From assembly GCF_021531055.1 (NCBI RefSeq), contig NZ_JADYTL010000003.1, forward strand, positions 1-64,000: 64,000 nt of DNA, in the 5' to 3' direction. The translations under genes were made by a program, and so were the position numbers. Source of the stretch: Collinsella tanakaei (GTDB taxonomy: Bacteria > Actinomycetota > Coriobacteriia > Coriobacteriales > Coriobacteriaceae). The notes under the pieces were generated by a model. The model did not search any database. It was not told the DNA's origin and saw nothing but the letters and a program-made list of their open reading frames with translations. This document shows, piece by piece, positions 1 through 64,000 of this stretch; within the stretch, counting starts at the first letter, position 1, and the number at the start of each line of letters is the position of its first letter.

Positions 1-53
1 AGCTGGGGGCCGGATCCGAGTAGAAAGCGGGTCTCCGGTACCCATTCGAGACG

Positions 54-82
54 CCGGCGGTATCGGTTCGCGATACCGCCGG
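54..82. repeat. Perfect 12-bp inverted repeat
   Basis: Arms at 54-65 and 71-82 (CCGGCGGTATCG and its complement) enclose a 5-base loop. There is no T-tract, so it is not an obvious terminator. It lies about 45 bases before the DUF5131 gene and could be an operator or leader hairpin. Confidence 0.6.
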
Positions 83-126
83 TATCATGCCGAAATAATG
101 GGTGGTATCAAAAGAGGCAAATACTC

Positions 127-1005
127 ATATGGAACCCATGGCACGGTTGCACGCGCGTGAGCGAGGGCTGCGATAACTGCTACATGTATTACAACGACGA
201 GCGACGCGGCATCGACGGCTCGCGCATCGTGCGCACCAAGAACTTCGATTATCCCATCCAGCGTACGCGTGACGGATCGTATCGGGTGCGCCCGGGTGAG
301 CTCATCCGCGTCTGCATGACGTCCGATTTCCTCGTGCCCGAGGCCGACCCGTGGCGCACCGCCGCCTGGGACATCATCCGCGAACGTCCCGACGTGCGGT
401 TCTTTATCCTCACCAAACGACCCGAGCGTTTTGCCACCCGCCTTCCTGCCGACTGGGGTGACGGCTGGGACAACGTCATGCTCAACGTCACCTGCGAGAA
501 CCAGCGCCGCGCCGACGAGCGCATCCCCATTCTGCTCGCCACGCCCGCCAAACACCGCGGCATCATGTGCGCGCCGTTCATCGGGCCCGTGTCCGTAGAG
601 CACGCTTCACCCGGCTGTCTGGGGCCCCACGGCATCGAGCAGGTTATCTGCGGTGGCGAGAACTACGGCGGCGCACGGCCATGCGATTTTGCCTGGGTAC
701 ACTCGCTGCGCGACGAATGCGTGGCGGCAAACGTCACCTTCGCCTTCATCGAGACCGGCAGCGTCTTCATCAAAGATGGACGCACGTACCGCCTGCGCGG
801 CAAGAAACTGCAAAGCCAGCAGGCATGGAAGTCGGGCATGGGCTACCAGGACCGCGCAATCTCGTGGCATATGACCGACCGGCTGGGCCTCGAGGTCCCT
901 GAGCAAGACCTCTATCAACCGGTCTACCACGAGCAATGCGAGCAGTGCGGCAGCCGCCTGATCTGCAACGGATGCGGCTCCTGCAGCTCTTGTTGGATGC
1001 GGTAG
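127..1005 (+). CDS. DUF5131 (phage Gp37/Gp68-type) family protein, start codon apparently ATA
   Basis: The reading frame contains the family signature WNPWHGC followed by a C-x6-C-x2-C cysteine cluster ending in GCDNCY. The first normal start in frame, GTG at 157, would cut this motif in half, so translation should begin near 127. The codon there is ATA, and an AGAGG ribosome site lies about 9 bases upstream at 113-117. No ATG, GTG or TTG is in frame further upstream to the window edge. From 127 the protein is 292 residues. It ends in a Cys-rich zinc-ribbon-like tail of CxxC pairs. The family is found in phages and bacteria and its biochemical role is unknown to me. The cysteine spacing recalls metal or Fe-S binding, which is inference only. 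Confidence 0.7.
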   Translation: MWNPWHGCTRVSEGCDNCYMYYNDERRGIDGSRIVRTKNFDYPIQRTRDGSYRVRPGELIRVCMTSDFLVPEADPWRTAAWDIIRERPDVRFFILTKRPERFATRLPADWGDGWDNVMLNVTCENQRRADERIPILLATPAKHRGIMCAPFIGPVSVEHASPGCLGPHGIEQVICGGENYGGARPCDFAWVHSLRDECVAANVTFAFIETGSVFIKDGRTYRLRGKKLQSQQAWKSGMGYQDRAISWHMTDRLGLEVPEQDLYQPVYHEQCEQCGSRLICNGCGSCSSCWMR

Positions 1006-1147
1006 GCGCCACTCCGCCCACCGCCGGCATCAGGTCGGCAAACGCAGGAAACCCCACCTGCTGCCACCCCTTCACACCAAGCAGCACGCGTTCGTCGGAG
1101 TAGAAAGTTTTCCTCACCAAACATACTGTGAAGGTCCTGAGAACTTT

Positions 1148-1162
1148 TAGGAATCATTCTCA
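1148..1162. promoter_or_regulatory. PerR/Fur-like 7-1-7 inverted repeat
   Basis: The core GAATCATTC is a perfect dyad centred on 1155. Over 14 arm positions, 9 match the PerR box TTATAATnATTATAA. It lies about 115 bases upstream of a peroxide-defence gene, which fits peroxide or iron control. Confidence 0.4.
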
Positions 1163-1165
1163 ATA

Positions 1166-1196
1166 TTGGTCTAAACCGCTGACATTTGGTCATAAT
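1166..1196 (+). promoter_or_regulatory. Possible promoter of reverse rubrerythrin
   Basis: TTGGTC at 1166-1171 and CATAAT at 1191-1196 are separated by 19 bases, slightly long for a sigma-70 promoter. It sits directly downstream of the PerR-like dyad, so a bound repressor could block it. Confidence 0.3.
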
Positions 1197-1276
1197 CCTA
1201 CTCGTACGGCGTGCCCGCCGAAGAGGGTCCGAAGGGCCGGCGCGCACGCATTCGCCTGTGATCGAAAGGGAAGATC

Positions 1277-1834
1277 ATGAAGTTCGTTTGCCCCGTTTGC
1301 GGTTACGTTGAGGAATTCGACGGCGATCAGCTGCCCGAGGGTTTCAAGTGCCCCCAGTGCGGCGTCTCCGGCGACCGTTTCACCAAGATGGACAGCGATA
1401 TGACCTGGGCCGCCGAGCACGTCGTGGGTGTCGGCAAGCTTCCTGAGGTTCCCGAGGACATCGTCGCCGACCTGCGCGCCAACTTCGAGGGCGAGTGCTC
1501 CGAGGTCGGCATGTACCTCGCCATGGCCCGCGTCGCCCATCGCGAGGGCTATCCCGAGATCGGCCTGTACTGGGAGAAGGCCGCCTACGAGGAGGCCGAG
1601 CACGCCGCCAAGTTCGCCGAGCTGCTGGGCGAGGTCGTGACCGACTCCACCAAGAAGAACCTCGAGATGCGCGTCGAGGCCGAGAACGGCGCCACCGCCG
1701 GCAAGACCGATCTTGCCAAGCGCGCCAAGGCCGCTAACCTCGATGCCATCCACGACACCGTGCACGAGATGGCCCGCGACGAGGCCCGTCACGGCAAGGC
1801 GTTCGCCGGCCTGCTGAAGCGCTACTTCGGCTAA
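1277..1834 (+). CDS. Reverse rubrerythrin (N-terminal rubredoxin, C-terminal diiron domain)
   Basis: This 185-residue protein starts with a rubredoxin domain whose four cysteines (5, 8, 25 and 28) form two CxxC knuckles. A ferritin-like four-helix domain follows, with diiron motifs EEAEH and DEARH. In classical rubrerythrin the order is the opposite. This swapped order is that of clostridial reverse rubrerythrins, which act as NAD(P)H-dependent peroxidases in the cytoplasm of anaerobes. The ribosome site GAAAGGGAAG precedes the ATG. The gene stands alone between a candidate PerR-like site and a strong terminator. Function as a peroxide-reducing enzyme is well supported by the domain order; the electron donor cannot be told from the sequence. 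Confidence 0.93.
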
Positions 1835-1878
1835 GCCGCAGCGCTGCCGCGAACACACGCAACATCACGTGCCGCCAG

Positions 1879-1913
1879 GGCGGCCCGGAGCGATCCGGGC
1901 CGCCTTTTGTTTT
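1879..1913 (+). terminator. Rho-independent terminator after rubrerythrin
   Basis: An 11-bp GC-rich stem (1879-1889 with 1894-1904) and a 4-base loop are followed by TTTTGTTTT. Confidence 0.95.
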
Positions 1914-2127
1914 GGCCCAACACGAAACACGAACGGAAAGCCCGGCGCACACCACCCGGCTGGAGCAAATCACGGTCGGCTGTTAAGCGATTTGGCCGTA
2001 TTGTCAGCTGATGCGACAACTGTTCAACCGTTACTTGAAAGCGCAGGAAAGGACTGCATTTTCAATCCTCAGAGGAGATGATTATTCGGTTTGTAAGATA
2101 AGAAATCGTCTGCACACTGGAGGGAAG

Positions 2128-2991
2128 ATGCAAGCAATCTCACGGAGGCAGTTCGGTGCTGTCACAGTCGCTGGAATCGCAGCGCTCGTCGGTCTTGCCG
2201 GCTGCACCGACGCCGGCGGCTCGGCCGGCAGCGCCGGCAGCACCGGCACCGCGTCCTCGACGGCGAGTTCCGACACGCTCCGCGTGGGCGTTCGCGCCGA
2301 CATCGTCGGGTTCGGCTATCTCAACGAGAAGACCGGCAAGTACTACGGCCTCTAGATCGACATCGCTAACGAGCTCGCAAGCCGCTTGGGCTACAAGAAT
2401 GTCGAGTTCACGACCGTTCTGCCCGACAACCGCAAGGAGCTCCTGCTCGAAGGCAAGGTCGATGCGCTCATCGCGTGCTACTCCATCGCCGAGACCCGCC
2501 TCGAGAACTTCGACTTCTGCCCCGCCTACTACGATGACAAGGTCATCGCCGTCGTCCAGAACTCGTCGCTGTTCGAGACGATCGAGGACCTCAAGGGCTG
2601 CACGTTCGGCACCATGAGCGGCGCCAACGCCGCCCCGCTGCTGAGCATCAAACTCTACGAGATCGGCTTCTCCGACGGCGAGGTCCGCTCGGCCAACGAG
2701 GACAACAGCGACGTGCAGTTCGATCCTGGCGTCTGGTCCAAGTACCCCTCCTACCAGGAGCTTTCCGACGCGCTCGAGGAAGGTGAGGTCGACGCCATGG
2801 TGCTCGACGGCGCCATCGCGCAGACCTACATGAACGACGAGCGCCACATCCTCGATGACTTCGTGGTCGAGGAGCAGTCCTTCGGCGTCGCCACGCAGAA
2901 GGGCTCCGATCTTTCGCCCAAGGTCGCCGACGCCATCTAGGGCATGCTCGACGACGGCACCATCGACACGCTCATCGACAAGTGGAACTAG
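2128..2991 (+). pseudogene. Amino-acid-type ABC solute-binding lipoprotein with two in-frame TAG codons
   Basis: The 287-codon frame encodes a family-3 type periplasmic binding protein. It opens with a twin-arginine-like leader (SRRQFG) and a lipobox ending LAGC, then the binding domain. Reading continues in frame through TAG at 2353-2355 (the context GL*IDIANELA suggests a lost Glu or Gln) and TAG at 2938-2940 (DAI*GMLDDG, probably a lost Gln), and ends at TAG 2989-2991. Everything between the stops is conserved and no frameshift is visible. A good ribosome site (GGAGGGAAG) is present. Neighbouring genes use TAG as a normal stop, so recoding is unlikely and a recent pseudogene is the simplest reading. 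It overlaps the downstream Cache-MscS gene by 10 bases, so the two were probably partners. No ABC permease or ATPase is adjacent. Confidence 0.85.
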
Positions 2992-5900
2992 GGGACGCCA
3001 GCATTTCAAAACACCTGAAAGCGAAAATCACCGCACTGCTGATCGTCGTCGCAGCCAGCATCATCGTCATGGGCGCCCTGCTCACCAACATGCAAAGCTC
3101 GCTCAGCCACGGTAATTACGACGAGGAGATGAAACAGGAGACCGTCGAGCTCGAACGCCTGCTCGCCGGGGCAGACGAGGAGACCGTGCAGAACACCGAG
3201 CAGTTCGACGCCATCTACCAGTCCAAGGCCGCGCAGGTCGCCTATATGGCGCAAAACGACACCGGCTATGCCGAGACCGACGCCAAGATGGTCGAGCTGC
3301 GCGAGCTGCTCGGCGTCGACAACCTGTTCGTCACCGACCGCGACGGCAAGGTCCTCGCACAGTCCGGCGAGACGAAGGCCGACTTCACCTACGCGCGCTT
3401 CAATGCGCTGCGCGACACCTTCCGCACGCACGAGCCCTCCGCCGCCGTCGAGATCGAGCTGCCCGACCAGGACTGGCTCATGCGCTACTACGCCGCCCGC
3501 ATCGATGACGACACCATGGTGATCGTCGAGCAGAACCCCGCCGAGCTGCGCGAGCTCGTCGAGGCGACCGGCTCTACCGCGAGCGTGCTGCGCAACATCT
3601 CGATCGGCCAGCATGGCTACGTGTTCGCCGTCTCTGCCAAGGATTTGGTCATCTCCTATCACCCTGACGAGGACCTGATCGGCGCCGACGCGATCGACGC
3701 CGGCTTCAATATCCCCGACCTCGAGGACGGCAACACCGGGACCATGAAGACCGACGGCGAGGAGCTGTTCTGCCGCGTCATGCTCCAGGGTGATACCTAC
3801 TATATCTCCGCCGTTCCGGAGTCCGACACCGCCGCCTCCGGCAGCGTCACGGTCGGCGTCATCCTGTTCGTGTTCTTCAACGTCATCGCCGCCGTCGCCC
3901 TCTACGGCGTCTTCGTGCTGCGCGACGAAGCCCGTCACGAGAACGACGAGGAATACGAGGCGCGCTATGTCGACCACGGCGCCTTCCGCTTCAACCGCTC
4001 CGTCGCCGGCAAGGCCGCCGTACTCTCGATCGTCGGTTTCATCTGCGTGCTCGTGGTCTCGTTCTACATGCAGACCCTGTTCGCGCTGTCCTCGCAGTCG
4101 CTCACCAACAACGGACGCGTCGACCAGATCGCCTCGACCATCAAGCGCAGCCAGCAGCGCGCCGACGAGCTGACCGAGCAGTACGGCGAGCGCTACCTGT
4201 CCAAGGCCAAGGTCGCCGCCTACATCATCGACAACAACCCCGAGCTCGCCACCCGCGAGAAGCTCCAGGAGCTCGCCGACGCCCTCCAAATCCAATACGT
4301 CTTCACGTTGGATGACCGGGGCGTCATGACCGCCACCAACTCCAGCTTCACCAACTTCACGCTGTCCGAGGATCCCGAAGAGCAGTCCTATGAGTTTCGC
4401 AAGCTGCTGCAGGGCGTGGAGTACCTCGTCCAGGAGCTGCAGCCCGACGAGGTCTCCGAGGAGCTGCGCCAGTATATCGGCGTGACCACGCACGACAAGG
4501 AAGGCGAACTCACCGGCTTCGTGCAGCTGGACATCCGCCCGACGCGCCTCGAGAACCTGCTCGAGAGCGTCCAGATCGACAACGTCCTGGACGGCGTGCA
4601 GGCCGGTGTCGACGGCTTCGCGTTCGCGATCAACAAGTCCGACGGCACCTTCGCCTACTATCCGGACGACAACATGGTCGGCAAGAAGGCCACCGATTGC
4701 GGCATGGCCGAAGACGAGCTCAAGGACGGCTTCAGCGACTACATCACCATCAACGGCAAGCAGTACTACGCCTCCGCTACCGAGACGAGCGACTACTACG
4801 TGTTCGTCGCCGGCACCGAGGGCGCGCTCATGAACGAGCGCGTCCCGCTGACCATCACCACCGGCGTCGTCGCCCTCGTGTGCCTGGCGATCGTGTTCTG
4901 CCTGCTCACCTTCGACACCACCATGTCCGCGGAGAAGCAGACCGCCGAAGGGAACGAACCCGAGGGGAACCGTGACAGCAGCCGCATCGTCAACGTGAAC
5001 GTCGGCGACCGCACGGTGCGCTCCGAGTCCGCTGCCAGCCGCTGGCTGAACCGCTCCTTCAACTGGGACGAGATGACGCCCGAGCAGAAGGTCGGCAAGG
5101 TGCTGCGCTGGTTCGGCAGCGCCGCGGTCATCATCGTGTTCCTGGCGATCATCTTCAAGGATGTCGTCTTCGGCGAGGACTCCCTGTTCTCCTACATCCT
5201 CGGCGGGTCGTGGGAGCGCGGCCTCAACATCTTCGCCATCACGGCGAGCCTCATGTTCGCTTGCGAGGCGCTGACCATCTCGGCCATCATCCAAAAGATC
5301 CTGCAGATGATCTCGAGCGTGCTCGATGCCCGCGGCGTGACCATGTGTCGTCTCGGCGTGAGCATCGTCAAGTACGCCGCCATGATCGGCATCCTGTACT
5401 GGTGCCTGGGCCTGCTCGGCGTCGATACCGCCCCGCTGCTCGCCTCTGCCGGTCTTCTGACCTTCGCCGTCTCGCTCGGTGCCCAGGGTATCGTGTCCGA
5501 CATCATCGCCGGTCTGTTCATCATCTTCGAGGGCGAGTTCCGCGTCGGCGACATCATCCAGGTCGGCGGCCAGCGCGGCACCGTCATGGAGATCGGCGTT
5601 CGCACGACCAAGATCAACGACGGCTCGGGCAACATCCTCGTGCTGCGCAACTCCAACATCTCCAACGTGGTCAACATGACCAAGGAGCATTCGTTCGCCG
5701 CCGTCGAGGTCGGCATCGAGTACGGCGAGAGCCTGGAGCGCGTGGAGAACATCCTGGCCAAGGAGCTGCCCAACATCAAGGACCGCCTCCCGGCCATCGT
5801 CGACGGCCCGTTCTACAAGGGCGTCACGATACTCGCCGACAACTCGGTCAACATCAAGATCGTGGCCGAGTGCGCCGAGAAGGACCGCGTCGTGCTCACC

Positions 5901-6119
5901 AGCGATCTGAATCGCGAGATGAAACTGCTATTCGACAAGTACGACATCTCCATCCCGTTCCCGCAGGTCGTGGTCAACCAACCGATCAAGTTCAAGAAGG
6001 CCACCGCCGCCGAGAAGGCCGCTGCCGACAAGTTCAATGCGGAGCAAAAGGAAGCCTTCAAGGCATACGTGGACGAGAACGAGGACTTCGACGACTTCAA
6101 CGATACCGATCGTCGCTAG
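2982..6119 (+). CDS. Double-Cache sensor fused to an MscS-type mechanosensitive channel
   Basis: Up to 1045 residues, several times the length of a basic MscS. Visible order: membrane helix 14-37; extracytoplasmic Cache-like region to about 285 with the motif GQHGYVF and a following HP; helices near 287-313 and 342-370; a second Cache-like region to about 620 (GVDGFAFAIN, then YYPDDNMVGK); helix 621-645; a cytoplasmic linker; then the MscS unit with membrane helices near 710-730, 747-775 and the pore helix (VSLGAQGIVSDIIAGLF), and the beta domain from about 850. The annotated start is GTG 2982, inside the binding-protein frame. An AGGGGA site precedes an in-frame ATT at 3003, which may be the functional start. 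Inference: ligand sensing by the Cache domains gates or tunes the channel. Known chemoreceptors and kinases use Cache domains this way; I do not know of a channel with two of them. Confidence 0.85.
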   Translation: MELGDASISKHLKAKITALLIVVAASIIVMGALLTNMQSSLSHGNYDEEMKQETVELERLLAGADEETVQNTEQFDAIYQSKAAQVAYMAQNDTGYAETDAKMVELRELLGVDNLFVTDRDGKVLAQSGETKADFTYARFNALRDTFRTHEPSAAVEIELPDQDWLMRYYAARIDDDTMVIVEQNPAELRELVEATGSTASVLRNISIGQHGYVFAVSAKDLVISYHPDEDLIGADAIDAGFNIPDLEDGNTGTMKTDGEELFCRVMLQGDTYYISAVPESDTAASGSVTVGVILFVFFNVIAAVALYGVFVLRDEARHENDEEYEARYVDHGAFRFNRSVAGKAAVLSIVGFICVLVVSFYMQTLFALSSQSLTNNGRVDQIASTIKRSQQRADELTEQYGERYLSKAKVAAYIIDNNPELATREKLQELADALQIQYVFTLDDRGVMTATNSSFTNFTLSEDPEEQSYEFRKLLQGVEYLVQELQPDEVSEELRQYIGVTTHDKEGELTGFVQLDIRPTRLENLLESVQIDNVLDGVQAGVDGFAFAINKSDGTFAYYPDDNMVGKKATDCGMAEDELKDGFSDYITINGKQYYASATETSDYYVFVAGTEGALMNERVPLTITTGVVALVCLAIVFCLLTFDTTMSAEKQTAEGNEPEGNRDSSRIVNVNVGDRTVRSESAASRWLNRSFNWDEMTPEQKVGKVLRWFGSAAVIIVFLAIIFKDVVFGEDSLFSYILGGSWERGLNIFAITASLMFACEALTISAIIQKILQMISSVLDARGVTMCRLGVSIVKYAAMIGILYWCLGLLGVDTAPLLASAGLLTFAVSLGAQGIVSDIIAGLFIIFEGEFRVGDIIQVGGQRGTVMEIGVRTTKINDGSGNILVLRNSNISNVVNMTKEHSFAAVEVGIEYGESLERVENILAKELPNIKDRLPAIVDGPFYKGVTILADNSVNIKIVAECAEKDRVVLTSDLNREMKLLFDKYDISIPFPQVVVNQPIKFKKATAAEKAAADKFNAEQKEAFKAYVDENEDFDDFNDTDRR

Positions 6120-6146
6120 GGCGACGCCGTCCGGCACCGTATGCTG

Positions 6147-6184
6147 AAAGGACCCTGGAACCGCATTGGTTCCAAGGTCCTTTT
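6147..6184 (+). terminator. Terminator after the Cache-MscS gene
   Basis: Two stacked 7-bp stems (6148-6154/6175-6180 region and 6156-6162/6168-6174) with one mismatch and loop GCATT are followed by TTTT at 6181-6184. Confidence 0.85.
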
Positions 6185-6256
6185 CGTGTCGAATCGTCCG
6201 TGGTGCAGCGATACTGTGCCGATGGTATGCGGCCGATTTGTCGATCAGGGACGCCC

Positions 6257-7174
6257 TTACTCGTTGAACATCCTTTTAAGCAGGGAAAACTCCCTGGAAA
6301 CAAAGCGATCGAGACGTTCGTACTTCTCGCCTTGCTTACCCCTGAGCGTCACCACGCATATGGGAATCGGAGGAGCATCTGCGGGATCGATCTTGTGCAT
6401 GGCGGCGAGCGGTTTGATATCGAGCGCCTTGAGATAAACTCCCAGCACGTAGCCGTTCCGATACTCGAGGAAATCGGCAACCTCGGCGTCGGTTTCGATC
6501 TCCACCACATCCGAGCTGAGGCCGTTGCGTTGACACGCGGACAGAATCGTATCGTTAAATGAATCGATGTCTTTATTGAACAGGACCGGATAGGGCTCCA
6601 GGTCATCAAAGCTCACAAGGCGATTGCGGCGAAGAGGATGCTTCTTGCCCATGAAGGCACCGACCGATACGTTGCCGAGCGCGCGGGTGACACAACGGGG
6701 ATTCGAAAAAGCACCGATCGTAATGAGTGCGTCGATGTTGCCGGCACGCAGATCGGCCAGCGCATCGGCTCCCCTGCCGATTGCAATATGGGTCTTCGTG
6801 CCGATCATGTGGGAAATCAGCTGCGAAAGCGCGCTGCACACCAGCTCGTATTTTGCAAAGGGGGGCGATACGAGCACGATACGGAGGATCTGCTGCGACG
6901 CGTCGCCATCAGCCATGCCATACGATTCCGCCGCCCTGCCCACTGCATCGAAGCTCGCAACCGCCTCACGAGCAGGACCGACCATCGCTTTGCCAAATCC
7001 CGTGAGGGAAATACTTCTTCCCTCACGGAAAAACAAGGATCGCCCCAGCTCTTCCTCAAGCTCGATGATGGCCTTGGATACCGCTTGGACCGAAACGTCC
7101 TCGGCGCGAGCGGCCTCGGAAAAGCTGCCGTAACAGGCAGCGAGGTAGAAATACTGAAGCTGGCGGATGTTCAT
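6257..7174 (-). CDS. LysR-family transcriptional regulator
   Basis: 305 residues. The N-terminal winged helix-turn-helix is typical of the family (FSEAARAEDVSVQAVSKAI, residues about 18-36), followed by the linker helix and a periplasmic-binding-protein-like effector domain from about residue 95. The gene faces the Cache-MscS gene tail to tail and has no divergent partner close by, so its target is not evident. The intergenic space towards 7428 holds only a terminator belonging to the next gene. Confidence 0.9.
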   Translation of the reverse strand: MNIRQLQYFYLAACYGSFSEAARAEDVSVQAVSKAIIELEEELGRSLFFREGRSISLTGFGKAMVGPAREAVASFDAVGRAAESYGMADGDASQQILRIVLVSPPFAKYELVCSALSQLISHMIGTKTHIAIGRGADALADLRAGNIDALITIGAFSNPRCVTRALGNVSVGAFMGKKHPLRRNRLVSFDDLEPYPVLFNKDIDSFNDTILSACQRNGLSSDVVEIETDAEVADFLEYRNGYVLGVYLKALDIKPLAAMHKIDPADAPPIPICVVTLRGKQGEKYERLDRFVSREFSLLKRMFNE

Positions 7175-7345
7175 GCCTCAATCCCAACATGACACGTGCG
7201 CTTACGGCTGAGGAACAGCGGATCTCGGCGTATCGCCAGAAATCCGGTATTTTCCCTTAAGAATACGTCTCTTGCAAGATTCGGGATGATGGCGAGACGA
7301 CATTCGTCAACCAGGTATTGATGATAAGGCCGCTTCCTCATGAAG

Positions 7346-7385
7346 AACGGCGCCTGCCCGCACATCAATGCGGGCAGGCGCCGTT
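7346..7385 (-). terminator. Strong terminator of the small membrane protein gene
   Basis: A perfect 15-bp GC-rich stem (7348-7362 with 7369-7383) has a 6-base loop. On the minus strand it is followed by TTCTT. Confidence 0.85.
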
Positions 7386-7428
7386 ACGGATTCGGACAAC
7401 CGCGCGGCTTTCGGCCATCGATATCAGA

Positions 7429-7830
7429 CTACTTGTCGCCGTTCAGAACGCGCGAGGCGGCGACGATCGCCACGAAGGAGAATACAGCGTAGATGAGGTT
7501 CATGTAAATCGAACCACCCTCGCCGCTCGTGAACGTGAGGCCGATCTCGCTGAGGTTCAACACGACGATGAAGGCGGAAATGTAGATGAAGGGCTTGAGC
7601 AGGTTGTCGTGCTTGGCGGCGCGCAGGCCGATGATGCCGGCGACGACCATGAACAGGCCGATGATGGCGAGGATGATGCCGAACATCATGGCGATCTCGG
7701 TACCGTCTTCCATGCTGGACTCGGCAAGCGGTGCCCCGAAGAACATGACGGCAGCCGTTATCAGCGCGATGATGCCGAACACCAGATAGAACAGACCGGT
7801 GCCCTGAACGATTCGACGATTCGACGACAT
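7429..7830 (-). CDS. Small four-helix membrane protein
   Basis: I choose the ATG at 7830, preceded by GGAGAGA, giving 133 residues; a longer frame to 7947 lacks a ribosome site. Four hydrophobic segments are visible: LFYLVFGIIALITAAVMFFG, a second around GIILAIIGLFMVVAGIIGL, a third around FIYISAFIVVLNL, and a fourth near the C-terminus. I do not recognise the family. It is monocistronic, with its own terminator at 7346-7385 and the CmpB-like gene divergently oriented. A role in membrane homeostasis would be a guess. Confidence 0.75.
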   Translation of the reverse strand: MSSNRRIVQGTGLFYLVFGIIALITAAVMFFGAPLAESSMEDGTEIAMMFGIILAIIGLFMVVAGIIGLRAAKHDNLLKPFIYISAFIVVLNLSEIGLTFTSGEGGSIYMNLIYAVFSFVAIVAASRVLNGDK

Positions 7831-8077
7831 ATGTTTCTCTCCCTTTCCCGTGTTTTCGGACCTCTTGGGCCCGGTGAAAGGCATGACAGAAGATAAGCGC
7901 CTTTCGCAAAACCGCGTAATCGTATCGGGAGGCCGTTTCCTCGTCAAAGAGAACAGAAGATCGTCAACGAAATGGTTGACGATCGGCGTGGGTTATCCGT
8001 ATGGTTCGCGAACGTCATCCCCCGATACGGTACACTTTTATAGTTTGCATGCTTAACCTGCGGATAAAGGATCGCTC

Positions 8078-9346
8078 ATGACCGATATCACCCCGTCTGG
8101 CGGCAAGGGGGCCGCCCAGGGCGCCACCGCGAATTCCACGAAGGAAATCCCGCTCATTCTGAAGATCTACGGCTTCCTCTGCATGGCCGACGGCATCGTC
8201 ACCGTCCCGATGATCTTCATCTTCGGCGCGATGGTCATGTGGGCGCTGCAGACGAATCCCGAGCTTATCGCTGTCGGCACCGACCCGACCCTGCCTGTCG
8301 TGCTGCTCGCGATCTCGATCGTCGTCACGCTCGGTAACGGCATCGCGCTGATCATCTTCGGCCATTCGCTGCTCAAGGATCGCCGCCGCAATGCCGCGCG
8401 TTGGTCCTATGCGCTCATCGCGACCACGCTCGTGCAGATCCTTCTGCGCATCATGCTCGAGGGCATCGGCACGAACCTCATCCCCGACGCCATCCAGCTC
8501 GTCATCCTGCTCACCCTGTCGGTGACCGTCGACCCGACGCTGCGCCACGAGCGCCATCTCGAGCGCACCGCACGCGATCTGACCGATCGCCAGGCGGCGC
8601 GCATGGGCATGCTCGGACGCGACCTCGAAGGCAAGGGCTACATCGAGCTCAACTTCTTCAATCTGTTCTGGGTGTTCGTGGTCTGCTGCGTGCTCGGTCT
8701 GATCATCGAGACCATCTACCACATGGTCGTCGTCGAGCCGGGCGTATATCAGGATCGCGCCGGCATGCTGTTCGGCCCGTTCTCCCCCATTTACGGCTTC
8801 GGTGCCGTGCTCATGACCGTGGCGCTCAACCGCTTCTACAAGGCCAGCCCCGTCATCATCTTCGTGGTGTCCGCCATTATCGGCGGCCTGTTCGAGGCGG
8901 CCGTGAGCTGGTTCATGCAGACCGGCTTTGGCGCCGTGGCGTGGGATTACTCGGGCTCCACGATCTTCGGGCTGTTCCCCGATCCCGTGGCCACGCTGTT
9001 CGGAGGGCGCACGAGCACTTTGTTTATGTGCATGTGGGGCGCGCTCGGCTTCGTGTGGATCAAGCTCTGCCTGCCGTGGCTGCTCAAGCTCATCAACATC
9101 ATCCCGTGGAAGCTGCGCTACTCCTTTACCGCCCTGTGCACCGTGCTCATGCTCGTCAACGGCGTCATGACGCTGCAGGCGCTCGACTGCTGGTTCGAGC
9201 GTCTGTCCGGCGTGGCGGGCACGACCCCGGTCGAGGCGTTCTATGCCGAGCACTTCGACGACGCCTACATGGCGCACCGCTTTGAGAGCATGACCATCAC
9301 GCCCGAGGACTCCGGCCGTATCGACAGCACCGCAGCGACCGCATAG
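8078..9346 (+). CDS. Putative ABC transporter permease, CmpB-like membrane protein
   Basis: 422 residues with about eight membrane segments. The N-terminal part (residues 25-160) has four helices. After a basic linker, the C-terminal part begins at FNLFWVFVVCCVLGLIIET and contains the signature region of PF06541 (putative ABC transporter permease, CmpB): LFGPFSPIYGFGAVL, then LFEAAVSWFMQ. The ATG is preceded by AAAGGA. No ATPase lies nearby, so a transport role rests on the family name alone. TATAGT at 8039-8044 could be its -10 element. Two palindromic repeats follow the gene. Confidence 0.75.
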   Translation: MTDITPSGGKGAAQGATANSTKEIPLILKIYGFLCMADGIVTVPMIFIFGAMVMWALQTNPELIAVGTDPTLPVVLLAISIVVTLGNGIALIIFGHSLLKDRRRNAARWSYALIATTLVQILLRIMLEGIGTNLIPDAIQLVILLTLSVTVDPTLRHERHLERTARDLTDRQAARMGMLGRDLEGKGYIELNFFNLFWVFVVCCVLGLIIETIYHMVVVEPGVYQDRAGMLFGPFSPIYGFGAVLMTVALNRFYKASPVIIFVVSAIIGGLFEAAVSWFMQTGFGAVAWDYSGSTIFGLFPDPVATLFGGRTSTLFMCMWGALGFVWIKLCLPWLLKLINIIPWKLRYSFTALCTVLMLVNGVMTLQALDCWFERLSGVAGTTPVEAFYAEHFDDAYMAHRFESMTITPEDSGRIDSTAATA

Positions 9347-9348
9347 CG

Positions 9349-9378
9349 CGGGAAAATAGGGACAGTCCCTATTTTCCC
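9349..9378. repeat. PE2 palindrome (GGGAAAAT type)
   Basis: Arms GGGAAAATAGGGAC and complement meet at a single central base. The same element recurs at 9466-9497 and at 20749-20780. It lies directly behind a stop codon and may also work as a terminator. Confidence 0.9.
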
Positions 9379-9439
9379 ACCCACGACCCGGAACTGCATG
9401 CGGTTCCGGGCCGTTCTGTTTGCGCATGGGAAGAACGTA

Positions 9440-9462
9440 AAATAACCCCAGGGTTTTATTAC
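9440..9462. repeat. Remnant of the PE1 palindrome family
   Basis: AAATAACCCCAGGGTTTTAT is the core of the PE1 family found at 42373 and 44572, here with one G lost from the CCCCAGGGG centre and with no paired second arm. Confidence 0.65.
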
Positions 9463-9465
9463 ATC

Positions 9466-9497
9466 GCGGGAAAATGGGGACTGTCCCTATTTTCCCG
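9466..9497. repeat. PE2 palindrome, second copy
   Basis: It reads GCGGGAAAATGGGGACTGTC in its first part and differs from the copy at 9349 by one base in the left arm, leaving one G-T pair. It sits just before the terminator of the RGG-tailed gene. Confidence 0.9.
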
Positions 9498-9503
9498 CCC
9501 ACG

Positions 9504-9537
9504 CAAAAACCCGACCGGTGCGGAGCCGATCGGGTTT
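9504..9537 (-). terminator. Terminator of the RGG-tailed gene
   Basis: On the minus strand AAACCCGATCGG pairs with CCGGTCGGGTTT across a short loop, and a T-run follows. Confidence 0.8.
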
Positions 9538-9568
9538 CGCATATCGCTATGACGCGCAGACGGAATGC

Positions 9569-10504
9569 TTAGAAGCGACCACCACGGTGGTTGCCGCTGA
9601 AGCCGCCGCGACCACCACGGTCGTCACGGCCGCGACCGCCACGGGGGCCGAAGTCGCCGCGCGGGCCACGGTCACCGCGGGGACCGCCGAAGCCGCCACG
9701 CGGGCCACGGTCGTCACGACCGCCGCGGGGGCCACCGAAGCCGCCGCGACCGCCGCGGTCACCACGCGGGCCACCAAAGCCGCCGCGACCACCACGGTCG
9801 TCACGACCGCCACGGGGGCCACCGAAGCCGCCGCGTGGGCCACGGTCGTCACGACCGCCGCGCGGACCGCGGTCGGCGTCGAGACCCATGGCGACCATCG
9901 GATCGATGATCTGGTCGAGCAGGGAGAGGATCTCGTTCGCGGACTCCGCGGACAGGGTCGGGATGAGCTTCTTGCGCTTGTTGCCCATCGCCTCGGCCAG
10001 CTCGGCGGCATCCTCGGAGGCGAACACGACGATCTTGCGCATGTCCTCCTCTTCCGGCTCGATGCGGGCGACGATGTCGTGCTTCTCGGCCTCGATCATG
10101 AGGGCGTTGAGCTCGCGCAGGCGCATGCCCATGAGCTCGGCCATCTCCTTCTGCTCCATGCGGGGCTTGAGCTCGAGGAGCTTGAGCGCGCGCTGCAGAT
10201 CGCGCAGGCGGGCGGCGTCCTCCTCGGCCTCCTCGCGCATCATGTCGCGACGACCGCGCAGCAGGCGGGCGGCGCGATTCACCTTATCGAACAGCTCGTC
10301 GTCGAGGTTCGCCACGTCGGTCTTGGGCTCGGCGTCCTGCTCCGGGGCAACCTCGGCCTCGGAAGCGTCCTCGACGGTCTCGTCGTCGGCGACCAGCTCG
10401 GACACGGCCTCGGTCTCGACGACAGCCTCGGCCGCGTTCTCGACGGCCGCTTCCACGTTCTCGTTCTCGATCATGTTCTCGTTGTTCTCGCTGTACTCAG
10501 ACAT
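9569..10504 (-). CDS. Winged-helix protein with acidic N-terminus and long RGG-repeat tail
   Basis: 311 residues in three zones. Residues 1-65 are very acidic and low-complexity. Residues 70-205 form a helical and winged-helix region resembling MarR-type domains (KEMAELMGMRLRELNALM, then a beta-wing-like stretch KIVVF). From about residue 210 the tail is nearly all RGG, RGGFGG and DDRG repeats ending GGRF. RGG tails in other proteins bind RNA and promote condensates. The ribosome site GGAGGAATG fits the ATG. A DNA- or RNA-binding role is likely; the target is unknown. The repeat tail is encoded by near-identical codon blocks, so its length may vary among strains. Confidence 0.8.
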   Translation of the reverse strand: MSEYSENNENMIENENVEAAVENAAEAVVETEAVSELVADDETVEDASEAEVAPEQDAEPKTDVANLDDELFDKVNRAARLLRGRRDMMREEAEEDAARLRDLQRALKLLELKPRMEQKEMAELMGMRLRELNALMIEAEKHDIVARIEPEEEDMRKIVVFASEDAAELAEAMGNKRKKLIPTLSAESANEILSLLDQIIDPMVAMGLDADRGPRGGRDDRGPRGGFGGPRGGRDDRGGRGGFGGPRGDRGGRGGFGGPRGGRDDRGPRGGFGGPRGDRGPRGDFGPRGGRGRDDRGGRGGFSGNHRGGRF

Positions 10505-10736
10505 GCATTCCTCCTGCGCCCTCGGCGCTCTACAGGCGGCAATCCTTCCTGCCGCGACTCACACAGGCCTTCCGGCCAGCTTGCAAGTGTAGAGGTACCG
10601 GCACCCATACGCTGCGAGAAACCGTATGAACACAAAAGCAGCGCCGAGCGAGCGCGCCCGGCCGGGACGGGCCGTCTTCAAGAGACACGCATCGGCCAAA
10701 GGCGGGATGACGCCCATTGGGTCAGTCCGCCCCACG

Positions 10737-10774
10737 CAAAAGCCGGCCCCGTGGCGAACGCCCCGAGGCCGGCT
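10737..10774 (-). terminator. Terminator of the XRE-aminotransferase gene
   Basis: On the minus strand AGCCGGCC (10767-10774) pairs with 10741-10748, followed by TTTTGCG. Confidence 0.7.
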
Positions 10775-10807
10775 CTCACGGCATATGTCGCAACGGACCC
10801 TTCCGCC

Positions 10808-12397
10808 TTACGCCTGACGGTACGTGGACAGGAAGTCCGCCAGCTCGCGCACGGCGTCGCGCAGCACGCCCATGCGCGGCAGGAACACAATGCGGAAGTG
10901 GTCGGGCTCCGGCCAGGCGAAGCCGCCGCCGCGCGTGATGAGGATGCGCTTCTCGTGCAGCAGGTCGAGCGCGAACTGCTCGTCGCTCGTGATGTTGAAC
11001 TTCTTGACGTCGAGCTTGGGGAAGATGTAGAACGCCGCCTTGGGCTTCACCGCGGTGACGCCGTCGATCTCGTTGAGCGCCTCGTAGATGAAGTTGCGCT
11101 GCTCGTAGACGCGGCCGCCGGGCTCCACGTAGCTCTTGACGCTCTGGTAGCCACCCAGCGCGGTCTGGACGATGGACTGACCGGGCACGTTGGAGCACAA
11201 GCGCATGTTGGACAGCATGTTGACACCGTAGATGAAGTCCTTCATGCAGTTCTTGTTGCCCGACAAGATCATCCAGCCGATACGGAAACCGCAGGCCATG
11301 TGCGACTTGGACAGACCCGAGAAGGTGACGCACGGAACGTCGGGTGCCAGCGAGGCGGTCGAGACGTGCTCCAGGCCGTCCATGACCAGGCGGTCGTAGA
11401 TCTCGTCGGAGAAGATCATGAGCTGGTGCTTACGGGCGATCTCGACGATCTGCTCGAGCAGCTCGCGCGGATACAGCGCACCGGTCGGGTTGTTGGGGTT
11501 GATGATGACGATCGCCTTGGTGCGGCTCGTGATCTTGGACTCGATGTCGGCGAGGTCGGGGTTCCACTCGGCCTGCTCGTCGCAGACGTAGTGCACCGGC
11601 GTGCCGCCGGCGAGCGCAGCGCAGGCGCTCCACAGCGGGTAGTCGGGCATGGGGATGAGGATCTCGTCGCCGTTGTCGAGCAGCGCGTTCATGCACAGCT
11701 GGATGAGCTCGGACACGCCGTTGCCGGTGTAGATGCCGTCCATGCTCACGTTGGGGATGTTCTTGAGCTGCGCGTACTGCATGATGGCCTTGCGGGCGCT
11801 GAACAGGCCGCGAGCCTCGGAATAGCCCTCGCACTCGGTCAGCTGATGGCGCATGTCCTGGATGACTTCCTCCGGAGCGCGGAACCCGAACGGCGCCGTG
11901 TTGCCGATGTTCAGCTTGAGGATGCGCTGGCCGTCGGCTTCCATGCGGGCCGCCTCATCGGTGATGGGACCGCGGACGTCGTACAGGACGTTGTCGAGCT
12001 TGGAGGATTTCTTGAATTCGCGCATGTATGTGCTCCTTTTGATGTCATGCCGGTCGTGCGCCGGCTGTTGCGCTGCGGTCGAACGGGGGGAAGCGGCCTC
12101 ATGCCGCGCGCTAGCTCGCATGCCGGCAAGCAGGTCCGAGCCATCGGCGACCTCGTGCGCGGCGGCATGGGGCAGATCCGACTCGCCCGTGAGCCATGCG
12201 GCATCGACACCGAGAATCTGCGACAGCAGGGCCACGACGTCGGCACGCGGCATGGTCTTGCCGCTCACATATTGGCTGATCTGGCTTTTTCCCAATTTAC
12301 CGCCGAGTTCGGAAGCCGCCTTGACCATATCGGCCTGCTTGAGGCGATGATCGGCCATGGCGGCTTTGAGTCGTTCGGCGAATATCTGATGGGCCAT
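10808..12397 (-). CDS. alaA: XRE regulator fused to alanine aminotransferase (AlaA-like)
   Basis: 529 residues as one frame. Residues 10-75 are an XRE/Cro helix-turn-helix (LKQADMVKAASELGG, then KSQISQYVSGKTMPR). After a linker, residue 125 begins MREFKKSSKLDNV, the usual N-terminus of AlaA, and the remaining 405 residues match the usual full length of that enzyme. The PLP lysine is present in SGLSKSHMACG and the substrate-binding NPNNPTGA is intact, so catalysis (pyruvate plus glutamate to alanine) is expected. An internal ribosome site before codon 125 could yield a separate enzyme. MocR/GabR proteins combine GntR-type helix-turn-helix domains with aminotransferase folds; here the DNA-binding part is XRE-type. 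The upstream TTGAAC array suggests autoregulation. Confidence 0.88.
   Translation of the reverse strand: MAHQIFAERLKAAMADHRLKQADMVKAASELGGKLGKSQISQYVSGKTMPRADVVALLSQILGVDAAWLTGESDLPHAAAHEVADGSDLLAGMRASARHEAASPRSTAAQQPAHDRHDIKRSTYMREFKKSSKLDNVLYDVRGPITDEAARMEADGQRILKLNIGNTAPFGFRAPEEVIQDMRHQLTECEGYSEARGLFSARKAIMQYAQLKNIPNVSMDGIYTGNGVSELIQLCMNALLDNGDEILIPMPDYPLWSACAALAGGTPVHYVCDEQAEWNPDLADIESKITSRTKAIVIINPNNPTGALYPRELLEQIVEIARKHQLMIFSDEIYDRLVMDGLEHVSTASLAPDVPCVTFSGLSKSHMACGFRIGWMILSGNKNCMKDFIYGVNMLSNMRLCSNVPGQSIVQTALGGYQSVKSYVEPGGRVYEQRNFIYEALNEIDGVTAVKPKAAFYIFPKLDVKKFNITSDEQFALDLLHEKRILITRGGGFAWPEPDHFRIVFLPRMGVLRDAVRELADFLSTYRQA
12023..12040 (-). promoter_or_regulatory. Internal ribosome binding site for separate AlaA
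   Basis: AAAAGGAG (12033-12040, minus strand) sits 7 bases before the in-frame ATG at 12025-12023. The spacing is ideal, so a 405-residue enzyme without the XRE domain may be made from the same message. Confidence 0.75.
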
Positions 12398-12408
12398 CTC
12401 ATCTCCAG

Positions 12409-12498
12409 AAGTTCAATTTCGTATCGAGTTTGAACTTTTGACGGGTGCAGAAAGTTCAAAGTTCAATGTAACGAAGTCTAGCATAGATTAAATTGAAC
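12409..12498. promoter_or_regulatory. Array of five GTTCAA/TTGAAC half-sites
   Basis: GTTCAA occurs at 12411-12416, 12454-12459 and 12461-12466, and TTGAAC at 12430-12435 and 12493-12498. They lie between the divergent XRE-aminotransferase gene and the cysteine hydrolase gene. This is the expected place for an operator bound by the XRE domain, and both genes could be controlled by it. Confidence 0.65.
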
Positions 12499-12568
12499 TT
12501 CCCCAGAATTTCGCCGCGGGGTATCATCAATGCGAAATCCGCATCTCCGCACCGACAGGAGGCACCCT

Positions 12569-13102
12569 ATGGCCAACAACTATCTCGTCGCCATCGATAT
12601 GCAGAAGGATTTCGTCGACGGTGCGCTGGGCACACCGGAGGCGCAGGCAATCGTCGATGACGTCGCCGCGTACGCCCGCGCTTTCGAGGGCACCGTCGTG
12701 TTCACGCGCGACACCCACGAGGCGGACTACCTCAAAACCCAGGAAGGCCGCAACCTGCCGGTCGAGCACTGCATCCGCGACACCCCGGGCTGGCAGCTCG
12801 TTCCCGCACTCGAAGCCGTGCGCGCCGACCGTCAGGCACCCGTGTTCGATAAGCCCACGTTCGGCTCGGTCGAACTCGTGTGGTGGCTCGCCCAGCGCAA
12901 CGACGAGGAGCCCATCGACTCCATCGAGGTCATCGGCCTGTGCACCGATATCTGCGTGGTGAGCAACGCCCTGCTCATCAAGGCGCATTTCCCCGAGATC
13001 CCCGTGCGCACGCAGGCGCATCTCTGCGCCGGCGTCACCCCCGCCGCGCACGAGGCAGCGCTGACCACCATGCGCAGCTGCCAAGTGGAGGTTTCCGAGT
13101 AG
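12569..13102 (+). CDS. Cysteine hydrolase of the isochorismatase/nicotinamidase family
   Basis: 177 residues from the ATG at 12569, which follows AGGAGG at ideal distance; a longer frame from 12530 lacks one. The catalytic aspartate lies in VAIDMQKDFVDG and the nucleophile cysteine in GLCTDICVVSNAL, preceded by a conserved Val-Glu-Leu helix. The metal-binding HxxH arrangement of true nicotinamidase is weak here (FTRDTHEADY). The enzyme probably hydrolyses an amide such as nicotinamide, feeding NAD salvage, but other amides are possible. It is divergent from the XRE-aminotransferase gene and shares its operator region. Confidence 0.85.
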   Translation: MANNYLVAIDMQKDFVDGALGTPEAQAIVDDVAAYARAFEGTVVFTRDTHEADYLKTQEGRNLPVEHCIRDTPGWQLVPALEAVRADRQAPVFDKPTFGSVELVWWLAQRNDEEPIDSIEVIGLCTDICVVSNALLIKAHFPEIPVRTQAHLCAGVTPAAHEAALTTMRSCQVEVSE

Positions 13103-13180
13103 TTTTCGGTATCCTTGGACCCGTTTCGCCCTTCTATGGGGCAGGTTTCGCGCGTACACGAGCCAGGCAAATCAAAAAAC

Positions 13181-13310
13181 GCGTTTACGGTTCGATTTTA
13201 GCCGGGTCCCTTGAGTAGCCGCACCCTTCACTCCAGCGAACCCGCTGGTCAGAGGAGCGCCCAAAATCCGGCTACTCGGAAGGTCGCCCTAAAACCGAAC
13301 CGTAAACCGC
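13181..13310. repeat. 130-base imperfect inverted repeat between convergent genes
   Basis: Arms of about 41 bases (13181-13221 and 13269-13310) pair with few mismatches. The outer part reads GCGTTTACGGTTCG. A second small hairpin, AGCGAACCCGCT, sits in the loop. It lies between the 3' ends of the cysteine hydrolase and feoAB, so it could be a bidirectional terminator or a decayed mobile palindrome. Confidence 0.75.
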
Positions 13311-13324
13311 TATTCCCATCCGCC

Positions 13325-15682
13325 TTACGCCATCCCGAGCATCATGCCGATCGCGTGCACCGCGAACGCCACGATCCAGGCGACGCCGCACTGCATGACC
13401 ACGACGATGAGCGCGTAGCGGCGCCCCAGCTCGTTGCGCACGGCCGAGATCGCGGCCACGCAGGGCGTGTAGAGCAGCGTGAACGTCAGGAACACGTAGG
13501 CGGTCAGCGGGGTGAACAGCTGCGCGAGCCCGGAGGTCGAACCGCCCATGAGCACAGTCAAGGTGGCGACCACGTTCTCCTTGGCCCCGAAGCCCGCCAC
13601 GAGGGCCGCGGCGGAGGTCCAGTTGCCAAAGCCGAGCGGCGCGAACACAGGGGCGATCAGCGTGCCGAGTGCGGCGAGCATGCTGTCGGCCTGGTCGGAC
13701 ACCACGTTGAATCGGATATCGAACGTCTGCAAGAACCAGATGATGACGCTCGCCACGAAGATGATGGTGAACGCCTTCGTCGCAAAGCCCTTGGCCTTGT
13801 CCCACGCCAGCAGCAGGGTGGTCTTGGCGCTCGGCAGGCGGTAGTTGGGCAGCTCCATCACGAACGGAACCGGGTCGCCGCGGAAGGCGGTGCGCTTGAG
13901 CACGAGCGCCACGAGCACACCCACGACCATACCCATGATGTACAGCGAGATCATGACGAGCGGCGCATGCTGCGGGAAGAACGCCGCCGAGAACAGCGCG
14001 TACACGGGGAGCTTTGCCGAGCAGCTCATGAACGGCGTGAGCATGGCCGTCATCTTGCGGTCGTGCTCGGAGGGCAGCGTGCGCGTGGCCATGATGGCCG
14101 GCACGCTGCAGCCGAAGCCGATCAGCATGGGCACGAAGCTGCGACCCGAAAGGCCCAGCTTGCGCAAGATCTTGTCCATGACGAACGCGACGCGCGCCAT
14201 GTAGCCGGAATCCTCGAGGATCGACAGCAGCAAGAACAGCACGACGATGATCGGCAAAAACGACAGCACGCTGCCCACGCCCGCGAACACGCCGTCGATC
14301 ACGAGCGAGTGCACCACGGGGTTCACACCGAAGTCGCCAAGCGCCGCGTCCACCACGGCGGTGAACTCGCCGATGGCGATCTCGAGCAGGTCGGACAGGC
14401 GCTGGCCGATCACGTCGAACGTCAGCCAGAACACAAGCGCCATGATGCCGATGAACACCGGGATGGCGGTGTACTTACCGGTGAGCACGCGATCGGCCGC
14501 CACGGAGCGCAGGTGCTCGCGGCTCTCGCGCGGCTTGACCACGCACGCGCCGCACACCTGCTCGATGAAGGAGAAGCGCATGTCGGCGAGCGCCGCCATG
14601 CGGTCGGTGCCGGACTCATCCTCCATCTGGGAGATGATGTGCTCGACGGCGTCGAGCTCGTTTTGATCGAGCGCGAGCGCGTCGATGACGAGTCGGTCGC
14701 CCTCGATCAGCTTGGTCGCGGCGAAGCGCACCGGGATGTGCGCCGCCTCGGCGTGATCGGTGATGAGGTGGATGAGGCCGTGGATGCAGCGATGCAGCGC
14801 GCCGCCGTCCGCGCCGTCTGCGGCGCAGAAGTCGATGCGCCCCGGATGCTCGCGATAGCGCGCCACGTGGATCGCATGCTCGGTGAGCTCGCCGATGCCC
14901 TCGTTCTTGGCGGCCGAGATCGGCACGACCGGGATGCCGAGCGCCGCCTCGAGCGCATTGACGTCCACCGTGCCGCCGTTGGCCGTAACCTCGTCCATCA
15001 TGTTCAAGGCGAGCACCATCGGCCGGTCGAGCTCCATGAGCTGCAACGTGAGGTACAGGTTGCGCTCGATGTTCGTCGCGTCGACGATGTCGATGATGGC
15101 GTCGGGCCGCTCATCCAAGATGAACTGGCGGCTCACCACCTCCTCGCTCGTATACGGCGACAGCGAGTAGATGCCCGGCAGGTCGGTGATCGTGGCGTTG
15201 GGATAGTTCTTGAGCTGGCCGTCCTTGCGGTCGACCGTGACGCCCGGGAAGTTGCCCACATGCTGGTTCGAGCCGGTCAGCTGGTTGAACAGCGTCGTCT
15301 TGCCGCAGTTCTGGTTGCCGGCGAGCGCAAAGGTGATGGGTGCGCTCTCGGGAAGGGCCGCCCCCTCGCGGCGCGGACAGGCGGGTTCCTCGCCGAAGGC
15401 GGGATGCGCCGTGGCCGCCGGCGACGCGCTGCGATAGAGCAGCTCATGTGCGTCGTGGATGTTGACGAGCTCGATGCGCGACGCGTCGTCGCGCCGCAGG
15501 GTGAGCTCGTAGCCGCGCAGGCGGATCTCCATCGGGTCGCCCATGGGGGCGTACTTCATCATGGTGACCTCGGTGCCCGGCGTGAGTCCCATATCGAAGA
15601 TATGCTGGCGCAGCACCGCGTCGTCGGACTCAACCGACGCGATGATCGCATCCTTGCCGATTTCCAGCTCATCTAGCGTCAT
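13325..15682 (-). CDS. feoB: FeoA-FeoB fusion ferrous iron transporter
   Basis: 785 residues. Residues 1-80 are a FeoA-type SH3-like domain (FDMGLTPGTEV). From about 115 comes the FeoB GTPase: G1 GNQNCGKTT, G3 DLPG, G4 NMMD, G5 near ISAAKN. Then the helical regulatory domain, and from about 410 the membrane part with the two Gate motifs (SGYMARVAFVMDK and the later FxxxxxIW region) and the conserved cysteine segments GFGCSVPA and PFMSCSAKLP. It imports ferrous iron across the cytoplasmic membrane. G1 has Cys where Ser is more usual. The ATG follows AGGAAAG. No separate feoA or feoC gene is adjacent. Confidence 0.95.
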   Translation of the reverse strand: MTLDELEIGKDAIIASVESDDAVLRQHIFDMGLTPGTEVTMMKYAPMGDPMEIRLRGYELTLRRDDASRIELVNIHDAHELLYRSASPAATAHPAFGEEPACPRREGAALPESAPITFALAGNQNCGKTTLFNQLTGSNQHVGNFPGVTVDRKDGQLKNYPNATITDLPGIYSLSPYTSEEVVSRQFILDERPDAIIDIVDATNIERNLYLTLQLMELDRPMVLALNMMDEVTANGGTVDVNALEAALGIPVVPISAAKNEGIGELTEHAIHVARYREHPGRIDFCAADGADGGALHRCIHGLIHLITDHAEAAHIPVRFAATKLIEGDRLVIDALALDQNELDAVEHIISQMEDESGTDRMAALADMRFSFIEQVCGACVVKPRESREHLRSVAADRVLTGKYTAIPVFIGIMALVFWLTFDVIGQRLSDLLEIAIGEFTAVVDAALGDFGVNPVVHSLVIDGVFAGVGSVLSFLPIIVVLFLLLSILEDSGYMARVAFVMDKILRKLGLSGRSFVPMLIGFGCSVPAIMATRTLPSEHDRKMTAMLTPFMSCSAKLPVYALFSAAFFPQHAPLVMISLYIMGMVVGVLVALVLKRTAFRGDPVPFVMELPNYRLPSAKTTLLLAWDKAKGFATKAFTIIFVASVIIWFLQTFDIRFNVVSDQADSMLAALGTLIAPVFAPLGFGNWTSAAALVAGFGAKENVVATLTVLMGGSTSGLAQLFTPLTAYVFLTFTLLYTPCVAAISAVRNELGRRYALIVVVMQCGVAWIVAFAVHAIGMMLGMA

Positions 15683-15750
15683 GCTCTGTATCGCTTTCCT
15701 CGCTCAACCAATCGCTCGTACTCTAGCACGAATCGGCGGGCCGTCCGGGG

Positions 15751-15847
15751 TCGGGAGCGTAATTTCACCCCAGGGGTTTTGTTGCACCGGGCAGCACATT
15801 GTGCTGCCCGGTGCAACAAAACCCCTGGGGTGAAATTACGCTCCCGA
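15751..15847. repeat. PE1 palindrome, 97 bases, perfect
   Basis: Both 48-base arms are exact complements. The conserved middle layer is AATTTCACCCCAGGGG plus TTTTGTTGCACCGG. The outer layer (TCGGGAGCG) and inner layer (GCAGCACA) are unique to this locus. It lies between the divergently separated feoAB start and the 3' end of a lysR gene. Confidence 0.95.
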
Positions 15848-15883
15848 CGCTGGGGAAGGAACACGTCCCCACATGACCCATCA

Positions 15884-16792
15884 CTAGGGCTGCAGGCAGC
15901 GCGGCCGATTGATCTCGTCCGGCCCGATGGCCACATGGTCCTTCACGTACTCGATAAAGTCGCTCATATGCGGCGGCAGCGATTTGCCACAGAGGTAGAT
16001 ACACCACGTCCGGCGCACGAGCGGCGAACCGTCGCGGTAAAACAGCGGCGTCAGGTGCAGATCACGGCTGTTCTTGAAGTTCTCGGGCACGAAGCTCAAC
16101 GCATAGCCCTTCCCCTGCGCCACGAGCTCCCAGGTGAAGTCGATGTAGCCCACGTTGCGCCCGGGCGTCATCTCCGTGCCGAAGCGCTCGCGCCACCAAG
16201 CCTGCAGCAGCTCGGCGGACTGTTCGTTGGTGCGGAAGTCGATACGGTCGAGCTCGGGCAGCTCATCGATATCCAGCGGATCGCGACTCACGAGATACGC
16301 CTGGTTGCAGTCGACGAGAATGCTCTTGATGGGCCCCTCGAAATCGCCGCGCACGAACACGACGTCCACCTCGCCGTCGAGCAGCTTGCGGAACAGCGTG
16401 TCGCTCTGCTCGTTGACCACGTCGAAGTGCACCTCGGGGTCGCCGACCTCGGTGTAGCCACCCAGCACGCCCCACAGGCTGTATTTGTTGAACGTGTAGG
16501 ACGAGCCGATCCGAATCGTGCGACGACGCTCCTGCTCAAGCTCGGCCAAGCCGCGCTTGGTCTGCTCGACGAACGCCTTGTGCTCGGCGGCGCGTCCCGC
16601 CAGATACGCCCCTTCCGGGGTGAAGACGAGCCCTTTCGGCGTGCGCTCGGCTATGCGGACGCCCATCTCGCGCTCGATATGCTGCAGGCGCTTGGTGAGG
16701 GTCGGCTGCGTCATATAGAGCGCGGCGGCAGCACGCGACACGTTGGGATTGCGATACAGCTCATCGATGATCTCCCAATCGAAATCCCTCAC
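15884..16792 (-). CDS. LysR-family regulator, likely controller of the tricarboxylate regulon
   Basis: 302 residues from a GTG preceded by GGAGGAGGGG. The winged helix-turn-helix is clear (VSRAAAALYMTQPTLTKRL, residues about 18-36). The effector domain follows from about 92. The gene is directly downstream of aconitase, on the same strand. Its own upstream region (16839-16864) carries a degenerate version of the operator found before aconitase, hydratase 1 and the dehydrogenase, consistent with autoregulation. The ligand may be citrate or aconitate; this is inference from context. Confidence 0.9.
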   Translation of the reverse strand: MRDFDWEIIDELYRNPNVSRAAAALYMTQPTLTKRLQHIEREMGVRIAERTPKGLVFTPEGAYLAGRAAEHKAFVEQTKRGLAELEQERRRTIRIGSSYTFNKYSLWGVLGGYTEVGDPEVHFDVVNEQSDTLFRKLLDGEVDVVFVRGDFEGPIKSILVDCNQAYLVSRDPLDIDELPELDRIDFRTNEQSAELLQAWWRERFGTEMTPGRNVGYIDFTWELVAQGKGYALSFVPENFKNSRDLHLTPLFYRDGSPLVRRTWCIYLCGKSLPPHMSDFIEYVKDHVAIGPDEINRPRCLQP

Positions 16793-16838
16793 GCGGACGC
16801 CCCTCCTCCATACGACCCTGCCTGCGTTTCATTATCGG

Positions 16839-16864
16839 CCAATATGACGCCGCATACCTATACC
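16839..16864. promoter_or_regulatory. Degenerate copy of the tricarboxylate operator
   Basis: The plus strand reads CCAATATGACGCCGCAT and then CTATACC, parallel to CCAATTGAAAGC and CTATGCC of the three strong sites. It lies about 50 bases upstream of the lysR start. Confidence 0.4.
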
Positions 16865-16876
16865 AAAATGCAATAG

Positions 16877-16928
16877 CCGCCCGCGATGCACCGGATCCGG
16901 GCAGCTGAACCCGGCGCATCGCGAGCGG
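16877..16928 (-). terminator. Hairpin behind aconitase
   Basis: Arms 16877-16894 and 16911-16928 pair over 18 bases with two mismatches. No strong T-run follows on the minus strand, so terminator function is moderately supported. Confidence 0.55.
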
Positions 16929-17008
16929 CTATGGCGATCGGAAACCTCAAAGGGGCAAGTCACGTTCGACGGCGAGGGCTTTCATCCCTTGCGGGACACC
17001 TCACTGCC

Positions 17009-18979
17009 CTACGCGTTCGCCGCGGCGTCCTCCTCGGCGAGCTTGGCCTTGAGCAGGCGCAGCTGGCCGCCGGCGAGCACGACCTCCATCTCGGCATCGG
17101 ACAGATCGAGCGTCGCTGCGAACTCGAAGTGACGCGTCTTGTTCTTGACGACCACGTGGCGCGTCGGGATCTGATCGAGCAGGCCCTCGATCTCGAGCTC
17201 GTCGCCCTGCTCGATGGAATCGTAGGCAGCCGGGTCCTCGAACAGCATGGGGATGATGCCGTGGTTGATGAGGTTGCCCTTGTGGATGCGCGCCATGCTC
17301 TTGGCGATCACACAGCGCACGCCCAGGTACATGGGGTTGATGGCGGCGTGCTCGCGGCTCGAGCCCTGACCGTAGTTCTCGCCGGCGATGATGATGGACT
17401 GACCCATCTCGCGTGCACGCTCGGCGAACTCGGGGTCGTAGCGCATGTAGCAGTACTGGGACATGAGCGGGATGTTGGAGCGCATGCTGGAGAGCTCGGC
17501 CGAGGCGGGCGTGATGTCGTCGGTCGAGATGTTGTCGCCGCCCTTGAGCGAGACGGGCACGCACAGGTGCTGGGTCGGCTCGTCGGGGATCGGCAGGAAC
17601 TTGATGTTGGGACCGCGGACGATCTCGACCTGCTCGGCCTCCTCCGCGGGCAGCGGCTCGATGAGCAGGCTGTCGTCGACGGGATAGGAATCGGGCTCGC
17701 AGATCTTGCCGAGCTGCTCGACCTCGTCGCCCAGGATGTCGCGCGCGCTGGCGAACGTACCCACGATGGCCGTGGCCGCCGCGCTCTCGGGGCTCGCAAG
17801 GTAGACCTTGGCGGTCGGGCTGCCGGCACGGCCGCGGAAGTTACGGTTCGAGGTGCGCACGGCGACGCCGTCGGTGGCCGGCACCTGGCCGATGGCGCAG
17901 CACGGGCCGCAGGCGAACTCGAGCAGGCGCACGCCGGCGTCGAGCAGCATGTCGATGTAGCCGTCGTGCAGCAGCTGCTTGTAGACCTGCCTGGACTGGA
18001 TGGCGCACGTGCAGCTCACGTTCTCGTTCACATGGTGACCGCGCAGCACGAGCGCCGCCTTGGCGATGTCGGAGTAGCTCGCGTTGGTGCAGCTGCCGAT
18101 GAACACCTGCTGGACGGGCACCTTCTCGACCTCGTCGAGCTTGTGCACGTTGTCGGGCAGGGCGGGGCAGGCCATGAGCGGCTCGAGCGAGGAGAGATCG
18201 AGCTCGATGCGCTCGTCGTAGACGGCGTCCTCGTCGGGCAGCAGCTCGAGGTACTGATCCTCGCGGTCCTGGGCGGCCATGAAGCGGCGAACCTGCTCGT
18301 CGGCAGGGAAGATCGAGGTGGTGGCGCCCATCTCGGCGCCCATGTTGGCGATGCTGCAGCGCTCGGGGACCTCGAGGGTCGCGGCGCCGGGGCCCACGTA
18401 CTCGAACGCGCGGCCAAGACCGCCCTTGACGCCCACGCGGCGCAGCATCTCCAGGATGACGTCCTTGGCGTTCACGCCGGGCTTGAGCGAGCCGGTGAGG
18501 TACACCTGCACGACCTTGGGCATGACGAGGCGCATGGGCTGGCCGGCCATCGCGGTGGCGACATCCATGCCGCCCACGCCGATCGATAGCATGCCCACCG
18601 CACCGCTGTGCGGGGTGTGCGAGTCGCCGCCAAACAGCACCTTGCCGGGCACGGCGAAGCGCGCGGTGTGGATGGCGTGGCAGATGCCGTTGCCCGGGCG
18701 CGACACGTACACGCCGAAGCGCTTGGCCGCCGACTGCAGGTAGATATGGTCGTCGGGCGTCTTGTTATCGATGTAGAGGAGGTTATGGTCGAGGTTGGAC
18801 ACCGACAGCTCGGTGCGCACGCGGTCGAGACCGAGCGCCTCGAAAGCGAGGTAGGTCATGACGGCGTTGATGTCGTGCGTGAGCGTCTGGTCGACGCGCA
18901 GCAAGATCTCCTCGCCGGGCTCCATGCTGCCCGAGACGAGATGCGACTCGATGATCTTCCGTGTAAGCGATGCTCCCAT
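17009..18979 (-). CDS. acn: Aconitate hydratase (aconitase)
   Basis: 656 residues from the ATG at 18979 (GGAAAGG upstream). It interconverts citrate, cis-aconitate and isocitrate. Fe-S ligands appear in GSCTNAS and FACGPCCAIG. Other landmarks are GGDSHTPHSGAVGML, TSNRNFRGRAG, and the C-terminal swivel domain with AGENYGQGSSREHAA. The length and layout match the shorter bacterial aconitases rather than the roughly 890-residue AcnA. A LysR operator dyad lies 66-105 bases upstream. With the dehydrogenase at 31501 it would convert imported citrate to 2-oxoglutarate. No citrate synthase or citrate lyase is in the window. Confidence 0.93.
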   Translation of the reverse strand: MGASLTRKIIESHLVSGSMEPGEEILLRVDQTLTHDINAVMTYLAFEALGLDRVRTELSVSNLDHNLLYIDNKTPDDHIYLQSAAKRFGVYVSRPGNGICHAIHTARFAVPGKVLFGGDSHTPHSGAVGMLSIGVGGMDVATAMAGQPMRLVMPKVVQVYLTGSLKPGVNAKDVILEMLRRVGVKGGLGRAFEYVGPGAATLEVPERCSIANMGAEMGATTSIFPADEQVRRFMAAQDREDQYLELLPDEDAVYDERIELDLSSLEPLMACPALPDNVHKLDEVEKVPVQQVFIGSCTNASYSDIAKAALVLRGHHVNENVSCTCAIQSRQVYKQLLHDGYIDMLLDAGVRLLEFACGPCCAIGQVPATDGVAVRTSNRNFRGRAGSPTAKVYLASPESAAATAIVGTFASARDILGDEVEQLGKICEPDSYPVDDSLLIEPLPAEEAEQVEIVRGPNIKFLPIPDEPTQHLCVPVSLKGGDNISTDDITPASAELSSMRSNIPLMSQYCYMRYDPEFAERAREMGQSIIIAGENYGQGSSREHAAINPMYLGVRCVIAKSMARIHKGNLINHGIIPMLFEDPAAYDSIEQGDELEIEGLLDQIPTRHVVVKNKTRHFEFAATLDLSDAEMEVVLAGGQLRLLKAKLAEEDAAANA

Positions 18980-19044
18980 GGTGCATACCTTTCCGTGGAG
19001 TCCGATGCTACCCAACCTTATAGTGCGGCCTCGACGTCCGTGCG

Positions 19045-19084
19045 TCCAATTGAAAGCGCGCATGCACCTATGCCACCGCGGCAT
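19045..19084 (-). promoter_or_regulatory. Operator-promoter element of aconitase
   Basis: In gene direction it contains the T-N11-A dyad ATGCC-N5-GGCAT (19070-19084), then GGCATAGGTGCATGC and CTTTCAATTGGA, whose last part resembles a -35 box. TATAAG around 19020 could be the -10. The same layout is found before hydratase 1 and the dehydrogenase. Confidence 0.75.
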
Positions 19085-19094
19085 GACGGGTCAG

Positions 19095-19196
19095 TTGGGG
19101 ATGTGATTTCACCCCAGGGGTTTTGTTGCACCGGTCATCCCTAGGGCTGACCGGTGCAACAAAACCCCTGGGGTGAAATCACATCCGGGTCCCCAA
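19095..19196. repeat. PE1 palindrome
   Basis: Perfect arms 19100-19135 and 19150-19185 carry the core GATTTCACCCCAGGGG with TTTTGTTGCACCGG. The outer TTGGGG/CCCCAA pair is separated by mismatches. It lies between the aconitase promoter and the end of the MmgE/PrpD gene. Confidence 0.93.
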
Positions 19197-19211
19197 ATGG
19201 CCCTCAGCGCA

Positions 19212-20570
19212 CTAGAGCTGCGGAATCGCCCGTGCTCGCTCGATTTCCCGTACTTTCTCCACGATGCCCTCAGCCCGCTGCAGGCCAACCACGCCCTCCA
19301 TGAGCCCGATCGCCTTGTGCTCGATCTGCTCGGCGGATAGCGGAGATGCCACCCCACCCGACGCATCGGGCACGGTGACCTCGCGCGCCGTTCCATCGGT
19401 CAGCGTGATGCGGACGCGGCATCCCCAATGGTCGGGGTAGGCGCTCGTGAACTCCTCGGTCGCGCGAACGTGCACCTTGTCCATCAGCGAGCGGAGCTCG
19501 GGGTCTCCAATCACATCGGCCTCAAGTTGGGCAAGTGTCACCTTGCCGTACAGCAACGCGCATGCTGCGGTAAACGGCGTCGAGAACTTGGCCTGCACGG
19601 CGTTGACGGGATGGATCGAGCCTTCCTTTTCCGCGCACTGCCGGTACCCGACCTCATAGGTCTCGACGTCGATCGAGCGAACGTCGTGCGCCGATATCCC
19701 GCAGCCCGACCGGAGCGCCAGCACGCCGTCGATCACGCAATGGGTGCTTCGACAGGCGGGATAGGGCTTGCTGTCGACGCGGCAGATCTCCCACACCTCA
19801 CCAAGGCCCTCGGTGGCACGCTCCACCTCGGGCGCGTCGCTCATCATGGACAGGATACCGCCGTCCTCCGCGGTGAGGATGTGCACCGGTCCGGTCATGC
19901 CCGCTTGGGCGAGCAGCGCGGCCTCCACGCCGGATTGCGCCGCGCGGGCGGGATTGAGCACCTTGTTGGAAGCACCGTCGCCCAGAAAGCCCCAGGTACC
20001 GAAACTCTGGGCACCCGCCAATCCCAGGGCGTAGGCGGTCGTCTGCGCATCGAGCCCCAGCAGTTTGGCAGCCGCGGCAGCGGCACCGAACGTTCCGGCA
20101 GTGGAGGTGGCATGCCATCCTCGCGCGCGATGGGCCGAAACCCCGAAGGCCATGCCGATGCGACTCGTCACCTCGTAGCCGCATATGACCGCCAGCACAA
20201 GGTCCTCGCCTGACGCACCAACCAGCTGAGCGGTCCCCCACGCGGCAGGCACCACCACCGCGCCGATGTGCGTCTTGCTGCCGATATGCACGTCGTCCAT
20301 CTCGAGTGTATGGGCGGCAAGGGCGTTGAGGAACACCGCGGGGCCGATCCCTAGCGCACGATCGGTACCCAGAAGCGAAATCGAACCGGCAGGGTTCACC
20401 TCGAGCCAACGCTCACGCACGGCACGGACCTGACCCTCCTGCGAGCCTCCGATAATCGATCCGACGGAGTCCAGCACCCGACGAACAGCCGCCGTGCGTA
20501 CCTCGGCCGGGACGTCATCGACACCGAGCTGCGACACGAACGCCGCCAGCTTCATCAGCTCATCGCCCAT
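19212..20570 (-). CDS. MmgE/PrpD family protein
   Basis: 452 residues from the ATG at 20570, chosen because GAGG sits 6 bases upstream. The family includes 2-methylcitrate dehydratase (PrpD) and cis-aconitate decarboxylase (the itaconate-forming enzyme). Recognisable segments are the helical domain I with ALAAHTLEMDDVH, GYEVTSRIGMAFG, GWHATSTAGTFGAAAAAAKLLGLD, and the lid region with KPYPACRSTH. No prpB or prpC accompanies it. Its position between aconitase and hydratase 1 points to a six-carbon tricarboxylate or its derivative as substrate. Dehydratase, decarboxylase or epimerase activity cannot be told apart by eye. Confidence 0.88.
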   Translation of the reverse strand: MGDELMKLAAFVSQLGVDDVPAEVRTAAVRRVLDSVGSIIGGSQEGQVRAVRERWLEVNPAGSISLLGTDRALGIGPAVFLNALAAHTLEMDDVHIGSKTHIGAVVVPAAWGTAQLVGASGEDLVLAVICGYEVTSRIGMAFGVSAHRARGWHATSTAGTFGAAAAAAKLLGLDAQTTAYALGLAGAQSFGTWGFLGDGASNKVLNPARAAQSGVEAALLAQAGMTGPVHILTAEDGGILSMMSDAPEVERATEGLGEVWEICRVDSKPYPACRSTHCVIDGVLALRSGCGISAHDVRSIDVETYEVGYRQCAEKEGSIHPVNAVQAKFSTPFTAACALLYGKVTLAQLEADVIGDPELRSLMDKVHVRATEEFTSAYPDHWGCRVRITLTDGTAREVTVPDASGGVASPLSAEQIEHKAIGLMEGVVGLQRAEGIVEKVREIERARAIPQL

Positions 20571-20642
20571 CATGCACCTCACGATCACGCATCCGTCTAG
20601 CAAGATCGGCGCGAACGCCGCTCATCTCAAGTATGCGAGGGG

Positions 20643-20661
20643 CGATGGCGCCTTTCCAATA
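20643..20661. promoter_or_regulatory. Possible inverted partial operator before the MmgE/PrpD gene
   Basis: The plus strand reads GATGGCGCCTTTCCAAT, close to the GCGCCTTTCAATTGG part of the hydratase 1 site but in the opposite orientation relative to the gene. It lies about 75 bases upstream of the start. Confidence 0.3.
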
Positions 20662-20702
20662 CGAGCATCCGATAAAAGCCATAGGCGCCGACGTATGGGT
20701 CA

Positions 20703-20846
20703 GTTGGGGACGGGATGTATTTTTCACCCCAGGGGTTTTTGTTACACCGCGGGAAAATGGGGACTGTCCCTATTTTCCCAGATGGGGACGGGATGTGATT
20801 TCACCCGGTGCAACAAAACCCCTGGGGTGAAATCACATCCTGCCGC
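20703..20846. repeat. Composite palindrome: PE2 inside PE1
   Basis: A PE1 left arm (20707-20749, slightly degenerate) is followed by a complete PE2 element (20749-20780). Then GATGGGGACGGGATGTGATT resumes the left-arm text again, and the PE1 right arm (20805-20840) closes the structure. GGGACGGGATGT therefore appears twice, at 20707 and 20785. This suggests insertion or template switching within an existing palindrome. Confidence 0.85.
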
Positions 20847-20866
20847 CAGAAGGCCCGTCCCGGCAG

Positions 20867-23146
20867 TTAGCCTTTGCGGTTGTAGTTGATCAGGCAGCCG
20901 TCGAGGATGATCTGGCGCTCGTCGTTCGTCATCGAATCGAGCAGCAGCGTCATGGTGCCGCACACCTCGCCGCCGCGAATCACATGAGCCTCCAGCTCGC
21001 CCGCGCCGGCCTCGATCGCCGCGCGCACGCCGGGGATGTACAGCCAGTCCCCCACCTCGAACAACAGCTCGTCGTCGGTGCGGAACGGCAGCAGACCCCA
21101 GTTGATGAGGTTCGTCCGGTAGCGCTTGGTCGCGTACTGGCGACACACGTTGACCAGGCCGCCGAGCACGCGCTGGCAGCTCGCCGCCTGCTCACGGGCC
21201 GAACCGTCACCCGGCTTGGTCGCGTACAGCATGCCGCCGATCTCGATATCCACCGCGTTGGCATCGGGCGTGATGCGCTTCGCCGCAGCGAACGCCGCCG
21301 CGCATCCCTTATCGAGGTGTCCCGCAAGACGCCTCTCCTCGTAGCCGCGCGCCGTCTTCGCGCGCTCCACGTACTCGGGGTCACGGCCCGAAAGCGTGAA
21401 CTCGGCGAGCTTGAACGGGTCGGAACGATAGCACGACGCCTCGCCGGAGGGCACGAACTCGTCGGTGTTGGTCACCGGGTCCAGGATCTTGGTGCATACC
21501 TGCACGAGCACATGCTCACCCAGCGGCTCCATCTCGGGCCAATCCTTGATGTTGGGGCCGTAGGCGAGCGGCTCGTCGGGCAGCGGATTGCCGAACCCGT
21601 TGTACACGCGATGCGCGTAGGGCGCGGGATCGTATTCGTATTCGGGCACGTCGCCCCAGCAGTCGAGCGCAGCGGCACTCGTCAACACGCCGCCGTTGGC
21701 CGCCGTCGCGGCGATGGAGCGGGCATCCATGAGGGCAGCCGCGGCCATCTGCCCCTGCCCCGCCTTGGAGCCCTCGCGGTTGGGGAAGTTGCGCGTGTTG
21801 TGGCGGATGGACAGCGCATTGTTTGCCGGCGTGTCGCCCGCACCGAAGCACGGACCGCACATCGCCGTGCGCACGACGGCGCCCGCCTGGATCAGATCCA
21901 TGATGGCGCCCTGCTTGACCAGCGCCGACATGATCGGCATCGACGCCGGGTACACCGAGAGGCTGAACTCGCCGTCGCCGCAGCTGTGACCGCGCAGGGC
22001 GCGCGCCGCCTGCATGATGTTCGTGTACGTACCGCCCGCGCAGCCCGAGATGCTCCCCTGTTGCACGTGCAAGCCGGCGGCGTCCACCTTGCCGCGCAGG
22101 TCGAGCGAGCCCGCGCGCCCGGCGATCTCGTCGGCGCGGGCCTCGACGGAAGCCAGGATCCCATCCAGGTCGTCGTACAACTCGTCGATGGCGTAGACGC
22201 TGCTCGGGTGGAACGGCAGCGCGATCATGGGGCGCACCTGCGACAGGTCGACGCGCACACAACCGTCGTAGTACGCCACCGGCGCCGGCTTGAGCTCGGC
22301 GAACTCGTCCTCGCGCCCATGGGCGGCAAGGAAGCGCCACGTGCCGTCATCGGTCACCCAGATGGAGGACAGCGCCGCCGTCTCGGTCGTCATGACGTCC
22401 ACGCCGTTGCGGTAATCGCACGTCATGTTGGCGATACCGGGACCGACGAACTCCATCACCTTGTTCTTGACATAGCCGCACTCGAAGACCGTGCGGATGA
22501 TCGCGAGAGCGATATCCTGCGGACCCACGTACGGCGCCGGCTTGCCCTCGAGGTACACGGCGATGACCTCGGGTGCGGGGATATCGTAGGTCTTGCCGAG
22601 CAGCTGTTTGACGAGCTCGCCGCCGCCCTCGCCGATGGCGAGCGTACCCAGAGCGCCGTAGCGCGTGTGAGAGTCGGAGCCCAAGATCATCTTGCCGCAG
22701 CCCGCCTGCGTCTCGCACATCACCTGGTGCAGCACGCCCAGGTGCGGCGGCACGAAGATGCCGCCGTAGCGCTTGGCGGCGGACAGCCCGAAGCGGTGGT
22801 CGTCCTCGTTGATGGTGCCGCCCACGGCGCACAGCGTGTTGTGACAGCAGGTGAGCGTATAGGGCACGGGGAACTCCGTGAGCCCCGAGGCGCGGGCGGT
22901 CTGGATGATGTTCACGAACGCGTTGTCCGGCGAGGTAAGCGCGTCGAAGCGAAGACGCAGGGAGCCGTCGTCTCGCGACGTGTCGTGCGCGCGCAGGATG
23001 CGGGCGGCCATCGTGCCCATACGCGCAGCGACAGGATCCGCCTTGCTGCCCGTCATGCGCTCGACGGCATCCGGATCCGCCTCGGGCACGATCAGCCCAC
23101 CGTCGATCAGGTACACGCCGCCGTCGTAGAGCTTCACAGCATCCAT
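20867..23146 (-). CDS. Aconitase-superfamily hydratase, paralogue 1 (YbhJ-like)
   Basis: 759 residues from the ATG at 23146 (AGGGGGTC upstream). It resembles the E. coli YbhJ type of aconitase-family hydratase, whose substrate is not established. Fe-S ligand cysteines are seen in SGCAGGTYTN and [15 protein letters not shown]; other landmarks are [27 protein letters not shown] and a C-terminal swivel-like domain. It is equal in length to the gene at 26247 and clearly its paralogue; much of the sequence is identical. The upstream region carries the shared operator, so it belongs to the aconitase regulon. It may hydrate an aconitate isomer, methylaconitate or a related acid. Confidence 0.88.
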   Translation of the reverse strand: MDAVKLYDGGVYLIDGGLIVPEADPDAVERMTGSKADPVAARMGTMAARILRAHDTSRDDGSLRLRFDALTSPDNAFVNIIQTARASGLTEFPVPYTLTCCHNTLCAVGGTINEDDHRFGLSAAKRYGGIFVPPHLGVLHQVMCETQAGCGKMILGSDSHTRYGALGTLAIGEGGGELVKQLLGKTYDIPAPEVIAVYLEGKPAPYVGPQDIALAIIRTVFECGYVKNKVMEFVGPGIANMTCDYRNGVDVMTTETAALSSIWVTDDGTWRFLAAHGREDEFAELKPAPVAYYDGCVRVDLSQVRPMIALPFHPSSVYAIDELYDDLDGILASVEARADEIAGRAGSLDLRGKVDAAGLHVQQGSISGCAGGTYTNIMQAARALRGHSCGDGEFSLSVYPASMPIMSALVKQGAIMDLIQAGAVVRTAMCGPCFGAGDTPANNALSIRHNTRNFPNREGSKAGQGQMAAAALMDARSIAATAANGGVLTSAAALDCWGDVPEYEYDPAPYAHRVYNGFGNPLPDEPLAYGPNIKDWPEMEPLGEHVLVQVCTKILDPVTNTDEFVPSGEASCYRSDPFKLAEFTLSGRDPEYVERAKTARGYEERRLAGHLDKGCAAAFAAAKRITPDANAVDIEIGGMLYATKPGDGSAREQAASCQRVLGGLVNVCRQYATKRYRTNLINWGLLPFRTDDELLFEVGDWLYIPGVRAAIEAGAGELEAHVIRGGEVCGTMTLLLDSMTNDERQIILDGCLINYNRKG

Positions 23147-23220
23147 CGTCAAGACCCCCTCAACATGGGAAAGGATTCGTAGTTCCCCCCCCCTCATTAT
23201 GGAAGGCCGGTGCGGCGCAA

Positions 23221-23250
23221 TCCAATTGAAAGGCGCCATATCGTTATGCC
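23221..23250 (-). promoter_or_regulatory. Operator-promoter element of hydratase 1
   Basis: In gene direction GGCATAACGATATGG is followed by CGCCTTTCAATTGGAT; TTGGAT with CATAAT 18 bases on forms a plausible promoter. The T-N11-A dyad is imperfect here (ATGCC-N5-CGTAT). It is 75 bases from the start. Confidence 0.7.
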
Positions 23251-23293
23251 GAACTCGTATGACGATATGGATATCGCCATCCTGCCGCTACCC

Positions 23294-23299
23294 TATAAT
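23294..23299 (+). promoter_or_regulatory. Consensus -10 box of the alpha/beta hydrolase gene
   Basis: TATAAT lies 35 bases before the GTG start. No clear -35 box is seen; the divergent hydratase operator is about 45 bases upstream, so the LysR protein might also act here. Confidence 0.5.
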
Positions 23300-23334
23300 G
23301 CAGGCGTGAATCAGCTATGTTTGAGGAGGTAACC

Positions 23335-24237
23335 GTGGAAGTCAAAGCATGGAGTTACGAGGAGTTTCCCGAGTTTTGCGATGAGGTCGACGGCGCGACG
23401 CTCATCGAGACGACAGGCGACGAAGTCGAGGTCGAGTATTTCCACGACGTACCGTACGCTTCCGCTGATGGTGTCGAGCTGCGCTTGCAAGTGCTTAAAC
23501 CCCGCACGCGCAACGGTATCGAGGGGCCTCTGCCCTGCGTCGCGTTCGTCAAGGGCTCGGCATGGCGCCCGCAGAAGTTGTACGCTTTGATTCCCCAACT
23601 CGCACGCATCGCCGCGCGCGGCTTCGTCGTCGCGGAAGTCGAGTACCGCCCCGCCGCCGACGCGGCGTTCCCCGCGCAGATCATCGACGCGCAGAACGCC
23701 GTCCGATTCCTTCGTGCAAACGCCGGGCAATTCGATATCGATCCCGATAAACTGATCCTCGCGGGCAACTCCTCTGGCGGGCATACCGCGGTGTTCGCGT
23801 CGTTTTTGGATGCGGGCGGCAACGTCTATCCCAACGTATCTGCCGAGGTCCGCGGTGTCATCGATCTATACGGAGCCGTGAGCCTGATCGCCGACGACTC
23901 TTTTCCCATCACGCCCGAACATCATACACCCGGTAGTCCCGAGTGCCTGCTCATGGGAAACATCGACCTGTTCGAGCATCCCGAGCTGCGCGAGAAGGGA
24001 TCTGTCGCGACCTACATCACGCCCGAGCTCGACATTCCGCCCGTGCTCATCGCCCACGGCACCAAGGACCGCAAGGTCAATACACGGATGTCCGTCGAGT
24101 TGTTCGAAAAGCTCCGCACATGCGGCAAGGACACCGAGCTCTACCTAGTGCAGGGCGCCGACCACGGCATCGCCGAGTTCTACACCGACCGCATGATCGA
24201 CATCTACGAGCGCTTCATCCGCCGCTGCCTCGCGTAA
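23335..24237 (+). CDS. Alpha/beta hydrolase (carboxylesterase-like)
   Basis: 300 residues from GTG at 23335, chosen because GAGGAGGT lies directly upstream. The nucleophile elbow is GNSSGGH. The acid and histidine are likely in HGTKDRKVN and GADHGIAEF. The oxyanion-loop HGG motif is replaced (VKGSAWRPQ), as in some BD-FAE/esterase relatives. It is divergent from hydratase 1 with only 188 bases between starts, so coordinated expression is possible. It may release tricarboxylates or other acids from esters; that is a guess from position. An unrelated-looking esterase of similar fold lies at 34546. Confidence 0.82.
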   Translation: MEVKAWSYEEFPEFCDEVDGATLIETTGDEVEVEYFHDVPYASADGVELRLQVLKPRTRNGIEGPLPCVAFVKGSAWRPQKLYALIPQLARIAARGFVVAEVEYRPAADAAFPAQIIDAQNAVRFLRANAGQFDIDPDKLILAGNSSGGHTAVFASFLDAGGNVYPNVSAEVRGVIDLYGAVSLIADDSFPITPEHHTPGSPECLLMGNIDLFEHPELREKGSVATYITPELDIPPVLIAHGTKDRKVNTRMSVELFEKLRTCGKDTELYLVQGADHGIAEFYTDRMIDIYERFIRRCLA

Positions 24238-24596
24238 CCACGACCCCGCGGAACGCATCCGTGATAACACGTCAGACGTATTCACATATAGCTCTTTTCC
24301 CCATGGATTTGTCTCATGTAGAAGCCTGTACGTGAAACAACCCCATGGGCACGAACGGCGTGAAAGCACGTCCGACGTTTTCCACATGAAAAGATGCCGG
24401 ACAGCGAGGCGAAACAGGTAGAGCTGCCGCTACCCGTCCGACTTTGCCGTACGGCATCTTGTCATATTCGATTGTTCTACACTTTTGCCCATAGCTCAAA
24501 TATAACTTCGCAATGTATCCCATAGACAGATTCTATAGGTACGAAAACGCCGCCCTTCGTCGTAGCGGCACATGCTCGCCATCAGGCCGACCAAAA
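24238..24596. other. Gene-free stretch with decayed repeats
   Basis: No convincing reading frame. It contains the repeat structure at 24260-24388 described separately. From 24400 to 24596 I see only AT-richer unique sequence with no promoter that I trust. Confidence 0.6.
24260..24388. repeat. Direct repeats flanking a diverged PE1-like palindrome
   Basis: Two 30-base copies (24260-24289 and 24359-24388) share CACGT-C-GACGT and a CACAT end. Between them an imperfect palindrome from 24299 to 24349 has CCCCATGG ends and a TCTCATGTAGAAG centre, laid out like the PE1 core CCCCAGGGG plus TTTTTCTACAT. Confidence 0.55.
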
Positions 24597-24634
24597 CAAA
24601 AAAGTCCCGGTGCGCTTGAGCGGAGCGCACCGGG
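24597..24634 (-). terminator. Terminator of the hydratase 2-CitMHS operon
   Basis: On the minus strand an 11-bp stem CCCGGTGCGCT (24624-24634 with 24606-24616) is followed by ACTTTTTT. Confidence 0.92.
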
Positions 24635-24745
24635 TTGGAAAAGGGAAAAGGGAAAAGGCGATTGTTCTGAGCACACGAGGTGTGCAGGGGCCCGGACCCC
24701 GTCGCTGCCCTACGGGCGTCCGGGCCTGAAAGAGAGGCGCGTTGC

Positions 24746-26116
24746 TTAGATCAGCGGAATGGCACCGGTGAGCACCGCGACGACGCAGTAGATGATGAAC
24801 ATCGGGATGCCCCAGACGATGATCTGCTTCTGGTGCTCGCCGAAGTCGACCTCGCAGCGCTCGATCAGGATCCAGATCCAAGCGATGAGCGGGGTCGCGT
24901 AGTAGGTGGCCAGCGGGATCATGGCGCCAACGCCCATGGCGGTGGAGGAGATGCCGTACTGAGCAGCCAGGCCGGCGAGAACCGGCAGGATGCCGAAGTA
25001 GTAACCGTCGGAGGACAGGAAGATCATGCCCGGGATACCGAGGACGGCGACGAACAGCGGCAGCAGGTTCTCCATGCCGGCAGGCACCAGGCTCGCCAGG
25101 AACAGGGCGATGTCGTCACCCATACCGGAGTTGGTGAGGATGCCCATGAGGAAGCCGGAGGCGACGATCATGGCGGCGGCGGGCATGCCGTCCTCGAGGG
25201 CAGCAGCCAGACGATCCTTCTGCAGGTGGAAGTCGAAGCCGAAGTTCACGAGCAGGGCGAGGGCGAGGCCGCCGCCGAACAGCACCGCGGAGTTGGCATA
25301 GCCACCGATGAGCAGGACCATGATGATCACGGAGAGGATCAGGTTGAACCACACGAGCTTAGGACGCTTGTACTCGGGATCGTTGTTGCGCACGATGTCG
25401 CACATCTTCTCGAGCTCGGCATCGCTGATCTCAGCGGTCTTAGCCGGGTCGAAGCCGAGGCGAGCGCGCTCCTTCTTACCGAGGAACCACGCGACGAAGA
25501 CGCAGTACACGAGCGCAACAGCCATGCCCGGGATGAGCAGCGGGAAGAGCTCGGTCACGTCGAGGTTCAACGCGGAAAGGACGCGGGCAAGCGGGCCGCC
25601 CCACGGGGACATGTTGAAGACCGACGTGGGCAGGCAGATGAGCAGCGCCAGGTAGGGCGTGCGGATGCCGAACTGCTTGTACAGCGACACGAAGGCGGCC
25701 GTGGTGATCAGGACCGTGGAGGTGCCGTCGCCGTCAAGGGAGACGCCGGCAGCGACCAACGTGGAGGCGACCATGATCTTCATGGGGTCGCCCTTGACCA
25801 GCTTGATCATGGCAATGACCAGCGGATCGAACAGACCGACCTGCATCATGAGGGTGAAGTAGGTGCAGGCGAACAGGACCATCATAGCGGAGCGCACGGT
25901 ACCTGCGGAAACCTCGCCATCCTCAACGGCGTAGAACACACCGCTGTAGACCCACTCGAAGACGTCGAGGACGTTCTGACCGGTGATGAGGCAGAAGATG
26001 ATACCGGCGGCCAGGGGCACGACGGCAAGGCCGACATACGGGCTGAGCCAGCGCTTCATGACACCGATAATGAAGATGAGAATCATGATAAGGCCGACAG
26101 CTGCAGCAAGAGTCAT
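24746..26116 (-). CDS. CitMHS-family citrate/tricarboxylate transporter
   Basis: 456 residues with about twelve membrane segments. Family landmarks include ASTLVAAGVSLDGDGTSTVLI, LPTSVFNMSPWGGP, and SSDGYYFGILPVL near the C-terminus. CitMHS proteins import metal-citrate complexes or protonated citrate by proton symport. The ATG is preceded by AAAGGAGGG. It follows hydratase 2 by 130 bases on the same strand and ends in a strong terminator, so the two form an operon. This gives the block its uptake step; trans-aconitate or tricarballylate are possible substrates besides citrate. Confidence 0.92.
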   Translation of the reverse strand: MTLAAAVGLIMILIFIIGVMKRWLSPYVGLAVVPLAAGIIFCLITGQNVLDVFEWVYSGVFYAVEDGEVSAGTVRSAMMVLFACTYFTLMMQVGLFDPLVIAMIKLVKGDPMKIMVASTLVAAGVSLDGDGTSTVLITTAAFVSLYKQFGIRTPYLALLICLPTSVFNMSPWGGPLARVLSALNLDVTELFPLLIPGMAVALVYCVFVAWFLGKKERARLGFDPAKTAEISDAELEKMCDIVRNNDPEYKRPKLVWFNLILSVIIMVLLIGGYANSAVLFGGGLALALLVNFGFDFHLQKDRLAAALEDGMPAAAMIVASGFLMGILTNSGMGDDIALFLASLVPAGMENLLPLFVAVLGIPGMIFLSSDGYYFGILPVLAGLAAQYGISSTAMGVGAMIPLATYYATPLIAWIWILIERCEVDFGEHQKQIIVWGIPMFIIYCVVAVLTGAIPLI

Positions 26117-26246
26117 GAATTCCCTCCTTTACCGTTGCGGACGATTCCCACCGGGGAAATCAGTCCATGTTCCATTGCATATATGAAGCCAAGCGCGCAG
26201 GCCAGCATGGCAGCTGATAGGCTGACCCGCGCGCTCGCGCGTCACC

Positions 26247-28526
26247 TTAGTTGTGACGGTTGTAGTTGATCAGGCAACCATCGAGGATGATCTGGCGCTC
26301 GTCGTCCGTGAGCGGGGCGGTGTAGAGGGCCATGGTGCCCGCCACCTTGCCGTCGCGGATGATGTGACCGACAAACTCGCTCTTGCCGGTGGCGATGGCC
26401 TCGCGCACACCGGGCACGAAGATCCAGTCGCCCGGCTCGAAGGCGGGCTCGTCATCGGACTGGAAGGGCAGCATGCCCCAGTTGATGACGTTGGAGCGGT
26501 AGCGCTTGGTGGCATACTGCTCGCAGATGTTGGCCAGGCCGCCGAGCACGCGCTGGCAGCTCGCCGCCTGCTCGCGGGCAGAGCCGTCGCCGGGCTTGAT
26601 GGCGTAGACCATGGAGCCGATCTCGGTGTTGGAGGCATCGACCTCGGGCACCACGGTGCGGGCCGCCTCGTAGACGTCGGCGATGGCGGCGGGCACGTTG
26701 CCCTCCTTGCGCTCGGCCTCGAGCACGGCGGTGTCCTTGGCGCGGCCGACGTAGGCCGGATCGCGGCGGGACAGGGCGAACTCGGCAAGACCCAGCGGGT
26801 TGGAGCGGTAGGACGAGGTCTCGCCGGACGGGATGAGCTCGTCGGTGGTGGTCACCGGGTCGAGGATCTTGGAGCAGACCTGGAGCAGGGCGTTCTCACC
26901 GAGCGCCTCCATCTCGGGCCAGTCCTTGATGTTGGGGCCGTAGCACAGCGGCTCCTCTTCCTTGGCCTCGGAGAAGCCCTGGAAGACGCGGTGATCGTAG
27001 GACGAGGCGTCGAACTCGTGCTCGGGCACGTTGCCCCAGCAGTCGAGCGTCTCGGCGGAGGTCAGCACGCCGCCGTTGGCAGCGGTCGCGGCGATGGAGC
27101 GGGCGTCCATGAGCGCCACGGCAGCCATCTGCCCCTGGCCGGGCTTGGAGCCCTCGCGGTTGGGGAAGTTGCGGGTGGTGTGGCGGATGGACAGCGTGTT
27201 GTTGGCCGGCGTGTCGCCCGCGCCGAAGCAGGGGCCGCAGAACGCCGTGCGGATGATGGCTCCGGCCTGCATGAGATCGAAGATCGCGCCCTTCTTGACC
27301 AGGTCGGCGAAGACCGGCTGGGAGGAGGGGTACACGGAGAGATTGAACGCGCCGTCGCCGCAGCTCTTGCCGCGCAGGGCGTTGGCGGCCTCGATGACGT
27401 TGGTGTAGTTGCCGCCCGCGCAGCCGGCGATGGTGCCCTGCTGCACGTGCAGACCGGCGGCGTCAACCTTGCCGCGCAGGTCGAGCGAACCGGCGCGACC
27501 GGCGATCTCGTCGGCGTGGGCCTCGACGGAGGCCAGGATCTCGTCCAGGTTGCCGTTGAGCTCGTCGATGGTGAAGACGTTGCTCGGGTGGAACGGCAGG
27601 GCGATCATCGGACGGATCTTGGAGAGGTCGACGCGCACGCAGCCGTCGTAGTAGGCGACCTTCTCGGGGTCGAGCTGACGGAACTCGTCACCGCGACCGT
27701 GGTCGGCCAGGTACTTCTGCGTGTCGGCATCGGTGCGCCAGATGGAGGACAGGCAGGTGGTCTCGGTCGTCATGACGTCGACGCCGTTGCGGTAGTCGGT
27801 GGTCATGCTCGCGACGCCGGGGCCGACGAACTCCATGACCTTGTTCTTGACGTAACCGCACTCGTAGACGGCGCCGATGATCGCGAGCGCGATATCCTGC
27901 GGGCCGACGAAGGGCGCGGGCTCGCCCTCGAGGTAGATGGCGATGACCTCGGGCGTGGCGACATCGTAGGTCTGACCGAGGAGCTGCTTGACGAGCTCGC
28001 CGCCACCCTCGCCGATGGCCATGGTGCCCAGGGCGCCGTAGCGGGTGTGGGAGTCGGAGCCGAGGATCATCTTGCCGCCGCCGGCCATCATCTCGCGCAT
28101 GTACTGGTGGATGACGGCGATGTGGGGCGGAACGTAGATGCCGCCGTAGTGCTTGGCAGCGGACAGGCCGAAGAGGTGATCGTCCTCGTTGATGGTGCCG
28201 CCCACCGCGCACAGCGAGTTATGGCAGCAGGTGAGCACGTACGGGATCGGGAATTTGGTCAGGCCGGAGGCCTTGGCGGTCTGGACGATGCCGACATAGG
28301 TGATGTCGTGGCTCGTCAACGCATCGAACTTGATCTTGAGGTTGGCCTCATCGCCGGAGGTGTTGTGATCCTGCATGATGCGATAGGCGATCGTGCCCTT
28401 GCGCGCGGAATCGGCGTTCACCTCCTCGCCGGTCATGCCCTTGATGGCATCGACCTCGTTTGCCGGGACGACGGTCTCGCCGTCAACGAGGTAGACGCCT
28501 CCTTCGTACAGCTTCACAGCATCCAT
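26247..28526 (-). CDS. Aconitase-superfamily hydratase, paralogue 2 (YbhJ-like)
   Basis: 759 residues from the ATG at 28526 (GGGGAGTG upstream). It has the same opening ([17 protein letters not shown]), the same Fe-S segments ([25 protein letters not shown]) and the same ending (DGCLINYNR) as paralogue 1. It lacks the shared operator of paralogue 1. Instead, a palindrome at 28618-28637 lies between it and a divergent lysR gene, so the two copies seem to answer to different regulators. It is co-transcribed with the CitMHS transporter. Two copies under separate control suggest different substrates or conditions. Confidence 0.88.
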
Positions 28527-28617
28527 GTGCACTCCCCTACGTCGAATGTGTGGACGTTCGATGGTGCCAGTATCCCTACACAGACTGTCCACATCAAATA
28601 CTATGTTTCGATGGAGT

Positions 28618-28637
28618 CCATAGTGGTTAACCTATAG
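28618..28637. promoter_or_regulatory. Candidate LysR operator between hydratase 2 and lysR
   Basis: CCATAGTGGTTAACCTATAG is an imperfect dyad centred on GTTAAC, with the T-N11-A spacing usual for LysR boxes. It is 92 bases before hydratase 2 and about 210 before the divergent regulator. The rest of 28527-28843 shows no gene. Confidence 0.45.
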
Positions 28638-28843
28638 TAGCAGCTCATCATACATGTTAGCTGGTTACTACTTTTTGATACCAGCAAAGTTCTCCCGCCG
28701 AACGGTCGTTTATTGGCTACTGTTGCTTGTAACGGGCAAAATCGGCAGATTCCGACTTTCCGTATCGGGTATAGCCATTTGAATGTTTCTACCTATTTGG
28801 CCGGTATGACCGACGGCACGGCATGGTGAACAAGGGGGACCGC

Positions 28844-29779
28844 GTGAACGACCGAGAGCTCACCTACGTCAAAACCATCGCGGAAGAAGGCAGCGTCTCG
28901 GCTGCCGCGCGCAAGCTCTATATCGCCCAGCCGTCGCTCTCGCAATCGCTCCAGCGCATCGAGGATGGGCTCGGTACCAAGCTGTTCGACCGCACGCCGT
29001 CCGGTCTTCGGCTCACGCAGGCGGGCAAAAAGTACCTGACGATGGCGAACCGCGTCCTCAAGCTGTACGAGGACCTGCAAACCGAACTCTCCGACATGGA
29101 GCAGCTGGCGGCCGGTAGCGTCACGTTCGGCACCACGCGCTTGCTCGGCAAGATCCTGCTGCCCCACGTGCTGCCCGAGTTCCACAAGCGCTATCCGAAT
29201 ATCAAACTGAGCATCGTCGAGGGCAACTCCAAACAGCTCGACCGCGCGCTCACGGCGTGCGAGATCAACTTCGCCGTCATGCACCGCCTTATGGGCGAGG
29301 GCAGCCGGCACATCGACTACGACGTGTTCTGGAAGGATCCTTTCGTGGTCACCGTGCCGAGCGACAGCCCGCTGGTCGCCAAGGCGACCCCGCGCGATTC
29401 GTACCCCCACCCCGTCATCGACATCCGCGAACTTGCCGACGAGCCGCTGATCACCGTGCCGTACGGACAGCGCATCCGCCAGGTGATCGACACGTCGTTC
29501 ATGCGGGCGAACGTCCGGCCGAACATCATCTTGGAGGTTCGCGACTACACGACCGCGCAGAGCCTCGCCGCCCGCGGGATGGGCTACACCATCGGCCCGC
29601 AGAGCTACACGCAGCTCGCGGACCTCGAGGGTACCGACGTGAGCTTCCTGTCGCTGGATGAGCGCCATAACGCGGCATGGGCCCTGTGCATCGCCACGTT
29701 TGGGAACACCACACTGTCGCGCGCCGACATCGAGCTGATCCAGTTCTTCGAGGACGTCATCGCCAACACCATGGAATAG
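28844..29779 (+). CDS. LysR-family regulator, divergent from hydratase 2
   Basis: 311 residues from GTG at 28844, chosen because GGGGGA precedes it and the product then starts right at the helix-turn-helix (VSAAARKLYIAQPSLSQSL). An alternative start 21 bases upstream has no ribosome site. The effector-binding domain follows from about residue 85. By position it should control the hydratase 2-CitMHS operon. It is not closely similar to the regulator at 15884. Confidence 0.9.
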   Translation: MNDRELTYVKTIAEEGSVSAAARKLYIAQPSLSQSLQRIEDGLGTKLFDRTPSGLRLTQAGKKYLTMANRVLKLYEDLQTELSDMEQLAAGSVTFGTTRLLGKILLPHVLPEFHKRYPNIKLSIVEGNSKQLDRALTACEINFAVMHRLMGEGSRHIDYDVFWKDPFVVTVPSDSPLVAKATPRDSYPHPVIDIRELADEPLITVPYGQRIRQVIDTSFMRANVRPNIILEVRDYTTAQSLAARGMGYTIGPQSYTQLADLEGTDVSFLSLDERHNAAWALCIATFGNTTLSRADIELIQFFEDVIANTME

Positions 29780-29868
29780 GCGGCCAACCTCGCTTCACGC
29801 ATGGGCGAAGTTTTATGCACGGGTCGCGTGGTCAAAAGAGGGGCCTACATCGTTCGTTTCTCGCGCGC

Positions 29869-30083
29869 GTTACAAAAATGAACACTTTCTAGTTGAATGG
29901 AGCGCCCGGAAGCGCCGATGCGACCCGATATGCCCCACCAAACCATGCCGCGCCCGCGATTGGCGACACGTTCGCTCTCTGAAGGACGGTATTACTGACA
30001 AAACGGCCGTATATTCTAGACCGATTTTTGCATATATCTGTCAAAGCCTGTTTTTCCAACTAGAAAGTGCCCATTTTTGTAAC
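29869..30083. mobile_element. 215-bp MITE-like element with 27-bp terminal inverted repeats
   Basis: The left end (29869-29895) begins GTTACAAAAATG and ends CACTTTCTAGTTG; the right end (30057-30083) is its complement with 2 mismatches in 27. No transposase is encoded inside. The element is AT-richer than its surroundings and sits between convergent genes. A clear target duplication is not visible. The rest of 29780-30276 contains no gene. Confidence 0.6.
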
Positions 30084-30208
30084 CGCCGGCGCAAACGAAC
30101 GTCTGCGCGCACTCGATGGGCCGGTATGGCCCGTCCAACGTGAAAAACGGCAGACCCGATTTCACGTACCTTCGATATGCGACTATGTGGGGCCTCATTT
30201 CATGCGAC

Positions 30209-30249
30209 GCGGGCGCACCCGAGGAACAAGCTGCCTCGGGCGCGCCCGC
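30209..30249. repeat. GC-rich hairpin behind prpF
   Basis: Sixteen-base arms 30209-30224 and 30234-30249 pair with one mismatch around a 9-base loop. There is no T-run on either strand. It may end or protect the icd-prpF message. Confidence 0.55.
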
Positions 30250-30276
30250 AACGTAAGCCGTAAACGTGACGCGCTC

Positions 30277-31422
30277 CTATTTGCGCACGTATACCGTACC
30301 GTCCATGATACGGCGCGCGGTGCGCTGAACAGCGACGCTGGGCAGCTCGTACGATCCGTCGGAGCCCTCGACCAGATCGGGCACCATGGTCATCACGCCG
30401 CTCGGATGGCCGATACGCACCGTACCGGGCTTGGCGAGCACTCCCCCGCATACCTCGTGCGCGATGGAACCCTCGAGCATCGCAGCGACCGAAATCGCGC
30501 TCGCCGCCGTGAGCGGACATGCCTTATGGCACTTGAACACCGAGATGACGCGGGCGCACACATCCATATCGGACGCCGAGACCTCCTTGCCGGCGATGTC
30601 GGTATAGCTCACCGGCGCGGTCACGAACCCGACTTTGGGAACCGCCGGGCTGTTCGCGGTCGCGTCGGCAAGATCGGTTGCGAAGCCCATCTCGACGGCA
30701 GCCGCCCCGCGGATCGCCTCGAGCAGCTCGGCTGCCCGTGCGTCGGCATCGACGTCGGCCGGCAGCTCGGTGCCCGAAAGGCCGATATCGGATGCGCGCA
30801 CGACGACCAAGGGATTGGACACGTCGAGAATCGTCGCCTCGATCGTCCCGTGACCGGGAACCTCGAGCGTCTCGCGGACCTGGCCCGTCGGAAGCAGGAC
30901 GCCGGTCTTGGCACCCGCCGGGTCGAGGAACTTGACGAGCAGCTCGGCGGCGGTGCCGTCGACGCCCGCGATCGCGCAGTCGCCGTCCTGGGCGAATGTA
31001 TGCGTATCGGGATCGATGGGCACGGTCACGTCGATGTACTTGTCGGTATTGCGGTTGAGCATGTGCACCGTCGTGATGGGCTCCACGACCTCGACCAGGC
31101 CCTCCTCCACGGCGAAGGGACCGACCGCGGAGGTCATGTTGCCGCAGTTGGACTTGAAGTCGACCTGGGCCTTGCCCACGATCACCTGCCCGACCTCGTA
31201 CTCGACGTCGATACCCGGCTCGTCGCTCTTCCAGACGATGACGATCTTGTTGTTGGACGAAACGGTGCCGCCCATGCCGTCGATCTGCTTGGGATCGGGG
31301 TTGCCCATCACCTGCAGGAAGATCTCGTCCCATTCGGCGCGGTCCGCCGGCAGGTCCTCGCGCAGGAACATGCAGCCCTTGCTGGTGCCGCCGCGCATGT
31401 ATACGGTCTTGAATTTCCTCAT
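30277..31422 (-). CDS. prpF: PrpF-family isomerase (methylaconitate/aconitate isomerase)
   Basis: 381 residues from the ATG at 31422 (GAGGAGC upstream). The N-terminus FKTVYMRGGTSKGCMFL, the segments QIDGMGG, DFKSNCGNMTSAVGPFA and DVCARVISVFKCHKACPLT are typical of PrpF. PrpF shares the diaminopimelate-epimerase-like fold; proven members isomerise methylaconitate, and others have been described for aconitate. Catalytic-type Cys and Lys-rich segments are present. It follows the dehydrogenase with a 78-base gap that holds a small hairpin, so an operon is likely. Here cis/trans isomerisation of aconitate would connect trans-aconitate to aconitase. That is inference. Confidence 0.88.
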   Translation of the reverse strand: MRKFKTVYMRGGTSKGCMFLREDLPADRAEWDEIFLQVMGNPDPKQIDGMGGTVSSNNKIVIVWKSDEPGIDVEYEVGQVIVGKAQVDFKSNCGNMTSAVGPFAVEEGLVEVVEPITTVHMLNRNTDKYIDVTVPIDPDTHTFAQDGDCAIAGVDGTAAELLVKFLDPAGAKTGVLLPTGQVRETLEVPGHGTIEATILDVSNPLVVVRASDIGLSGTELPADVDADARAAELLEAIRGAAAVEMGFATDLADATANSPAVPKVGFVTAPVSYTDIAGKEVSASDMDVCARVISVFKCHKACPLTAASAISVAAMLEGSIAHEVCGGVLAKPGTVRIGHPSGVMTMVPDLVEGSDGSYELPSVAVQRTARRIMDGTVYVRK

Positions 31423-31500
31423 AACGCGCTCCTCATACGTGCTCGCAAACGGGATGTGCCCCCGCCTGCGCGAGGGCACACCTGGAGGGCTGTTTTCTCG

Positions 31501-32676
31501 TTATCCGAGCTTCTGGATGGTCTCGATCAGGTAATCGGTGAAATCGGTCGAGGTCGGGCCGTCGCCGAAGCCCATGACGACACGACGCTCGGTGTCGCAG
31601 CAGATGTCGAGCGCCTGCTCGAGCTTCGCGCGGCGCTCGGGGAAGCCGATGTGGCCCACGAGCAGGCCGGCGGCGCGGATGACGCTGCAGGGGTTCGCCC
31701 ACGGCGACAGACCCTGCTCGGCCAGCGTGGGCGCCGTGCCGTGGATGGCCTCGAACAGTGCGTGCTGGCTGCCGAGGTTCGCCGACGCGGCGGAGCCCAG
31801 ACCGCCCTGGTGCTCGGCGGCGATGTCGGTCACGATGTCGCCGTAGAGGTTGGGCAGCACGATGACCTGGAAATCCTTGTTGAAATCGGGATCCATGAGC
31901 TTGGCGGCCGTCGCGTCGACCAGACGGGTCTGGACGGTGATGTCGGGGTACTCGCGCTCGGCGACGTCGCAGATGATCTGCTGGAAGTTGCCGTCGGCGT
32001 GCTTGACGATGTTGGCCTTGGTGATCACCGTGACGGTCGTCTTGCCGTTGGCGCGGGCGTAGTTGAGCGCCATGCGGGCGAGGCGCTCGGTACCGGGCAG
32101 CGTGCAGACCTTGAAGTCGACGGCGAGGTCGTCGGTGACCTGGATACCCTTGTCACCCCAGATGTACTCGCCCTCGAGGTTCTCGCGGAAGAACGTCCAG
32201 TCGATGCCCTTGTCGGCCATGCGGATGGGACGCATGCCCACGAACAGGTCGAGGCCGCGACGCAGCAGGCTGTTGGCGCTCACGAGGTTGGGGTACGGAT
32301 CGCCGGGGCGCGGCGTGGTGAGGGGGCCCTTGAGCAGCACGTCGCACTCGAGGGCGGCGTCCAGGACATCCTGCGGCAGCGACTCGCCGAGCGCGGCGCG
32401 GCGCTCGATGGTCAGGCCCTCGATGTGACGAAGCTCGACGCGACCAGACTCGATCTGGTCGGCGAGCAGGCACTCGAGCACGCGGACCGCCTGGGCCACG
32501 ATGGTGGGGCCGATGCCGTCACCGGGCAGGATGCCGATGGTGATGTGGTCGAGCTTCGTGTAATCCTTGGGCGCGCCGTCCTGGCGCACGCGCTCGATGC
32601 GCTCGAGCTCTCCGGCGATCAACTCGCCGAAGCGCTTGGTCGCACGCTCGATGGCCTCCTGATCTGCTGCGTTCAT
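31501..32676 (-). CDS. icd: Isocitrate dehydrogenase-like beta-decarboxylating dehydrogenase
   Basis: 391 residues from the ATG at 32676 (GGGAGG upstream). The family motifs are GILPGDGIGPTIV, the substrate loop NSLLRRGLDLFVGMRPI, FRENLEGEYIWGDKG, the catalytic KANIVKHADGNF, the metal site DxxNKDFQVIVLPNLYGDIVTD and the cofactor loop EAIHGTAPTLAEQG. It converts isocitrate to 2-oxoglutarate and CO2 if the assignment is right. Isopropylmalate, homoisocitrate and tartrate dehydrogenases belong to the same family. Context with aconitase and the shared operator favours isocitrate. The segment after the catalytic loop lacks the NADP-specific residues I would expect, so NAD is possible. Confidence 0.85.
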   Translation of the reverse strand: MNAADQEAIERATKRFGELIAGELERIERVRQDGAPKDYTKLDHITIGILPGDGIGPTIVAQAVRVLECLLADQIESGRVELRHIEGLTIERRAALGESLPQDVLDAALECDVLLKGPLTTPRPGDPYPNLVSANSLLRRGLDLFVGMRPIRMADKGIDWTFFRENLEGEYIWGDKGIQVTDDLAVDFKVCTLPGTERLARMALNYARANGKTTVTVITKANIVKHADGNFQQIICDVAEREYPDITVQTRLVDATAAKLMDPDFNKDFQVIVLPNLYGDIVTDIAAEHQGGLGSAASANLGSQHALFEAIHGTAPTLAEQGLSPWANPCSVIRAAGLLVGHIGFPERRAKLEQALDICCDTERRVVMGFGDGPTSTDFTDYLIETIQKLG

Positions 32677-32756
32677 GGCGTCCTCCCTGCCGTTCGCATG
32701 TTTACTCGGGACCGAATCCGGCCCTGAGTATATGGTGCTACGGCCCAGGCGGCCAA

Positions 32757-32796
32757 TCCAATTGAAAGCATGCATGCATCTATGCCGCCGCGGCAT
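32757..32796 (-). promoter_or_regulatory. Operator-promoter element of icd-prpF
   Basis: In gene direction the perfect dyad ATGCC-GCCGC-GGCAT (32782-32796) is followed by GGCATAGATGCATGCATGC and CTTTCAATTGGA. The element starts 81 bases from the icd ATG. It abuts a PE1 palindrome. Confidence 0.75.
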
Positions 32797-32895
32797 GGCG
32801 CGGATGTAATTTCACCCCAGGGGTTTTGTTGCACCGGGCCGCCCATTGGGCGGCCCGGTGCAACAAAACCCCTGGGGTGAAATTACATCCGCGCC
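32797..32895. repeat. PE1 palindrome, 99 bases, perfect
   Basis: Arms are exact complements. Outer layer GGCGCGGATG, middle layer TAATTTCACCCCAGGGG with TTTTGTTGCACCGG, inner layer GGCCGCCCA. It occupies the whole space between the icd operator and the stop of ybaK. Confidence 0.95.
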
Positions 32896-32900
32896 GGGAC

Positions 32901-33380
32901 TTACGCTTCCTCGCGCCAGCCGCGGCAGACGTCGACCCAGCCCTCGGCGCGCGTCGCCTGCTCGAGCTCGGGAATCGTCAGGCGCACGCCGCTGTGGTCG
33001 TTGCCGCACGCGGGGTACACCACCTCGAAACGGCGCAGCGACTCATCCAAAAACACGCGAGCGCCCGGCTTGGCACCGAAGGGGCACACGCCGCCCGGCG
33101 CATGGCCCACGAGTCCCTCGACCACGTCGCCGGGAATCATCTTGGCCTTGGTATGGAACACCTGCTTGAACATGCTGTTGTTCACGCGCGCGTCACCGGC
33201 GCATAGCACGAGCACCGGCACCTCGTCCACCAGGAACGCCATCGTCTTGGCGATATGCTCCGGCTTGCATCCGAGCGCCTCCGCGGCCTCCTCGACCGTC
33301 GAACTCGGCGCCTCGGTCGCGATCACGCGATCGCCCAAACCGATGCTATCCAGATATGCTTTCGCGACATCGAACGACAT
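32901..33380 (-). CDS. ybaK: YbaK/EbsC-family aminoacyl-tRNA deacylase
   Basis: 159 residues from the ATG at 33380. The fold is that of YbaK/ProX trans-editing enzymes, which hydrolyse Cys-tRNA(Pro) or Ala-tRNA(Pro) in the cytoplasm. Landmarks are EAAEALGCKPEHIAKTMAFL, the lysine in the NSMFKQVF segment, GGVCPFGAKPG and VYPACGNDHSGVRLTI. The gene stands alone, downstream of the icd operator but facing the same way as icd. Which mischarged tRNA is the substrate cannot be told. Confidence 0.88.
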   Translation of the reverse strand: MSFDVAKAYLDSIGLGDRVIATEAPSSTVEEAAEALGCKPEHIAKTMAFLVDEVPVLVLCAGDARVNNSMFKQVFHTKAKMIPGDVVEGLVGHAPGGVCPFGAKPGARVFLDESLRRFEVVYPACGNDHSGVRLTIPELEQATRAEGWVDVCRGWREEA

Positions 33381-33459
33381 GTTTCGCCCATCCTCTCGTT
33401 CGGCAAACCATCCAATACTAGCGTCGCGGCGCGCGGGGCCAGCATCGCACGTCCGCATG

Positions 33460-33490
33460 GGTTGGAACGAACACGTCCCCAACCAACCTA
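33460..33490. repeat. Single-arm fragment of the PE3 palindrome
   Basis: GGGTTGGAACGAACACGTCC followed by CCAACCAACC resembles one arm of the PE3 element at 36007-36079. A similar fragment (GGGGAAGGAACACGTCCCC) lies near 15853. Confidence 0.5.
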
Positions 33491-33495
33491 TTGCG

Positions 33496-34509
33496 CTACA
33501 GGATGAGCAGCAACGCCCAGCAAACAGCCACGAACGCGAACGTCCACGGGAAGCGGACGACCATCGCGCCGAACTCGCGGATGATGGAGCGCAGCCACGT
33601 GTCGCGCTGCGTGGCGGACCCCATGACGTCGGCGTCGATACCCATCGTGCGCGCAAGGTTCACGCAGCGCAGCGCATGGAAATCGCTCGTCACCAACAGC
33701 ACGCGATACGGCTGGCCGCCGGCGAGCCGGTCCATGACGGAACGCGACAGCTCCAGGTTCTCCCGCGTGGTGCGCGAGGCGTCCTCGATGGCGAGCGACT
33801 TCTTAGGTACGCCGCGATCTCGCAGGTAATCGCACATGACGCTCGCCTCGGACACGACCTCGTCGGCGCCTTGACCGCCCGACACGACGATCGTGCCGCG
33901 CCTGCCCTGACGCTCCCACATCGTGTACGCGCTATCGAGGCGCCCCATGAGCAGCGGCGAGGGACGCGTGCCCGAAAGCGCCGCCCCATGCACGAGGATG
34001 AACCGGTAGGGTTGCTTGCGGTCGGGCACCATCTCGCGCCCGGCGATGCGGTACGCGAAGGAACACAGGCTCAACGCGACGAGCGCGAACGAGAGCCACA
34101 GGGCCTCGAATGCGAACAGGTTGACCACCGCGTCGACGACGGCGTTGTCCGCGGCCTCCATCGCCTGCGGGACCAACGTGTACAGCACCGCGATCGCGAA
34201 CGCGCCCGCGATCGGCGCGCCGGAGGCGGCACTCACGCGTCCATCGCGGATGAGCACCATGACGCCGTTGAGCGCGAGCAGCTCGACGGCGAGCAACGGG
34301 AAGATGAGCATGAGCGAGTACGCGGGGATCGAAAAACCGTTCTCGCCCCAACACGTCAGGCCCGCAAGGGACAGAAACAGCGCAAGGGTAAACGGCACCG
34401 CCGCCCGATAGAACACGCGCGCGCCCATTCGAAACGCCACGATGAGCGCTACCAGGCAGACGAGCGCCAAGACCCCCATCATCATGTCCCCCGTGATGTC
34501 GATCATCAT
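33496..34509 (-). CDS. Membrane protein with YdcF/SanA-type (DUF218) domain
   Basis: 337 residues. Five or so hydrophobic segments fill residues 1-165. The DUF218 domain begins at FILVHGAALSG and includes VVSGGQGADEVVSEA, the conserved E in that segment, TTRENL and LLVTSDFHALR. A final hydrophobic stretch closes the protein. Related proteins (SanA, ElyC, YdcF) have been linked to envelope integrity, but the enzymatic activity of this group is poorly defined. The start could lie a few codons inside, at the second or third Met cluster. Confidence 0.85.
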   Translation of the reverse strand: MMIDITGDMMMGVLALVCLVALIVAFRMGARVFYRAAVPFTLALFLSLAGLTCWGENGFSIPAYSLMLIFPLLAVELLALNGVMVLIRDGRVSAASGAPIAGAFAIAVLYTLVPQAMEAADNAVVDAVVNLFAFEALWLSFALVALSLCSFAYRIAGREMVPDRKQPYRFILVHGAALSGTRPSPLLMGRLDSAYTMWERQGRRGTIVVSGGQGADEVVSEASVMCDYLRDRGVPKKSLAIEDASRTTRENLELSRSVMDRLAGGQPYRVLLVTSDFHALRCVNLARTMGIDADVMGSATQRDTWLRSIIREFGAMVVRFPWTFAFVAVCWALLLIL

Positions 34510-34545
34510 ATCGTCACCAATCCATTCGGCATCTTACCGAGCGCA

Positions 34546-35451
34546 CTACGCCAAGCCCTGGCGCTCCAGGAAGTCGAACGCGAGCTCGACCCACGCGCGA
34601 ACGGCGTGGGCGCGGTCCTCATTATCGCAGCGCGTGTTGATGTTCGCCACGGACAGACCGTGCCCTCCTTGGTCGAACACGTGCAGCTCGTGGACGACGC
34701 CCTCGCGTGCCATCGCCTGCGCCAGATCGTACACCTGGCAGATGGGGCAGGTCTTATCGTCTGCCGTCCCCCATACGAACGTCGGCGGCATGTCACGCGA
34801 GACGTGCGTGGTCGGACAGACCTCCGCCATGCGCTCGTCGGTCGCCTCGCCGCCGATGACCATGGCGATGTAGTCGTTGAGCAGGTCGCGGCCGGTCTTG
34901 CCGCCGGTCTTGGGCACGCGAAGGTCGATGCGCGGGTCGCGCGTCTGCTCGTCGCGGATGACGCGCATGTCGAGCACGGGATACGCCAGGATCGCCGCAT
35001 CGGGACGGAGCCGGTCGGGTCGCTCACCTGTGATCGCGGCGAACGGGCCGCTTTTCCATTGCGCTGCGAGCGAGGCGCAAACAAAGCCGCCGGCGGAAAA
35101 GCCGACGACCGTCACCTTGTCGGGATCGACATGCCACGCCTTGGCGTTCGCGCGCACGGTGGCGACCATCTTGGCGAGGTCGGCCTCGGGATTCGGAAAG
35201 GACACGTTGCCGGTGGAACTCGTCACGTAGTCGAGCACGAACGCTTGGAAGCCGCGATTCAAAAACTCGAACGCCACGGGCTCCTGCTCATGCGCGCTGA
35301 TGGCGGTAAAACTTCCCCCACCGCAGATGACGACGGCCGGACGCGGCTCGTCGGCGCGGGCCGGCACAGGTTCTGCCAGGTAGGCGGTATAGGTTGCCGG
35401 ATACTCCGCGGTCGGTTCCTCGCCCCACAGGGCGTGCTGTTCTATGATCAT
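34546..35451 (-). CDS. Alpha/beta hydrolase (esterase)
   Basis: 301 residues from the ATG at 35451, with GAGGAA upstream. It shows the oxyanion GGGSF segment, the nucleophile elbow VVGFSAGGFV, the acid probably in VWGTADDKT, and the histidine in DQGGHGLS. The layout is that of the BD-FAE/acetyl esterase group. It has no signal peptide, so it acts in the cytoplasm. It follows the DUF218 gene by 36 bases in the upstream direction and may share its message. Confidence 0.88.
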   Translation of the reverse strand: MIIEQHALWGEEPTAEYPATYTAYLAEPVPARADEPRPAVVICGGGSFTAISAHEQEPVAFEFLNRGFQAFVLDYVTSSTGNVSFPNPEADLAKMVATVRANAKAWHVDPDKVTVVGFSAGGFVCASLAAQWKSGPFAAITGERPDRLRPDAAILAYPVLDMRVIRDEQTRDPRIDLRVPKTGGKTGRDLLNDYIAMVIGGEATDERMAEVCPTTHVSRDMPPTFVWGTADDKTCPICQVYDLAQAMAREGVVHELHVFDQGGHGLSVANINTRCDNEDRAHAVRAWVELAFDFLERQGLA

Positions 35452-35594
35452 CGATTCCTCGCGTTCGTCGGGTGTGCCGTCCGTCTAGGGTATACCATTC
35501 CGACCCCATGGGACGGAACGGACAGGTTGCCTCGTCCCATGTTCGCAGGATGGGTACATAGACGGTATCCGGCCAACGCGAGAAAGGAAGAGCA

Positions 35595-35993
35595 ATGGAT
35601 GAGGTCCTGGAGTATCTGAAGAAGAACCCGACGTACTTCTTGGCGACAGTCGACGCCGACGGAAACCCGCAGGTGCGGCCCTTCGGCACGATCGCGAAGT
35701 TCGAGGACAAGCTGTACATCCAGACCGGCAAGGTCAAGCCGGTGTCCGACCAGATGCTTGCGCATCCGCGCATCGCCATCAGCGCGGTCGATGCCGAGGG
35801 CGGTTGGCTGCGTCTCACCGCCGACGCCGTGCTCGACGATCGCCTCGAGGCGCGTCAGGCGGTTTTAGGCGAGTACCCCGAACTCCAGAGCATGTACGCC
35901 GCCGATGACGGCAACTGCGAGGTCTTCGCCCTCGAAAACGTGACCGCGACCTTCTGCTCGTTCACCGCCGAGCCCAAGACCGTCACGTTCTAA
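35595..35993 (+). CDS. Pyridoxamine 5'-phosphate oxidase-family flavin-binding protein
   Basis: 132 residues with a GAAAGGAAG ribosome site. The split-barrel fold is indicated by NPTYFLATVDADGNPQVRPF, the following GKVKPVSDQM segment and RIAISAVDAEGGWLRL. Such proteins bind FMN or F420 and reduce small molecules. The substrate is unknown. It is a lone gene, divergent from the esterase and followed by a PE3 palindrome. Confidence 0.88.
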   Translation: MDEVLEYLKKNPTYFLATVDADGNPQVRPFGTIAKFEDKLYIQTGKVKPVSDQMLAHPRIAISAVDAEGGWLRLTADAVLDDRLEARQAVLGEYPELQSMYAADDGNCEVFALENVTATFCSFTAEPKTVTF

Positions 35994-36006
35994 CTTCATG
36001 CCGCGA

Positions 36007-36079
36007 CATGGGTTCGTTGGGGACGTGTCCCTTCCAACCCACAATGGGTTGGAAGGGACACGTCCCCAACGAACCCATG
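36007..36079. repeat. PE3 palindrome, 73 bases, perfect
   Basis: The 35-base arms (starting CATGGGTTCGTTGGGGACG) are exact complements around a 3-base loop. It separates the PPOX gene from asnS. Single-arm fragments occur near 33460 and 15853. Confidence 0.93.
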
Positions 36080-36100
36080 CAGCCCCGAAACATCGCGGGC

Positions 36101-36109
36101 TGGTATGAT
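36101..36109 (+). promoter_or_regulatory. Extended -10 promoter of asnS
   Basis: TGGTATGAT has the TGn extension with a near-consensus -10. It starts 55 bases before the asnS ATG. There is no room for a T-box leader. Confidence 0.55.
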
Positions 36110-36155
36110 GGTGGGCGGCCAGTCTATCCGCTCATATCTAAGAACAGAGGTCTTT

Positions 36156-37559
36156 ATGGATCGCACCAAGATCGCCCAGCTCTACGCCGACGCCGAGGCG
36201 CTCGGCGGCAGCCGCGTCACGGTCGCCGGATGGGTCAAGTCCGTCCGCGACATGAAGAACTTCGGCTTCGTCACCGTCAACGACGGCAGCTGCTTCCGCG
36301 ACCTGCAGATCGTCATGAACCGCGACGATCTCGCCAACTACGACGAGATCTCCCATCAAAACGTGTCGGCCGCCGTCATCGCGACCGGCATCGTCAAGCT
36401 CACGCCCGACGCGCCGCAGCCCTTCGAGCTCACCGCCGAGACCATCGAGGTCGCCGGTCCCTCCGCGCCCGACTACCCGCTGCAGAAGAAGCGCGCCACC
36501 GTCGAGTTCCTGCGCACGCAGCAGCATCTGCGCCCGCGCACGAACCTGTTCCGCGCCGTGTTCCGCATCCGCTCCGCGGCGGCGGCGGCCATCCACCGCT
36601 TCTTCCAGGACCGCGGCTTCGTCTACGTGAACACCCCGATCATCACCACCTCCGACTGCGAGGGCGCCGGCGAGATGTTCCATGTGACGACCTTCGACCC
36701 CGCGCACACGCCCACAACCGACGCCGGCGAGACCGACTGGAGCCGGGACTTCTTCGGCAAGGCCGCCTCGCTCACCGTGTCCGGCCAGCTCAACGCCGAG
36801 AACTTTGCCATGGCCTTCGGCGACGTGTACACCTTCGGCCCCACCTTCCGCGCCGAGAACTCCAACACCACGCGCCATGCCGCCGAGTTTTGGATGATCG
36901 AGCCCGAGATCGCCTTCGCCGACCTCGCCGACGACATGGACCTCGCCGAGGATATGCTCAAGTACGTCATCAACGACGTCATGGCAACATGCCCCGATGA
37001 GCTCAACATGCTCAACAAGTTCGTGGACAAGGGTCTCATCGCCCGCCTGACGCACGTGGCGACCTCCGACTTCGCGCGCGTGACCTACACCGAGGCCATC
37101 GAGATCCTCGAAGCCGCAGTCGCCGCCGGCCACGCGTTTGAGTATCCCGTGAGCTGGGGCATCGATCTGCAGACCGAGCACGAGCGCTTCCTCACCGAGG
37201 AGCACTTCAAGTGCCCGACGTTCGTGACCGACTACCCCGCCGAGATCAAGGCGTTCTACATGCGCATGAACGACGACGGCAAGACCGTCGCCGCCGCGGA
37301 CTGTCTGGTGCCCGGCATCGGCGAGATCATCGGTGGCTCCCAGCGCGAGGAGCGTCTGGACGTCCTCGAGCGCCGTATCACCGAGCTCGGCATGGACGCC
37401 AGCCAGTACAAGTACTACCTCGACCTGCGCCGTTACGGCACCTGCAAGCACGCCGGCTTCGGCCTGGGCTTCGAGCGACTCGTGATGTACCTCACCGGCG
37501 TGGGCAACATCCGCGACGTCATCCCGCATCCGCGGACCGTCGGCAACGCCGAGTTCTAG
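36156..37559 (+). CDS. asnS: Asparaginyl-tRNA synthetase
   Basis: 467 residues from the ATG at 36156 (ACAGAGG upstream). The N-terminal OB-fold anticodon domain ([19 protein letters not shown]) is followed by the class II catalytic core: motif 2 near [25 protein letters not shown] and motif 3 [15 protein letters not shown]. The GGSQREER and [11 protein letters not shown] segments are characteristic of AsnRS rather than AspRS. Length is normal. It charges tRNA(Asn) in the cytoplasm. It is transcribed alone between an extended -10 promoter and a terminator. Confidence 0.97.
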
Positions 37560-37576
37560 GGTCTTCTCAACCTGAG

Positions 37577-37619
37577 CGACCCGCTGCAGCGCACCGCACT
37601 GCAGCGGGTCGTTTCCTTT
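37577..37619 (+). terminator. Terminator of asnS
   Basis: A perfect 13-bp stem (37577-37589 with 37599-37611) with a 9-base loop is followed by TTTCCTTT. Confidence 0.93.
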
Positions 37620-37620
37620 G

Positions 37621-37716
37621 TCGGGGATGTGATTTCACCCCAGGGGTTTTTCTACATGGGGCAGGACTCGTCCTGCCCCATGTAGAAAAACCCCTGGGGT
37701 GAAATCACATCCCCGA
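37621..37716. repeat. PE1 palindrome, 96 bases, perfect
   Basis: Outer layer TCGGGGATGT, middle GATTTCACCCCAGGGG, then TTTTTCTACATGGGG instead of the TTTTGTTGCACCGG found at other loci, and inner layer GCAGGAC. It starts directly after the asnS terminator. Confidence 0.95.
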
Positions 37717-37951
37717 CATCGCAAACCCGAAAGATGGAATTACATCGTGCATCGGCAAGCGCGTCGTTTCGACCGACCGCCGGCACGAAGATTAACAATT
37801 GGTATCACGCGCGCGGAGGTCAGGGCCGACGGTGCATGCACTTTTATCATGAAAAGCTATCTGTACTCTATTGGGATGGAGCGCCGCGCATGACGGGGCG
37901 CTCTGCTGCATCACATTCGGAACAGGTCCGAAGGAAAGGGAGGTTGCGCCC
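37717..37951 (+). other. Leader region of the binding-protein genes
   Basis: No gene. A 7-bp hairpin GAGCGCC/GGCGCTC occupies 37879-37903, and the ribosome site AAAGGGAGG lies at 37936-37944. I looked for a T-box because related transporters carry one, but the conserved TGGNACCGCG is absent. Confidence 0.4.
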
Positions 37952-38950
37952 ATGAAACGGCTCACAACCATCGCTTCCGCCGTCGTCACGGGGACGCTTG
38001 CGCTGGCGCTCGCCGCGTGCGGAGGTGGCGACGCTTCCGAGGCCGGCTCGACGACCGAGTCCGCCGACGGCACCACGTATAAGATCGGCGTCCTGCAGCT
38101 GACCGAGCACGCCGCACTCGACGCCTCCAACGAGGGCTTCGTGGCGGCGCTCGACGACGCCGGCATCTCCTACGAGATCGACCAGCAAAACGCGCAGAAC
38201 GACCAGTCCGCCTGCCAGACCATCGCGAGCAAGCTCGTGAACGATGGCGACGACCTCATCCTCGCCATCGGCACGCCGGCGGCCCAGGCCGTCTCGAGCG
38301 CGACGAGCGACATCCCCATCATCGGCACCGCCATCACCGACTTCGCCGAGTCGGGTCTCGTCGCCTCTAACGAGGAGCCCGGCGGCAACGTGACCGGCAG
38401 CTCCGACCTCACGCCCGTCTCCGACCAGATCGAGCTGCTCGAGCAACTCGTGCCCGACGCCAAGACGGTCGGCCTGCTCTACTGCACCGCCGAGTCCAAC
38501 TCCGAGGTCCAGATCTCCATGGCCGAGGAGGCGCTTGACGCGGCGGGCATCGCCCACGAGCGCTACACTGTCTCGAGCTCCAACGAGATCCAGCAGGTGA
38601 TCGAGTCCATGGTCGGCAAGGTCGACGCGATCTACACCCCGACCGACAACACCATCGCCGCCGGCATGGCGACCGTGTCCATGGTCGCCAACGAGAACGA
38701 CCTGCCCGTCATCGTGGGCTGCGACACCATGGTCGAGGACGGCGGTCTGGCCTCCTATTCCATCAACTACTACGACCTGGGCTACAAGGCAGGCGAGATG
38801 GCCGTCGAGATCCTGACCGAGGGCGCCGACCCCGCCGAGATGCCCATCGCGTACCTTGCGGCCGAGGACTGCCAGCTCATCGTCAACCAGGCGACCGCCG
38901 ACGAGGTCGGTATCGATATCTCCGGCCTCGAGGACGCCGAGACCGTCTAG
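37952..38950 (+). CDS. ABC transporter substrate-binding lipoprotein 1 (TrpX-like)
   Basis: 332 residues. The signal peptide ends in a lipobox LAAC (Cys 22). The mature part belongs to the ABC_sub_bind type (PF04392) seen in TrpXYZ systems: KIGVLQLTEHAALDASNEG, QQNAQNDQSACQTIA, TPAAQAV, TAITDF, LLYCTAESNSEVQ and TDNTIAAGMATV. These proteins import aromatic amino acids or related compounds. A second, very similar copy follows 72 bases downstream. Its permease and ATPase lie beyond a terminator at 40633-42360. Confidence 0.9.
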   Translation: MKRLTTIASAVVTGTLALALAACGGGDASEAGSTTESADGTTYKIGVLQLTEHAALDASNEGFVAALDDAGISYEIDQQNAQNDQSACQTIASKLVNDGDDLILAIGTPAAQAVSSATSDIPIIGTAITDFAESGLVASNEEPGGNVTGSSDLTPVSDQIELLEQLVPDAKTVGLLYCTAESNSEVQISMAEEALDAAGIAHERYTVSSSNEIQQVIESMVGKVDAIYTPTDNTIAAGMATVSMVANENDLPVIVGCDTMVEDGGLASYSINYYDLGYKAGEMAVEILTEGADPAEMPIAYLAAEDCQLIVNQATADEVGIDISGLEDAETV

Positions 38951-39022
38951 TACCCCACGCGCCGACACACGGACCGGCGCGACCAACCCATGCTCGACCG
39001 CATGGACCGAGGAGGAACCACC

Positions 39023-40057
39023 ATGAATCCCACCACGTTTTCCCGCCGCTCGTTCGCCAAGGGCTTCGCCGGCATGGGCGCCATCGCGCTCACCGGCGCG
39101 CTCGGCCTGTCCGGCTGCGGCGGCGACTCCGCCGGCAACGGTTCGGCCGCGCCTTCCGGTGACGGCACCACCTACAAGATCGGCGTGCTGCAGCTGACCG
39201 AGCACACCGCACTCGACGCAGCCAACGCCGGCTTCGTCAAGGCGCTCGACGATTCGGGCATCTCCTACGAGATCGAGCAGCAGAACGCGCAGAACGACCA
39301 GTCCGCCTGCCAGACCATCGCGCAGACCCTGGTCAACGACGGCTGCGACCTGATCTTGGCGATCGCGACCCCGGCGGCGCAGGCCGTCGCGGGCGCCACG
39401 AGCGACATCCCCATCGTGGGCACCGCCATCACCGACTTCGCCGCCTCCGGCCTCGTCGAGGACAACGACGCACCCGGTGGCAACCTCACCGGCACCTCGG
39501 ACATGAACCCGGTCGCCGATCAGATGGACCTGCTGCAGCAGCTGCTCCCCGACGCCAAGACCGTCGGTCTGCTCTACTGCACCGCCGAGTCCAACTCCGA
39601 CATCCAGATCGCCATGGCCGAGGAGGAACTCGACGCGCTGGGCATCGCGCACGAGCGTTACACCGTGTCCTCCTCCAACGAGATCCAGCAGGTCGTCGAG
39701 TCCATGGTCGGCTCGGTCGACGCGATCTACACCCCGACGGACAACACCATCGCCGCCGGTATGACCACCGTCGCCATGGTGGCCAACGAGGCTGGCGTGC
39801 CCACCATCTGCGGTGAGGTCGGCATGGTGGAGAACGGCGGCCTGGCGAGCGTCTCGATCAACTACGAGGAGCTCGGCTACCGCGCGGGCGAGATGGCCAT
39901 CGAGATCCTGACCGAAGGTGCCGATCCCGCCGAGATGGCGATCGGCACGATGACCGCCGACGAGTGCGACCTCGTCTACAACCAGGCGACCGCCGACGAG
40001 GTCGGCGTGGACGTCTCGATGCTCGCCGAGGAGGGCGGCACCGACGTGAGCGCGTAA
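39023..40057 (+). CDS. ABC transporter substrate-binding lipoprotein 2 (TrpX-like paralogue)
   Basis: 344 residues from an ATG preceded by GAGGAGGAA. The leader is different from copy 1: it carries a twin-arginine-like SRRSFAKGF and ends LSGC. The mature part is mostly the same as copy 1 (KIGVLQLTEHTALDAANAG, QQNAQNDQSACQTIA, YCTAESNSDIQ), showing tandem duplication. Differences cluster in the region after TDNTIAAGM (for example VPTICGEVGMVENGG versus LPVIVGCDTMVEDGG), near the expected ligand cleft, so the two may bind different ligands. Confidence 0.9.
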   Translation: MNPTTFSRRSFAKGFAGMGAIALTGALGLSGCGGDSAGNGSAAPSGDGTTYKIGVLQLTEHTALDAANAGFVKALDDSGISYEIEQQNAQNDQSACQTIAQTLVNDGCDLILAIATPAAQAVAGATSDIPIVGTAITDFAASGLVEDNDAPGGNLTGTSDMNPVADQMDLLQQLLPDAKTVGLLYCTAESNSDIQIAMAEEELDALGIAHERYTVSSSNEIQQVVESMVGSVDAIYTPTDNTIAAGMTTVAMVANEAGVPTICGEVGMVENGGLASVSINYEELGYRAGEMAIEILTEGADPAEMAIGTMTADECDLVYNQATADEVGVDVSMLAEEGGTDVSA

Positions 40058-40086
40058 GGCGCACGCCAGCACACGCAACCGATGAG

Positions 40087-40119
40087 GCGGCCGGGACCAT
40101 CGCGTCCCGGCCGCTTTTT
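40087..40119 (+). terminator. Terminator after binding protein 2
   Basis: A perfect 10-bp stem GCGGCCGGGA with its complement and an 8-base loop are followed by TTTTT. Confidence 0.95.
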
Positions 40120-40124
40120 CAAAG

Positions 40125-40188
40125 CGACAAGTTTGTACCTGGCACCATCTTGTCGCCCGACAAGATGGTGCCAGGTACAAACTTGTCG
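40125..40188. repeat. PE4 palindrome, 64 bases, perfect
   Basis: Thirty-one-base arms (beginning CGACAAGTTTGTACCTGG) are exact complements around two bases. A shorter inner dyad CTTGTCG/CGACAAG also exists within it. Confidence 0.93.
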
Positions 40189-40190
40189 GC

Positions 40191-40428
40191 AGGGGCTCTG
40201 TGCTGACAGCCGGGACTCTGTACTGACAGCGGAGGCTCTCTACTGACAGCAGGGACTCTGTACTGACAACTCGAACTCTGTACTGACAGCCAAAACTCAC
40301 TACTGACAGAAATCGGCCGAAATGCCCTGTTCGTGTCAATTGAGAGTTTTCACTGTCAGTACAGAGTTCCTGCTACCAGCGCGGGTTCCTGCTGCCAACA
40401 CTCAACCCCGCTATCAGCGCGAACCCCC
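40191..40428. repeat. Array of 20-bp repeats in two opposing arms
   Basis: Six units of exactly 20 bases run from 40191 to 40310 (typical unit GGGACTCTGTACTGACAGC). After a 40-base gap, about four units in inverted orientation and with increasing decay run from 40351 to 40428 (CTGTCAGTACAGAGTTCCT, then GCTACCAGCGCGGGTTCCT and so on). No reading frame covers it. It fills the space between the two halves of the ABC transporter locus. Confidence 0.88.
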
Positions 40429-40535
40429 AACCGTCGGCAAACGCCCCACCGGCCGGCACGACCACCCTGCCGCCTCCCCCCGTCGTTTCAGGAGGGTTAC
40501 ACGGGCCACGTGCCCCAACCCATCTCTGCATAAAG

Positions 40536-40612
40536 TGGTACACTTCCGCGATGTATCTGCATCGTTTATGCGATGAACCCCGACGGGCGTGCTCGCCGGG
40601 GTTCATTTGGCT
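40536..40612 (+). promoter_or_regulatory. Promoter and leader hairpin of the ABC permease
   Basis: TGGTACACT (40536-40544) looks like an extended -10 box. A hairpin with TGAACCCCG and CGGGGTTCA arms at about 40572-40607 follows and ends in CATTT, so it may attenuate transcription into the permease gene. Confidence 0.45.
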
Positions 40613-40632
40613 CACATAGGGGAGGAAGCGTT

Positions 40633-41562
40633 ATGGGGCTCGCTCTGCTTGGCGCCGTATCTCAGGGTATCCTCTGGGGCATCATGGTCCTCGGCGTGTT
40701 CATCACGTATAAACTGCTCGACATCGCCGATCTGACGGTCGACGGCAGCTTCGCGCTCGGCGGCAGCGTGTGCGCGGTGCTCGTCGTGGGCGGGATGGAT
40801 CCGCTGATGGCGATTCTTCTCGCCATGATCGCCGGCATGGTCGCCGGCGCCGTGACGGGCTTTTTGCACACCGTGTTCGAGATTCCCGCGATCCTCGCCG
40901 GCATCCTCACGCAGATCGGCCTTTGGTCCATCAACCTGCGTATCATGGGTAAGTCCAACACCCCGCTGCTCAAGAACGACACCATCTTCTCCCAGGTCAC
41001 CGACGCGACCGGCCTGTCCGCCAACGGCGGCGCCATCATCGTCGGCCTCATCGTAGCGGTGCTGATCATCGTCGCCCTGTACTGGTTCTTCGGCACCGAG
41101 ATCGGCTCGGCCTGCCGCGCCACCGGCAACAACGAGGCCATGGTGCGCGCCCTCGGCGTCAACACCAAGATCACCAAGATGATCGCCCTCATCCTGTCCA
41201 ACGGCCTCGTCGGCCTGTCGGGCGGCCTCATCTGCGAGAGCCAAAAGTACGCCGATATCGGCATGGGCACCGGCGCCATCGTCATCGGCCTTGCCGCCAT
41301 CGTCATCGGCGAGGTGCTGTGGCGCATCCTGCCCGGCGCCAAGCTGCATGCCTTCGGTGGCCGTCTCGCCTCCGCCGTCGTGGGCTCGGTGGTCTACTTC
41401 CTCATCCGCGCCATCGTGCTCCAGCTAGGCATGGACGCCAACGACATGAAGCTGCTGTCGGCGATCATCGTGGCTCTTGCCCTGTGCATCCCCGTCGTGT
41501 GGGAAAAGTACCAGCTCAAGCGTTCCTACACCCGCGCATCGCGCCCGGAAGGGGGTCGATAG
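40633..41562 (+). CDS. ABC transporter permease (TrpY/LivH-like)
   Basis: 309 residues from the ATG at 40633, preceded by GGAGGAA. About eight membrane segments are visible. The family (branched-chain permease type, PF02653) is shown by LDIADLTVDGSFALGGSV, GFLHTVFEIPAILAGILTQIGL and ATGNNEAMVRALGVN. It works with the ATPase encoded 3 bases downstream and presumably with one or both lipoproteins upstream. It forms the membrane channel of an aromatic-amino-acid-type importer. Confidence 0.92.
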   Translation: MGLALLGAVSQGILWGIMVLGVFITYKLLDIADLTVDGSFALGGSVCAVLVVGGMDPLMAILLAMIAGMVAGAVTGFLHTVFEIPAILAGILTQIGLWSINLRIMGKSNTPLLKNDTIFSQVTDATGLSANGGAIIVGLIVAVLIIVALYWFFGTEIGSACRATGNNEAMVRALGVNTKITKMIALILSNGLVGLSGGLICESQKYADIGMGTGAIVIGLAAIVIGEVLWRILPGAKLHAFGGRLASAVVGSVVYFLIRAIVLQLGMDANDMKLLSAIIVALALCIPVVWEKYQLKRSYTRASRPEGGR

Positions 41563-41565
41563 ACC

Positions 41566-42360
41566 ATGCTTAAGGTCACCGATGTCTGCAAGACCTTCAA
41601 CGCCGGCACCATCAACGAGAAGCGTGCCCTCGTCAACGTGAACCTGCATCTGGCTCCCGGCGACTTCGTGACCGTCATCGGCGGCAACGGCGCCGGCAAG
41701 TCCACGCTCATGAACATGGTCGCGGGCGTGTACCCCATCGACTCCGGCGTGATCGAGCTCGACGGCAAGGACATCTCGCTGCTCTCCGAGCCCGCGCGCG
41801 CCAAGTACCTGGGCCGCGTGTTCCAAGATCCCATGATGGGTACGGCCGCCGACATGCAGATCGTGGAGAACCTCGCCATGGCCAAGCGTCGCGGCAAGGC
41901 CCGCACGCTTGCCTGGGGCGTCACGAAGGCCGAGAAGGACGAGTACGCCGAGCGTTTGCGCGAGCTGGGGCTGGGGCTCGAGAAGCGCCTAACCAGCAAG
42001 GTGGGCCTGCTGTCCGGCGGCCAGCGCCAGGCGCTGACGCTGCTCATGGCCACGCTCACCGAGCCCAAGCTGCTGCTGCTCGACGAGCACACCGCCGCCC
42101 TCGATCCCAAGACGGCCGCCAAGGTCCTCGAGCTCACCGAGCAGATCGTCGGCGAGCACCATCTGACCACCCTCATGGTCACCCACAACATGAACGACGC
42201 CATCCGCTTGGGCAACCGCCTGATCATGATGCACGAGGGTCGTATCATCTACGACGTGGCGGGCGAGGAAAAGCGCGCGCTCACCGTGGCCGACCTGCTA
42301 CAGAAGTTCGAGGAGGTCTCGGGCGGCGAGCTCGCCAACGACCGCATGCTGCTCAGCTAG
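41566..42360 (+). CDS. ABC transporter ATP-binding protein (TrpZ-like)
   Basis: 264 residues. Walker A is GGNGAGKST, the signature is LLSGGQRQALTL, Walker B is LLLLDEH and the switch histidine is in VTHNMNDAI. It starts 3 bases after the permease stop, with GGAAGGGGG as ribosome site, so the two are translationally coupled. It powers import by the upstream permease. A PE1 palindrome follows the gene and may act as terminator. Confidence 0.95.
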   Translation: MLKVTDVCKTFNAGTINEKRALVNVNLHLAPGDFVTVIGGNGAGKSTLMNMVAGVYPIDSGVIELDGKDISLLSEPARAKYLGRVFQDPMMGTAADMQIVENLAMAKRRGKARTLAWGVTKAEKDEYAERLRELGLGLEKRLTSKVGLLSGGQRQALTLLMATLTEPKLLLLDEHTAALDPKTAAKVLELTEQIVGEHHLTTLMVTHNMNDAIRLGNRLIMMHEGRIIYDVAGEEKRALTVADLLQKFEEVSGGELANDRMLLS

Positions 42361-42372
42361 AACATGCGCCCG

Positions 42373-42479
42373 GGCGCCCCCCGACGTCAAATAACCCCAG
42401 GGGTTTTTCTACATAGAGGAGCCAGATCGGCTCCTCTATGTAGAAAAACCCCTGGGGTTATTTGACGTCGGGGGGCGCC
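42373..42479. repeat. PE1 palindrome, 107 bases
   Basis: Arms are exact complements of about 51 bases. Outer layer GGCGCCCCCCGACGTC, middle AAATAACCCCAGGGG with TTTTTCTACAT, inner layer AGAGGAGCC. It lies between convergent genes. Confidence 0.95.
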
Positions 42480-42489
42480 TAGCGCGATA

Positions 42490-43623
42490 TCACGCGAAGG
42501 CTGCGGCGCAGGTGCGCAGCGCATCGATGATGTGGATGTGCTGCGGGCACGCCGCCTCGCACTGACCGCACGCGATGCAAGCGTCCGCTCCGCCCGCGCC
42601 CTCGGCGCCGACGGCGGCCTCGTAGTCCTTCTTCGCGTGCTCGTCGAGACCCCAGACGGTCTGCTTGTTCCGCGCGGCGAAGATGCACGGGATGGGGATA
42701 TGCATCGGGCAGCCGTCCGTGCAGTAGCGGCACGCCGTGCAAGGGATGGACTCCATGTCGGCGAACGCATCCTGCGCGGCGCGGATCACCTGCTGCTCCT
42801 CGGCGCTCAACGGCTCGAAGGCGCGCATGAACGAAAGGTTGTCATCGATCTGCTCGAGGTTGGACATGCCGGAGAGCACCGTGATGACCCCATCGAGTGA
42901 GGCGGCGTAGCGGATCGCCCACGAGGCGAAGGACGCCTCGGGCTTCGCCGCACGCAGGAGCTCCTGCACCCGCGGGATCGGATTGGCAAGCATGCCGCCC
43001 TTGACCGGCTCCATGATCACCACGGGCTTGCCGTGTTTGCGGGCGATCTCGTAGACGGTGCGCGACGCGACCTCGGGGTGCTCCCAGTCGGCATAATTGA
43101 TCTGCAGCTGGACGAACTCCGCATCCGGATGCTTGGTGAGCAGCTCATCGAGTAGCGCCGGGGTGCCGTGGAACGAAAAGCCCCAGTGGCGGATCGTGCC
43201 GGCCTCCTTTTGCTCGCGCACGAAATCCCACAGGCCGAACTCGTCGTACTTGCCGATGTTGCTCTCCTGCACCGCATGGAGCAGGTAGTAGTCGAAGTAT
43301 CCGGCGCCCGTGCGCTCCAGACTCGTGGTGAGCTGCTGCCGTGCATCGGCGGCGGACTCGGCGACGCGCGCGTTGACCTTCGTGGCGATGGTGAAGCGGT
43401 CGCGGGGGTAGCGGTCGACGAGCGCCTCCTTGAGCGCGCGCTCCGAACCGCCGTTGTCGTAGACGTACGCGGTGTCGAAATACGTCATCCCCGCGTCCAT
43501 GAATCGATCGACCATGGCCTTGACCTGCTCGATGTCAAACGAACCGTCCTCGAACTTCGGCAGGCGCATGAAGCCGAAGCCGAGCTTGGGCGTCGATGCC
43601 CCCAGATAGCGCTCCTGATCCAT
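42490..43623 (-). CDS. Aldo/keto reductase with C-terminal 2x[4Fe-4S] domain
   Basis: 377 residues from the ATG at 43623 (GAGGGGAG upstream). The barrel shows YFDTAYVYDNGGSE, the catalytic Lys in IATKV, HWGFSFHG and VVIMEPVKGGML. The C-terminal 75 residues have two ferredoxin-type clusters, CTACRYCTDGCP and CIACGQCEAACP. Such proteins are common in anaerobes and probably couple ferredoxin-like electron transfer to carbonyl reduction. The substrate is unknown. The gene is divergent from the small mscS gene. Confidence 0.92.
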   Translation of the reverse strand: MDQERYLGASTPKLGFGFMRLPKFEDGSFDIEQVKAMVDRFMDAGMTYFDTAYVYDNGGSERALKEALVDRYPRDRFTIATKVNARVAESAADARQQLTTSLERTGAGYFDYYLLHAVQESNIGKYDEFGLWDFVREQKEAGTIRHWGFSFHGTPALLDELLTKHPDAEFVQLQINYADWEHPEVASRTVYEIARKHGKPVVIMEPVKGGMLANPIPRVQELLRAAKPEASFASWAIRYAASLDGVITVLSGMSNLEQIDDNLSFMRAFEPLSAEEQQVIRAAQDAFADMESIPCTACRYCTDGCPMHIPIPCIFAARNKQTVWGLDEHAKKDYEAAVGAEGAGGADACIACGQCEAACPQHIHIIDALRTCAAAFA

Positions 43624-43781
43624 ATCGCTCCCCTCCTCATGCGCCGCCCGCAGGCCGCGCCAACGACATACGACCAAGTATATTCCCCATTTCGATATAG
43701 CCGTGCGTCCCATTTCGCCATGGCCGTGCGCGACGGGTATGATAGACGCAACGACACGACCGCACGAAACGGATACAGGAC

Positions 43782-44558
43782 ATGCCCGAATCGATACTCG
43801 CGATACTCAAGATGCAGATCGTCCAGCAGATCTTTTGGACCATCGTGCTCGGTGCCGCGACCATCGCGGTGTCGCGCGTGACGACGCGCGCTCTACGTCA
43901 CCTGCTCAACAAGGACCGCAATCCCCTCCCCTCGTCGAGCATCATCGTGAACATCGTCCGCGCGACGATCTGGGCGGTCGGTGCGAGCATCATCCTCGAC
44001 ACCGTCTACAACCAGAACTCCAACGCCATCATCACCGCGCTCGGCGTCGGCGGTATCGCCGTCTCGCTCGGCTTCCAGGACACGCTGTCCAACCTTATCG
44101 GCGGCCTGCAGATGGCGTTCATGGGCATCATCAAGCCCGGCGACAACATCCAAGTGGACAGCCAGATCGGCGTGGTGCAGGACATCTCCTGGCGCCACAC
44201 GACCATCCGCGATCCGCTCGGGCAGACGGTCATCATCCCCAACTCGGTGATCTCCAAGACGGCGCTCGTGCACCTGCTGCCCGCGAACCGCGTCGTGGTG
44301 CCGTTCGCCATACCGCGCTACCGCGACGACGGCACCGATATCAGTACTTCCCTCGACGCATTGTCCGACCGGATCATCGGCATCTCGTGCGATGCCGCGG
44401 GATCCGTCTCCCCCGTCATCGGCGAACCGAGCATCTTCTTCTCCGAGATCACCGAACTGGGCATCAAGGGCAAGGTCATCATACAGGTGGAGGATGTCCC
44501 GCTCGTCGCGAAGGCAGCCGACGCGGTCGTGCGCGCCATCGCGAAACTCCTCGACTGA
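43782..44558 (+). CDS. mscS: Small mechanosensitive channel, MscS family
   Basis: 258 residues, close to the basic MscS length. Membrane helices lie near residues 12-30 and 50-70, and the pore helix near 80-110 (GVGGIAVSLGFQDTLSNLIGG). The beta domain follows (KPGDNIQVDSQIGVVQDIS, IIPNSVISKT). It releases solutes on hypo-osmotic shock. Unlike the channel at 2982 it has no sensor domain. No strong ribosome site is seen (ACAGGAC). Confidence 0.92.
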   Translation: MPESILAILKMQIVQQIFWTIVLGAATIAVSRVTTRALRHLLNKDRNPLPSSSIIVNIVRATIWAVGASIILDTVYNQNSNAIITALGVGGIAVSLGFQDTLSNLIGGLQMAFMGIIKPGDNIQVDSQIGVVQDISWRHTTIRDPLGQTVIIPNSVISKTALVHLLPANRVVVPFAIPRYRDDGTDISTSLDALSDRIIGISCDAAGSVSPVIGEPSIFFSEITELGIKGKVIIQVEDVPLVAKAADAVVRAIAKLLD

Positions 44559-44571
44559 CGGCATCTCTCGC

Positions 44572-44630
44572 AAAATAACCCCAGGGGTTTTTCGACACAT
44601 GTAAAATAACCCCAGGGGTTTTTCGACATG
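44572..44630. repeat. Two direct half-copies of the PE1 core
   Basis: AAAATAACCCCAGGGG plus TTTTTCGACA occurs twice in the same orientation (44572-44601 and 44603-44630). No opposing arm is present, unlike the full palindromes. Confidence 0.88.
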
Positions 44631-44631
44631 C

Positions 44632-46205
44632 CTAGTGGCGGCGACCGCCAAACAGATTGCGGGTGATCTGGCGAGTCGCCTCGCGGCCGAAGGTGCCCAG
44701 GATGGAATTGGCCAGCTTGCCGATTCCCTTCATCATCTGCTCCTGCCGCTTCTCGCGAGCGCGAGCCGCACGCTCGGCTGCCTTCTGGGCCTCTCGCTCC
44801 GCCTTGGCGGCAGCCCTCTCGGCCTCTTTGGCCTTCTTGGCCTCGAACTCGGCCTTTTCCTTTTCGAGCGCCTCGCGTTCGGCAGCGAGCTTGTCGGCTT
44901 CGGCCTCCTCCTCGGCGACCTCCTCGAGCTGCTCGAAGGCGCTCTCGCGATCCACGGCCTCGCCGTACTTCTTCATGAGGTCGGCCTGACCGTCGAACGC
45001 AGCCTTAAGATCGGTCTCGGGCGCTGCGGCCATCAGGCACTGCGGCGGCAGAATCTTGGCGCGCTCGACGATCTCGGGCTGGCCGTCCTCGTTCAAGAAC
45101 GAAACGAGCGCCTCGCCGGTGCCGAGCTCCAGGATCACATCTTCGCTCTTGAACGCAGGGTTCTCGCGGAAGGACTCAGCGGCGGCGCGCACGGCCTTCT
45201 GCTCGGCCGGCGTGTAGGCGCGCAGGCCGTGCTGGATGCGGTTGGAGAGCTGCGCCAACACTTCATCAGGGATGTCGCTCGGCGACTGCGTGATGAAGTA
45301 CACGCCCACGCCCTTGGAACGGATGAGCTTGAGCACCTGCACGATCTTATCGAGCAGCTCACTCGGCATGTCGTTGAACAGCAGGTGCGCCTCGTCGAAG
45401 AAGAACACGAACTTGGGCTTGTCGAGGTCGCCCTCCTCCGGCAGGGTGTCGAACAGCTCGGAGAGCATCCACAGCAGGAACATCGCGTAGATCTGCGGGC
45501 TCTGGATGAGCTTGGCGGCGTTCAGGATGTTCACGTAGCCCTGGCCGTTCGGCGCGCACGCGAACCAGTCGTCGAGGTCGATGTCGGGCTCACCGAAGAA
45601 GATCTCGCCCCCTCGTCCTCGATCGAGATGAGCTTGCGCAGGATGGCCCCCACGGACTGGCTCGAGACCTTGCCGTAGGTGGTCTCGTACTCCTTCGCGT
45701 GCTCGGCCACGTAATTGAGCATCGAGCGCAGATCCATGAGGTCGATCAGCAGCAGCTGCTTGTCATCGGCGATGCGGAAGACGATATCGAGCACACCCTC
45801 CTGTACCTCACTGAGCCCGAGCAGGCGCGCGAGCATCGTGGGGCCCATGTCCGAGACGGTGATGCGCACCGGAATGCCCTAGCCGCCCGTCATGTCTCAC
45901 ACGCGCGTGGGGCAGCCCTCATAGGTGAAGCCCTCGAGGCCGAACTTCTTGATGCGCTTCTGCATGTCCTCGGCGTCCTCGCCCGGTGCGCACATACCGG
46001 TGATGTCGCCCTTGACGTCAGCCATGAAGACCGGGACGCCCGCCTTGGAAAAGCCCTCGGCCATGACCTTGAGCGTGACGGTCTTGCCCGTACCGGACGC
46101 GCCGGCGATCAGACCGTGGCGGTTGGCCTGGTTGAGCAGCAGGTTCACGTGGTTGCAATCGGGCTCGGCACCCACGCCCATCCAGATGGCGTTATCTTGC
46201 AGCAT
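44632..46205 (-). pseudogene. HerA-like ATPase (DUF853, YjgR type), disrupted
   Basis: The intact protein would be about 520 residues. Walker A is present (GASGTGKTVTL) and Walker B in VFFFDEAHLLF. Three lesions break it: TGA at 45899-45897, where the family has the Trp of a VWD motif; TAG at 45881-45879, a Gln or Lys position; and a -1 frameshift in the C-run at 45608-45612, after ISIEDEG. Sequence before and after all three is well conserved (GIPVRITVSDMGP; NILNAAKLIQSPQIYA), so inactivation is recent or some lesions are sequencing errors. The C-terminal 80 residues are a charged coiled coil. YjgR-type proteins are uncharacterised P-loop ATPases. Confidence 0.88.
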
Positions 46206-46416
46206 GGTTGCTCCTTATCGCATGGGGCCCTGCGGGCAAAGCCTCCGACCCGAAACATAACCGCTGATAACGATAACAATAGGAGTGCTTAGGGCGCCAT
46301 GCGCACCGCATGTCTCAACGGATAGTTCATGCCATGCCAGCGGGGATTCGCCGCCATGCGCCCGACGGAAGGCACATGGCGGCGCGATCGCTCCTTGCCG
46401 GGGTTAATCACCCCGG

Positions 46417-47382
46417 TTATTCGTCGCGCGGCGCACGCTTGGGCAAACTCTGGCGCATCGCCTGGATATCGGCGCGGCTCACCTTCAGACGCTGGGCACG
46501 CGACGAGATCATGCGACGCGGCGCATCGACGTTGATGCCCAGCAGCAGATTCGCCATCCAGAGGAAGAACAGAAGCACCAGTATCGGGATGATGCACGAC
46601 GTGACGATCATCACGGCAACGCCTTCGATCAGGCGATTCACCTGTGAGAGCATCTCGTCGGCAACACCCGTCGCAGCGTCGGCGATTTTCTCGGGAATGC
46701 TGATGATGAAGTCGATCGGGCTGCCGCCCTCTTCGGTGCCTTCCTCAGCTTCCGCCTCGGCCTCGACCCCCTCCACGCTCTCTGTCGCATAGGAGATCTC
46801 GTAGGTCTGATCGATCATGTTGGTCACCGCAACGCCCGCCGGAACCGTCACCCACAGCACGAGCGACAGCACCAGAAGCTTGCGCGCCACCAGGGCAAAT
46901 GACCCGCTCAAGGTCGAGCGGCAATACAGCACGAGCGAGATGACGAAGCACGCCAGAGCAGCGGGGATCAAAATGCCAAAGGCTGCGAAGCCGAAGACGG
47001 TCAGCAAGTATTTCTCGAGATAGATGACGGCGAGGACGAGCATGAGGTTCGTGCTCAGGTCCATGAGCTTGTCGGCGATAGGCGTTCCGACATCGTCAGG
47101 GATAGCGGTGATGGCTGCCGAGGCGCCGGTCGACGCAGCGACCATGCCGAGCACGTTGTTCTTCTTGTCATCAAGCGTTGCGATGGATGTGGCGTAGGTA
47201 TCCGGAGAGGAGAACATCGCGCGCAGGGGAAACGCCGACACAAGGCCGAGCACGACCAGCAGGCCGATGATAAAGAAGCGGAAACGCATGATCGTGTCCA
47301 TCGGACCGGGGGTGTCGTCGGCTTCGTATATCACCTGCGCCTCTTCGGGCACGTCGGCGGTTTGAATCTCCTTGCGCTGCAT
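46417..47382 (-). CDS. Multi-pass membrane protein of unknown function
   Basis: 321 residues from the ATG at 47382 (AGAGGGG six bases upstream; an ATG two codons earlier is too close). Membrane segments: about 36-58, 115-135, 140-160, 170-195 and 265-290. Between the last two is an acidic stretch (VEGVEAEAEAEEGTEEGG). I do not recognise the family. A perfect 6-bp hairpin CCGGGG/CCCCGG directly behind the stop (46398-46416) may end the message. The neighbours, a HerA-like pseudogene and hcp, do not suggest a function. Confidence 0.75.
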   Translation of the reverse strand: MQRKEIQTADVPEEAQVIYEADDTPGPMDTIMRFRFFIIGLLVVLGLVSAFPLRAMFSSPDTYATSIATLDDKKNNVLGMVAASTGASAAITAIPDDVGTPIADKLMDLSTNLMLVLAVIYLEKYLLTVFGFAAFGILIPAALACFVISLVLYCRSTLSGSFALVARKLLVLSLVLWVTVPAGVAVTNMIDQTYEISYATESVEGVEAEAEAEEGTEEGGSPIDFIISIPEKIADAATGVADEMLSQVNRLIEGVAVMIVTSCIIPILVLLFFLWMANLLLGINVDAPRRMISSRAQRLKVSRADIQAMRQSLPKRAPRDE

Positions 47383-47443
47383 ATGCATCCCCTCTCATAG
47401 GTTGCCTTGTATATCTTATGCCAAGAGCGAACCACGGAGCGAA

Positions 47444-47468
47444 ACGGGCGCGGACTCAGACCGCCCGT
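47444..47468 (-). terminator. Weak hairpin behind hcp
   Basis: On the minus strand ACGGGCG and CGCCCGT pair around an 11-base loop, with only a short TT run after. The region 47389-47550 shows nothing else. Confidence 0.4.
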
Positions 47469-47550
47469 CTCTTCGCGCTGTAGGGTGAAGCGGATGGACC
47501 GCCTCACCCCGCAGCGAGCCGGATGCGCAATGCACAGCCGAGACGCGCCG

Positions 47551-49128
47551 CTACCGCCGCAAATCTTCTTCAGGCGTGGAGATCGGCGCAATGCCGAATT
47601 GCTTGACCAGGTAGTCAAGAACGCCGGGCGACACGAATGCGGGCAGCGTGGGACCGAGCTTGATGTCGCGAATCCCCAGGTACAGCAGCGTCAGCAGGAT
47701 GCAGACGGCCTTCTGCTCGTACCAGGACAGGATGATGGAGAGCGGAAGCTCGTTCACCTCGCATTCGAGCGCCTCTGCAAGCACTATGGCGACGCGGATC
47801 GCACTGTACGCATCGTTGCACTGCCCCATATCCATCAGGCGGGGCAAGCCGGCAACGGTCCCCAGGTCCAGATCGTTGAAGCGGTACTTTCCACACGCCA
47901 GCGTGAGCACCACGCTGTCGGCCGGCGTCCGCTCCACCAGCTCCGTGTAGTAGTTACGCCCCGGGCGCGCGCCGTCGCACCCGCCGATCAGGTAGAAGTG
48001 CCCGATCTTGCCCGACTTGACGGCATCCACCACGTGATCGGCCACCGCCAGCACGGTGCCGTGGGCAAAGCCGGTCGTCACCGTGGTTCCGCCGTTGATA
48101 CCGGTGAACTGCCGATCTTCCGCATATCCTCCCAGCTCGAGCGCGCGGCGGATGACGGGAGCATAGTCGCGCTCCTCGCCGATATGCACCAAGCCGGGAT
48201 AGGCAACGACCTCGGTGGTGAACACGCGGTCGGCATAGCTCGCGCGCGGCGGCATCAGGCAGTTGGTGGTGAAGAGCACAGGCGCCGGGATATCGACGAA
48301 CTCCTTCTGCTGGTTTTGCCAAGCGGTGCCAAAGTTGCCCTTGAGATGCGGGTACTTCTTGAGCTCGGGATACCCGTGCGCCGGCAGCATCTCGCCGTGC
48401 GTGTACACGTTCACACCCGTACCCGCCGTCTGCTCGAGCAGCTCGTGGAGGACGAACAGGTCGTGTCCCGACACGACGATGAACGGACCCTTTTCGACTA
48501 GCAGCGGCACCGTGGTGGGCACCGGCGTGCCATAGGCGCCCGTATTGGCAAGGTCGAGCATCTCCATGCACACGAGGTTCTTCTCGCCCACCTCGAGTGC
48601 GAGCGACAGCAGCTCGTCGGCGTTCAGATCCTCGCCAAGCGCGCGAAGGGCACGCAGAAAGAAACGGTCAAGCTCGTCCTTCTCGTAGCCAAGCACCCAG
48701 GCATGATAGGCATAGGCTGCCATGCCGCGGATGCCGAACAGGACGAGCGACTTCAGTGAACGGATATCCTCGTCGGCCGTCCAGATCCCGGCCATGTCGT
48801 AGTCGGCGCCCGCAGCCCCTACGTCGCCCGCAGCCGCCGCGTCGCGCTCGGCGTGGACGCAGTCGATCAGCTCGCGCAGCACCTCCGCGTCAAAGTTGAC
48901 GTTCGTCACCGTCGCGAACAGGCTCTCCAGCACGAGCCGAGCCCTGCCCGGACGCTCCCGCGCACCGTCCGCAGCGCGCGCCAAGCCGATAAGCGCGCCG
49001 GTCAGCTCGTCTTGCAGGCGAGCGACGTCCGCCGTCTTACCGCACACGCCCGCGCGACCGACACAGGCGCTACAACCGGCGGTCTGCTCGCACTGAAAGC
49101 AGAACATCGGGGTTTCCCTTGTCTTCAT
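47551..49128 (-). CDS. hcp: Hybrid cluster protein (hydroxylamine reductase)
   Basis: 525 residues from the ATG at 49128 (AAGGAGGG upstream). The N-terminal Fe-S cluster motif is MFCFQCEQTAGCSACVGRAG with a following VCGK. Hybrid cluster ligands are recognisable in VVSGHDLF, TTNCLMPP, GGCDGARPGRNYYTEL and LACGKYRFND. The protein reduces hydroxylamine or nitric oxide and takes part in nitrosative stress defence. It is divergent from a Crp/Fnr regulator, an arrangement known for HcpR and hcp. The dyad between them is listed separately. Confidence 0.95.
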   Translation of the reverse strand: MKTRETPMFCFQCEQTAGCSACVGRAGVCGKTADVARLQDELTGALIGLARAADGARERPGRARLVLESLFATVTNVNFDAEVLRELIDCVHAERDAAAAGDVGAAGADYDMAGIWTADEDIRSLKSLVLFGIRGMAAYAYHAWVLGYEKDELDRFFLRALRALGEDLNADELLSLALEVGEKNLVCMEMLDLANTGAYGTPVPTTVPLLVEKGPFIVVSGHDLFVLHELLEQTAGTGVNVYTHGEMLPAHGYPELKKYPHLKGNFGTAWQNQQKEFVDIPAPVLFTTNCLMPPRASYADRVFTTEVVAYPGLVHIGEERDYAPVIRRALELGGYAEDRQFTGINGGTTVTTGFAHGTVLAVADHVVDAVKSGKIGHFYLIGGCDGARPGRNYYTELVERTPADSVVLTLACGKYRFNDLDLGTVAGLPRLMDMGQCNDAYSAIRVAIVLAEALECEVNELPLSIILSWYEQKAVCILLTLLYLGIRDIKLGPTLPAFVSPGVLDYLVKQFGIAPISTPEEDLRR

Positions 49129-49214
49129 TGAGCCCTCCTTGCTCTTGGCAGGCGGTCGCGTAGCTTTTGCGACCGCACGTCGCCTAGGTATATCGCCGAG
49201 GGGTCCGTGGGTAT

Positions 49215-49228
49215 GTTGTTGTGACAAC
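49215..49228. promoter_or_regulatory. Candidate HcpR operator
   Basis: GTTGT-TGTG-ACAAC is a perfect 5-bp dyad, 16 bases before the regulator start and about 87 before hcp. Crp/Fnr regulators bind such dyads. At this position it could repress the regulator gene and act on hcp. Confidence 0.55.
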
Positions 49229-49243
49229 GGATTGGAGAAACCG

Positions 49244-49897
49244 ATGAATTGCGCATCCCTTACACATCACGCGATCTTCGACGGCATCACCGCCGACGAA
49301 ATCGAGGCGATGCTCCCTTGCCTTGAAGCACACACGCGGACGTACGACAAGGGGGAGGCCATCCTGCGCGCCGGAGACGAGGTGCGCTATCTGGGGCTTG
49401 TCCTTGAGGGAAGCGTCAATATCGTCGCCACGTACTACTGGGGCGCCAGCGACATCTTCGTCCACGTGGCTCCGGGGCAGATCTTCGGCGAGGCATACGC
49501 CGTCAGCCCGCAGCAGAAAATGCTGGTCGATGCCGTGGCGGCGCAGCCCACCACCGTGCTGTTCCTCAACGCGGAAAAGCTCCTCACCGTCTGCGGGCGC
49601 TCGTGCGCACAGCACCATCGCCTCATCCAGAACCTCGTGCGGATCTCGGCGCTCAAGAACCTCGCCCTCTCGCGCCGCATCATGCACACGGCTGCAAAGA
49701 CGATCCGCGGGCGCGTCATGTCCTACCTGTCTGAGCAGGCGATCGAGCACCGATCCAGCAGCTTTGCGATCCCTTTTTCGCGCCAGGAACTCGCCAACTA
49801 CCTGGGCGTCGACCGCAGCGCCCTGTCGGCGGAGCTCTCGCGCATGCGGCGCGACGGCCTGATCGCGTTTCGCAAGAACCACTTTGAGCTGCTGTAA
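49244..49897 (+). CDS. Crp/Fnr-family regulator (HcpR-like)
   Basis: 217 residues from the ATG at 49244 (TTGGAGAAA upstream). The cyclic-nucleotide-binding-like beta roll covers about residues 20-130 (GQIFGEAYAVS) and the helix-turn-helix lies at the C-terminus (FSRQELANYLGVDRSALSAELSRM). No Fnr-type cysteine cluster is apparent; heme or NO sensing as in HcpR is plausible. Position divergent to hcp supports control of nitrosative stress. Confidence 0.88.
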   Translation: MNCASLTHHAIFDGITADEIEAMLPCLEAHTRTYDKGEAILRAGDEVRYLGLVLEGSVNIVATYYWGASDIFVHVAPGQIFGEAYAVSPQQKMLVDAVAAQPTTVLFLNAEKLLTVCGRSCAQHHRLIQNLVRISALKNLALSRRIMHTAAKTIRGRVMSYLSEQAIEHRSSSFAIPFSRQELANYLGVDRSALSAELSRMRRDGLIAFRKNHFELL

Positions 49898-49962
49898 AAG
49901 GCGAGTGGACGCGTCATGCGGCGCACCCGACGCAAGCGGCGTCGCTCGACGCGCACCCCGCG

Positions 49963-50532
49963 CTACTTTCCGGCGAGCTTATCCAAAAACGCTGCCCGTT
50001 CCTCGGGCGTGGACAGGTCCATGCCGCCGAAGTTCTCCCACGTGCCATGGCCAATGCCGAGCTGCCACAGCGTGCCGTCGATGAACATGCGCTGGATGGC
50101 GTCGCCGGTCTGCTCGCGGATGAACGCGGTGGGGTTCGAGGACGCCGTGTAGATCTCGGCAGATTCGATGTAGGTGAGCGTGCCCTTGAGACCTGCGCCC
50201 GTGGCCTCCCATGAGAAACCGGCGAGCATGACCTTATCGAGCCAGCCTTTGAGCATGGCGGGCATGTCGTTCCACCAGATGGGGAAGATGAACACCAGAC
50301 GGTTCGCGCCGGCAACGATCTGCTGATAGCGTGTCACGAGTGGGTCGAGCGCGGTGCCGGCGTTGTAGACCGCGAGCTCGTCGCGCGAGAGCACGGGATC
50401 AAAACCGTCGGCGTGCAGGTCGATGACCTCGTACGGCACGCCCTCGTGCTCATACCGGTCGCACAGCGCCTCGAGCATGGCGTGGCAGAAACTCTGCTCG
50501 TACGGATGGCAGTAGACAATCAGGGTGTGCAT
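49963..50532 (-). CDS. NAD(P)H-dependent quinone reductase-like flavoprotein
   Basis: 189 residues from the ATG at 50532 (GGAGG upstream). The flavodoxin-like fold is shown by LIVYCHPYEQSFCHAML at the N-terminus, the central FIFPIWWNDMPAMLKGWLDKV and a glycine-rich stretch. Relatives (KefF, MdaB, NQO) transfer two electrons from NAD(P)H to quinones through FMN or FAD. It is a lone gene near the border of the accessory island that starts at 50735. Confidence 0.9.
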   Translation of the reverse strand: MHTLIVYCHPYEQSFCHAMLEALCDRYEHEGVPYEVIDLHADGFDPVLSRDELAVYNAGTALDPLVTRYQQIVAGANRLVFIFPIWWNDMPAMLKGWLDKVMLAGFSWEATGAGLKGTLTYIESAEIYTASSNPTAFIREQTGDAIQRMFIDGTLWQLGIGHGTWENFGGMDLSTPEERAAFLDKLAGK

Positions 50533-50734
50533 GGCGGCCTCCTGCTGGACGTTGTGACATACGAGCCGCAGTATATCGCGAACGCAACGGCGCCATGCTC
50601 GGCTAACGAGCTCGAAACAGCTCGAGGAAGCGCTACGATACTCCAGCTCCTCTTTCATTTCGGCACGCTATTCGCCCTTCATTCCATGCTACGATCGCGC
50701 TGAGGAGTCCTGAAGGAAATGTGCCTGCTGGCGG

Positions 50735-51225
50735 CTAGATCGTCGGCTGATTTCGCCGCGGCCCCGATAGCGTATCATGGGCCAACGCCACTTTCCCTAT
50801 ATTGCAGTGAGGCAAGCGCACCTCAACGGCAGCAACTGCACCGGTAGGTAGATAATCTGTAGCAACTGAAATAAGCTCCGCATCAACCTCAATGGGAACA
50901 GAACCATCTATCGTCGCGACATAGCGCTTAGTGGTAATAGGGTTTTCCCAGTTCAGGATATTCCCAGACTCGGTCAACGCTAGCACTTGAGTAAAGTTGT
51001 AGTCATATACAGCAAGCCGGGCAACCGGAACTATTTCTTCGCGAATAGAGTCGTCAGTAATCGCCGTATGGTCTTCTGTCAGCAAGTTCTTAAGAATAAA
51101 AACGCTGATACTGACAGAAGCAGGCATAAAATCAAGATAGTAAAGACGCTGATCGGATTCTTCTTTATTGCTTTTTCAGTTTCACGAAAACGCCTCCAGA
51201 TACAGCAATATGTCAAATCAATCAT
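50735..51225 (-). pseudogene. DUF4230 membrane-anchored protein, frameshifted
   Basis: The first part, from the ATG at 51225, encodes a cytoplasmic start (ETEKAIKKNP) and a membrane helix (ISVFTILILCLLLSVSAFLFL) and then hits TGA at 51079. The adjoining frame continues with LTEDHTAITDDSIREEI and the DUF4230 core (ARLAVYDYNFTQVLAL, YVATIDGSVPIEVDAEL, VEVRLPHCNIG). The shift probably lies in the T-run around 51098-51103. The C-terminus is shorter than in other DUF4230 proteins. The ATG overlaps the stop of the GIY-YIG-like gene (ATGATTGA), so it is the last gene of the operon. Confidence 0.7.
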
Positions 51226-52036
51226 TGCCTTCAAGCCAGCCCGTCTTCTCCGCATTATACGAACTGTCGGCATCGAGCGCCGTGATGAGGGAAGCTTCGA
51301 GCGACTCGAGCTTGCCGGCAGCACATGGATACAGGAACACATACACGTGCTGTCCGTACTTCACATCGGCGTACACATCGACATTGCCCTTGCCGATGAT
51401 ATCGTCATGGATGCTCTTGAACATATCATCCGACTTGCCGACATAGATACCTTTGAATTTGTGGTAGTTCCCCTTCTTCACAGCGGAAGGATAGGTCACT
51501 ATGGCATAGCAGCCATAATAGGCGAAGATCCCCTCGCCGTCCTGAACGGAAAGCCCGCTTTGCATCCTCCATGTTTTCATGAAGTCCTCGACAGAGAGCT
51601 TGTTTCCCGCTCCATCGAGCAACGCTCGCCGAGCCTCGGTTCGGGCTTTTTGCTGAGCGCGTTCATCGATGGCACCGCGCACGGCGTCCCCAACCGCTTT
51701 TCCTCGTTGGACAACCATGTCGCCCGCGCCTTTCGCAGCGCGCACCACGCTATCACCGGCTTCGTTGACGGCATCGGGCGCCTTATCGCGAACGACCGCT
51801 GCGACACGATTGGCAACCGGAGCGACATTGGGAATCATGTTGACCATCTGACGAGCGAGCGGCGTGAACTTTGTTGCCTTCTCAAACACGGCGGCGAATT
51901 TCCCCTTGTTCGCCATGTTCGCAACGGCTTCGACGATGTCGATCACCGCTTGCGCTGCATCGCGGTAGTCATTTGCCTCCCGCGCGGTCGAGTAGTTCGA
52001 TTGTGCAGCGGTAAAATCGCTCGGCTTCCGTCCCAC
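51218..52036 (-). CDS. GIY-YIG-like protein with amphipathic helical N-terminus
   Basis: 272 residues. Residues 20-150 are helical with repeated amphipathic stretches (AVVRDKAPDAVNEAG, AAKGAGDMVVQRGKAVGDAV). Residues 165-265 resemble the GIY-YIG nuclease core: GCYAIV as the GIY strand, KGIYVGKSDDMF as the YVG strand, an H at IHDDI, and a glutamate in LESLEASLITAL followed by YN. The catalytic arginine after the YVG strand appears to be Lys or missing (MFKSIHDD). I do not know a described protein with this combination. It lies 53 bases after the 440-residue gene and overlaps the DUF4230 gene. Confidence 0.65.
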   Translation of the reverse strand: MGRKPSDFTAAQSNYSTAREANDYRDAAQAVIDIVEAVANMANKGKFAAVFEKATKFTPLARQMVNMIPNVAPVANRVAAVVRDKAPDAVNEAGDSVVRAAKGAGDMVVQRGKAVGDAVRGAIDERAQQKARTEARRALLDGAGNKLSVEDFMKTWRMQSGLSVQDGEGIFAYYGCYAIVTYPSAVKKGNYHKFKGIYVGKSDDMFKSIHDDIIGKGNVDVYADVKYGQHVYVFLYPCAAGKLESLEASLITALDADSSYNAEKTGWLEGND

Positions 52037-52089
52037 CGTGACCCCTCCGAATCTGTCGACAGGCCGATTAACTCACTCTCGCCGAAGGC

Positions 52090-53412
52090 CTACTTCTTCC
52101 TTTTCCAAGGCAGCGCCTCGGCGATCTTGCCAAGGTCGACGCTTCCCAAGGCTTCGGCAATCTGCTGCCCACCGGCAACGGCACCCGATGCAGCGGCCGC
52201 AAAGCCCTCGCCCATCGCATCCCCCAGCTTGCCGGCGCCGTCCATAACGACACCGCCCAACTGGTTCGCCCCGTCCATGGCAGCTCCGCCCAAATCGCCC
52301 GCGCCTTTTGCGATATCCTTCGCTACATCGGCCGCTGCTTCGCCGGCGAGAGCTCCCCAATTACGGGCACGCTCGATTTCATGCTCATCGATTTCGATAT
52401 CGAGATACTCCGCGAACCGAGAGAGCCTGCTGGCGACAGTCGTTGCCGAACTAAGCGCACTGTCAACCGCGAACGGATGCAGCAGCTTCTGCTCACGAAG
52501 CCGAGCGGCGGCATCGTCGATGCTCTCCCGGAAAACGACGATCCCGTCCTTGATCTTGTGCAACCTGAGCTTGCGAGCCTCCGTGATGCCCAATCGATGC
52601 TGCTCCAACACCTCCGGAAGCTCAGCATATGCACGCTCGAGTTCGAGTACCGAGAATCTATCGCGCGTCTGAACGGCGCGCGCGATGACCGTCAGCCAGG
52701 CGTCTACCTCTGAGCCAGCCGGCTTGAGCAGATCGTCGATCTCCTCGGCACTCTTTGCAGCGACAAGCTTATCCGACAAACCCTTGAGCTTCAGCAATGC
52801 ATATCCCAAAGCCTGTGTCGTCGTCTTCGCGCAAGGGGACAGCTTCGACCATGCCGTCTCGTTGAGTACCCCCGTTTTCTTCCAAATCGCTTCGGCCTCG
52901 TCGATTTCCAGCGCGACTCCGATAAGATCCGATACGGAACGATCCTTTTGGTCCTGGAGCAGCTCGTCGACCTTCTTGTCGATAGAGGCGAGATAGTCGG
53001 TGATTTCCTGAATCGCCTGCTCGAGCGCAGCCTGCGCCATAACGCCCGCAACCCCCGTTGCCATGGCAGGAGAAAAGAGCTGGCTTGGAGTCGTGAACTC
53101 CAGCCACTTGACGATTCGACCGTTCGCACCTTGTGCGACACCCTTCTGAAGAGCACCTGCCTTCCCATATTGCTTGAGAAGCTGACTTGATTCCTTCGTC
53201 AGCTTGACCCATCGCCCAGATCCCTGAGCAAGCTCTCCCGCCGCCTGCGCTGCATTGGCACCGACTTTCAGAGCCTTCGTGGTGAACTCGCGAGATGTGA
53301 TGCCCCGTTCATCGAGCCATTGTTTGATCTCGCCCGGCTCGCCCAGAAAGAGCAGACCCGATTCGTCCTTGATGACCGATATCGCTTGCGTTGAAGTATC
53401 GGGACGGCTCAT
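52090..53412 (-). CDS. Helical protein with glycine-zipper C-terminus
   Basis: 440 residues from the ATG at 53412 (GGAGCG upstream). No known domain is recognised. The N-terminal 90 residues contain EPGEIKQWLDERGITSREF. The segment 100-145 is alanine-rich (MATGVAGVMAQAALEQAIQ) and followed by long helices with coiled-coil character. Residues 370-430 are built of small residues with Gly every fourth position (AKGAGDLGGAAMDGANQLGG), like a glycine zipper, and the protein ends KRKK. It may associate with membranes without a classical anchor. The KGAGD helices recall those of the next gene product. Confidence 0.7.
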   Translation of the reverse strand: MSRPDTSTQAISVIKDESGLLFLGEPGEIKQWLDERGITSREFTTKALKVGANAAQAAGELAQGSGRWVKLTKESSQLLKQYGKAGALQKGVAQGANGRIVKWLEFTTPSQLFSPAMATGVAGVMAQAALEQAIQEITDYLASIDKKVDELLQDQKDRSVSDLIGVALEIDEAEAIWKKTGVLNETAWSKLSPCAKTTTQALGYALLKLKGLSDKLVAAKSAEEIDDLLKPAGSEVDAWLTVIARAVQTRDRFSVLELERAYAELPEVLEQHRLGITEARKLRLHKIKDGIVVFRESIDDAAARLREQKLLHPFAVDSALSSATTVASRLSRFAEYLDIEIDEHEIERARNWGALAGEAAADVAKDIAKGAGDLGGAAMDGANQLGGVVMDGAGKLGDAMGEGFAAAASGAVAGGQQIAEALGSVDLGKIAEALPWKRKK

Positions 53413-53527
53413 TCGACGCTCCAAACTCGTAGAAGGATGATTCTTCCGATCCGCTTAAGTCTACCGCAGGTGCAGATAGGAGTACCGTGCGGAGAACGCA
53501 TATCAAGGTCGTTCGGCCACGCGCAAC

Positions 53528-53557
53528 CCCGCCCGCATCATCCGATCGACGCGGGCG
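53528..53557. repeat. GC-rich hairpin between GYF and 440-residue genes
   Basis: CCGCCCG and CGGGCGG arms enclose a 16-base loop in the 164-base gap. A T-rich run follows only on the plus strand, so for the minus-strand operon it is at best a partial stop or processing site. Confidence 0.45.
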
Positions 53558-53576
53558 GAGCTTTTCTTCCTTTGAG

Positions 53577-53927
53577 CTACCCCTCCGGCACGGGCGGCGG
53601 AGTTAGCGCCACGAGCCGTAGCACTTCCGGCACATCCTCGGCGAGCTTCCAGTCGGACATACCGGGTTTCCAGACGTAGGTCTCCTTGGTCACGCGCTTT
53701 GCAGCAATCAGGCGCGAGAGCCCGGCGAGGGAAAGCGGCCTGGTCGCCGAACCGTCAAGAACCGCATACCAAACCGGCTGCTCGCCGGGCAGCATGGCAT
53801 TATCGGCGCCCGGCGTCACCGTGCTCTGGAGTCCGATATTCATCGAGTTCGCCATCTGGGTTGCCACGGCCATGCTCAAACCGAACTCCACCAGACGGTC
53901 GATAGAGTAGAAGCTGTTCTCGTCCAT
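53577..53927 (-). CDS. Small GYF_2-domain protein
   Basis: 116 residues from the ATG at 53927 (GGAGAGAGG upstream). Residues 50-108 form a GYF_2 (DUF4339) domain: VWYAVLDGSATRPLSLAGL, then TYVWKPGMSDWKLAEDVPEV. GYF domains bind proline-rich peptides. The first 45 residues are a short helical segment. It starts 10 bases after the SPFH gene, which ends in the same domain and has a proline-rich stretch, so the two probably interact. Confidence 0.85.
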   Translation of the reverse strand: MDENSFYSIDRLVEFGLSMAVATQMANSMNIGLQSTVTPGADNAMLPGEQPVWYAVLDGSATRPLSLAGLSRLIAAKRVTKETYVWKPGMSDWKLAEDVPEVLRLVALTPPPVPEG

Positions 53928-53937
53928 ACCTCTCTCC

Positions 53938-55323
53938 TTACGCAGTCGGCGGGATAGGCGGCATGTCGGCGGGCGTGCTGCCACCGAAAACGGAAGCGAG
54001 CTCATCCACGTCTCCCGCGCGGCGCCATTCGGCCATGCCGGGTTTCCATACAAGACTATCGGCACCAAACGTGCCTGCCGACAGCATCTGAGACAGCACC
54101 GGAATGGCAAACGGACCGGTAGCGGCGCCGTTCACCGCAACGTGATAGCCAACCTGCGGAACCGGAGGAGGCACGACACCCGGCGCAGATGTAGTACCAG
54201 CCTGCCCAAGCCCTCCCATCATGCCGTTCATCATGCCCGCGACGTTTTGACCCACAGCGCCTCCGACGGCCATGCCGGCCATCATCGCGGCAGGATCGAA
54301 TCCACCAGCGCCACCGGCACCACCCATCTCGGTTGCACCGTTCGCGCCCATCTGGCCGAGCGCTTGAGCACCTGCAATGCCAACTTCAGCCTGCTTCTCC
54401 ACCTGGAACGCGGAGAAGTTCGTGCTCTCCGTGGCCAAGCGCTGCATGCGCTGCGCCTCTTCGCGCTGAATGCGCAGGGTTTCCTCGAGGTTCTCGGCAT
54501 TGATTCGCTGCTGATCATGCAGGTTCTTGATGTTCACATTGGTTTGCGCCTGGACGGTCCGCTGCTCGACATCACGCGTGACGGACATAAGCTGACGGTA
54601 TCCCTCACTCGTCTTATCGATTTCGAGCGCCGAGATATCGATGCCCGATACCTCGATACCGAAGTTATCACTCATGCGCTCGACGACTTGCGGCGCCACC
54701 GCGTCATGGATCTGCGAGATGCCGCGCTCGATTTGCACAACAGGGATACCGAGGTCGGAAGGAGCATTCGCGACCGCTGCCTTAATGTAACGGCAGATCG
54801 CATCGCGAACCTGAAGCTTGAACCGATCAAGGTCGAATTCATCCAGACGGTGCAGCTTGATGAACTGGCGGTAATCCTTGATGCGGAACGTGAGCGTGCC
54901 ACGAACCGCTACCGGCACACCGAAATCGAGGAAGCGTGGGTCGTAAACATCGAAGAACGGCACGCCGAACCGCGCCTGGATGACATGGGCGAGGTTGATG
55001 AAGTAAACCTCCGCCTGGAACGGCGTGCCGCCCTCATACGCAAGCCCGACGACGCTGGCGAGCACGGGCAGGTTCGCGGTTTTCAGGATCTCGTCGTACG
55101 GACCCTCGATGAAGTCCTCGCACGTACCGTCCTTTTGGTGGTACACGAACACCGCAACCGACCCATCGCGCACGCGCAGGGAGGAGCCCCAGCGAATCGC
55201 ATTCTCGCGACCCAGCGCATTGGCCTGCGAGCCCGCAGGACGCCATTTCCAGATCAGGTAATCCGGTTCATCGCAGCGGATTTGGTCCATAAATCCGCCT
55301 GTAGACTTGTTGAAGATGCTCAT
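53938..55323 (-). CDS. SPFH/band 7 protein (YdjI-like) with C-terminal GYF_2 domain
   Basis: 461 residues from the ATG at 55323 (AAGGAG upstream). Residues 15-60 (DEPDYLIWKWRP) and the SPFH domain to about 230 match the YdjI group; then a coiled coil (VNIKNLHDQQRINAENLEETLRI, split by me) to about 310, a Gly/Met-rich stretch (AAMMAGMAVGGAVGQNVAG), a proline-rich linker (VVPPPVPQ) and a GYF_2 domain from about 395. In Bacillus subtilis YdjI works with YdjG, YdjH and PspA at the membrane. Zinc-ribbon membrane proteins upstream here could play the YdjG/YdjH part. Confidence 0.88.
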   Translation of the reverse strand: MSIFNKSTGGFMDQIRCDEPDYLIWKWRPAGSQANALGRENAIRWGSSLRVRDGSVAVFVYHQKDGTCEDFIEGPYDEILKTANLPVLASVVGLAYEGGTPFQAEVYFINLAHVIQARFGVPFFDVYDPRFLDFGVPVAVRGTLTFRIKDYRQFIKLHRLDEFDLDRFKLQVRDAICRYIKAAVANAPSDLGIPVVQIERGISQIHDAVAPQVVERMSDNFGIEVSGIDISALEIDKTSEGYRQLMSVTRDVEQRTVQAQTNVNIKNLHDQQRINAENLEETLRIQREEAQRMQRLATESTNFSAFQVEKQAEVGIAGAQALGQMGANGATEMGGAGGAGGFDPAAMMAGMAVGGAVGQNVAGMMNGMMGGLGQAGTTSAPGVVPPPVPQVGYHVAVNGAATGPFAIPVLSQMLSAGTFGADSLVWKPGMAEWRRAGDVDELASVFGGSTPADMPPIPPTA

Positions 55324-55404
55324 GTTATTGCTCCTTGTTATGGGTGTCTGCCCATTCACGGCGCATCGATATCGACGCGAAGCCCTATTGAAAAGCGAAG
55401 CGCG

Positions 55405-56640
55405 CTACTTTTGGAATCGAGAATGGTAGTAAACCGCAATGGGAACAGTCGGGTAATAAAAAGTTCCTTCGACAAACCCTCTTTTACCTCCGACCGTAAC
55501 ATCTTCCACGATTCCTTCCCTAACGTATAGCGCCGTTATGATGTTGATGTCATTGAGGGGGATGAGCTCCACATTGGTAAACCCTGCTTCCTCGAAGCGA
55601 TGTTTCACCGTTATTCTGTCCTTTTCATCTGGCCAACCACTGGAAATCGGCATGATGATTTTTCCCTCCGCCATCGCTTTGGCGATTTTGTCCCTCTCTT
55701 CTCTCAGCTCCTCTGCCTCTTTTTCGTCTCGTTTTGCCTGAGACGCAAACCAGGGCAGCTCTATTGCCGCAACAACCGCACCCAAGTAGATAAACGATGC
55801 ATTTGCGTGTGCATAATCCACCATTTTCCCCAAGGCAAACGCCGTAAGCACGAGGGCCACGGAGCATACGATTCCATATATGCTTCGCCCCCGGTTAACG
55901 GATGCGGGTATTGCAGCCAACAAGATCACAATGGCAATGATCTGCAAGATACTCGAGTTTTTGCCTTCGATAGCAGAATACGCTGCAATTGTAAGGAGAA
56001 CAATTGCGACATAGAGACCGATTGTTCGGAGAAATGCTTTTCTGGCAGCTACAGACTGAAACCTTTTCTCGCGATCGTCAATCGCATCCCGTATTGAATG
56101 ATAAAGGCTCTCGAGCTTCTGATTATCACTATCGGATAGAAGCAACCGTCCTTTTTGATAAGCCTGCTCACCCTTGGCAAGCCAGGCGTCAATGAGCCTA
56201 TTTGTTCGAATATCATCGATGCTTTTCGCGTTCTCAAGCGCGCTATTGATATTCGATTGGGCAAGCATCATAAAGTCGAATATATCGCCCTTGCTATTTG
56301 GAATAACAAAGTTCTTGATCAATACCTGCTGGCTAATCGCAATGGCGGCAGAGGAGGAATCCGAATGCGCAACTTCGACAAGAGCCTTGGTAAAGTCACT
56401 CAATGATGCCGATCGCTCAGAATCCCTCAATTCATAGCCGCACGCCGGACAATATGCTGTGAAAGAACCGAGCATTTCGCCGCATGCAGGACATTTCACA
56501 ACCGAGCCTTGATACGTTTCCCTAGGACTATCACTGCCGGCGCCGGTGATCTCAACAGGAGACCCGCACTTCACGCAGAACTTTGCCTGGCAATCTATCT
56601 CGCTTCCGCAGGCCGAACAAATATGCATATCGTCTCTCAT
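55405..56640 (-). CDS. Zinc-ribbon membrane protein with PASTA-like C-terminal module
   Basis: 411 residues. Two zinc ribbons open the protein: CSACGSEIDCQAKFCVKCG at residues 8-26 and CPACGEMLGSFTAYCPACG near 50-68. A helical region follows (about 85-200), then four membrane segments between about 205 and 300, a charged helix, and a C-terminal module from about 335 (RFEEAGFTNVELIPLND, then VTVGGKRGFVEGTFYY and VYYHS). The same kind of module occurs twice in the product of 57548. DNA here is clearly more AT-rich than at either end of the window. I infer an envelope-located sensor or scaffold with cytoplasmic zinc ribbons. Confidence 0.8.
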   Translation of the reverse strand: MRDDMHICSACGSEIDCQAKFCVKCGSPVEITGAGSDSPRETYQGSVVKCPACGEMLGSFTAYCPACGYELRDSERSASLSDFTKALVEVAHSDSSSAAIAISQQVLIKNFVIPNSKGDIFDFMMLAQSNINSALENAKSIDDIRTNRLIDAWLAKGEQAYQKGRLLLSDSDNQKLESLYHSIRDAIDDREKRFQSVAARKAFLRTIGLYVAIVLLTIAAYSAIEGKNSSILQIIAIVILLAAIPASVNRGRSIYGIVCSVALVLTAFALGKMVDYAHANASFIYLGAVVAAIELPWFASQAKRDEKEAEELREERDKIAKAMAEGKIIMPISSGWPDEKDRITVKHRFEEAGFTNVELIPLNDINIITALYVREGIVEDVTVGGKRGFVEGTFYYPTVPIAVYYHSRFQK

Positions 56641-56648
56641 AAATCGCC

Positions 56649-56843
56649 TCAGCCGTTTTCAATCTGCCGCGCAATCATGCCGCCGGTAGGCACCATGCTG
56701 TAAATGACCATTCCATTTTCAGCATGCTTCCTGCACGATATAGGGCCCACGATTAGAAGAACCACCGCTATGAATACAACCAGGATTGAATAGTAGGAGT
56801 ATTTTAAGATATACCTTAATATCCAGTGAATAATATCTTTCAT
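56649..56843 (-). CDS. 64-residue single-pass membrane protein
   Basis: The ATG at 56843 is preceded by AGGAG at ideal distance. One hydrophobic segment (YYSILVVFIAVVLLIVGPI, residues about 18-36) is followed by a short polar tail. No relatives are recognised. It ends 8 bases before the zinc-ribbon gene and belongs to the island operon. Confidence 0.7.
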   Translation of the reverse strand: MKDIIHWILRYILKYSYYSILVVFIAVVLLIVGPISCRKHAENGMVIYSMVPTGGMIARQIENG

Positions 56844-56964
56844 ACTATACTCCTGCTTTCTATCCTTTACCACCGAACTGCTTACAACACCGGAAGGGGA
56901 AATCGACGTACGGTCATTCGCCACCTTTTGAAAGCGCTACATTCGTAGATACTGGCAACGAGGC

Positions 56965-57534
56965 TCATTCCCGCGTCATAACGAGAAGAACGTCCCGTTT
57001 TTTTCTTAGATACAGCAGCTTCGCTCGAATAATCAGCTCTTCGTCATCCATCGCCTGGCAAGCATGCTCGATCAGCTGATGGACCTTCTCAAGCCATGCC
57101 GTAGATAATTCGGCGCGCCTTTCATCATCGGAACCCTTTTTGAATGCCTCGACCTCGACGCGAGGCAGGATTGCCAAAGCATTCTCTAAAGCCTCATCGG
57201 CATCATCGGGAACGGCAAGACGATGAATGAGCTCGACCTTCATATCTGTCGACTCAACATCCTTAAGCCGATTATCCAAGTCATCTACCGAAAAGAACTC
57301 AGAAGCAGTCTCATGTGAACACTCCTGACAGCTTGACTGGAAATCATAGCCCTCCGAAGAGCATGTTTGCATGCCGTTAGGATCGCTGCCCTCGCCGAGC
57401 GTTGCTTCCCCATCGGAAACTCCCAACGCGTCCGCAGATACGCCGGCACCTTCCATTTCGACCGGGTTCCCGCAGTTCCAACAAAAGTGTGCCCCGTCTT
57501 TTACTTTCGCTCCGCATTCAGTGCAAAACGGCAT
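56965..57534 (-). CDS. Soluble zinc-ribbon protein
   Basis: 189 residues from the ATG at 57534 (GGAGGAC upstream). An N-terminal zinc ribbon, CTECGAKVKDGAHFCWNCG (residues 4-22), is followed by a low-complexity acidic linker with a third cysteine pair (CQEC) and a helical domain of about 110 residues. No membrane segment. It starts 13 bases after the DUF4839 gene. The partner is probably one of the membrane proteins of the operon. Confidence 0.8.
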   Translation of the reverse strand: MPFCTECGAKVKDGAHFCWNCGNPVEMEGAGVSADALGVSDGEATLGEGSDPNGMQTCSSEGYDFQSSCQECSHETASEFFSVDDLDNRLKDVESTDMKVELIHRLAVPDDADEALENALAILPRVEVEAFKKGSDDERRAELSTAWLEKVHQLIEHACQAMDDEELIIRAKLLYLRKKRDVLLVMTRE

Positions 57535-57547
57535 ATCGTCCTCCACC

Positions 57548-59443
57548 TCACCGATCCGACAGAGATACCGGGTCGAGCTCAACCCACTGGTTTTTGTAAT
57601 CCCATTGATCAATAACCGCAGTGACTGTCACTTCCGATCCGTTACGGAGCCCTTCGCCCGTATAGCCCATGTCGAACCTATTGACATCGGTAAAGTGAAA
57701 CATCGGACCGACCGTCGTTTGTTTCTCCACATTCCCCGCCAAAATGAGCACATCGTAGCGTGTCTTATAGGTATCATGATTCATGATATTTCCGATGTAG
57801 GCATTGAACCGGATTGTCCTGCCTGCGTATTTGGAAACGAACTCCGACGCATCATCGGTTGATTTTGACATCAGCTTTCTAAAATCTTTCGAGTTTTTAG
57901 TCGTGATGATTTCGGTATCTTGCTTCTGACTCGACTCATTTTGAACGGAATCCGTTGAAGAGGCTGCATCTTCCGCACCAGACTCTACCGTTACCTCTAT
58001 CGTTACTTCGTCATCCGAATCGAACGAGTCGTCCGCTGAAAAACTGGAGTTCGCAAACCATCCCCATCCGATTGAAACACGGCTTACGCCAAGCGCCTCA
58101 TCAGATGAATCCGCTGCAACTTCCACAATGGATATATTCGTAAAGCCAGCCTTTTCGAAAGCTTCTTTAACCTCTTTCCGACTTTTCCCGATTAGTTTTT
58201 TAGCATCATCGGGTGGATACAGCTTTCCAAGTCGGTGATACACGATTACAACCTTGTCGTCCGTATAGAAATCCTCGTCCTGAGAAAATGCCTTTAATCC
58301 GTTAACGGAAACCGATTTGACTGTCCCTTCCCGATCCTTGTCGGCAACATCAAGATCTTCGTTTGCCGTCAACTCGATTCGGTCAAATCCAGCCCTACGA
58401 AATGCCGCTTCGATTTCCTTGTAAGTTTTGCCATCCATGTCGGATGATGCAAAAGGCGCCCTCACATGTTCAATTTCTTGAACATCTACTTGTTCAGAGG
58501 AGCAATGCGCAGTGAAGCGGTACTTGGATTCGCCTTTGCTGCTGAATGAAACCATTCCGTCTACCGACGAATCCTCTTCGTTTTCGAGTTTAAGACGATG
58601 GTCGCCTCGCTCGAGATTCACTTCGTATTCCCCTGTTTCGCCATGCTCAAGAGCGGCTACATACTCCCCGTCGATATAGACATCTAAATCGTAAGTATTA
58701 AATAGCCAGTTCTCATCGCACTCGATTGATATGGTAATCGGTTCGCCCTTCTCGGCTTTTTTCTCATCTTCTTGACCGCCATCCTCGCTCTTTCGTTCTG
58801 CGGCATTGCTATCGTCGTTGACCGAATTGATATCCTGCCTCGCAGGAATCGAAGACATGCTATGGGCGCCCGACGAATCCGACGCCTCCTCACGGGGGAA
58901 CAGGACAATGGCGCCGACCAAGACGATTAAAACCGCGCCAAAAAGAACTGTCATCCCCGCAACACGAGAAGTATTTCCAGTGTGCTCAAGGCGTTTACTG
59001 GTTTTAATCCCAGAATCACCTTGATCCTCATCGCCGCATACGAAAGAGGAATCGCACTGCTCGCTCATATCTTCATTGGACGATTCCTCAAACTCAATCG
59101 CAAGATCGAGGTCTTCAGATTCAGCATCCCCTGCGCCTTTTATTTCTGCGAGTCTTCTTTCCAATGAAGCGATTTCCGAATTAACCTCAGCGAGTTCCTG
59201 CTTAGCAAAACGTATTCTATCGTCCTGCTCTTTCTTCCTCGCCTCATCAGCAACATGCGATTCCTTAACGTGCTTGGCGACGTTTTTCCCTGCTGTCGTC
59301 ACCTGTGAACCGAGACCCAAGAAGCCCTGCTTAAGGTTGTCAAAGCTCTTCTTTGCCGTCTCTTCATCTATGCCCGACATTTCAACAAACTCTTGTTTGG
59401 CATTATCGAGCTGAGAACGCAGGTTATCAAAAAGCCCCATCAT
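57548..59443 (-). CDS. Membrane protein with coiled coil, PASTA-like repeats and DUF4839
   Basis: 631 residues, first gene of the island operon. Residues 1-110 are helical and coiled coil (FAKQELAEVNSEIASLERRL). A single membrane helix lies near 162-183 (VLFGAVLIVLVGAIVLF). Outside follow a beta domain (DVYIDGEYVAALEHGETGEY), two PASTA-like modules (AFRRAGFDRIEL to VIVYHR, and AFEKAGFTNISI to VTIEV), and the DUF4839 domain from about 525 (SKYAGRTIRFNAYIGNI, VTAVIDQWDYKNQWVELDP). PASTA modules in kinases bind cell-wall fragments; a comparable sensing role is inference. The divergent XRE gene begins 80 bases upstream. Confidence 0.82.
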   Translation of the reverse strand: MMGLFDNLRSQLDNAKQEFVEMSGIDEETAKKSFDNLKQGFLGLGSQVTTAGKNVAKHVKESHVADEARKKEQDDRIRFAKQELAEVNSEIASLERRLAEIKGAGDAESEDLDLAIEFEESSNEDMSEQCDSSFVCGDEDQGDSGIKTSKRLEHTGNTSRVAGMTVLFGAVLIVLVGAIVLFPREEASDSSGAHSMSSIPARQDINSVNDDSNAAERKSEDGGQEDEKKAEKGEPITISIECDENWLFNTYDLDVYIDGEYVAALEHGETGEYEVNLERGDHRLKLENEEDSSVDGMVSFSSKGESKYRFTAHCSSEQVDVQEIEHVRAPFASSDMDGKTYKEIEAAFRRAGFDRIELTANEDLDVADKDREGTVKSVSVNGLKAFSQDEDFYTDDKVVIVYHRLGKLYPPDDAKKLIGKSRKEVKEAFEKAGFTNISIVEVAADSSDEALGVSRVSIGWGWFANSSFSADDSFDSDDEVTIEVTVESGAEDAASSTDSVQNESSQKQDTEIITTKNSKDFRKLMSKSTDDASEFVSKYAGRTIRFNAYIGNIMNHDTYKTRYDVLILAGNVEKQTTVGPMFHFTDVNRFDMGYTGEGLRNGSEVTVTAVIDQWDYKNQWVELDPVSLSDR

Positions 59444-59522
59444 TCCCCCAGAGCAAGGTCGCAGTCCCTACATGCTCTCTACAGAGAGCACTTCCTCATC
59501 TTACCGCACGTATGCTTGCAGC

Positions 59523-59738
59523 ATGGACAACGTGCGCGAAAAGCGAGCCCTCGGCTCCAGCATCCAAGCCGCTCGCGCCGAACGCGGCATCTCGCAGCGG
59601 CAACTCGCCCTCATGACAGGGACGAGCCGCTCCTATCTCTGGAAGATCGAGATGGGAGCGGCTGACGTCGGCATCGATGTCCTTATCCGCATCGCCAAGG
59701 CACTTGATGTGCCCGTGCGCGAACTTATCGATTTCTAG
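59523..59738 (+). CDS. Small XRE-family regulator
   Basis: 71 residues, almost entirely one helix-turn-helix: IQAARAERGISQRQLALMTG followed by SRSYLWKIEMGAADVGIDVL. The ATG at 59523 is chosen because the product then begins just before the domain; an in-frame start 51 bases upstream is possible, and no strong ribosome site marks either. It diverges from the nine-gene operon with an 80-base gap, the classical place for its repressor or switch. Confidence 0.82.
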   Translation: MDNVREKRALGSSIQAARAERGISQRQLALMTGTSRSYLWKIEMGAADVGIDVLIRIAKALDVPVRELIDF

Positions 59739-59740
59739 GG

Positions 59741-60838
59741 CTACTGCGTTACTTCCAAGAGCTTTTGATTGATGCGTGTCTGGACCTCGAGAAGATAGGC
59801 CTGATCCTCGGCAGACAAGCTGTCTTCATCAATTGACTCGAGCGCTTCCATAGTATCGGAGTATTGCGTCATCATGTCCCCGTACTTCGCAACAAGCTCC
59901 AGAGACGTCGGGTCTTCGTTATACTCCTCCATGAATTCGACGTACTCATCAAAGAACGCTTCGTATTCGTCCATAGTTGCTTTGAAGTCACCCGTAGAAC
60001 CATCCACGGCTTCCGATTCACCGTCTCCCGCAGTGCTCTCGGACGACGTATTCCCGCCATCATCACTCTGTTCGGTAGCTTCATCAGACTTGTCAGATTC
60101 CGACTTATCCACAATCTCTACGGGCGCAAACACTCCCTCAACGTCGAAGTCATTGCCGTAAAATGCACCGCGGACGTCAGAATAATCGGAATAGACGTCA
60201 GAGTGTCCATCGGACCAAGCCTCGTACACATCGCTGTGTGCATCCGACCATGCGTCATATGCATCGCCGCTTGCATCCGACCATTCATCATAGGGAACGC
60301 TATCGTAAGCATCTGCTATGATACCATCGTAGTATACGTCGTATGCTTCATCGAATGCATCCTCATATATTGCGTCGTAATAGTCATCGAATGCATCGTC
60401 ATAGATTGCGTCGTAGAAATCTTCTGTCGCCCTATCCCAATTTCGGTCTTCGCTCAGATCAACATTATCGACAACCGCTTGATAGTATTCACGTCCGTAC
60501 TTGACAGCACGCTCAGCAAGACCTTCGGTTTCACTTACTGCCAAGTCATACCAGTCCTGCAGGCGATCTGCATTCGCCAGATAATCATCAAACGTATCAC
60601 CTACTTCAGAAAAGACCTTCTCCTGCTCATCGAGAAGCATCTGCGAAGTGTCTGAAAAATCAGCTTGGGCTTTAGCGATTATCGACTCCAAAGGATTCGA
60701 GGAGTCTTGCTCCGTCGCTTGCGTCTGCTGGACAGTCTTATCGGTACTCTCACTGGCGTTCGACGCCTCTTGCCCGCCACAACCAGCAAGGGCAAAACAC
60801 AGTACTCCAACCATTCCTGCAATAATGTGCTTTTTCAT
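59741..60838 (-). CDS. Acidic lipoprotein with Tyr/Asp/Ala repeats
   Basis: 365 residues. The signal peptide ends in lipobox LAGC (Cys 20). The region 135-225 is made of short repeats such as YDAIYDDAFDDYYDAIYEDA and YDAWSDAHSDVYEAWSDGHS. An acidic low-complexity linker follows and a helical C-terminal domain (about 285-365, MDEYEAFFDEYVEFMEEY) that resembles DUF6591. It is tail to tail with the XRE gene. It is AT-richer than the window average, like the island. Function unknown; surface-exposed on the cytoplasmic membrane. Confidence 0.82.
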   Translation of the reverse strand: MKKHIIAGMVGVLCFALAGCGGQEASNASESTDKTVQQTQATEQDSSNPLESIIAKAQADFSDTSQMLLDEQEKVFSEVGDTFDDYLANADRLQDWYDLAVSETEGLAERAVKYGREYYQAVVDNVDLSEDRNWDRATEDFYDAIYDDAFDDYYDAIYEDAFDEAYDVYYDGIIADAYDSVPYDEWSDASGDAYDAWSDAHSDVYEAWSDGHSDVYSDYSDVRGAFYGNDFDVEGVFAPVEIVDKSESDKSDEATEQSDDGGNTSSESTAGDGESEAVDGSTGDFKATMDEYEAFFDEYVEFMEEYNEDPTSLELVAKYGDMMTQYSDTMEALESIDEDSLSAEDQAYLLEVQTRINQKLLEVTQ

Positions 60839-60868
60839 TTATCCTCCTCTACAGGTTCCATTTGCCTG

Positions 60869-61423
60869 TCAGACCGATTTCTTGTCTTGCCTTTTCAGCA
60901 CCACCATCCACACGGCAGCGGCAACAATCACCACGCCTGCCACGATGTACACCACAGGCGCCATGCCCCACTCGTGCGTCGCGTTGGGTAGCACGCCACG
61001 ATCGGTGAAGTCCCACACGATAAGACGGGAAACCGCGAGCGTGAGCACGCCGAACACCGCAGAGCCGATGGGCTTACCCAAAGCGGCGAGCAATAGCGCA
61101 AACGCAGCCAGAACCGCTACGGACCCGATGATCGGCACGAGAATGACGAATGCGTTCCCGCTTCCCATCTGTCCAATCGCCAGATAGGCGCGTGCGTACT
61201 CCAGCAACGAAAGATCGACCGCATCCGCCGCGGTGATTCCCGCTTCCTCGGCAAACCAGACATCTGGCATCTGCGCCGCAGCCTGCCGAAAGTCCTCACC
61301 AGCCGAACCCCACGGCAGGAAGAAGACCGCCAGCAACACCGCGGCAGCAACGACCATCACGATCCATGCCGCCAGCGCCTGCGAAACGCCTCCCCCGCCA
61401 TCCGTCGTCCGTACGTTTTCCAT
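60869..61423 (-). CDS. Membrane protein with four helices
   Basis: 184 residues. Segments at about 15-40 (AWIVMVVAAAVLLAVFFL), 90-120, 125-145 and 155-178; a loop of about 45 residues between the first two is likely outside. It follows the MerR gene by 12 bases on the same strand, so the regulator probably controls it. No family recognised. Confidence 0.78.
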   Translation of the reverse strand: MENVRTTDGGGGVSQALAAWIVMVVAAAVLLAVFFLPWGSAGEDFRQAAAQMPDVWFAEEAGITAADAVDLSLLEYARAYLAIGQMGSGNAFVILVPIIGSVAVLAAFALLLAALGKPIGSAVFGVLTLAVSRLIVWDFTDRGVLPNATHEWGMAPVVYIVAGVVIVAAAVWMVVLKRQDKKSV

Positions 61424-61435
61424 CTTCCAACCTTC

Positions 61436-62332
61436 CTATCGACATCCATCCGTATCCGCTGCACAGGCACGTGCCGCCTGCGCGAGAAATGAAAACGCGC
61501 CGTTTCCAAAAACGAGCTCGATCGGCACGCCGTTTTCCGCCTCGGATAAAAATGCTGCGAGGGTACGCACGGCGAACGTGACACCGCCATCAGCTCCGGC
61601 ATATCCGGGCGCACCGTCGGCTATCGCACCGTCATCAACCGCTCGCATCCGCCCGTTCGCCACCGTATCCGCGATATCCCATACCACCTGTTTGGCGGCA
61701 GCGCATGTGGGCGCAACCTCGTCGGAAACGAGTTCAGCAACGCGTTCGACAAGCGCCCGGCATCGCTGTCCCGAGACCGACGGCTCGCCCGCATCCGCCG
61801 CATCCGCATCGCCGCGCAACACGGCGAGCAGCCAGTCTACCGCGGTGGACAGCCCCGTGCGCACACGCTCGGCGACCTCGATATCCGTGTCCTGCACGAA
61901 CGCCGCCGCTTGTACCGCACGCTCCACGCTGCGCTCCAGTGCCGCCTCCATCACCGCGAACAGGCGCTCCGTCGGCTGAGCGGCAACGGCATCCGCCAGG
62001 CACTCGAGCGCTGCCAACTTGCCATCGAACTCCGCACGTCGAGCGTGAAGCGAGCGCGCCTTCGCGCGCACGGTCCGATCGAGTGCATCGCCATCCTCGA
62101 GGATGTCCGACACCGCCGATTCGACCTCCGCCAGCGTGAAGCCGGCACGCTTGAGCTGGCCGACGAGATAGAACATGTACAGGTCGCCCTCGTCGAAACG
62201 CGAGTACCCGGGCTTGGATACCGCCGGCTCCCAAAAGCCCAGGCCACCGCTTTTGGTGTTGTGATAGCACAGGTCTTGGATCATATGCCGGCTCAGCCCT
62301 GTCAGTTTTTCAACCTGCGATCGTTCCCACAT
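61436..62332 (-). CDS. MerR-family regulator with large effector domain
   Basis: 298 residues from the ATG at 62332 (GGGAGGCGA upstream). The winged helix (SQVEKLTGLSRHMIQDLCYHN, split here into SQVEKLTGLSRH and MIQDLCYHN) and GYSRFDEGDLYMFYLVGQLK identify MerR. A coiled-coil linker follows to about 125. The remaining 170 residues form an unrecognised alanine-rich helical domain, much longer than in metal sensors and more like BmrR or TipA types in length. It is probably co-transcribed with the membrane protein behind it. Confidence 0.85.
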   Translation of the reverse strand: MWERSQVEKLTGLSRHMIQDLCYHNTKSGGLGFWEPAVSKPGYSRFDEGDLYMFYLVGQLKRAGFTLAEVESAVSDILEDGDALDRTVRAKARSLHARRAEFDGKLAALECLADAVAAQPTERLFAVMEAALERSVERAVQAAAFVQDTDIEVAERVRTGLSTAVDWLLAVLRGDADAADAGEPSVSGQRCRALVERVAELVSDEVAPTCAAAKQVVWDIADTVANGRMRAVDDGAIADGAPGYAGADGGVTFAVRTLAAFLSEAENGVPIELVFGNGAFSFLAQAARACAADTDGCR

Positions 62333-62761
62333 CGTCGCCTCCCTCCCATCACATGCTGTACCGTCCGGTAACAGGACGGCAAGAATGCCGCGGCGGAGAC
62401 GCGCATCGCCCGTCGGTTGGCGATGCGTCTGACGGTGCGGCCATCCTGCCGCACCACGGTTGTCGAGCCTGCCCATATGCAGCCCCTTCCTGGATCATCT
62501 CGGCCCAAGATCCACTCGGGCCCTTCCAGAACGGTGCTTGCGATTTTCGCGAACGATAGCGCGGCATTCCTCAGTTCCCAACTGAGGAATCCGACGGGGA
62601 TTTGTGCATGGGAGGGCCGACGGGCGCACAAAAGGCCCCGCGTGGTAGCCTATCCACGCGGGGCCGGTCGGCTTCTATTCGGATTCATCACATGGTGGCA
62701 AACGAGCCGGCATTCGACCTGAAGAATCTCTCGGAAATCTATTCCGCGTACCGCATCCCCT
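62333..62761. other. Intergenic region before the MerR operon
   Basis: No convincing gene. It holds a perfect 11-bp hairpin (62566-62590, arms ATTCCTCAGTT/AACTGAGGAAT, loop CCC) and the terminator at 62629-62665. The hairpin lies about 235 bases from the MerR start and could be an operator. Confidence 0.6.
62629..62665 (-). terminator. Terminator of the kinase gene
   Basis: A perfect 12-bp stem GGCCCCGCGTGG/CCACGCGGGGCC with an 8-base loop is followed on the minus strand by TTTTG. Confidence 0.85.
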
Positions 62762-64000
62762 TTACCAAGGCATGGCGTACACGTCGATGCTCTCGTATGC
62801 CGGTGAACGGTCGAGCGTCACCTCGAAGGTCAACGTCTCGCCCTCGTCCGGCAGCGTCGCATAACCCGTCTGGCCGAACACGATGGCGCCCTGGGCATCA
62901 CGCAGCACGACGCACAGCGATACAGTCGAGGGGTCAAGCCACATATCGCCGCCGGCTTCCTCGAGCGTTACCTCTCCGACCACGCTGTCATTGCCGATGG
63001 AATCGGGGACGACCGCCACGTTGTCGACGGTAAACGAACTTTGCCGCTCATCGGTGCGCACGGCGTCCTGCGCTTCGGGGCGCGCGATGGTGAACTCAAC
63101 GGAATCGGGCGCAGTGTCGTTGCCCGCGATGCCTCCGAAATACTGCACCTCGCCGGGGAAGATATCGCTCATGTACTGCGAGTCGACCGACACGATGCCA
63201 CCCGAAGCGTCCCTGCCGGTCAGCGTCACCTTCGTGAAGGTGATCTTGAGGTCCTTGCTCGTGTTCTTGATGCCGTAGGCATAGTGGAACAGTCCGTCGG
63301 TTCCGCGCTCCCACCACGTCTCGACGAGCTCCAGCGAATCGAGCGGGTCGATGTCGGTCGCCGTCAAGGCACCGCTCCCGCCTGCCGGTACATCGTCGCC
63401 GCCGATCTTGTCCTCGACGATATCGCCCGTGCCTGAAGGAGCAGCCGTATCGCCCGCATCGTCGGTCGCCGCACCTGCGCCGGCACCCGCATCCTGCTGG
63501 ACGGTTTCCGCTGCGGGCACAGACGCCCTCGTCACGATCTCGAAGATGATGATGCCCGTCGCGCACAGCGCCATGACGACGGCGAGCGCCAACAGCACAT
63601 ATTTGATGATGCGACGGTCGCGCGACCGGGCCTTTCGCTCGGAATCGTCCGAAGCATGCCTGTCGCCCTGCTTGACCTGCCATCGACGAGACGGCCCCAT
63701 ACCGGGTCGATCGCCCGCGACAGTACCGTCGGAGGCATCCTGCGGCGTGCCCGTCGAAACCCGCCCCTCCCCGACATCCGCGTTCCCCAAACAACAGCGC
63801 ACCGCACACTCCAACGCCTCCGCGCTCGCAAAACGCCGACTCGGCTCGAAATCGCATGCCTGCTCGACGACCTCGCGTAGCACGTGGGGAACACGCGACT
63901 CGTCCGCAAGCTTCGCCTCGTACGCCTCGTCATCCGGGACGAGTCCTGTCAGCATGTAGCCCAGCACGCATCCGATCGCATGCACGTCGCTGCGGGCATC
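62762..64000 (-). CDS. Ser/Thr protein kinase, C-terminal part (cut by window edge)
   Basis: At least 412 residues are present; the start lies beyond 64000. The first visible residues, DARSDVHAIGCVLGYMLTG, match kinase subdomain IX, and a CDFEPSRRFASAEAL segment matches subdomain XI (the R of RRF). A basic linker precedes one membrane helix (IIKYVLLALAVVMALCATG), then a Gly/Ala/Thr-rich linker and an extracellular beta domain of about 190 residues (WWERGTDGLFHYAYGIKN, ending YESIDVYAMPW). No PASTA repeats. The catalytic loop is outside the window, so activity cannot be judged. Confidence 0.85.
   Translation of the reverse strand, partial: DARSDVHAIGCVLGYMLTGLVPDDEAYEAKLADESRVPHVLREVVEQACDFEPSRRFASAEALECAVRCCLGNADVGEGRVSTGTPQDASDGTVAGDRPGMGPSRRWQVKQGDRHASDDSERKARSRDRRIIKYVLLALAVVMALCATGIIIFEIVTRASVPAAETVQQDAGAGAGAATDDAGDTAAPSGTGDIVEDKIGGDDVPAGGSGALTATDIDPLDSLELVETWWERGTDGLFHYAYGIKNTSKDLKITFTKVTLTGRDASGGIVSVDSQYMSDIFPGEVQYFGGIAGNDTAPDSVEFTIARPEAQDAVRTDERQSSFTVDNVAVVPDSIGNDSVVGEVTLEEAGGDMWLDPSTVSLCVVLRDAQGAIVFGQTGYATLPDEGETLTFEVTLDRSPAYESIDVYAMPW

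What the first reader, a model, noticed from the sequence alone, without database searches (positions are those of the whole stretch)
50735..59738. Nine-gene SPFH/GYF/zinc-ribbon/GIY-YIG operon: candidate undescribed membrane-stress or defence system
Nine minus-strand genes with short gaps, headed by a divergent XRE regulator, combine: coiled-coil/PASTA-like/DUF4839 membrane protein, two zinc-ribbon proteins, a 64-residue membrane peptide, an SPFH-GYF protein, a free GYF protein, a glycine-zipper protein, a GIY-YIG-like protein and DUF4230. Established: B. subtilis ydjG-ydjH-ydjI (zinc ribbon, membrane, SPFH) works with PspA in envelope stress. Here there is no PspA, but two other helical, possibly membrane-binding proteins stand in that place. 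The right half is more AT-rich than the flanks, as expected for an acquired island. The GIY-YIG fold would add a possible nuclease, hence the defence option.
Basis: partly seen in the sequence, partly recalled or inferred. Interest (0 to 1): 0.78.

Follow-up and report, generated by a model that had tools for sequence, protein, structure and literature searches.

The report
Swappable membrane-protection gene cassette
In a gut bacterium related to Collinsella, a small DNA-binding protein and one matching 16-letter DNA palindrome mark a chromosomal slot whose contents, here a set of genes predicted to build a scaffold at the cell membrane, are swapped for other membrane-protection or candidate anti-virus genes in close relatives.

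Summary
The nine genes are there, with corrections. A core (zinc-ribbon protein, SPFH-GYF protein, often a free GYF protein and a PASTA/DUF4839 surface protein) recurs in Coriobacteriia, Clostridia and Spirochaetes. The 440-residue gene, the GIY-YIG-like gene and DUF4230 are separate modules. The GIY-YIG fold is supported, but the catalytic arginine is absent in 14 of 14 homologues, so the nuclease argument fails. The ninth gene is a sub-threshold DUF4230 remnant. PspA is absent from the operon but present elsewhere in the genome.

New here: in Coriobacteriales relatives the divergent XRE gene heads a syntenic variable slot. Twenty-eight such loci carry SPFH cassettes (8), PDC-S30 candidate defence genes (10), DUF4230 plus the GIY-YIG-like gene (3), dynamin plus HerA-like ATPase (2), DUF4230 without these (2), DUF4839 without these (2) or nothing (1). 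A 16-bp palindrome lies between XRE and cargo in 27 of 28, exact in 18. The window's genome has one exact copy; of 18 genomes (of 297) that hold it, 17 have it beside this XRE.

Most likely this is an XRE-repressed sensor/effector slot, here carrying a membrane-scaffold cassette against envelope or phage-inflicted damage. Architecture is well supported; function is inferred. New variant of a known kind.

The parts
59523..59738 (+). XRE-family regulator, 71 aa (the longest ORF starts at 59472)
   Evidence: Start inferred from homologues that begin MDNxxEKR. HTH repressor/regulator families in PHROGs, best E 3.8e-11. 27 of 116 relatives match at E<=1e-15, 17 of them (own genome included) at 70% identity or more.
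59474..59489 (.). Palindrome GCTCTCTACAGAGAGC, predicted operator of the XRE; 33 nt before the XRE start and 30 nt before g1
   Evidence: The only exact site in the 2.23 Mb genome.
57548..59443 (-). g1: N-terminal helical region, one hydrophobic segment (residues 158-188), beta region, PASTA x2, DUF4839 (predicted surface sensor)
   Evidence: The homologue in L030 has a lipoprotein-type signal (VGCSS).
56965..57534 (-). g2: small zinc-ribbon protein, no hydrophobic segment
   Evidence: matches my ZnR family model at 8e-15.
56649..56843 (-). g3: 64-residue membrane peptide
   Evidence: Hydrophobic stretch; no counterpart was searched for systematically.
55405..56640 (-). g4: double zinc ribbon, four hydrophobic segments, PASTA-like C-terminus (YdjG-like)
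   Evidence: shares phrog_29396 with g1.
53938..55323 (-). g5: SPFH (Band_7_1) protein with C-terminal GYF_2 and proline-rich tail PPIPP
53577..53927 (-). g6: free GYF protein with proline-rich tail PPPVP
52090..53412 (-). g7: 440-aa helical protein, no known family; accessory module of its own
51218..52036 (-). g8: helical N-terminal half plus degenerate GIY-YIG-fold domain
50735..51127 (-). g9: probable DUF4230 remnant
   Evidence: Sub-threshold PF14014.

Best explanation
The locus is an XRE-repressed exchange slot for membrane-directed modules. A 71-residue XRE protein binds the 16-bp palindrome between itself and the first cargo gene and keeps both silent (inferred from sequence; binding not shown). 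The slot often holds an outward-facing membrane-anchored protein (DUF4230, or PASTA/DUF4839 as here) followed by an effector module. In this genome the effector is a scaffold. The zinc-ribbon/TM protein (g4, like YdjG) anchors the SPFH-GYF protein at the membrane. SPFH subunits form rings or caps, and the GYF domains of g5 and g6 bind the proline-rich tails at the ends of g5 and g6, cross-linking the assembly. g7 and g8 are add-ons from other modules with helical, possibly membrane-binding parts; g8 acts as a binding domain, not a nuclease. The cassette is de-repressed by envelope damage, including damage from phage, and stabilises the membrane. Shown: architecture, recurrence of the core, palindrome beside XRE, syntenic exchange, loss of the catalytic Arg. 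Inferred: repression, sensing, assembly, benefit.
For: Recurrence of the core: 21 distinct SPFH-GYF loci in Coriobacteriia, Clostridia and Spirochaetes, with a ZnR gene close upstream in 15 of 21 (3 of the other 6 are cut by a contig end) and a separate GYF gene in 13 of 21. Regulator and palindrome: of 22 loci with this XRE (11 reached through SPFH, g7 or g8 or being the window, 11 through the XRE search), 12 have the exact palindrome, 7 one mismatch, 2 two, 1 none. Used as a blind probe on 297 genomes of the order, the exact palindrome occurs in 18, of which 17 have it beside this XRE (in G116 a 67% match over 58 residues); six of these loci (G244, G186, G180, G141, G196, G116) were new and all carry a cargo family seen before. 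The reversed control pattern occurs in 3 of 297; expected exact sites in this genome 0.009 at GC 0.60, found 1. Exchange: on a tree of a flanking membrane protein (20 of 28 loci), cargo type needs 9 changes (least 4, shuffled mean 10.1); the closest flank relative (92% identical) carries PDC-S30 instead. G021 has three left-flank genes (Crp-type, HCP-type, f_323) at 97-98% and SPFH at 96%, but a different head gene (DUF4230) and tail gene (PH+SHOCT). DUF4230 is the first cargo gene in 12 of 28 loci, DUF4839 in 6 of 28, both families together in 0 of 28, g9 not counted. PP.P tails in 16 of 18 SPFH-GYF and 8 of 11 GYF proteins checked.
Against: No expression, binding or phenotype data. The XRE slot is not a property of the core: this XRE is beside 8 of 13 Coriobacteriales SPFH-GYF loci and 0 of 8 from Clostridia or Spirochaetes (several of these are cut by contig ends). 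L134, an XRE locus with an intact SPFH core, lacks the palindrome. g7 and g8 have no demonstrated link to the core beyond position (g8 follows the GYF gene in only two other loci, L030 and L042). The GYF-tail interaction was not modelled. The slot of two loci holds a dynamin-family GTPase with a HerA-like ATPase, which need not act at the membrane, and in L156 PDC-S30 lies 4.7 kb from XRE with other genes between. The one sigma-70-like pattern found does not overlap the palindrome. The enrichment of PspA in genomes with the core is matched by that in genomes with g7, so it is probably phylogeny.
Confidence: 0.55

Rival explanations
1. The slot is a small anti-phage hotspot and the SPFH cassette is a dedicated defence system: it senses phage attack at the membrane and either delays lysis or kills the cell. 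Envelope stress is only the trigger.
For: Slot-mates are candidate defence genes: PDC-S30 in 10 of 28 XRE loci (E 3e-51 to 5e-92) and dynamin plus HerA-like ATPase in 2 of 28 (Dynamin_N 3.5e-18; HerA 1e-15 and LeoA 1.6e-7). g7 homologues lie near restriction or Avs2-type genes in 8 of 10 loci read besides the window. Cargo type is about as scattered on the flank tree as shuffled labels. B. subtilis DynA delays phage lysis (PMC8844932, abstract read).
Against: None of the ten window proteins scanned matches a PADLOC model well (best E 0.0012). The nuclease-fold domain is degenerate. PDC-S30 is itself, by its name, a candidate (my reading of the name); the PADLOC paper's main text does not mention PDC. 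The Clostridiales copy in L056 sits between genes that look like housekeeping ones (murA- and aro-type by eye). No background rate of restriction genes was measured for g7.
Confidence: 0.3
2. Plain envelope-stress housekeeping: a YdjGHI-type scaffold that works with the genome's PspA encoded elsewhere, with no special role in phage defence; cargo exchange reflects niche-specific envelope stresses.
For: Band_7_1 family also found in B. subtilis, zinc-ribbon partner, PspA present on another contig next to a weak TPM match (E 0.029, below cut-off). 9 of 11 genomes with a strong SPFH-GYF match have PspA vs 95 of 286 others (p 0.0017). In B. subtilis YdjI, YdjG and YdjH are needed to bring PspA to the membrane (PMC8581546, passages read).
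Against: The same PspA enrichment is seen for g7 genomes (8 of 9, p 0.0012), so phylogeny may explain it. G198 has the core and no PspA over cut-off. The replacement of cargo by candidate defence genes is not expected of housekeeping.
Confidence: 0.3
3. A chance run: unrelated genes accumulated in a degenerate island without joint function.
For: g7, g8 and DUF4230 move independently; g9 is a remnant; the SPFH gene is broken in one relative (L032) and partial in another (L033).
Against: The core recurs in the same order in three phyla; one regulator and palindrome are kept over differing cargo; g1, g4, g5 and g6 are open reading frames without breaks here.
Confidence: 0.07
4. g8 is an active GIY-YIG nuclease effector released or activated by the membrane scaffold.
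For: GIY-YIG fold by structure comparison (UvrC 1yd6 Z 7.6, R.Eco29kI 3mx1 Z 6.3); first tyrosine kept in 14 of 14, second in 13 of 14, glutamate in 11 of 14, asparagine in 14 of 14.
Against: The position of the essential arginine is S (11), A (2) or G (1) in 14 of 14 and the following His is variable. No Pfam GIY-YIG hit.
Confidence: 0.05

Closest known systems
Bacillus subtilis pspA-ydjGHI envelope-stress operon
   Same: Zinc-ribbon membrane protein beside an SPFH protein; Band_7_1 family found in B. subtilis too; membrane scaffold role plausible.
   Different: No PspA and no TPM (YdjH) gene in the operon; GYF domain where the B. subtilis band-7 protein carries a C-terminal zinc ribbon (Ravi et al., PMC11237479, passages); extra free GYF, PASTA/DUF4839, g7 and g8; XRE at the head, where B. 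subtilis uses sigma-W (PMC8581546, passages).
Band-7 operons of Ravi et al. 2024 (PMC11237479)
   Same: Band-7 proteins with zinc ribbons, SHOCT-type partners and PspA, thought to assemble sub-membrane complexes.
   Different: The main text has 0 occurrences of GYF and AIM24; the SPFH-GYF/free-GYF pair, the XRE/palindrome slot and the exchange with PDC-S30 or dynamin are not in the passages I read.
Bacterial dynamin-like protein DynA (lysis delay, PMC8844932, abstract read)
   Same: Dynamin-family cargo occupies the same slot in two relatives; membrane integrity against phage is the suggested common purpose.
   Different: The window has no dynamin; the function of the slot's dynamins is untested and their LeoA match is weak (1.6e-7 and 3.6e-4).
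PDC-S30 (PADLOC phage-defence candidate)
   Same: The same XRE heads PDC-S30 genes in 10 of 28 loci.
   Different: No PDC-S30 gene in the window; I found no text on its validation (one paper looked at).

Membership tests
B. subtilis PspA-YdjGHI type system | SPFH protein of the Band_7_1 family | tested here: met
   PF13421 E 4.3e-21; the family also rings in B. subtilis. That YdjI is the B. subtilis member is recalled.
B. subtilis PspA-YdjGHI type system | Adjacent zinc-ribbon membrane protein (YdjG-like) | tested here: met
   g4: DZR 1.6e-8 and four hydrophobic segments; ZnR close upstream in 15 of 21 SPFH-GYF loci. YdjG itself was not aligned.
B. subtilis PspA-YdjGHI type system | PspA gene in the operon | tested here: not met
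   No PF04012 hit in the ten proteins scanned; PspA lies on another contig.
B. subtilis PspA-YdjGHI type system | TPM-domain protein (YdjH) in the operon | tested here: not met
   No PF04536 hit in the ten proteins; a weak match next to the distant PspA, E 0.029, below cut-off.
B. subtilis PspA-YdjGHI type system | Induction by envelope stress | not testable with these tools
   No expression data.
GIY-YIG nuclease | GIY-YIG fold | tested here: met
   Model (mean pLDDT 67; 84-93 in blocks over residues 171-260). Five of the top nine VIA rows are titled GIY-YIG: UvrC 1yd6 Z 7.6 (86 residues, rmsd 2.5) and 1yd4 7.5, R.Eco29kI 3mx1 6.3, 3nic 6.2, 3mx4 6.2. 2lwf (7.7) and PD-T4-3 (6.2) I recall as GIY-YIG. 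All Z are under 8, and Foldseek gave nothing at E<=0.001.
GIY-YIG nuclease | Catalytic arginine after the YIG motif | tested here: not met
   S/A/G at that position in 14 of 14 homologues; the position is assigned by eye against the UvrC motif recalled from memory.
Known PADLOC defence system | Match of the window's proteins to PADLOC models | tested here: not met
   Ten proteins scanned, best E 0.0012.
XRE-controlled exchange slot (defined here) | Divergent XRE plus palindrome GCTCTCTNNAGAGAGC before the first cargo gene | tested here: met
   Window exact site at 59474-59489.

The most novel reading that the evidence does not exclude
A general, regulator-marked immunity slot. One XRE repressor and its single chromosomal operator accept interchangeable sensor (DUF4230 or PASTA/DUF4839) plus effector (SPFH-GYF scaffold, PDC-S30, dynamin/HerA, degenerate GIY-YIG) cassettes. 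Together these form a membrane-guard branch of phage defence in which a cross-linked SPFH-GYF cap physically delays lysis or seals phage-made lesions.
Probability: 0.25. Interest if true: 0.85.

Novelty: new variant of a known kind. Interest (0 to 1): 0.62.

Why it matters
If right, it links flotillin-like SPFH scaffolds, dynamins and a candidate defence gene through one regulator and one DNA site. That makes the role of bacterial SPFH proteins in envelope and phage damage directly testable. The 16-bp site is also a precise tool: it finds further cassettes without prior knowledge of their genes, as the six blind finds show. In addition it gives DUF4230, DUF4839 and PDC-S30 a shared regulatory context.

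Tried and rejected
Rejected: (1) the nuclease-based argument for defence. (2) The nine genes as one inseparable system: g7, g8 and DUF4230 have lives of their own. (3) Phage or plasmid carriage of the core: 12 plasmid records match, none over 80% of the query, the ten listed at 24-34% identity. The one phage record, MT835670.1 (63%), is an unverified faecal scaffold with what look by eye like ABC-transporter and histidine-kinase-type genes, probably bacterial. IMG/VR gave one contig (56%), not examined further, and none for g7. (4) PspA co-occurrence as proof of partnership: p 0.0017 for core genomes, but p 0.0012 for g7 genomes; within the window's genus PspA is in 4 of 5 genomes with the XRE slot vs 3 of 38 without (p 0.0013); not corrected for relatedness. 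(5) g7 fold: mean pLDDT 51, no Foldseek match at E<=0.001; left unknown. (6) A solved relative of the SPFH part: the one match, 7z3c, covers only the GYF region.

Limits: g8 matched 49 of 297 genomes, but I read the surroundings of 13 of these plus L042 from the named collection. g7 matched 14 of 297; 10 loci besides the window were read, two of them (L040, L148) with g7 fragments. From the XRE search only places at 70% identity or more were read, plus G096. Duplicate records of one locus (L041, L043, L045, L046 or L133, L048, L054) were counted once; L047 and L056 are near-identical and both counted. Restriction-type neighbours of g7 were picked by eye and no background was measured. The HMMs were seeded from some of the loci they were used on. 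The tail check covered 18 of 21 SPFH-GYF and 11 of 13 GYF genes. In one search one row (L161) used a start a few codons too far downstream; its site was still found. L153 is cut by a contig end. ORFs were called by a simple script, so small or GC-shadowed genes may be missed.


Full report
What is there. The window is G000:C10:1-64000 of a 2.23 Mb genome in 16 contigs. The genes left of the operon are 88-98% identical to those of G021 and the MerR-type gene on the right 78%; G021's contig of 271,788 bases has the length and match of the record Collinsella tanakaei ET30, so the organism is a Collinsella relative. The operon was confirmed with starts adjusted to homologues. Pfam supports DUF4839 and PASTA in g1, zinc ribbons in g2 and g4, Band_7_1 plus GYF_2 in g5 and GYF_2 in g6; DUF4230 in g9 is below its cut-off, and g7 and g8 match nothing above cut-off. 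GC drops to 0.49 over the right half against about 0.63 outside.

The core travels; the rest does not. g7 matched 8 and SPFH-GYF 13 of 118 relatives, with 3 genomes in common; in two of those three the two genes are on different contigs. The SPFH-GYF family was then found in Collinsella, Olsenella, Ruminococcus/Clostridiales and Spirochaetes/Treponema (16 loci) and in further Coriobacteriales (39 of 297 genomes at E<=0.001, 11 of them strong, the rest probably other SPFH proteins). In 21 distinct loci a zinc-ribbon gene lies close upstream in 15 (in L052 with genes between), a separate GYF gene follows in 13, and a DUF4839 or PASTA-linked protein is near in 7. g8 full-length homologues (14 loci) have an intact DUF4230 gene within about 1 kb in 7, and the SPFH core in 3 including the window. 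g7 homologues lie near type I, Mrr, GmrSD, AlwI-type or Avs2-type genes in 8 of 10 loci other than the window (chosen by eye, no background measured). In L035 and L138 g7 and g8 occur together without SPFH.

The regulator marks a slot. Eleven further loci fetched by XRE homology (70% identity or more) have the window's MerR-type right-flank gene in 10 of 11 and the small membrane protein in 10 of 11, on the far side of XRE from the cargo; the membrane protein f_323 of the window's left flank lies beyond the cargo in 5 of 11. Twenty-eight loci with this XRE were read: 22 in hand (the window and 10 reached through SPFH, g7 or g8, 11 through XRE) and six found by the palindrome. Cargo: SPFH core 8 (window, L029, L030, L031, L032, L042, L133, L134); PDC-S30 10 (L152, L153, L156, L158, L159, L162, L181, L183, L185, L187; in L156 4.7 kb away); DUF4230 with g8 3 (L036, L139, L141); Dynamin_N-type protein with HerA-like ATPase 2 (L157, L160); DUF4230 without these 2 (L154, L155); DUF4839 without these 2 (L182, L184); empty 1 (L161). 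The tail after GYF also varies: PH plus SHOCT in L029, LOR in L135, AIM24 further on in L032 and L133, a 510-residue protein in L031. L135 starts near a contig end and shows no XRE; it is not one of the 28. DUF4230 is first in 12 of 28 and DUF4839 in 6 of 28, with no locus having both (g9 not counted), as expected for alternative surface parts, although relatedness was not controlled. The slot belongs to Coriobacteriales: XRE accompanies 8 of 13 SPFH-GYF loci there and 0 of 8 from Clostridia and Spirochaetes.

The operator. Aligning the XRE-cargo gap showed a palindrome, GCTCTCTNNAGAGAGC, 33-34 nt from the XRE start in the rows I counted, whatever the cargo. Among 22 loci: 12 exact, 7 with one mismatch, 2 with two, 1 without (L134, whose XRE is the most distant of these, 52%). 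In the window it is at 59474-59489, the only exact site in the genome, with 0.009 expected. Searching 297 genomes with it alone gave 18 with a site, against 3 of 297 for the reversed control. Seventeen of the 18 have this XRE next to it (G116 a more distant, shorter match); G170 does not. Six of the 17 loci were new to me and carry cargo of the families listed above. In L161, where the slot is empty, a g1-like gene 3 kb away has its own site with one mismatch, as expected if g1 belongs to this regulon.

Exchange. A tree of the flanking membrane protein (20 rows; the other 8 loci gave no match) needs 9 changes of cargo type; the least possible is 4 and shuffled labels need 10.1 on average, as few in 43 of 200. 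The closest flank relative of the window (L153, 92% identical) carries PDC-S30. L030, L031 and L155 group with short branches but carry SPFH, SPFH and DUF4230 cargo. G021 keeps the SPFH gene (96%) while head and tail genes differ. I read this as repeated replacement of cargo, perhaps by recombination in conserved flanks; no integrase was looked for, and no tRNA was found in the window.

Mechanism. g1 has one membrane segment with PASTA/DUF4839 domains after it, and its relative in L030 has a lipoprotein-type signal, so these domains should face outward. SPFH proteins assemble into rings and domes (PMC12624060, start of abstract in the listing). In B. subtilis YdjI needs the membrane proteins YdjG and YdjH to reach the membrane, and PspA needs YdjI (PMC8581546, passages). 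That GYF domains bind proline-rich peptides is recalled knowledge. The ends of g5 (PPIPP) and g6 (PPPVP) fit, with a PP.P-type tail in 16 of 18 SPFH-GYF and 8 of 11 free GYF proteins checked, so homotypic cross-linking is the simplest model. g8 has a GIY-YIG fold but no catalytic arginine in 14 of 14. Whole-chain Foldseek gave nothing at E<=0.001; the assignment rests on VIA-align 2, where five of the top nine rows are titled GIY-YIG, all with Z under 8. g7 is helical, unknown.

Envelope stress or phage? For envelope stress: the Band_7_1/zinc-ribbon pair, lipid- or membrane-type tails (PH, LOR, AIM24), and PspA in the same genome (C11). For phage: slot-mates PDC-S30 and dynamin/HerA, g7's neighbourhoods, and the lysis delay reported for B. 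subtilis DynA (PMC8844932, abstract read). The two readings meet in membrane protection. PspA co-occurrence does not decide it.

Known or new. Full-text searches of the held open-access library found no paper with SPFH, GYF and PspA together, one paper on other conflict systems with SPFH, GYF, zinc ribbon and operon, none with Collinsella and SPFH, and two listed papers naming DUF4230, neither naming DUF4839. The PSP survey (PMC11237479, passages) describes the B. subtilis ydj operon and band-7 partners but not GYF. The core is therefore a new variant of the band-7/zinc-ribbon kind, and the operator-marked slot was not met in these searches.

Noticed in passing
L157:6604-12927, L160:6049-11993: A dynamin-type protein (923 and 838 aa) paired with an 1182 or 1141 aa HerA/FtsK-like ATPase and a third gene of 182 aa, behind the same XRE; possibly an undescribed dynamin-based system.
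   Followed up: partly
G000:C11:164901-165569 (L132): PspA gene with a neighbour that matches the TPM domain weakly (E 0.029): a possible split PspA-YdjH pair away from the SPFH operon.
   Followed up: partly
L161:3130-3145: Second copy of the palindrome (one mismatch) just before a g1-like gene in a genome whose slot is empty.
   Followed up: no
window 57551-59443 and 55408-56640: The PASTA-like/DUF4839 part of g1 and the C-terminus of g4 both match phrog_29396 (8.7e-38 and 1e-8), so phage-encoded relatives of the surface protein seem to exist.
   Followed up: no
window 47551-49897: What looks like a hybrid-cluster-type protein (558 aa) next to a Crp/Fnr-type regulator, on the left flank of the slot; identification by eye.
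   Followed up: no
L031:11428-12960: A 510-residue protein with no Pfam match above cut-off fills the tail position in Collinsella sp. An307; weak LeoB match (2.9e-4).
   Followed up: partly
L188:6041-7467 (G096): A distant XRE (51%) is also divergent from an SPFH/zinc-ribbon gene, without the palindrome nearby: perhaps an older XRE-SPFH association.
   Followed up: partly
L189 (MT835670.1): A GenBank 'Bacteriophage sp.' scaffold that holds a ZnR and SPFH-GYF pair and looks like a bacterial contig.
   Followed up: yes
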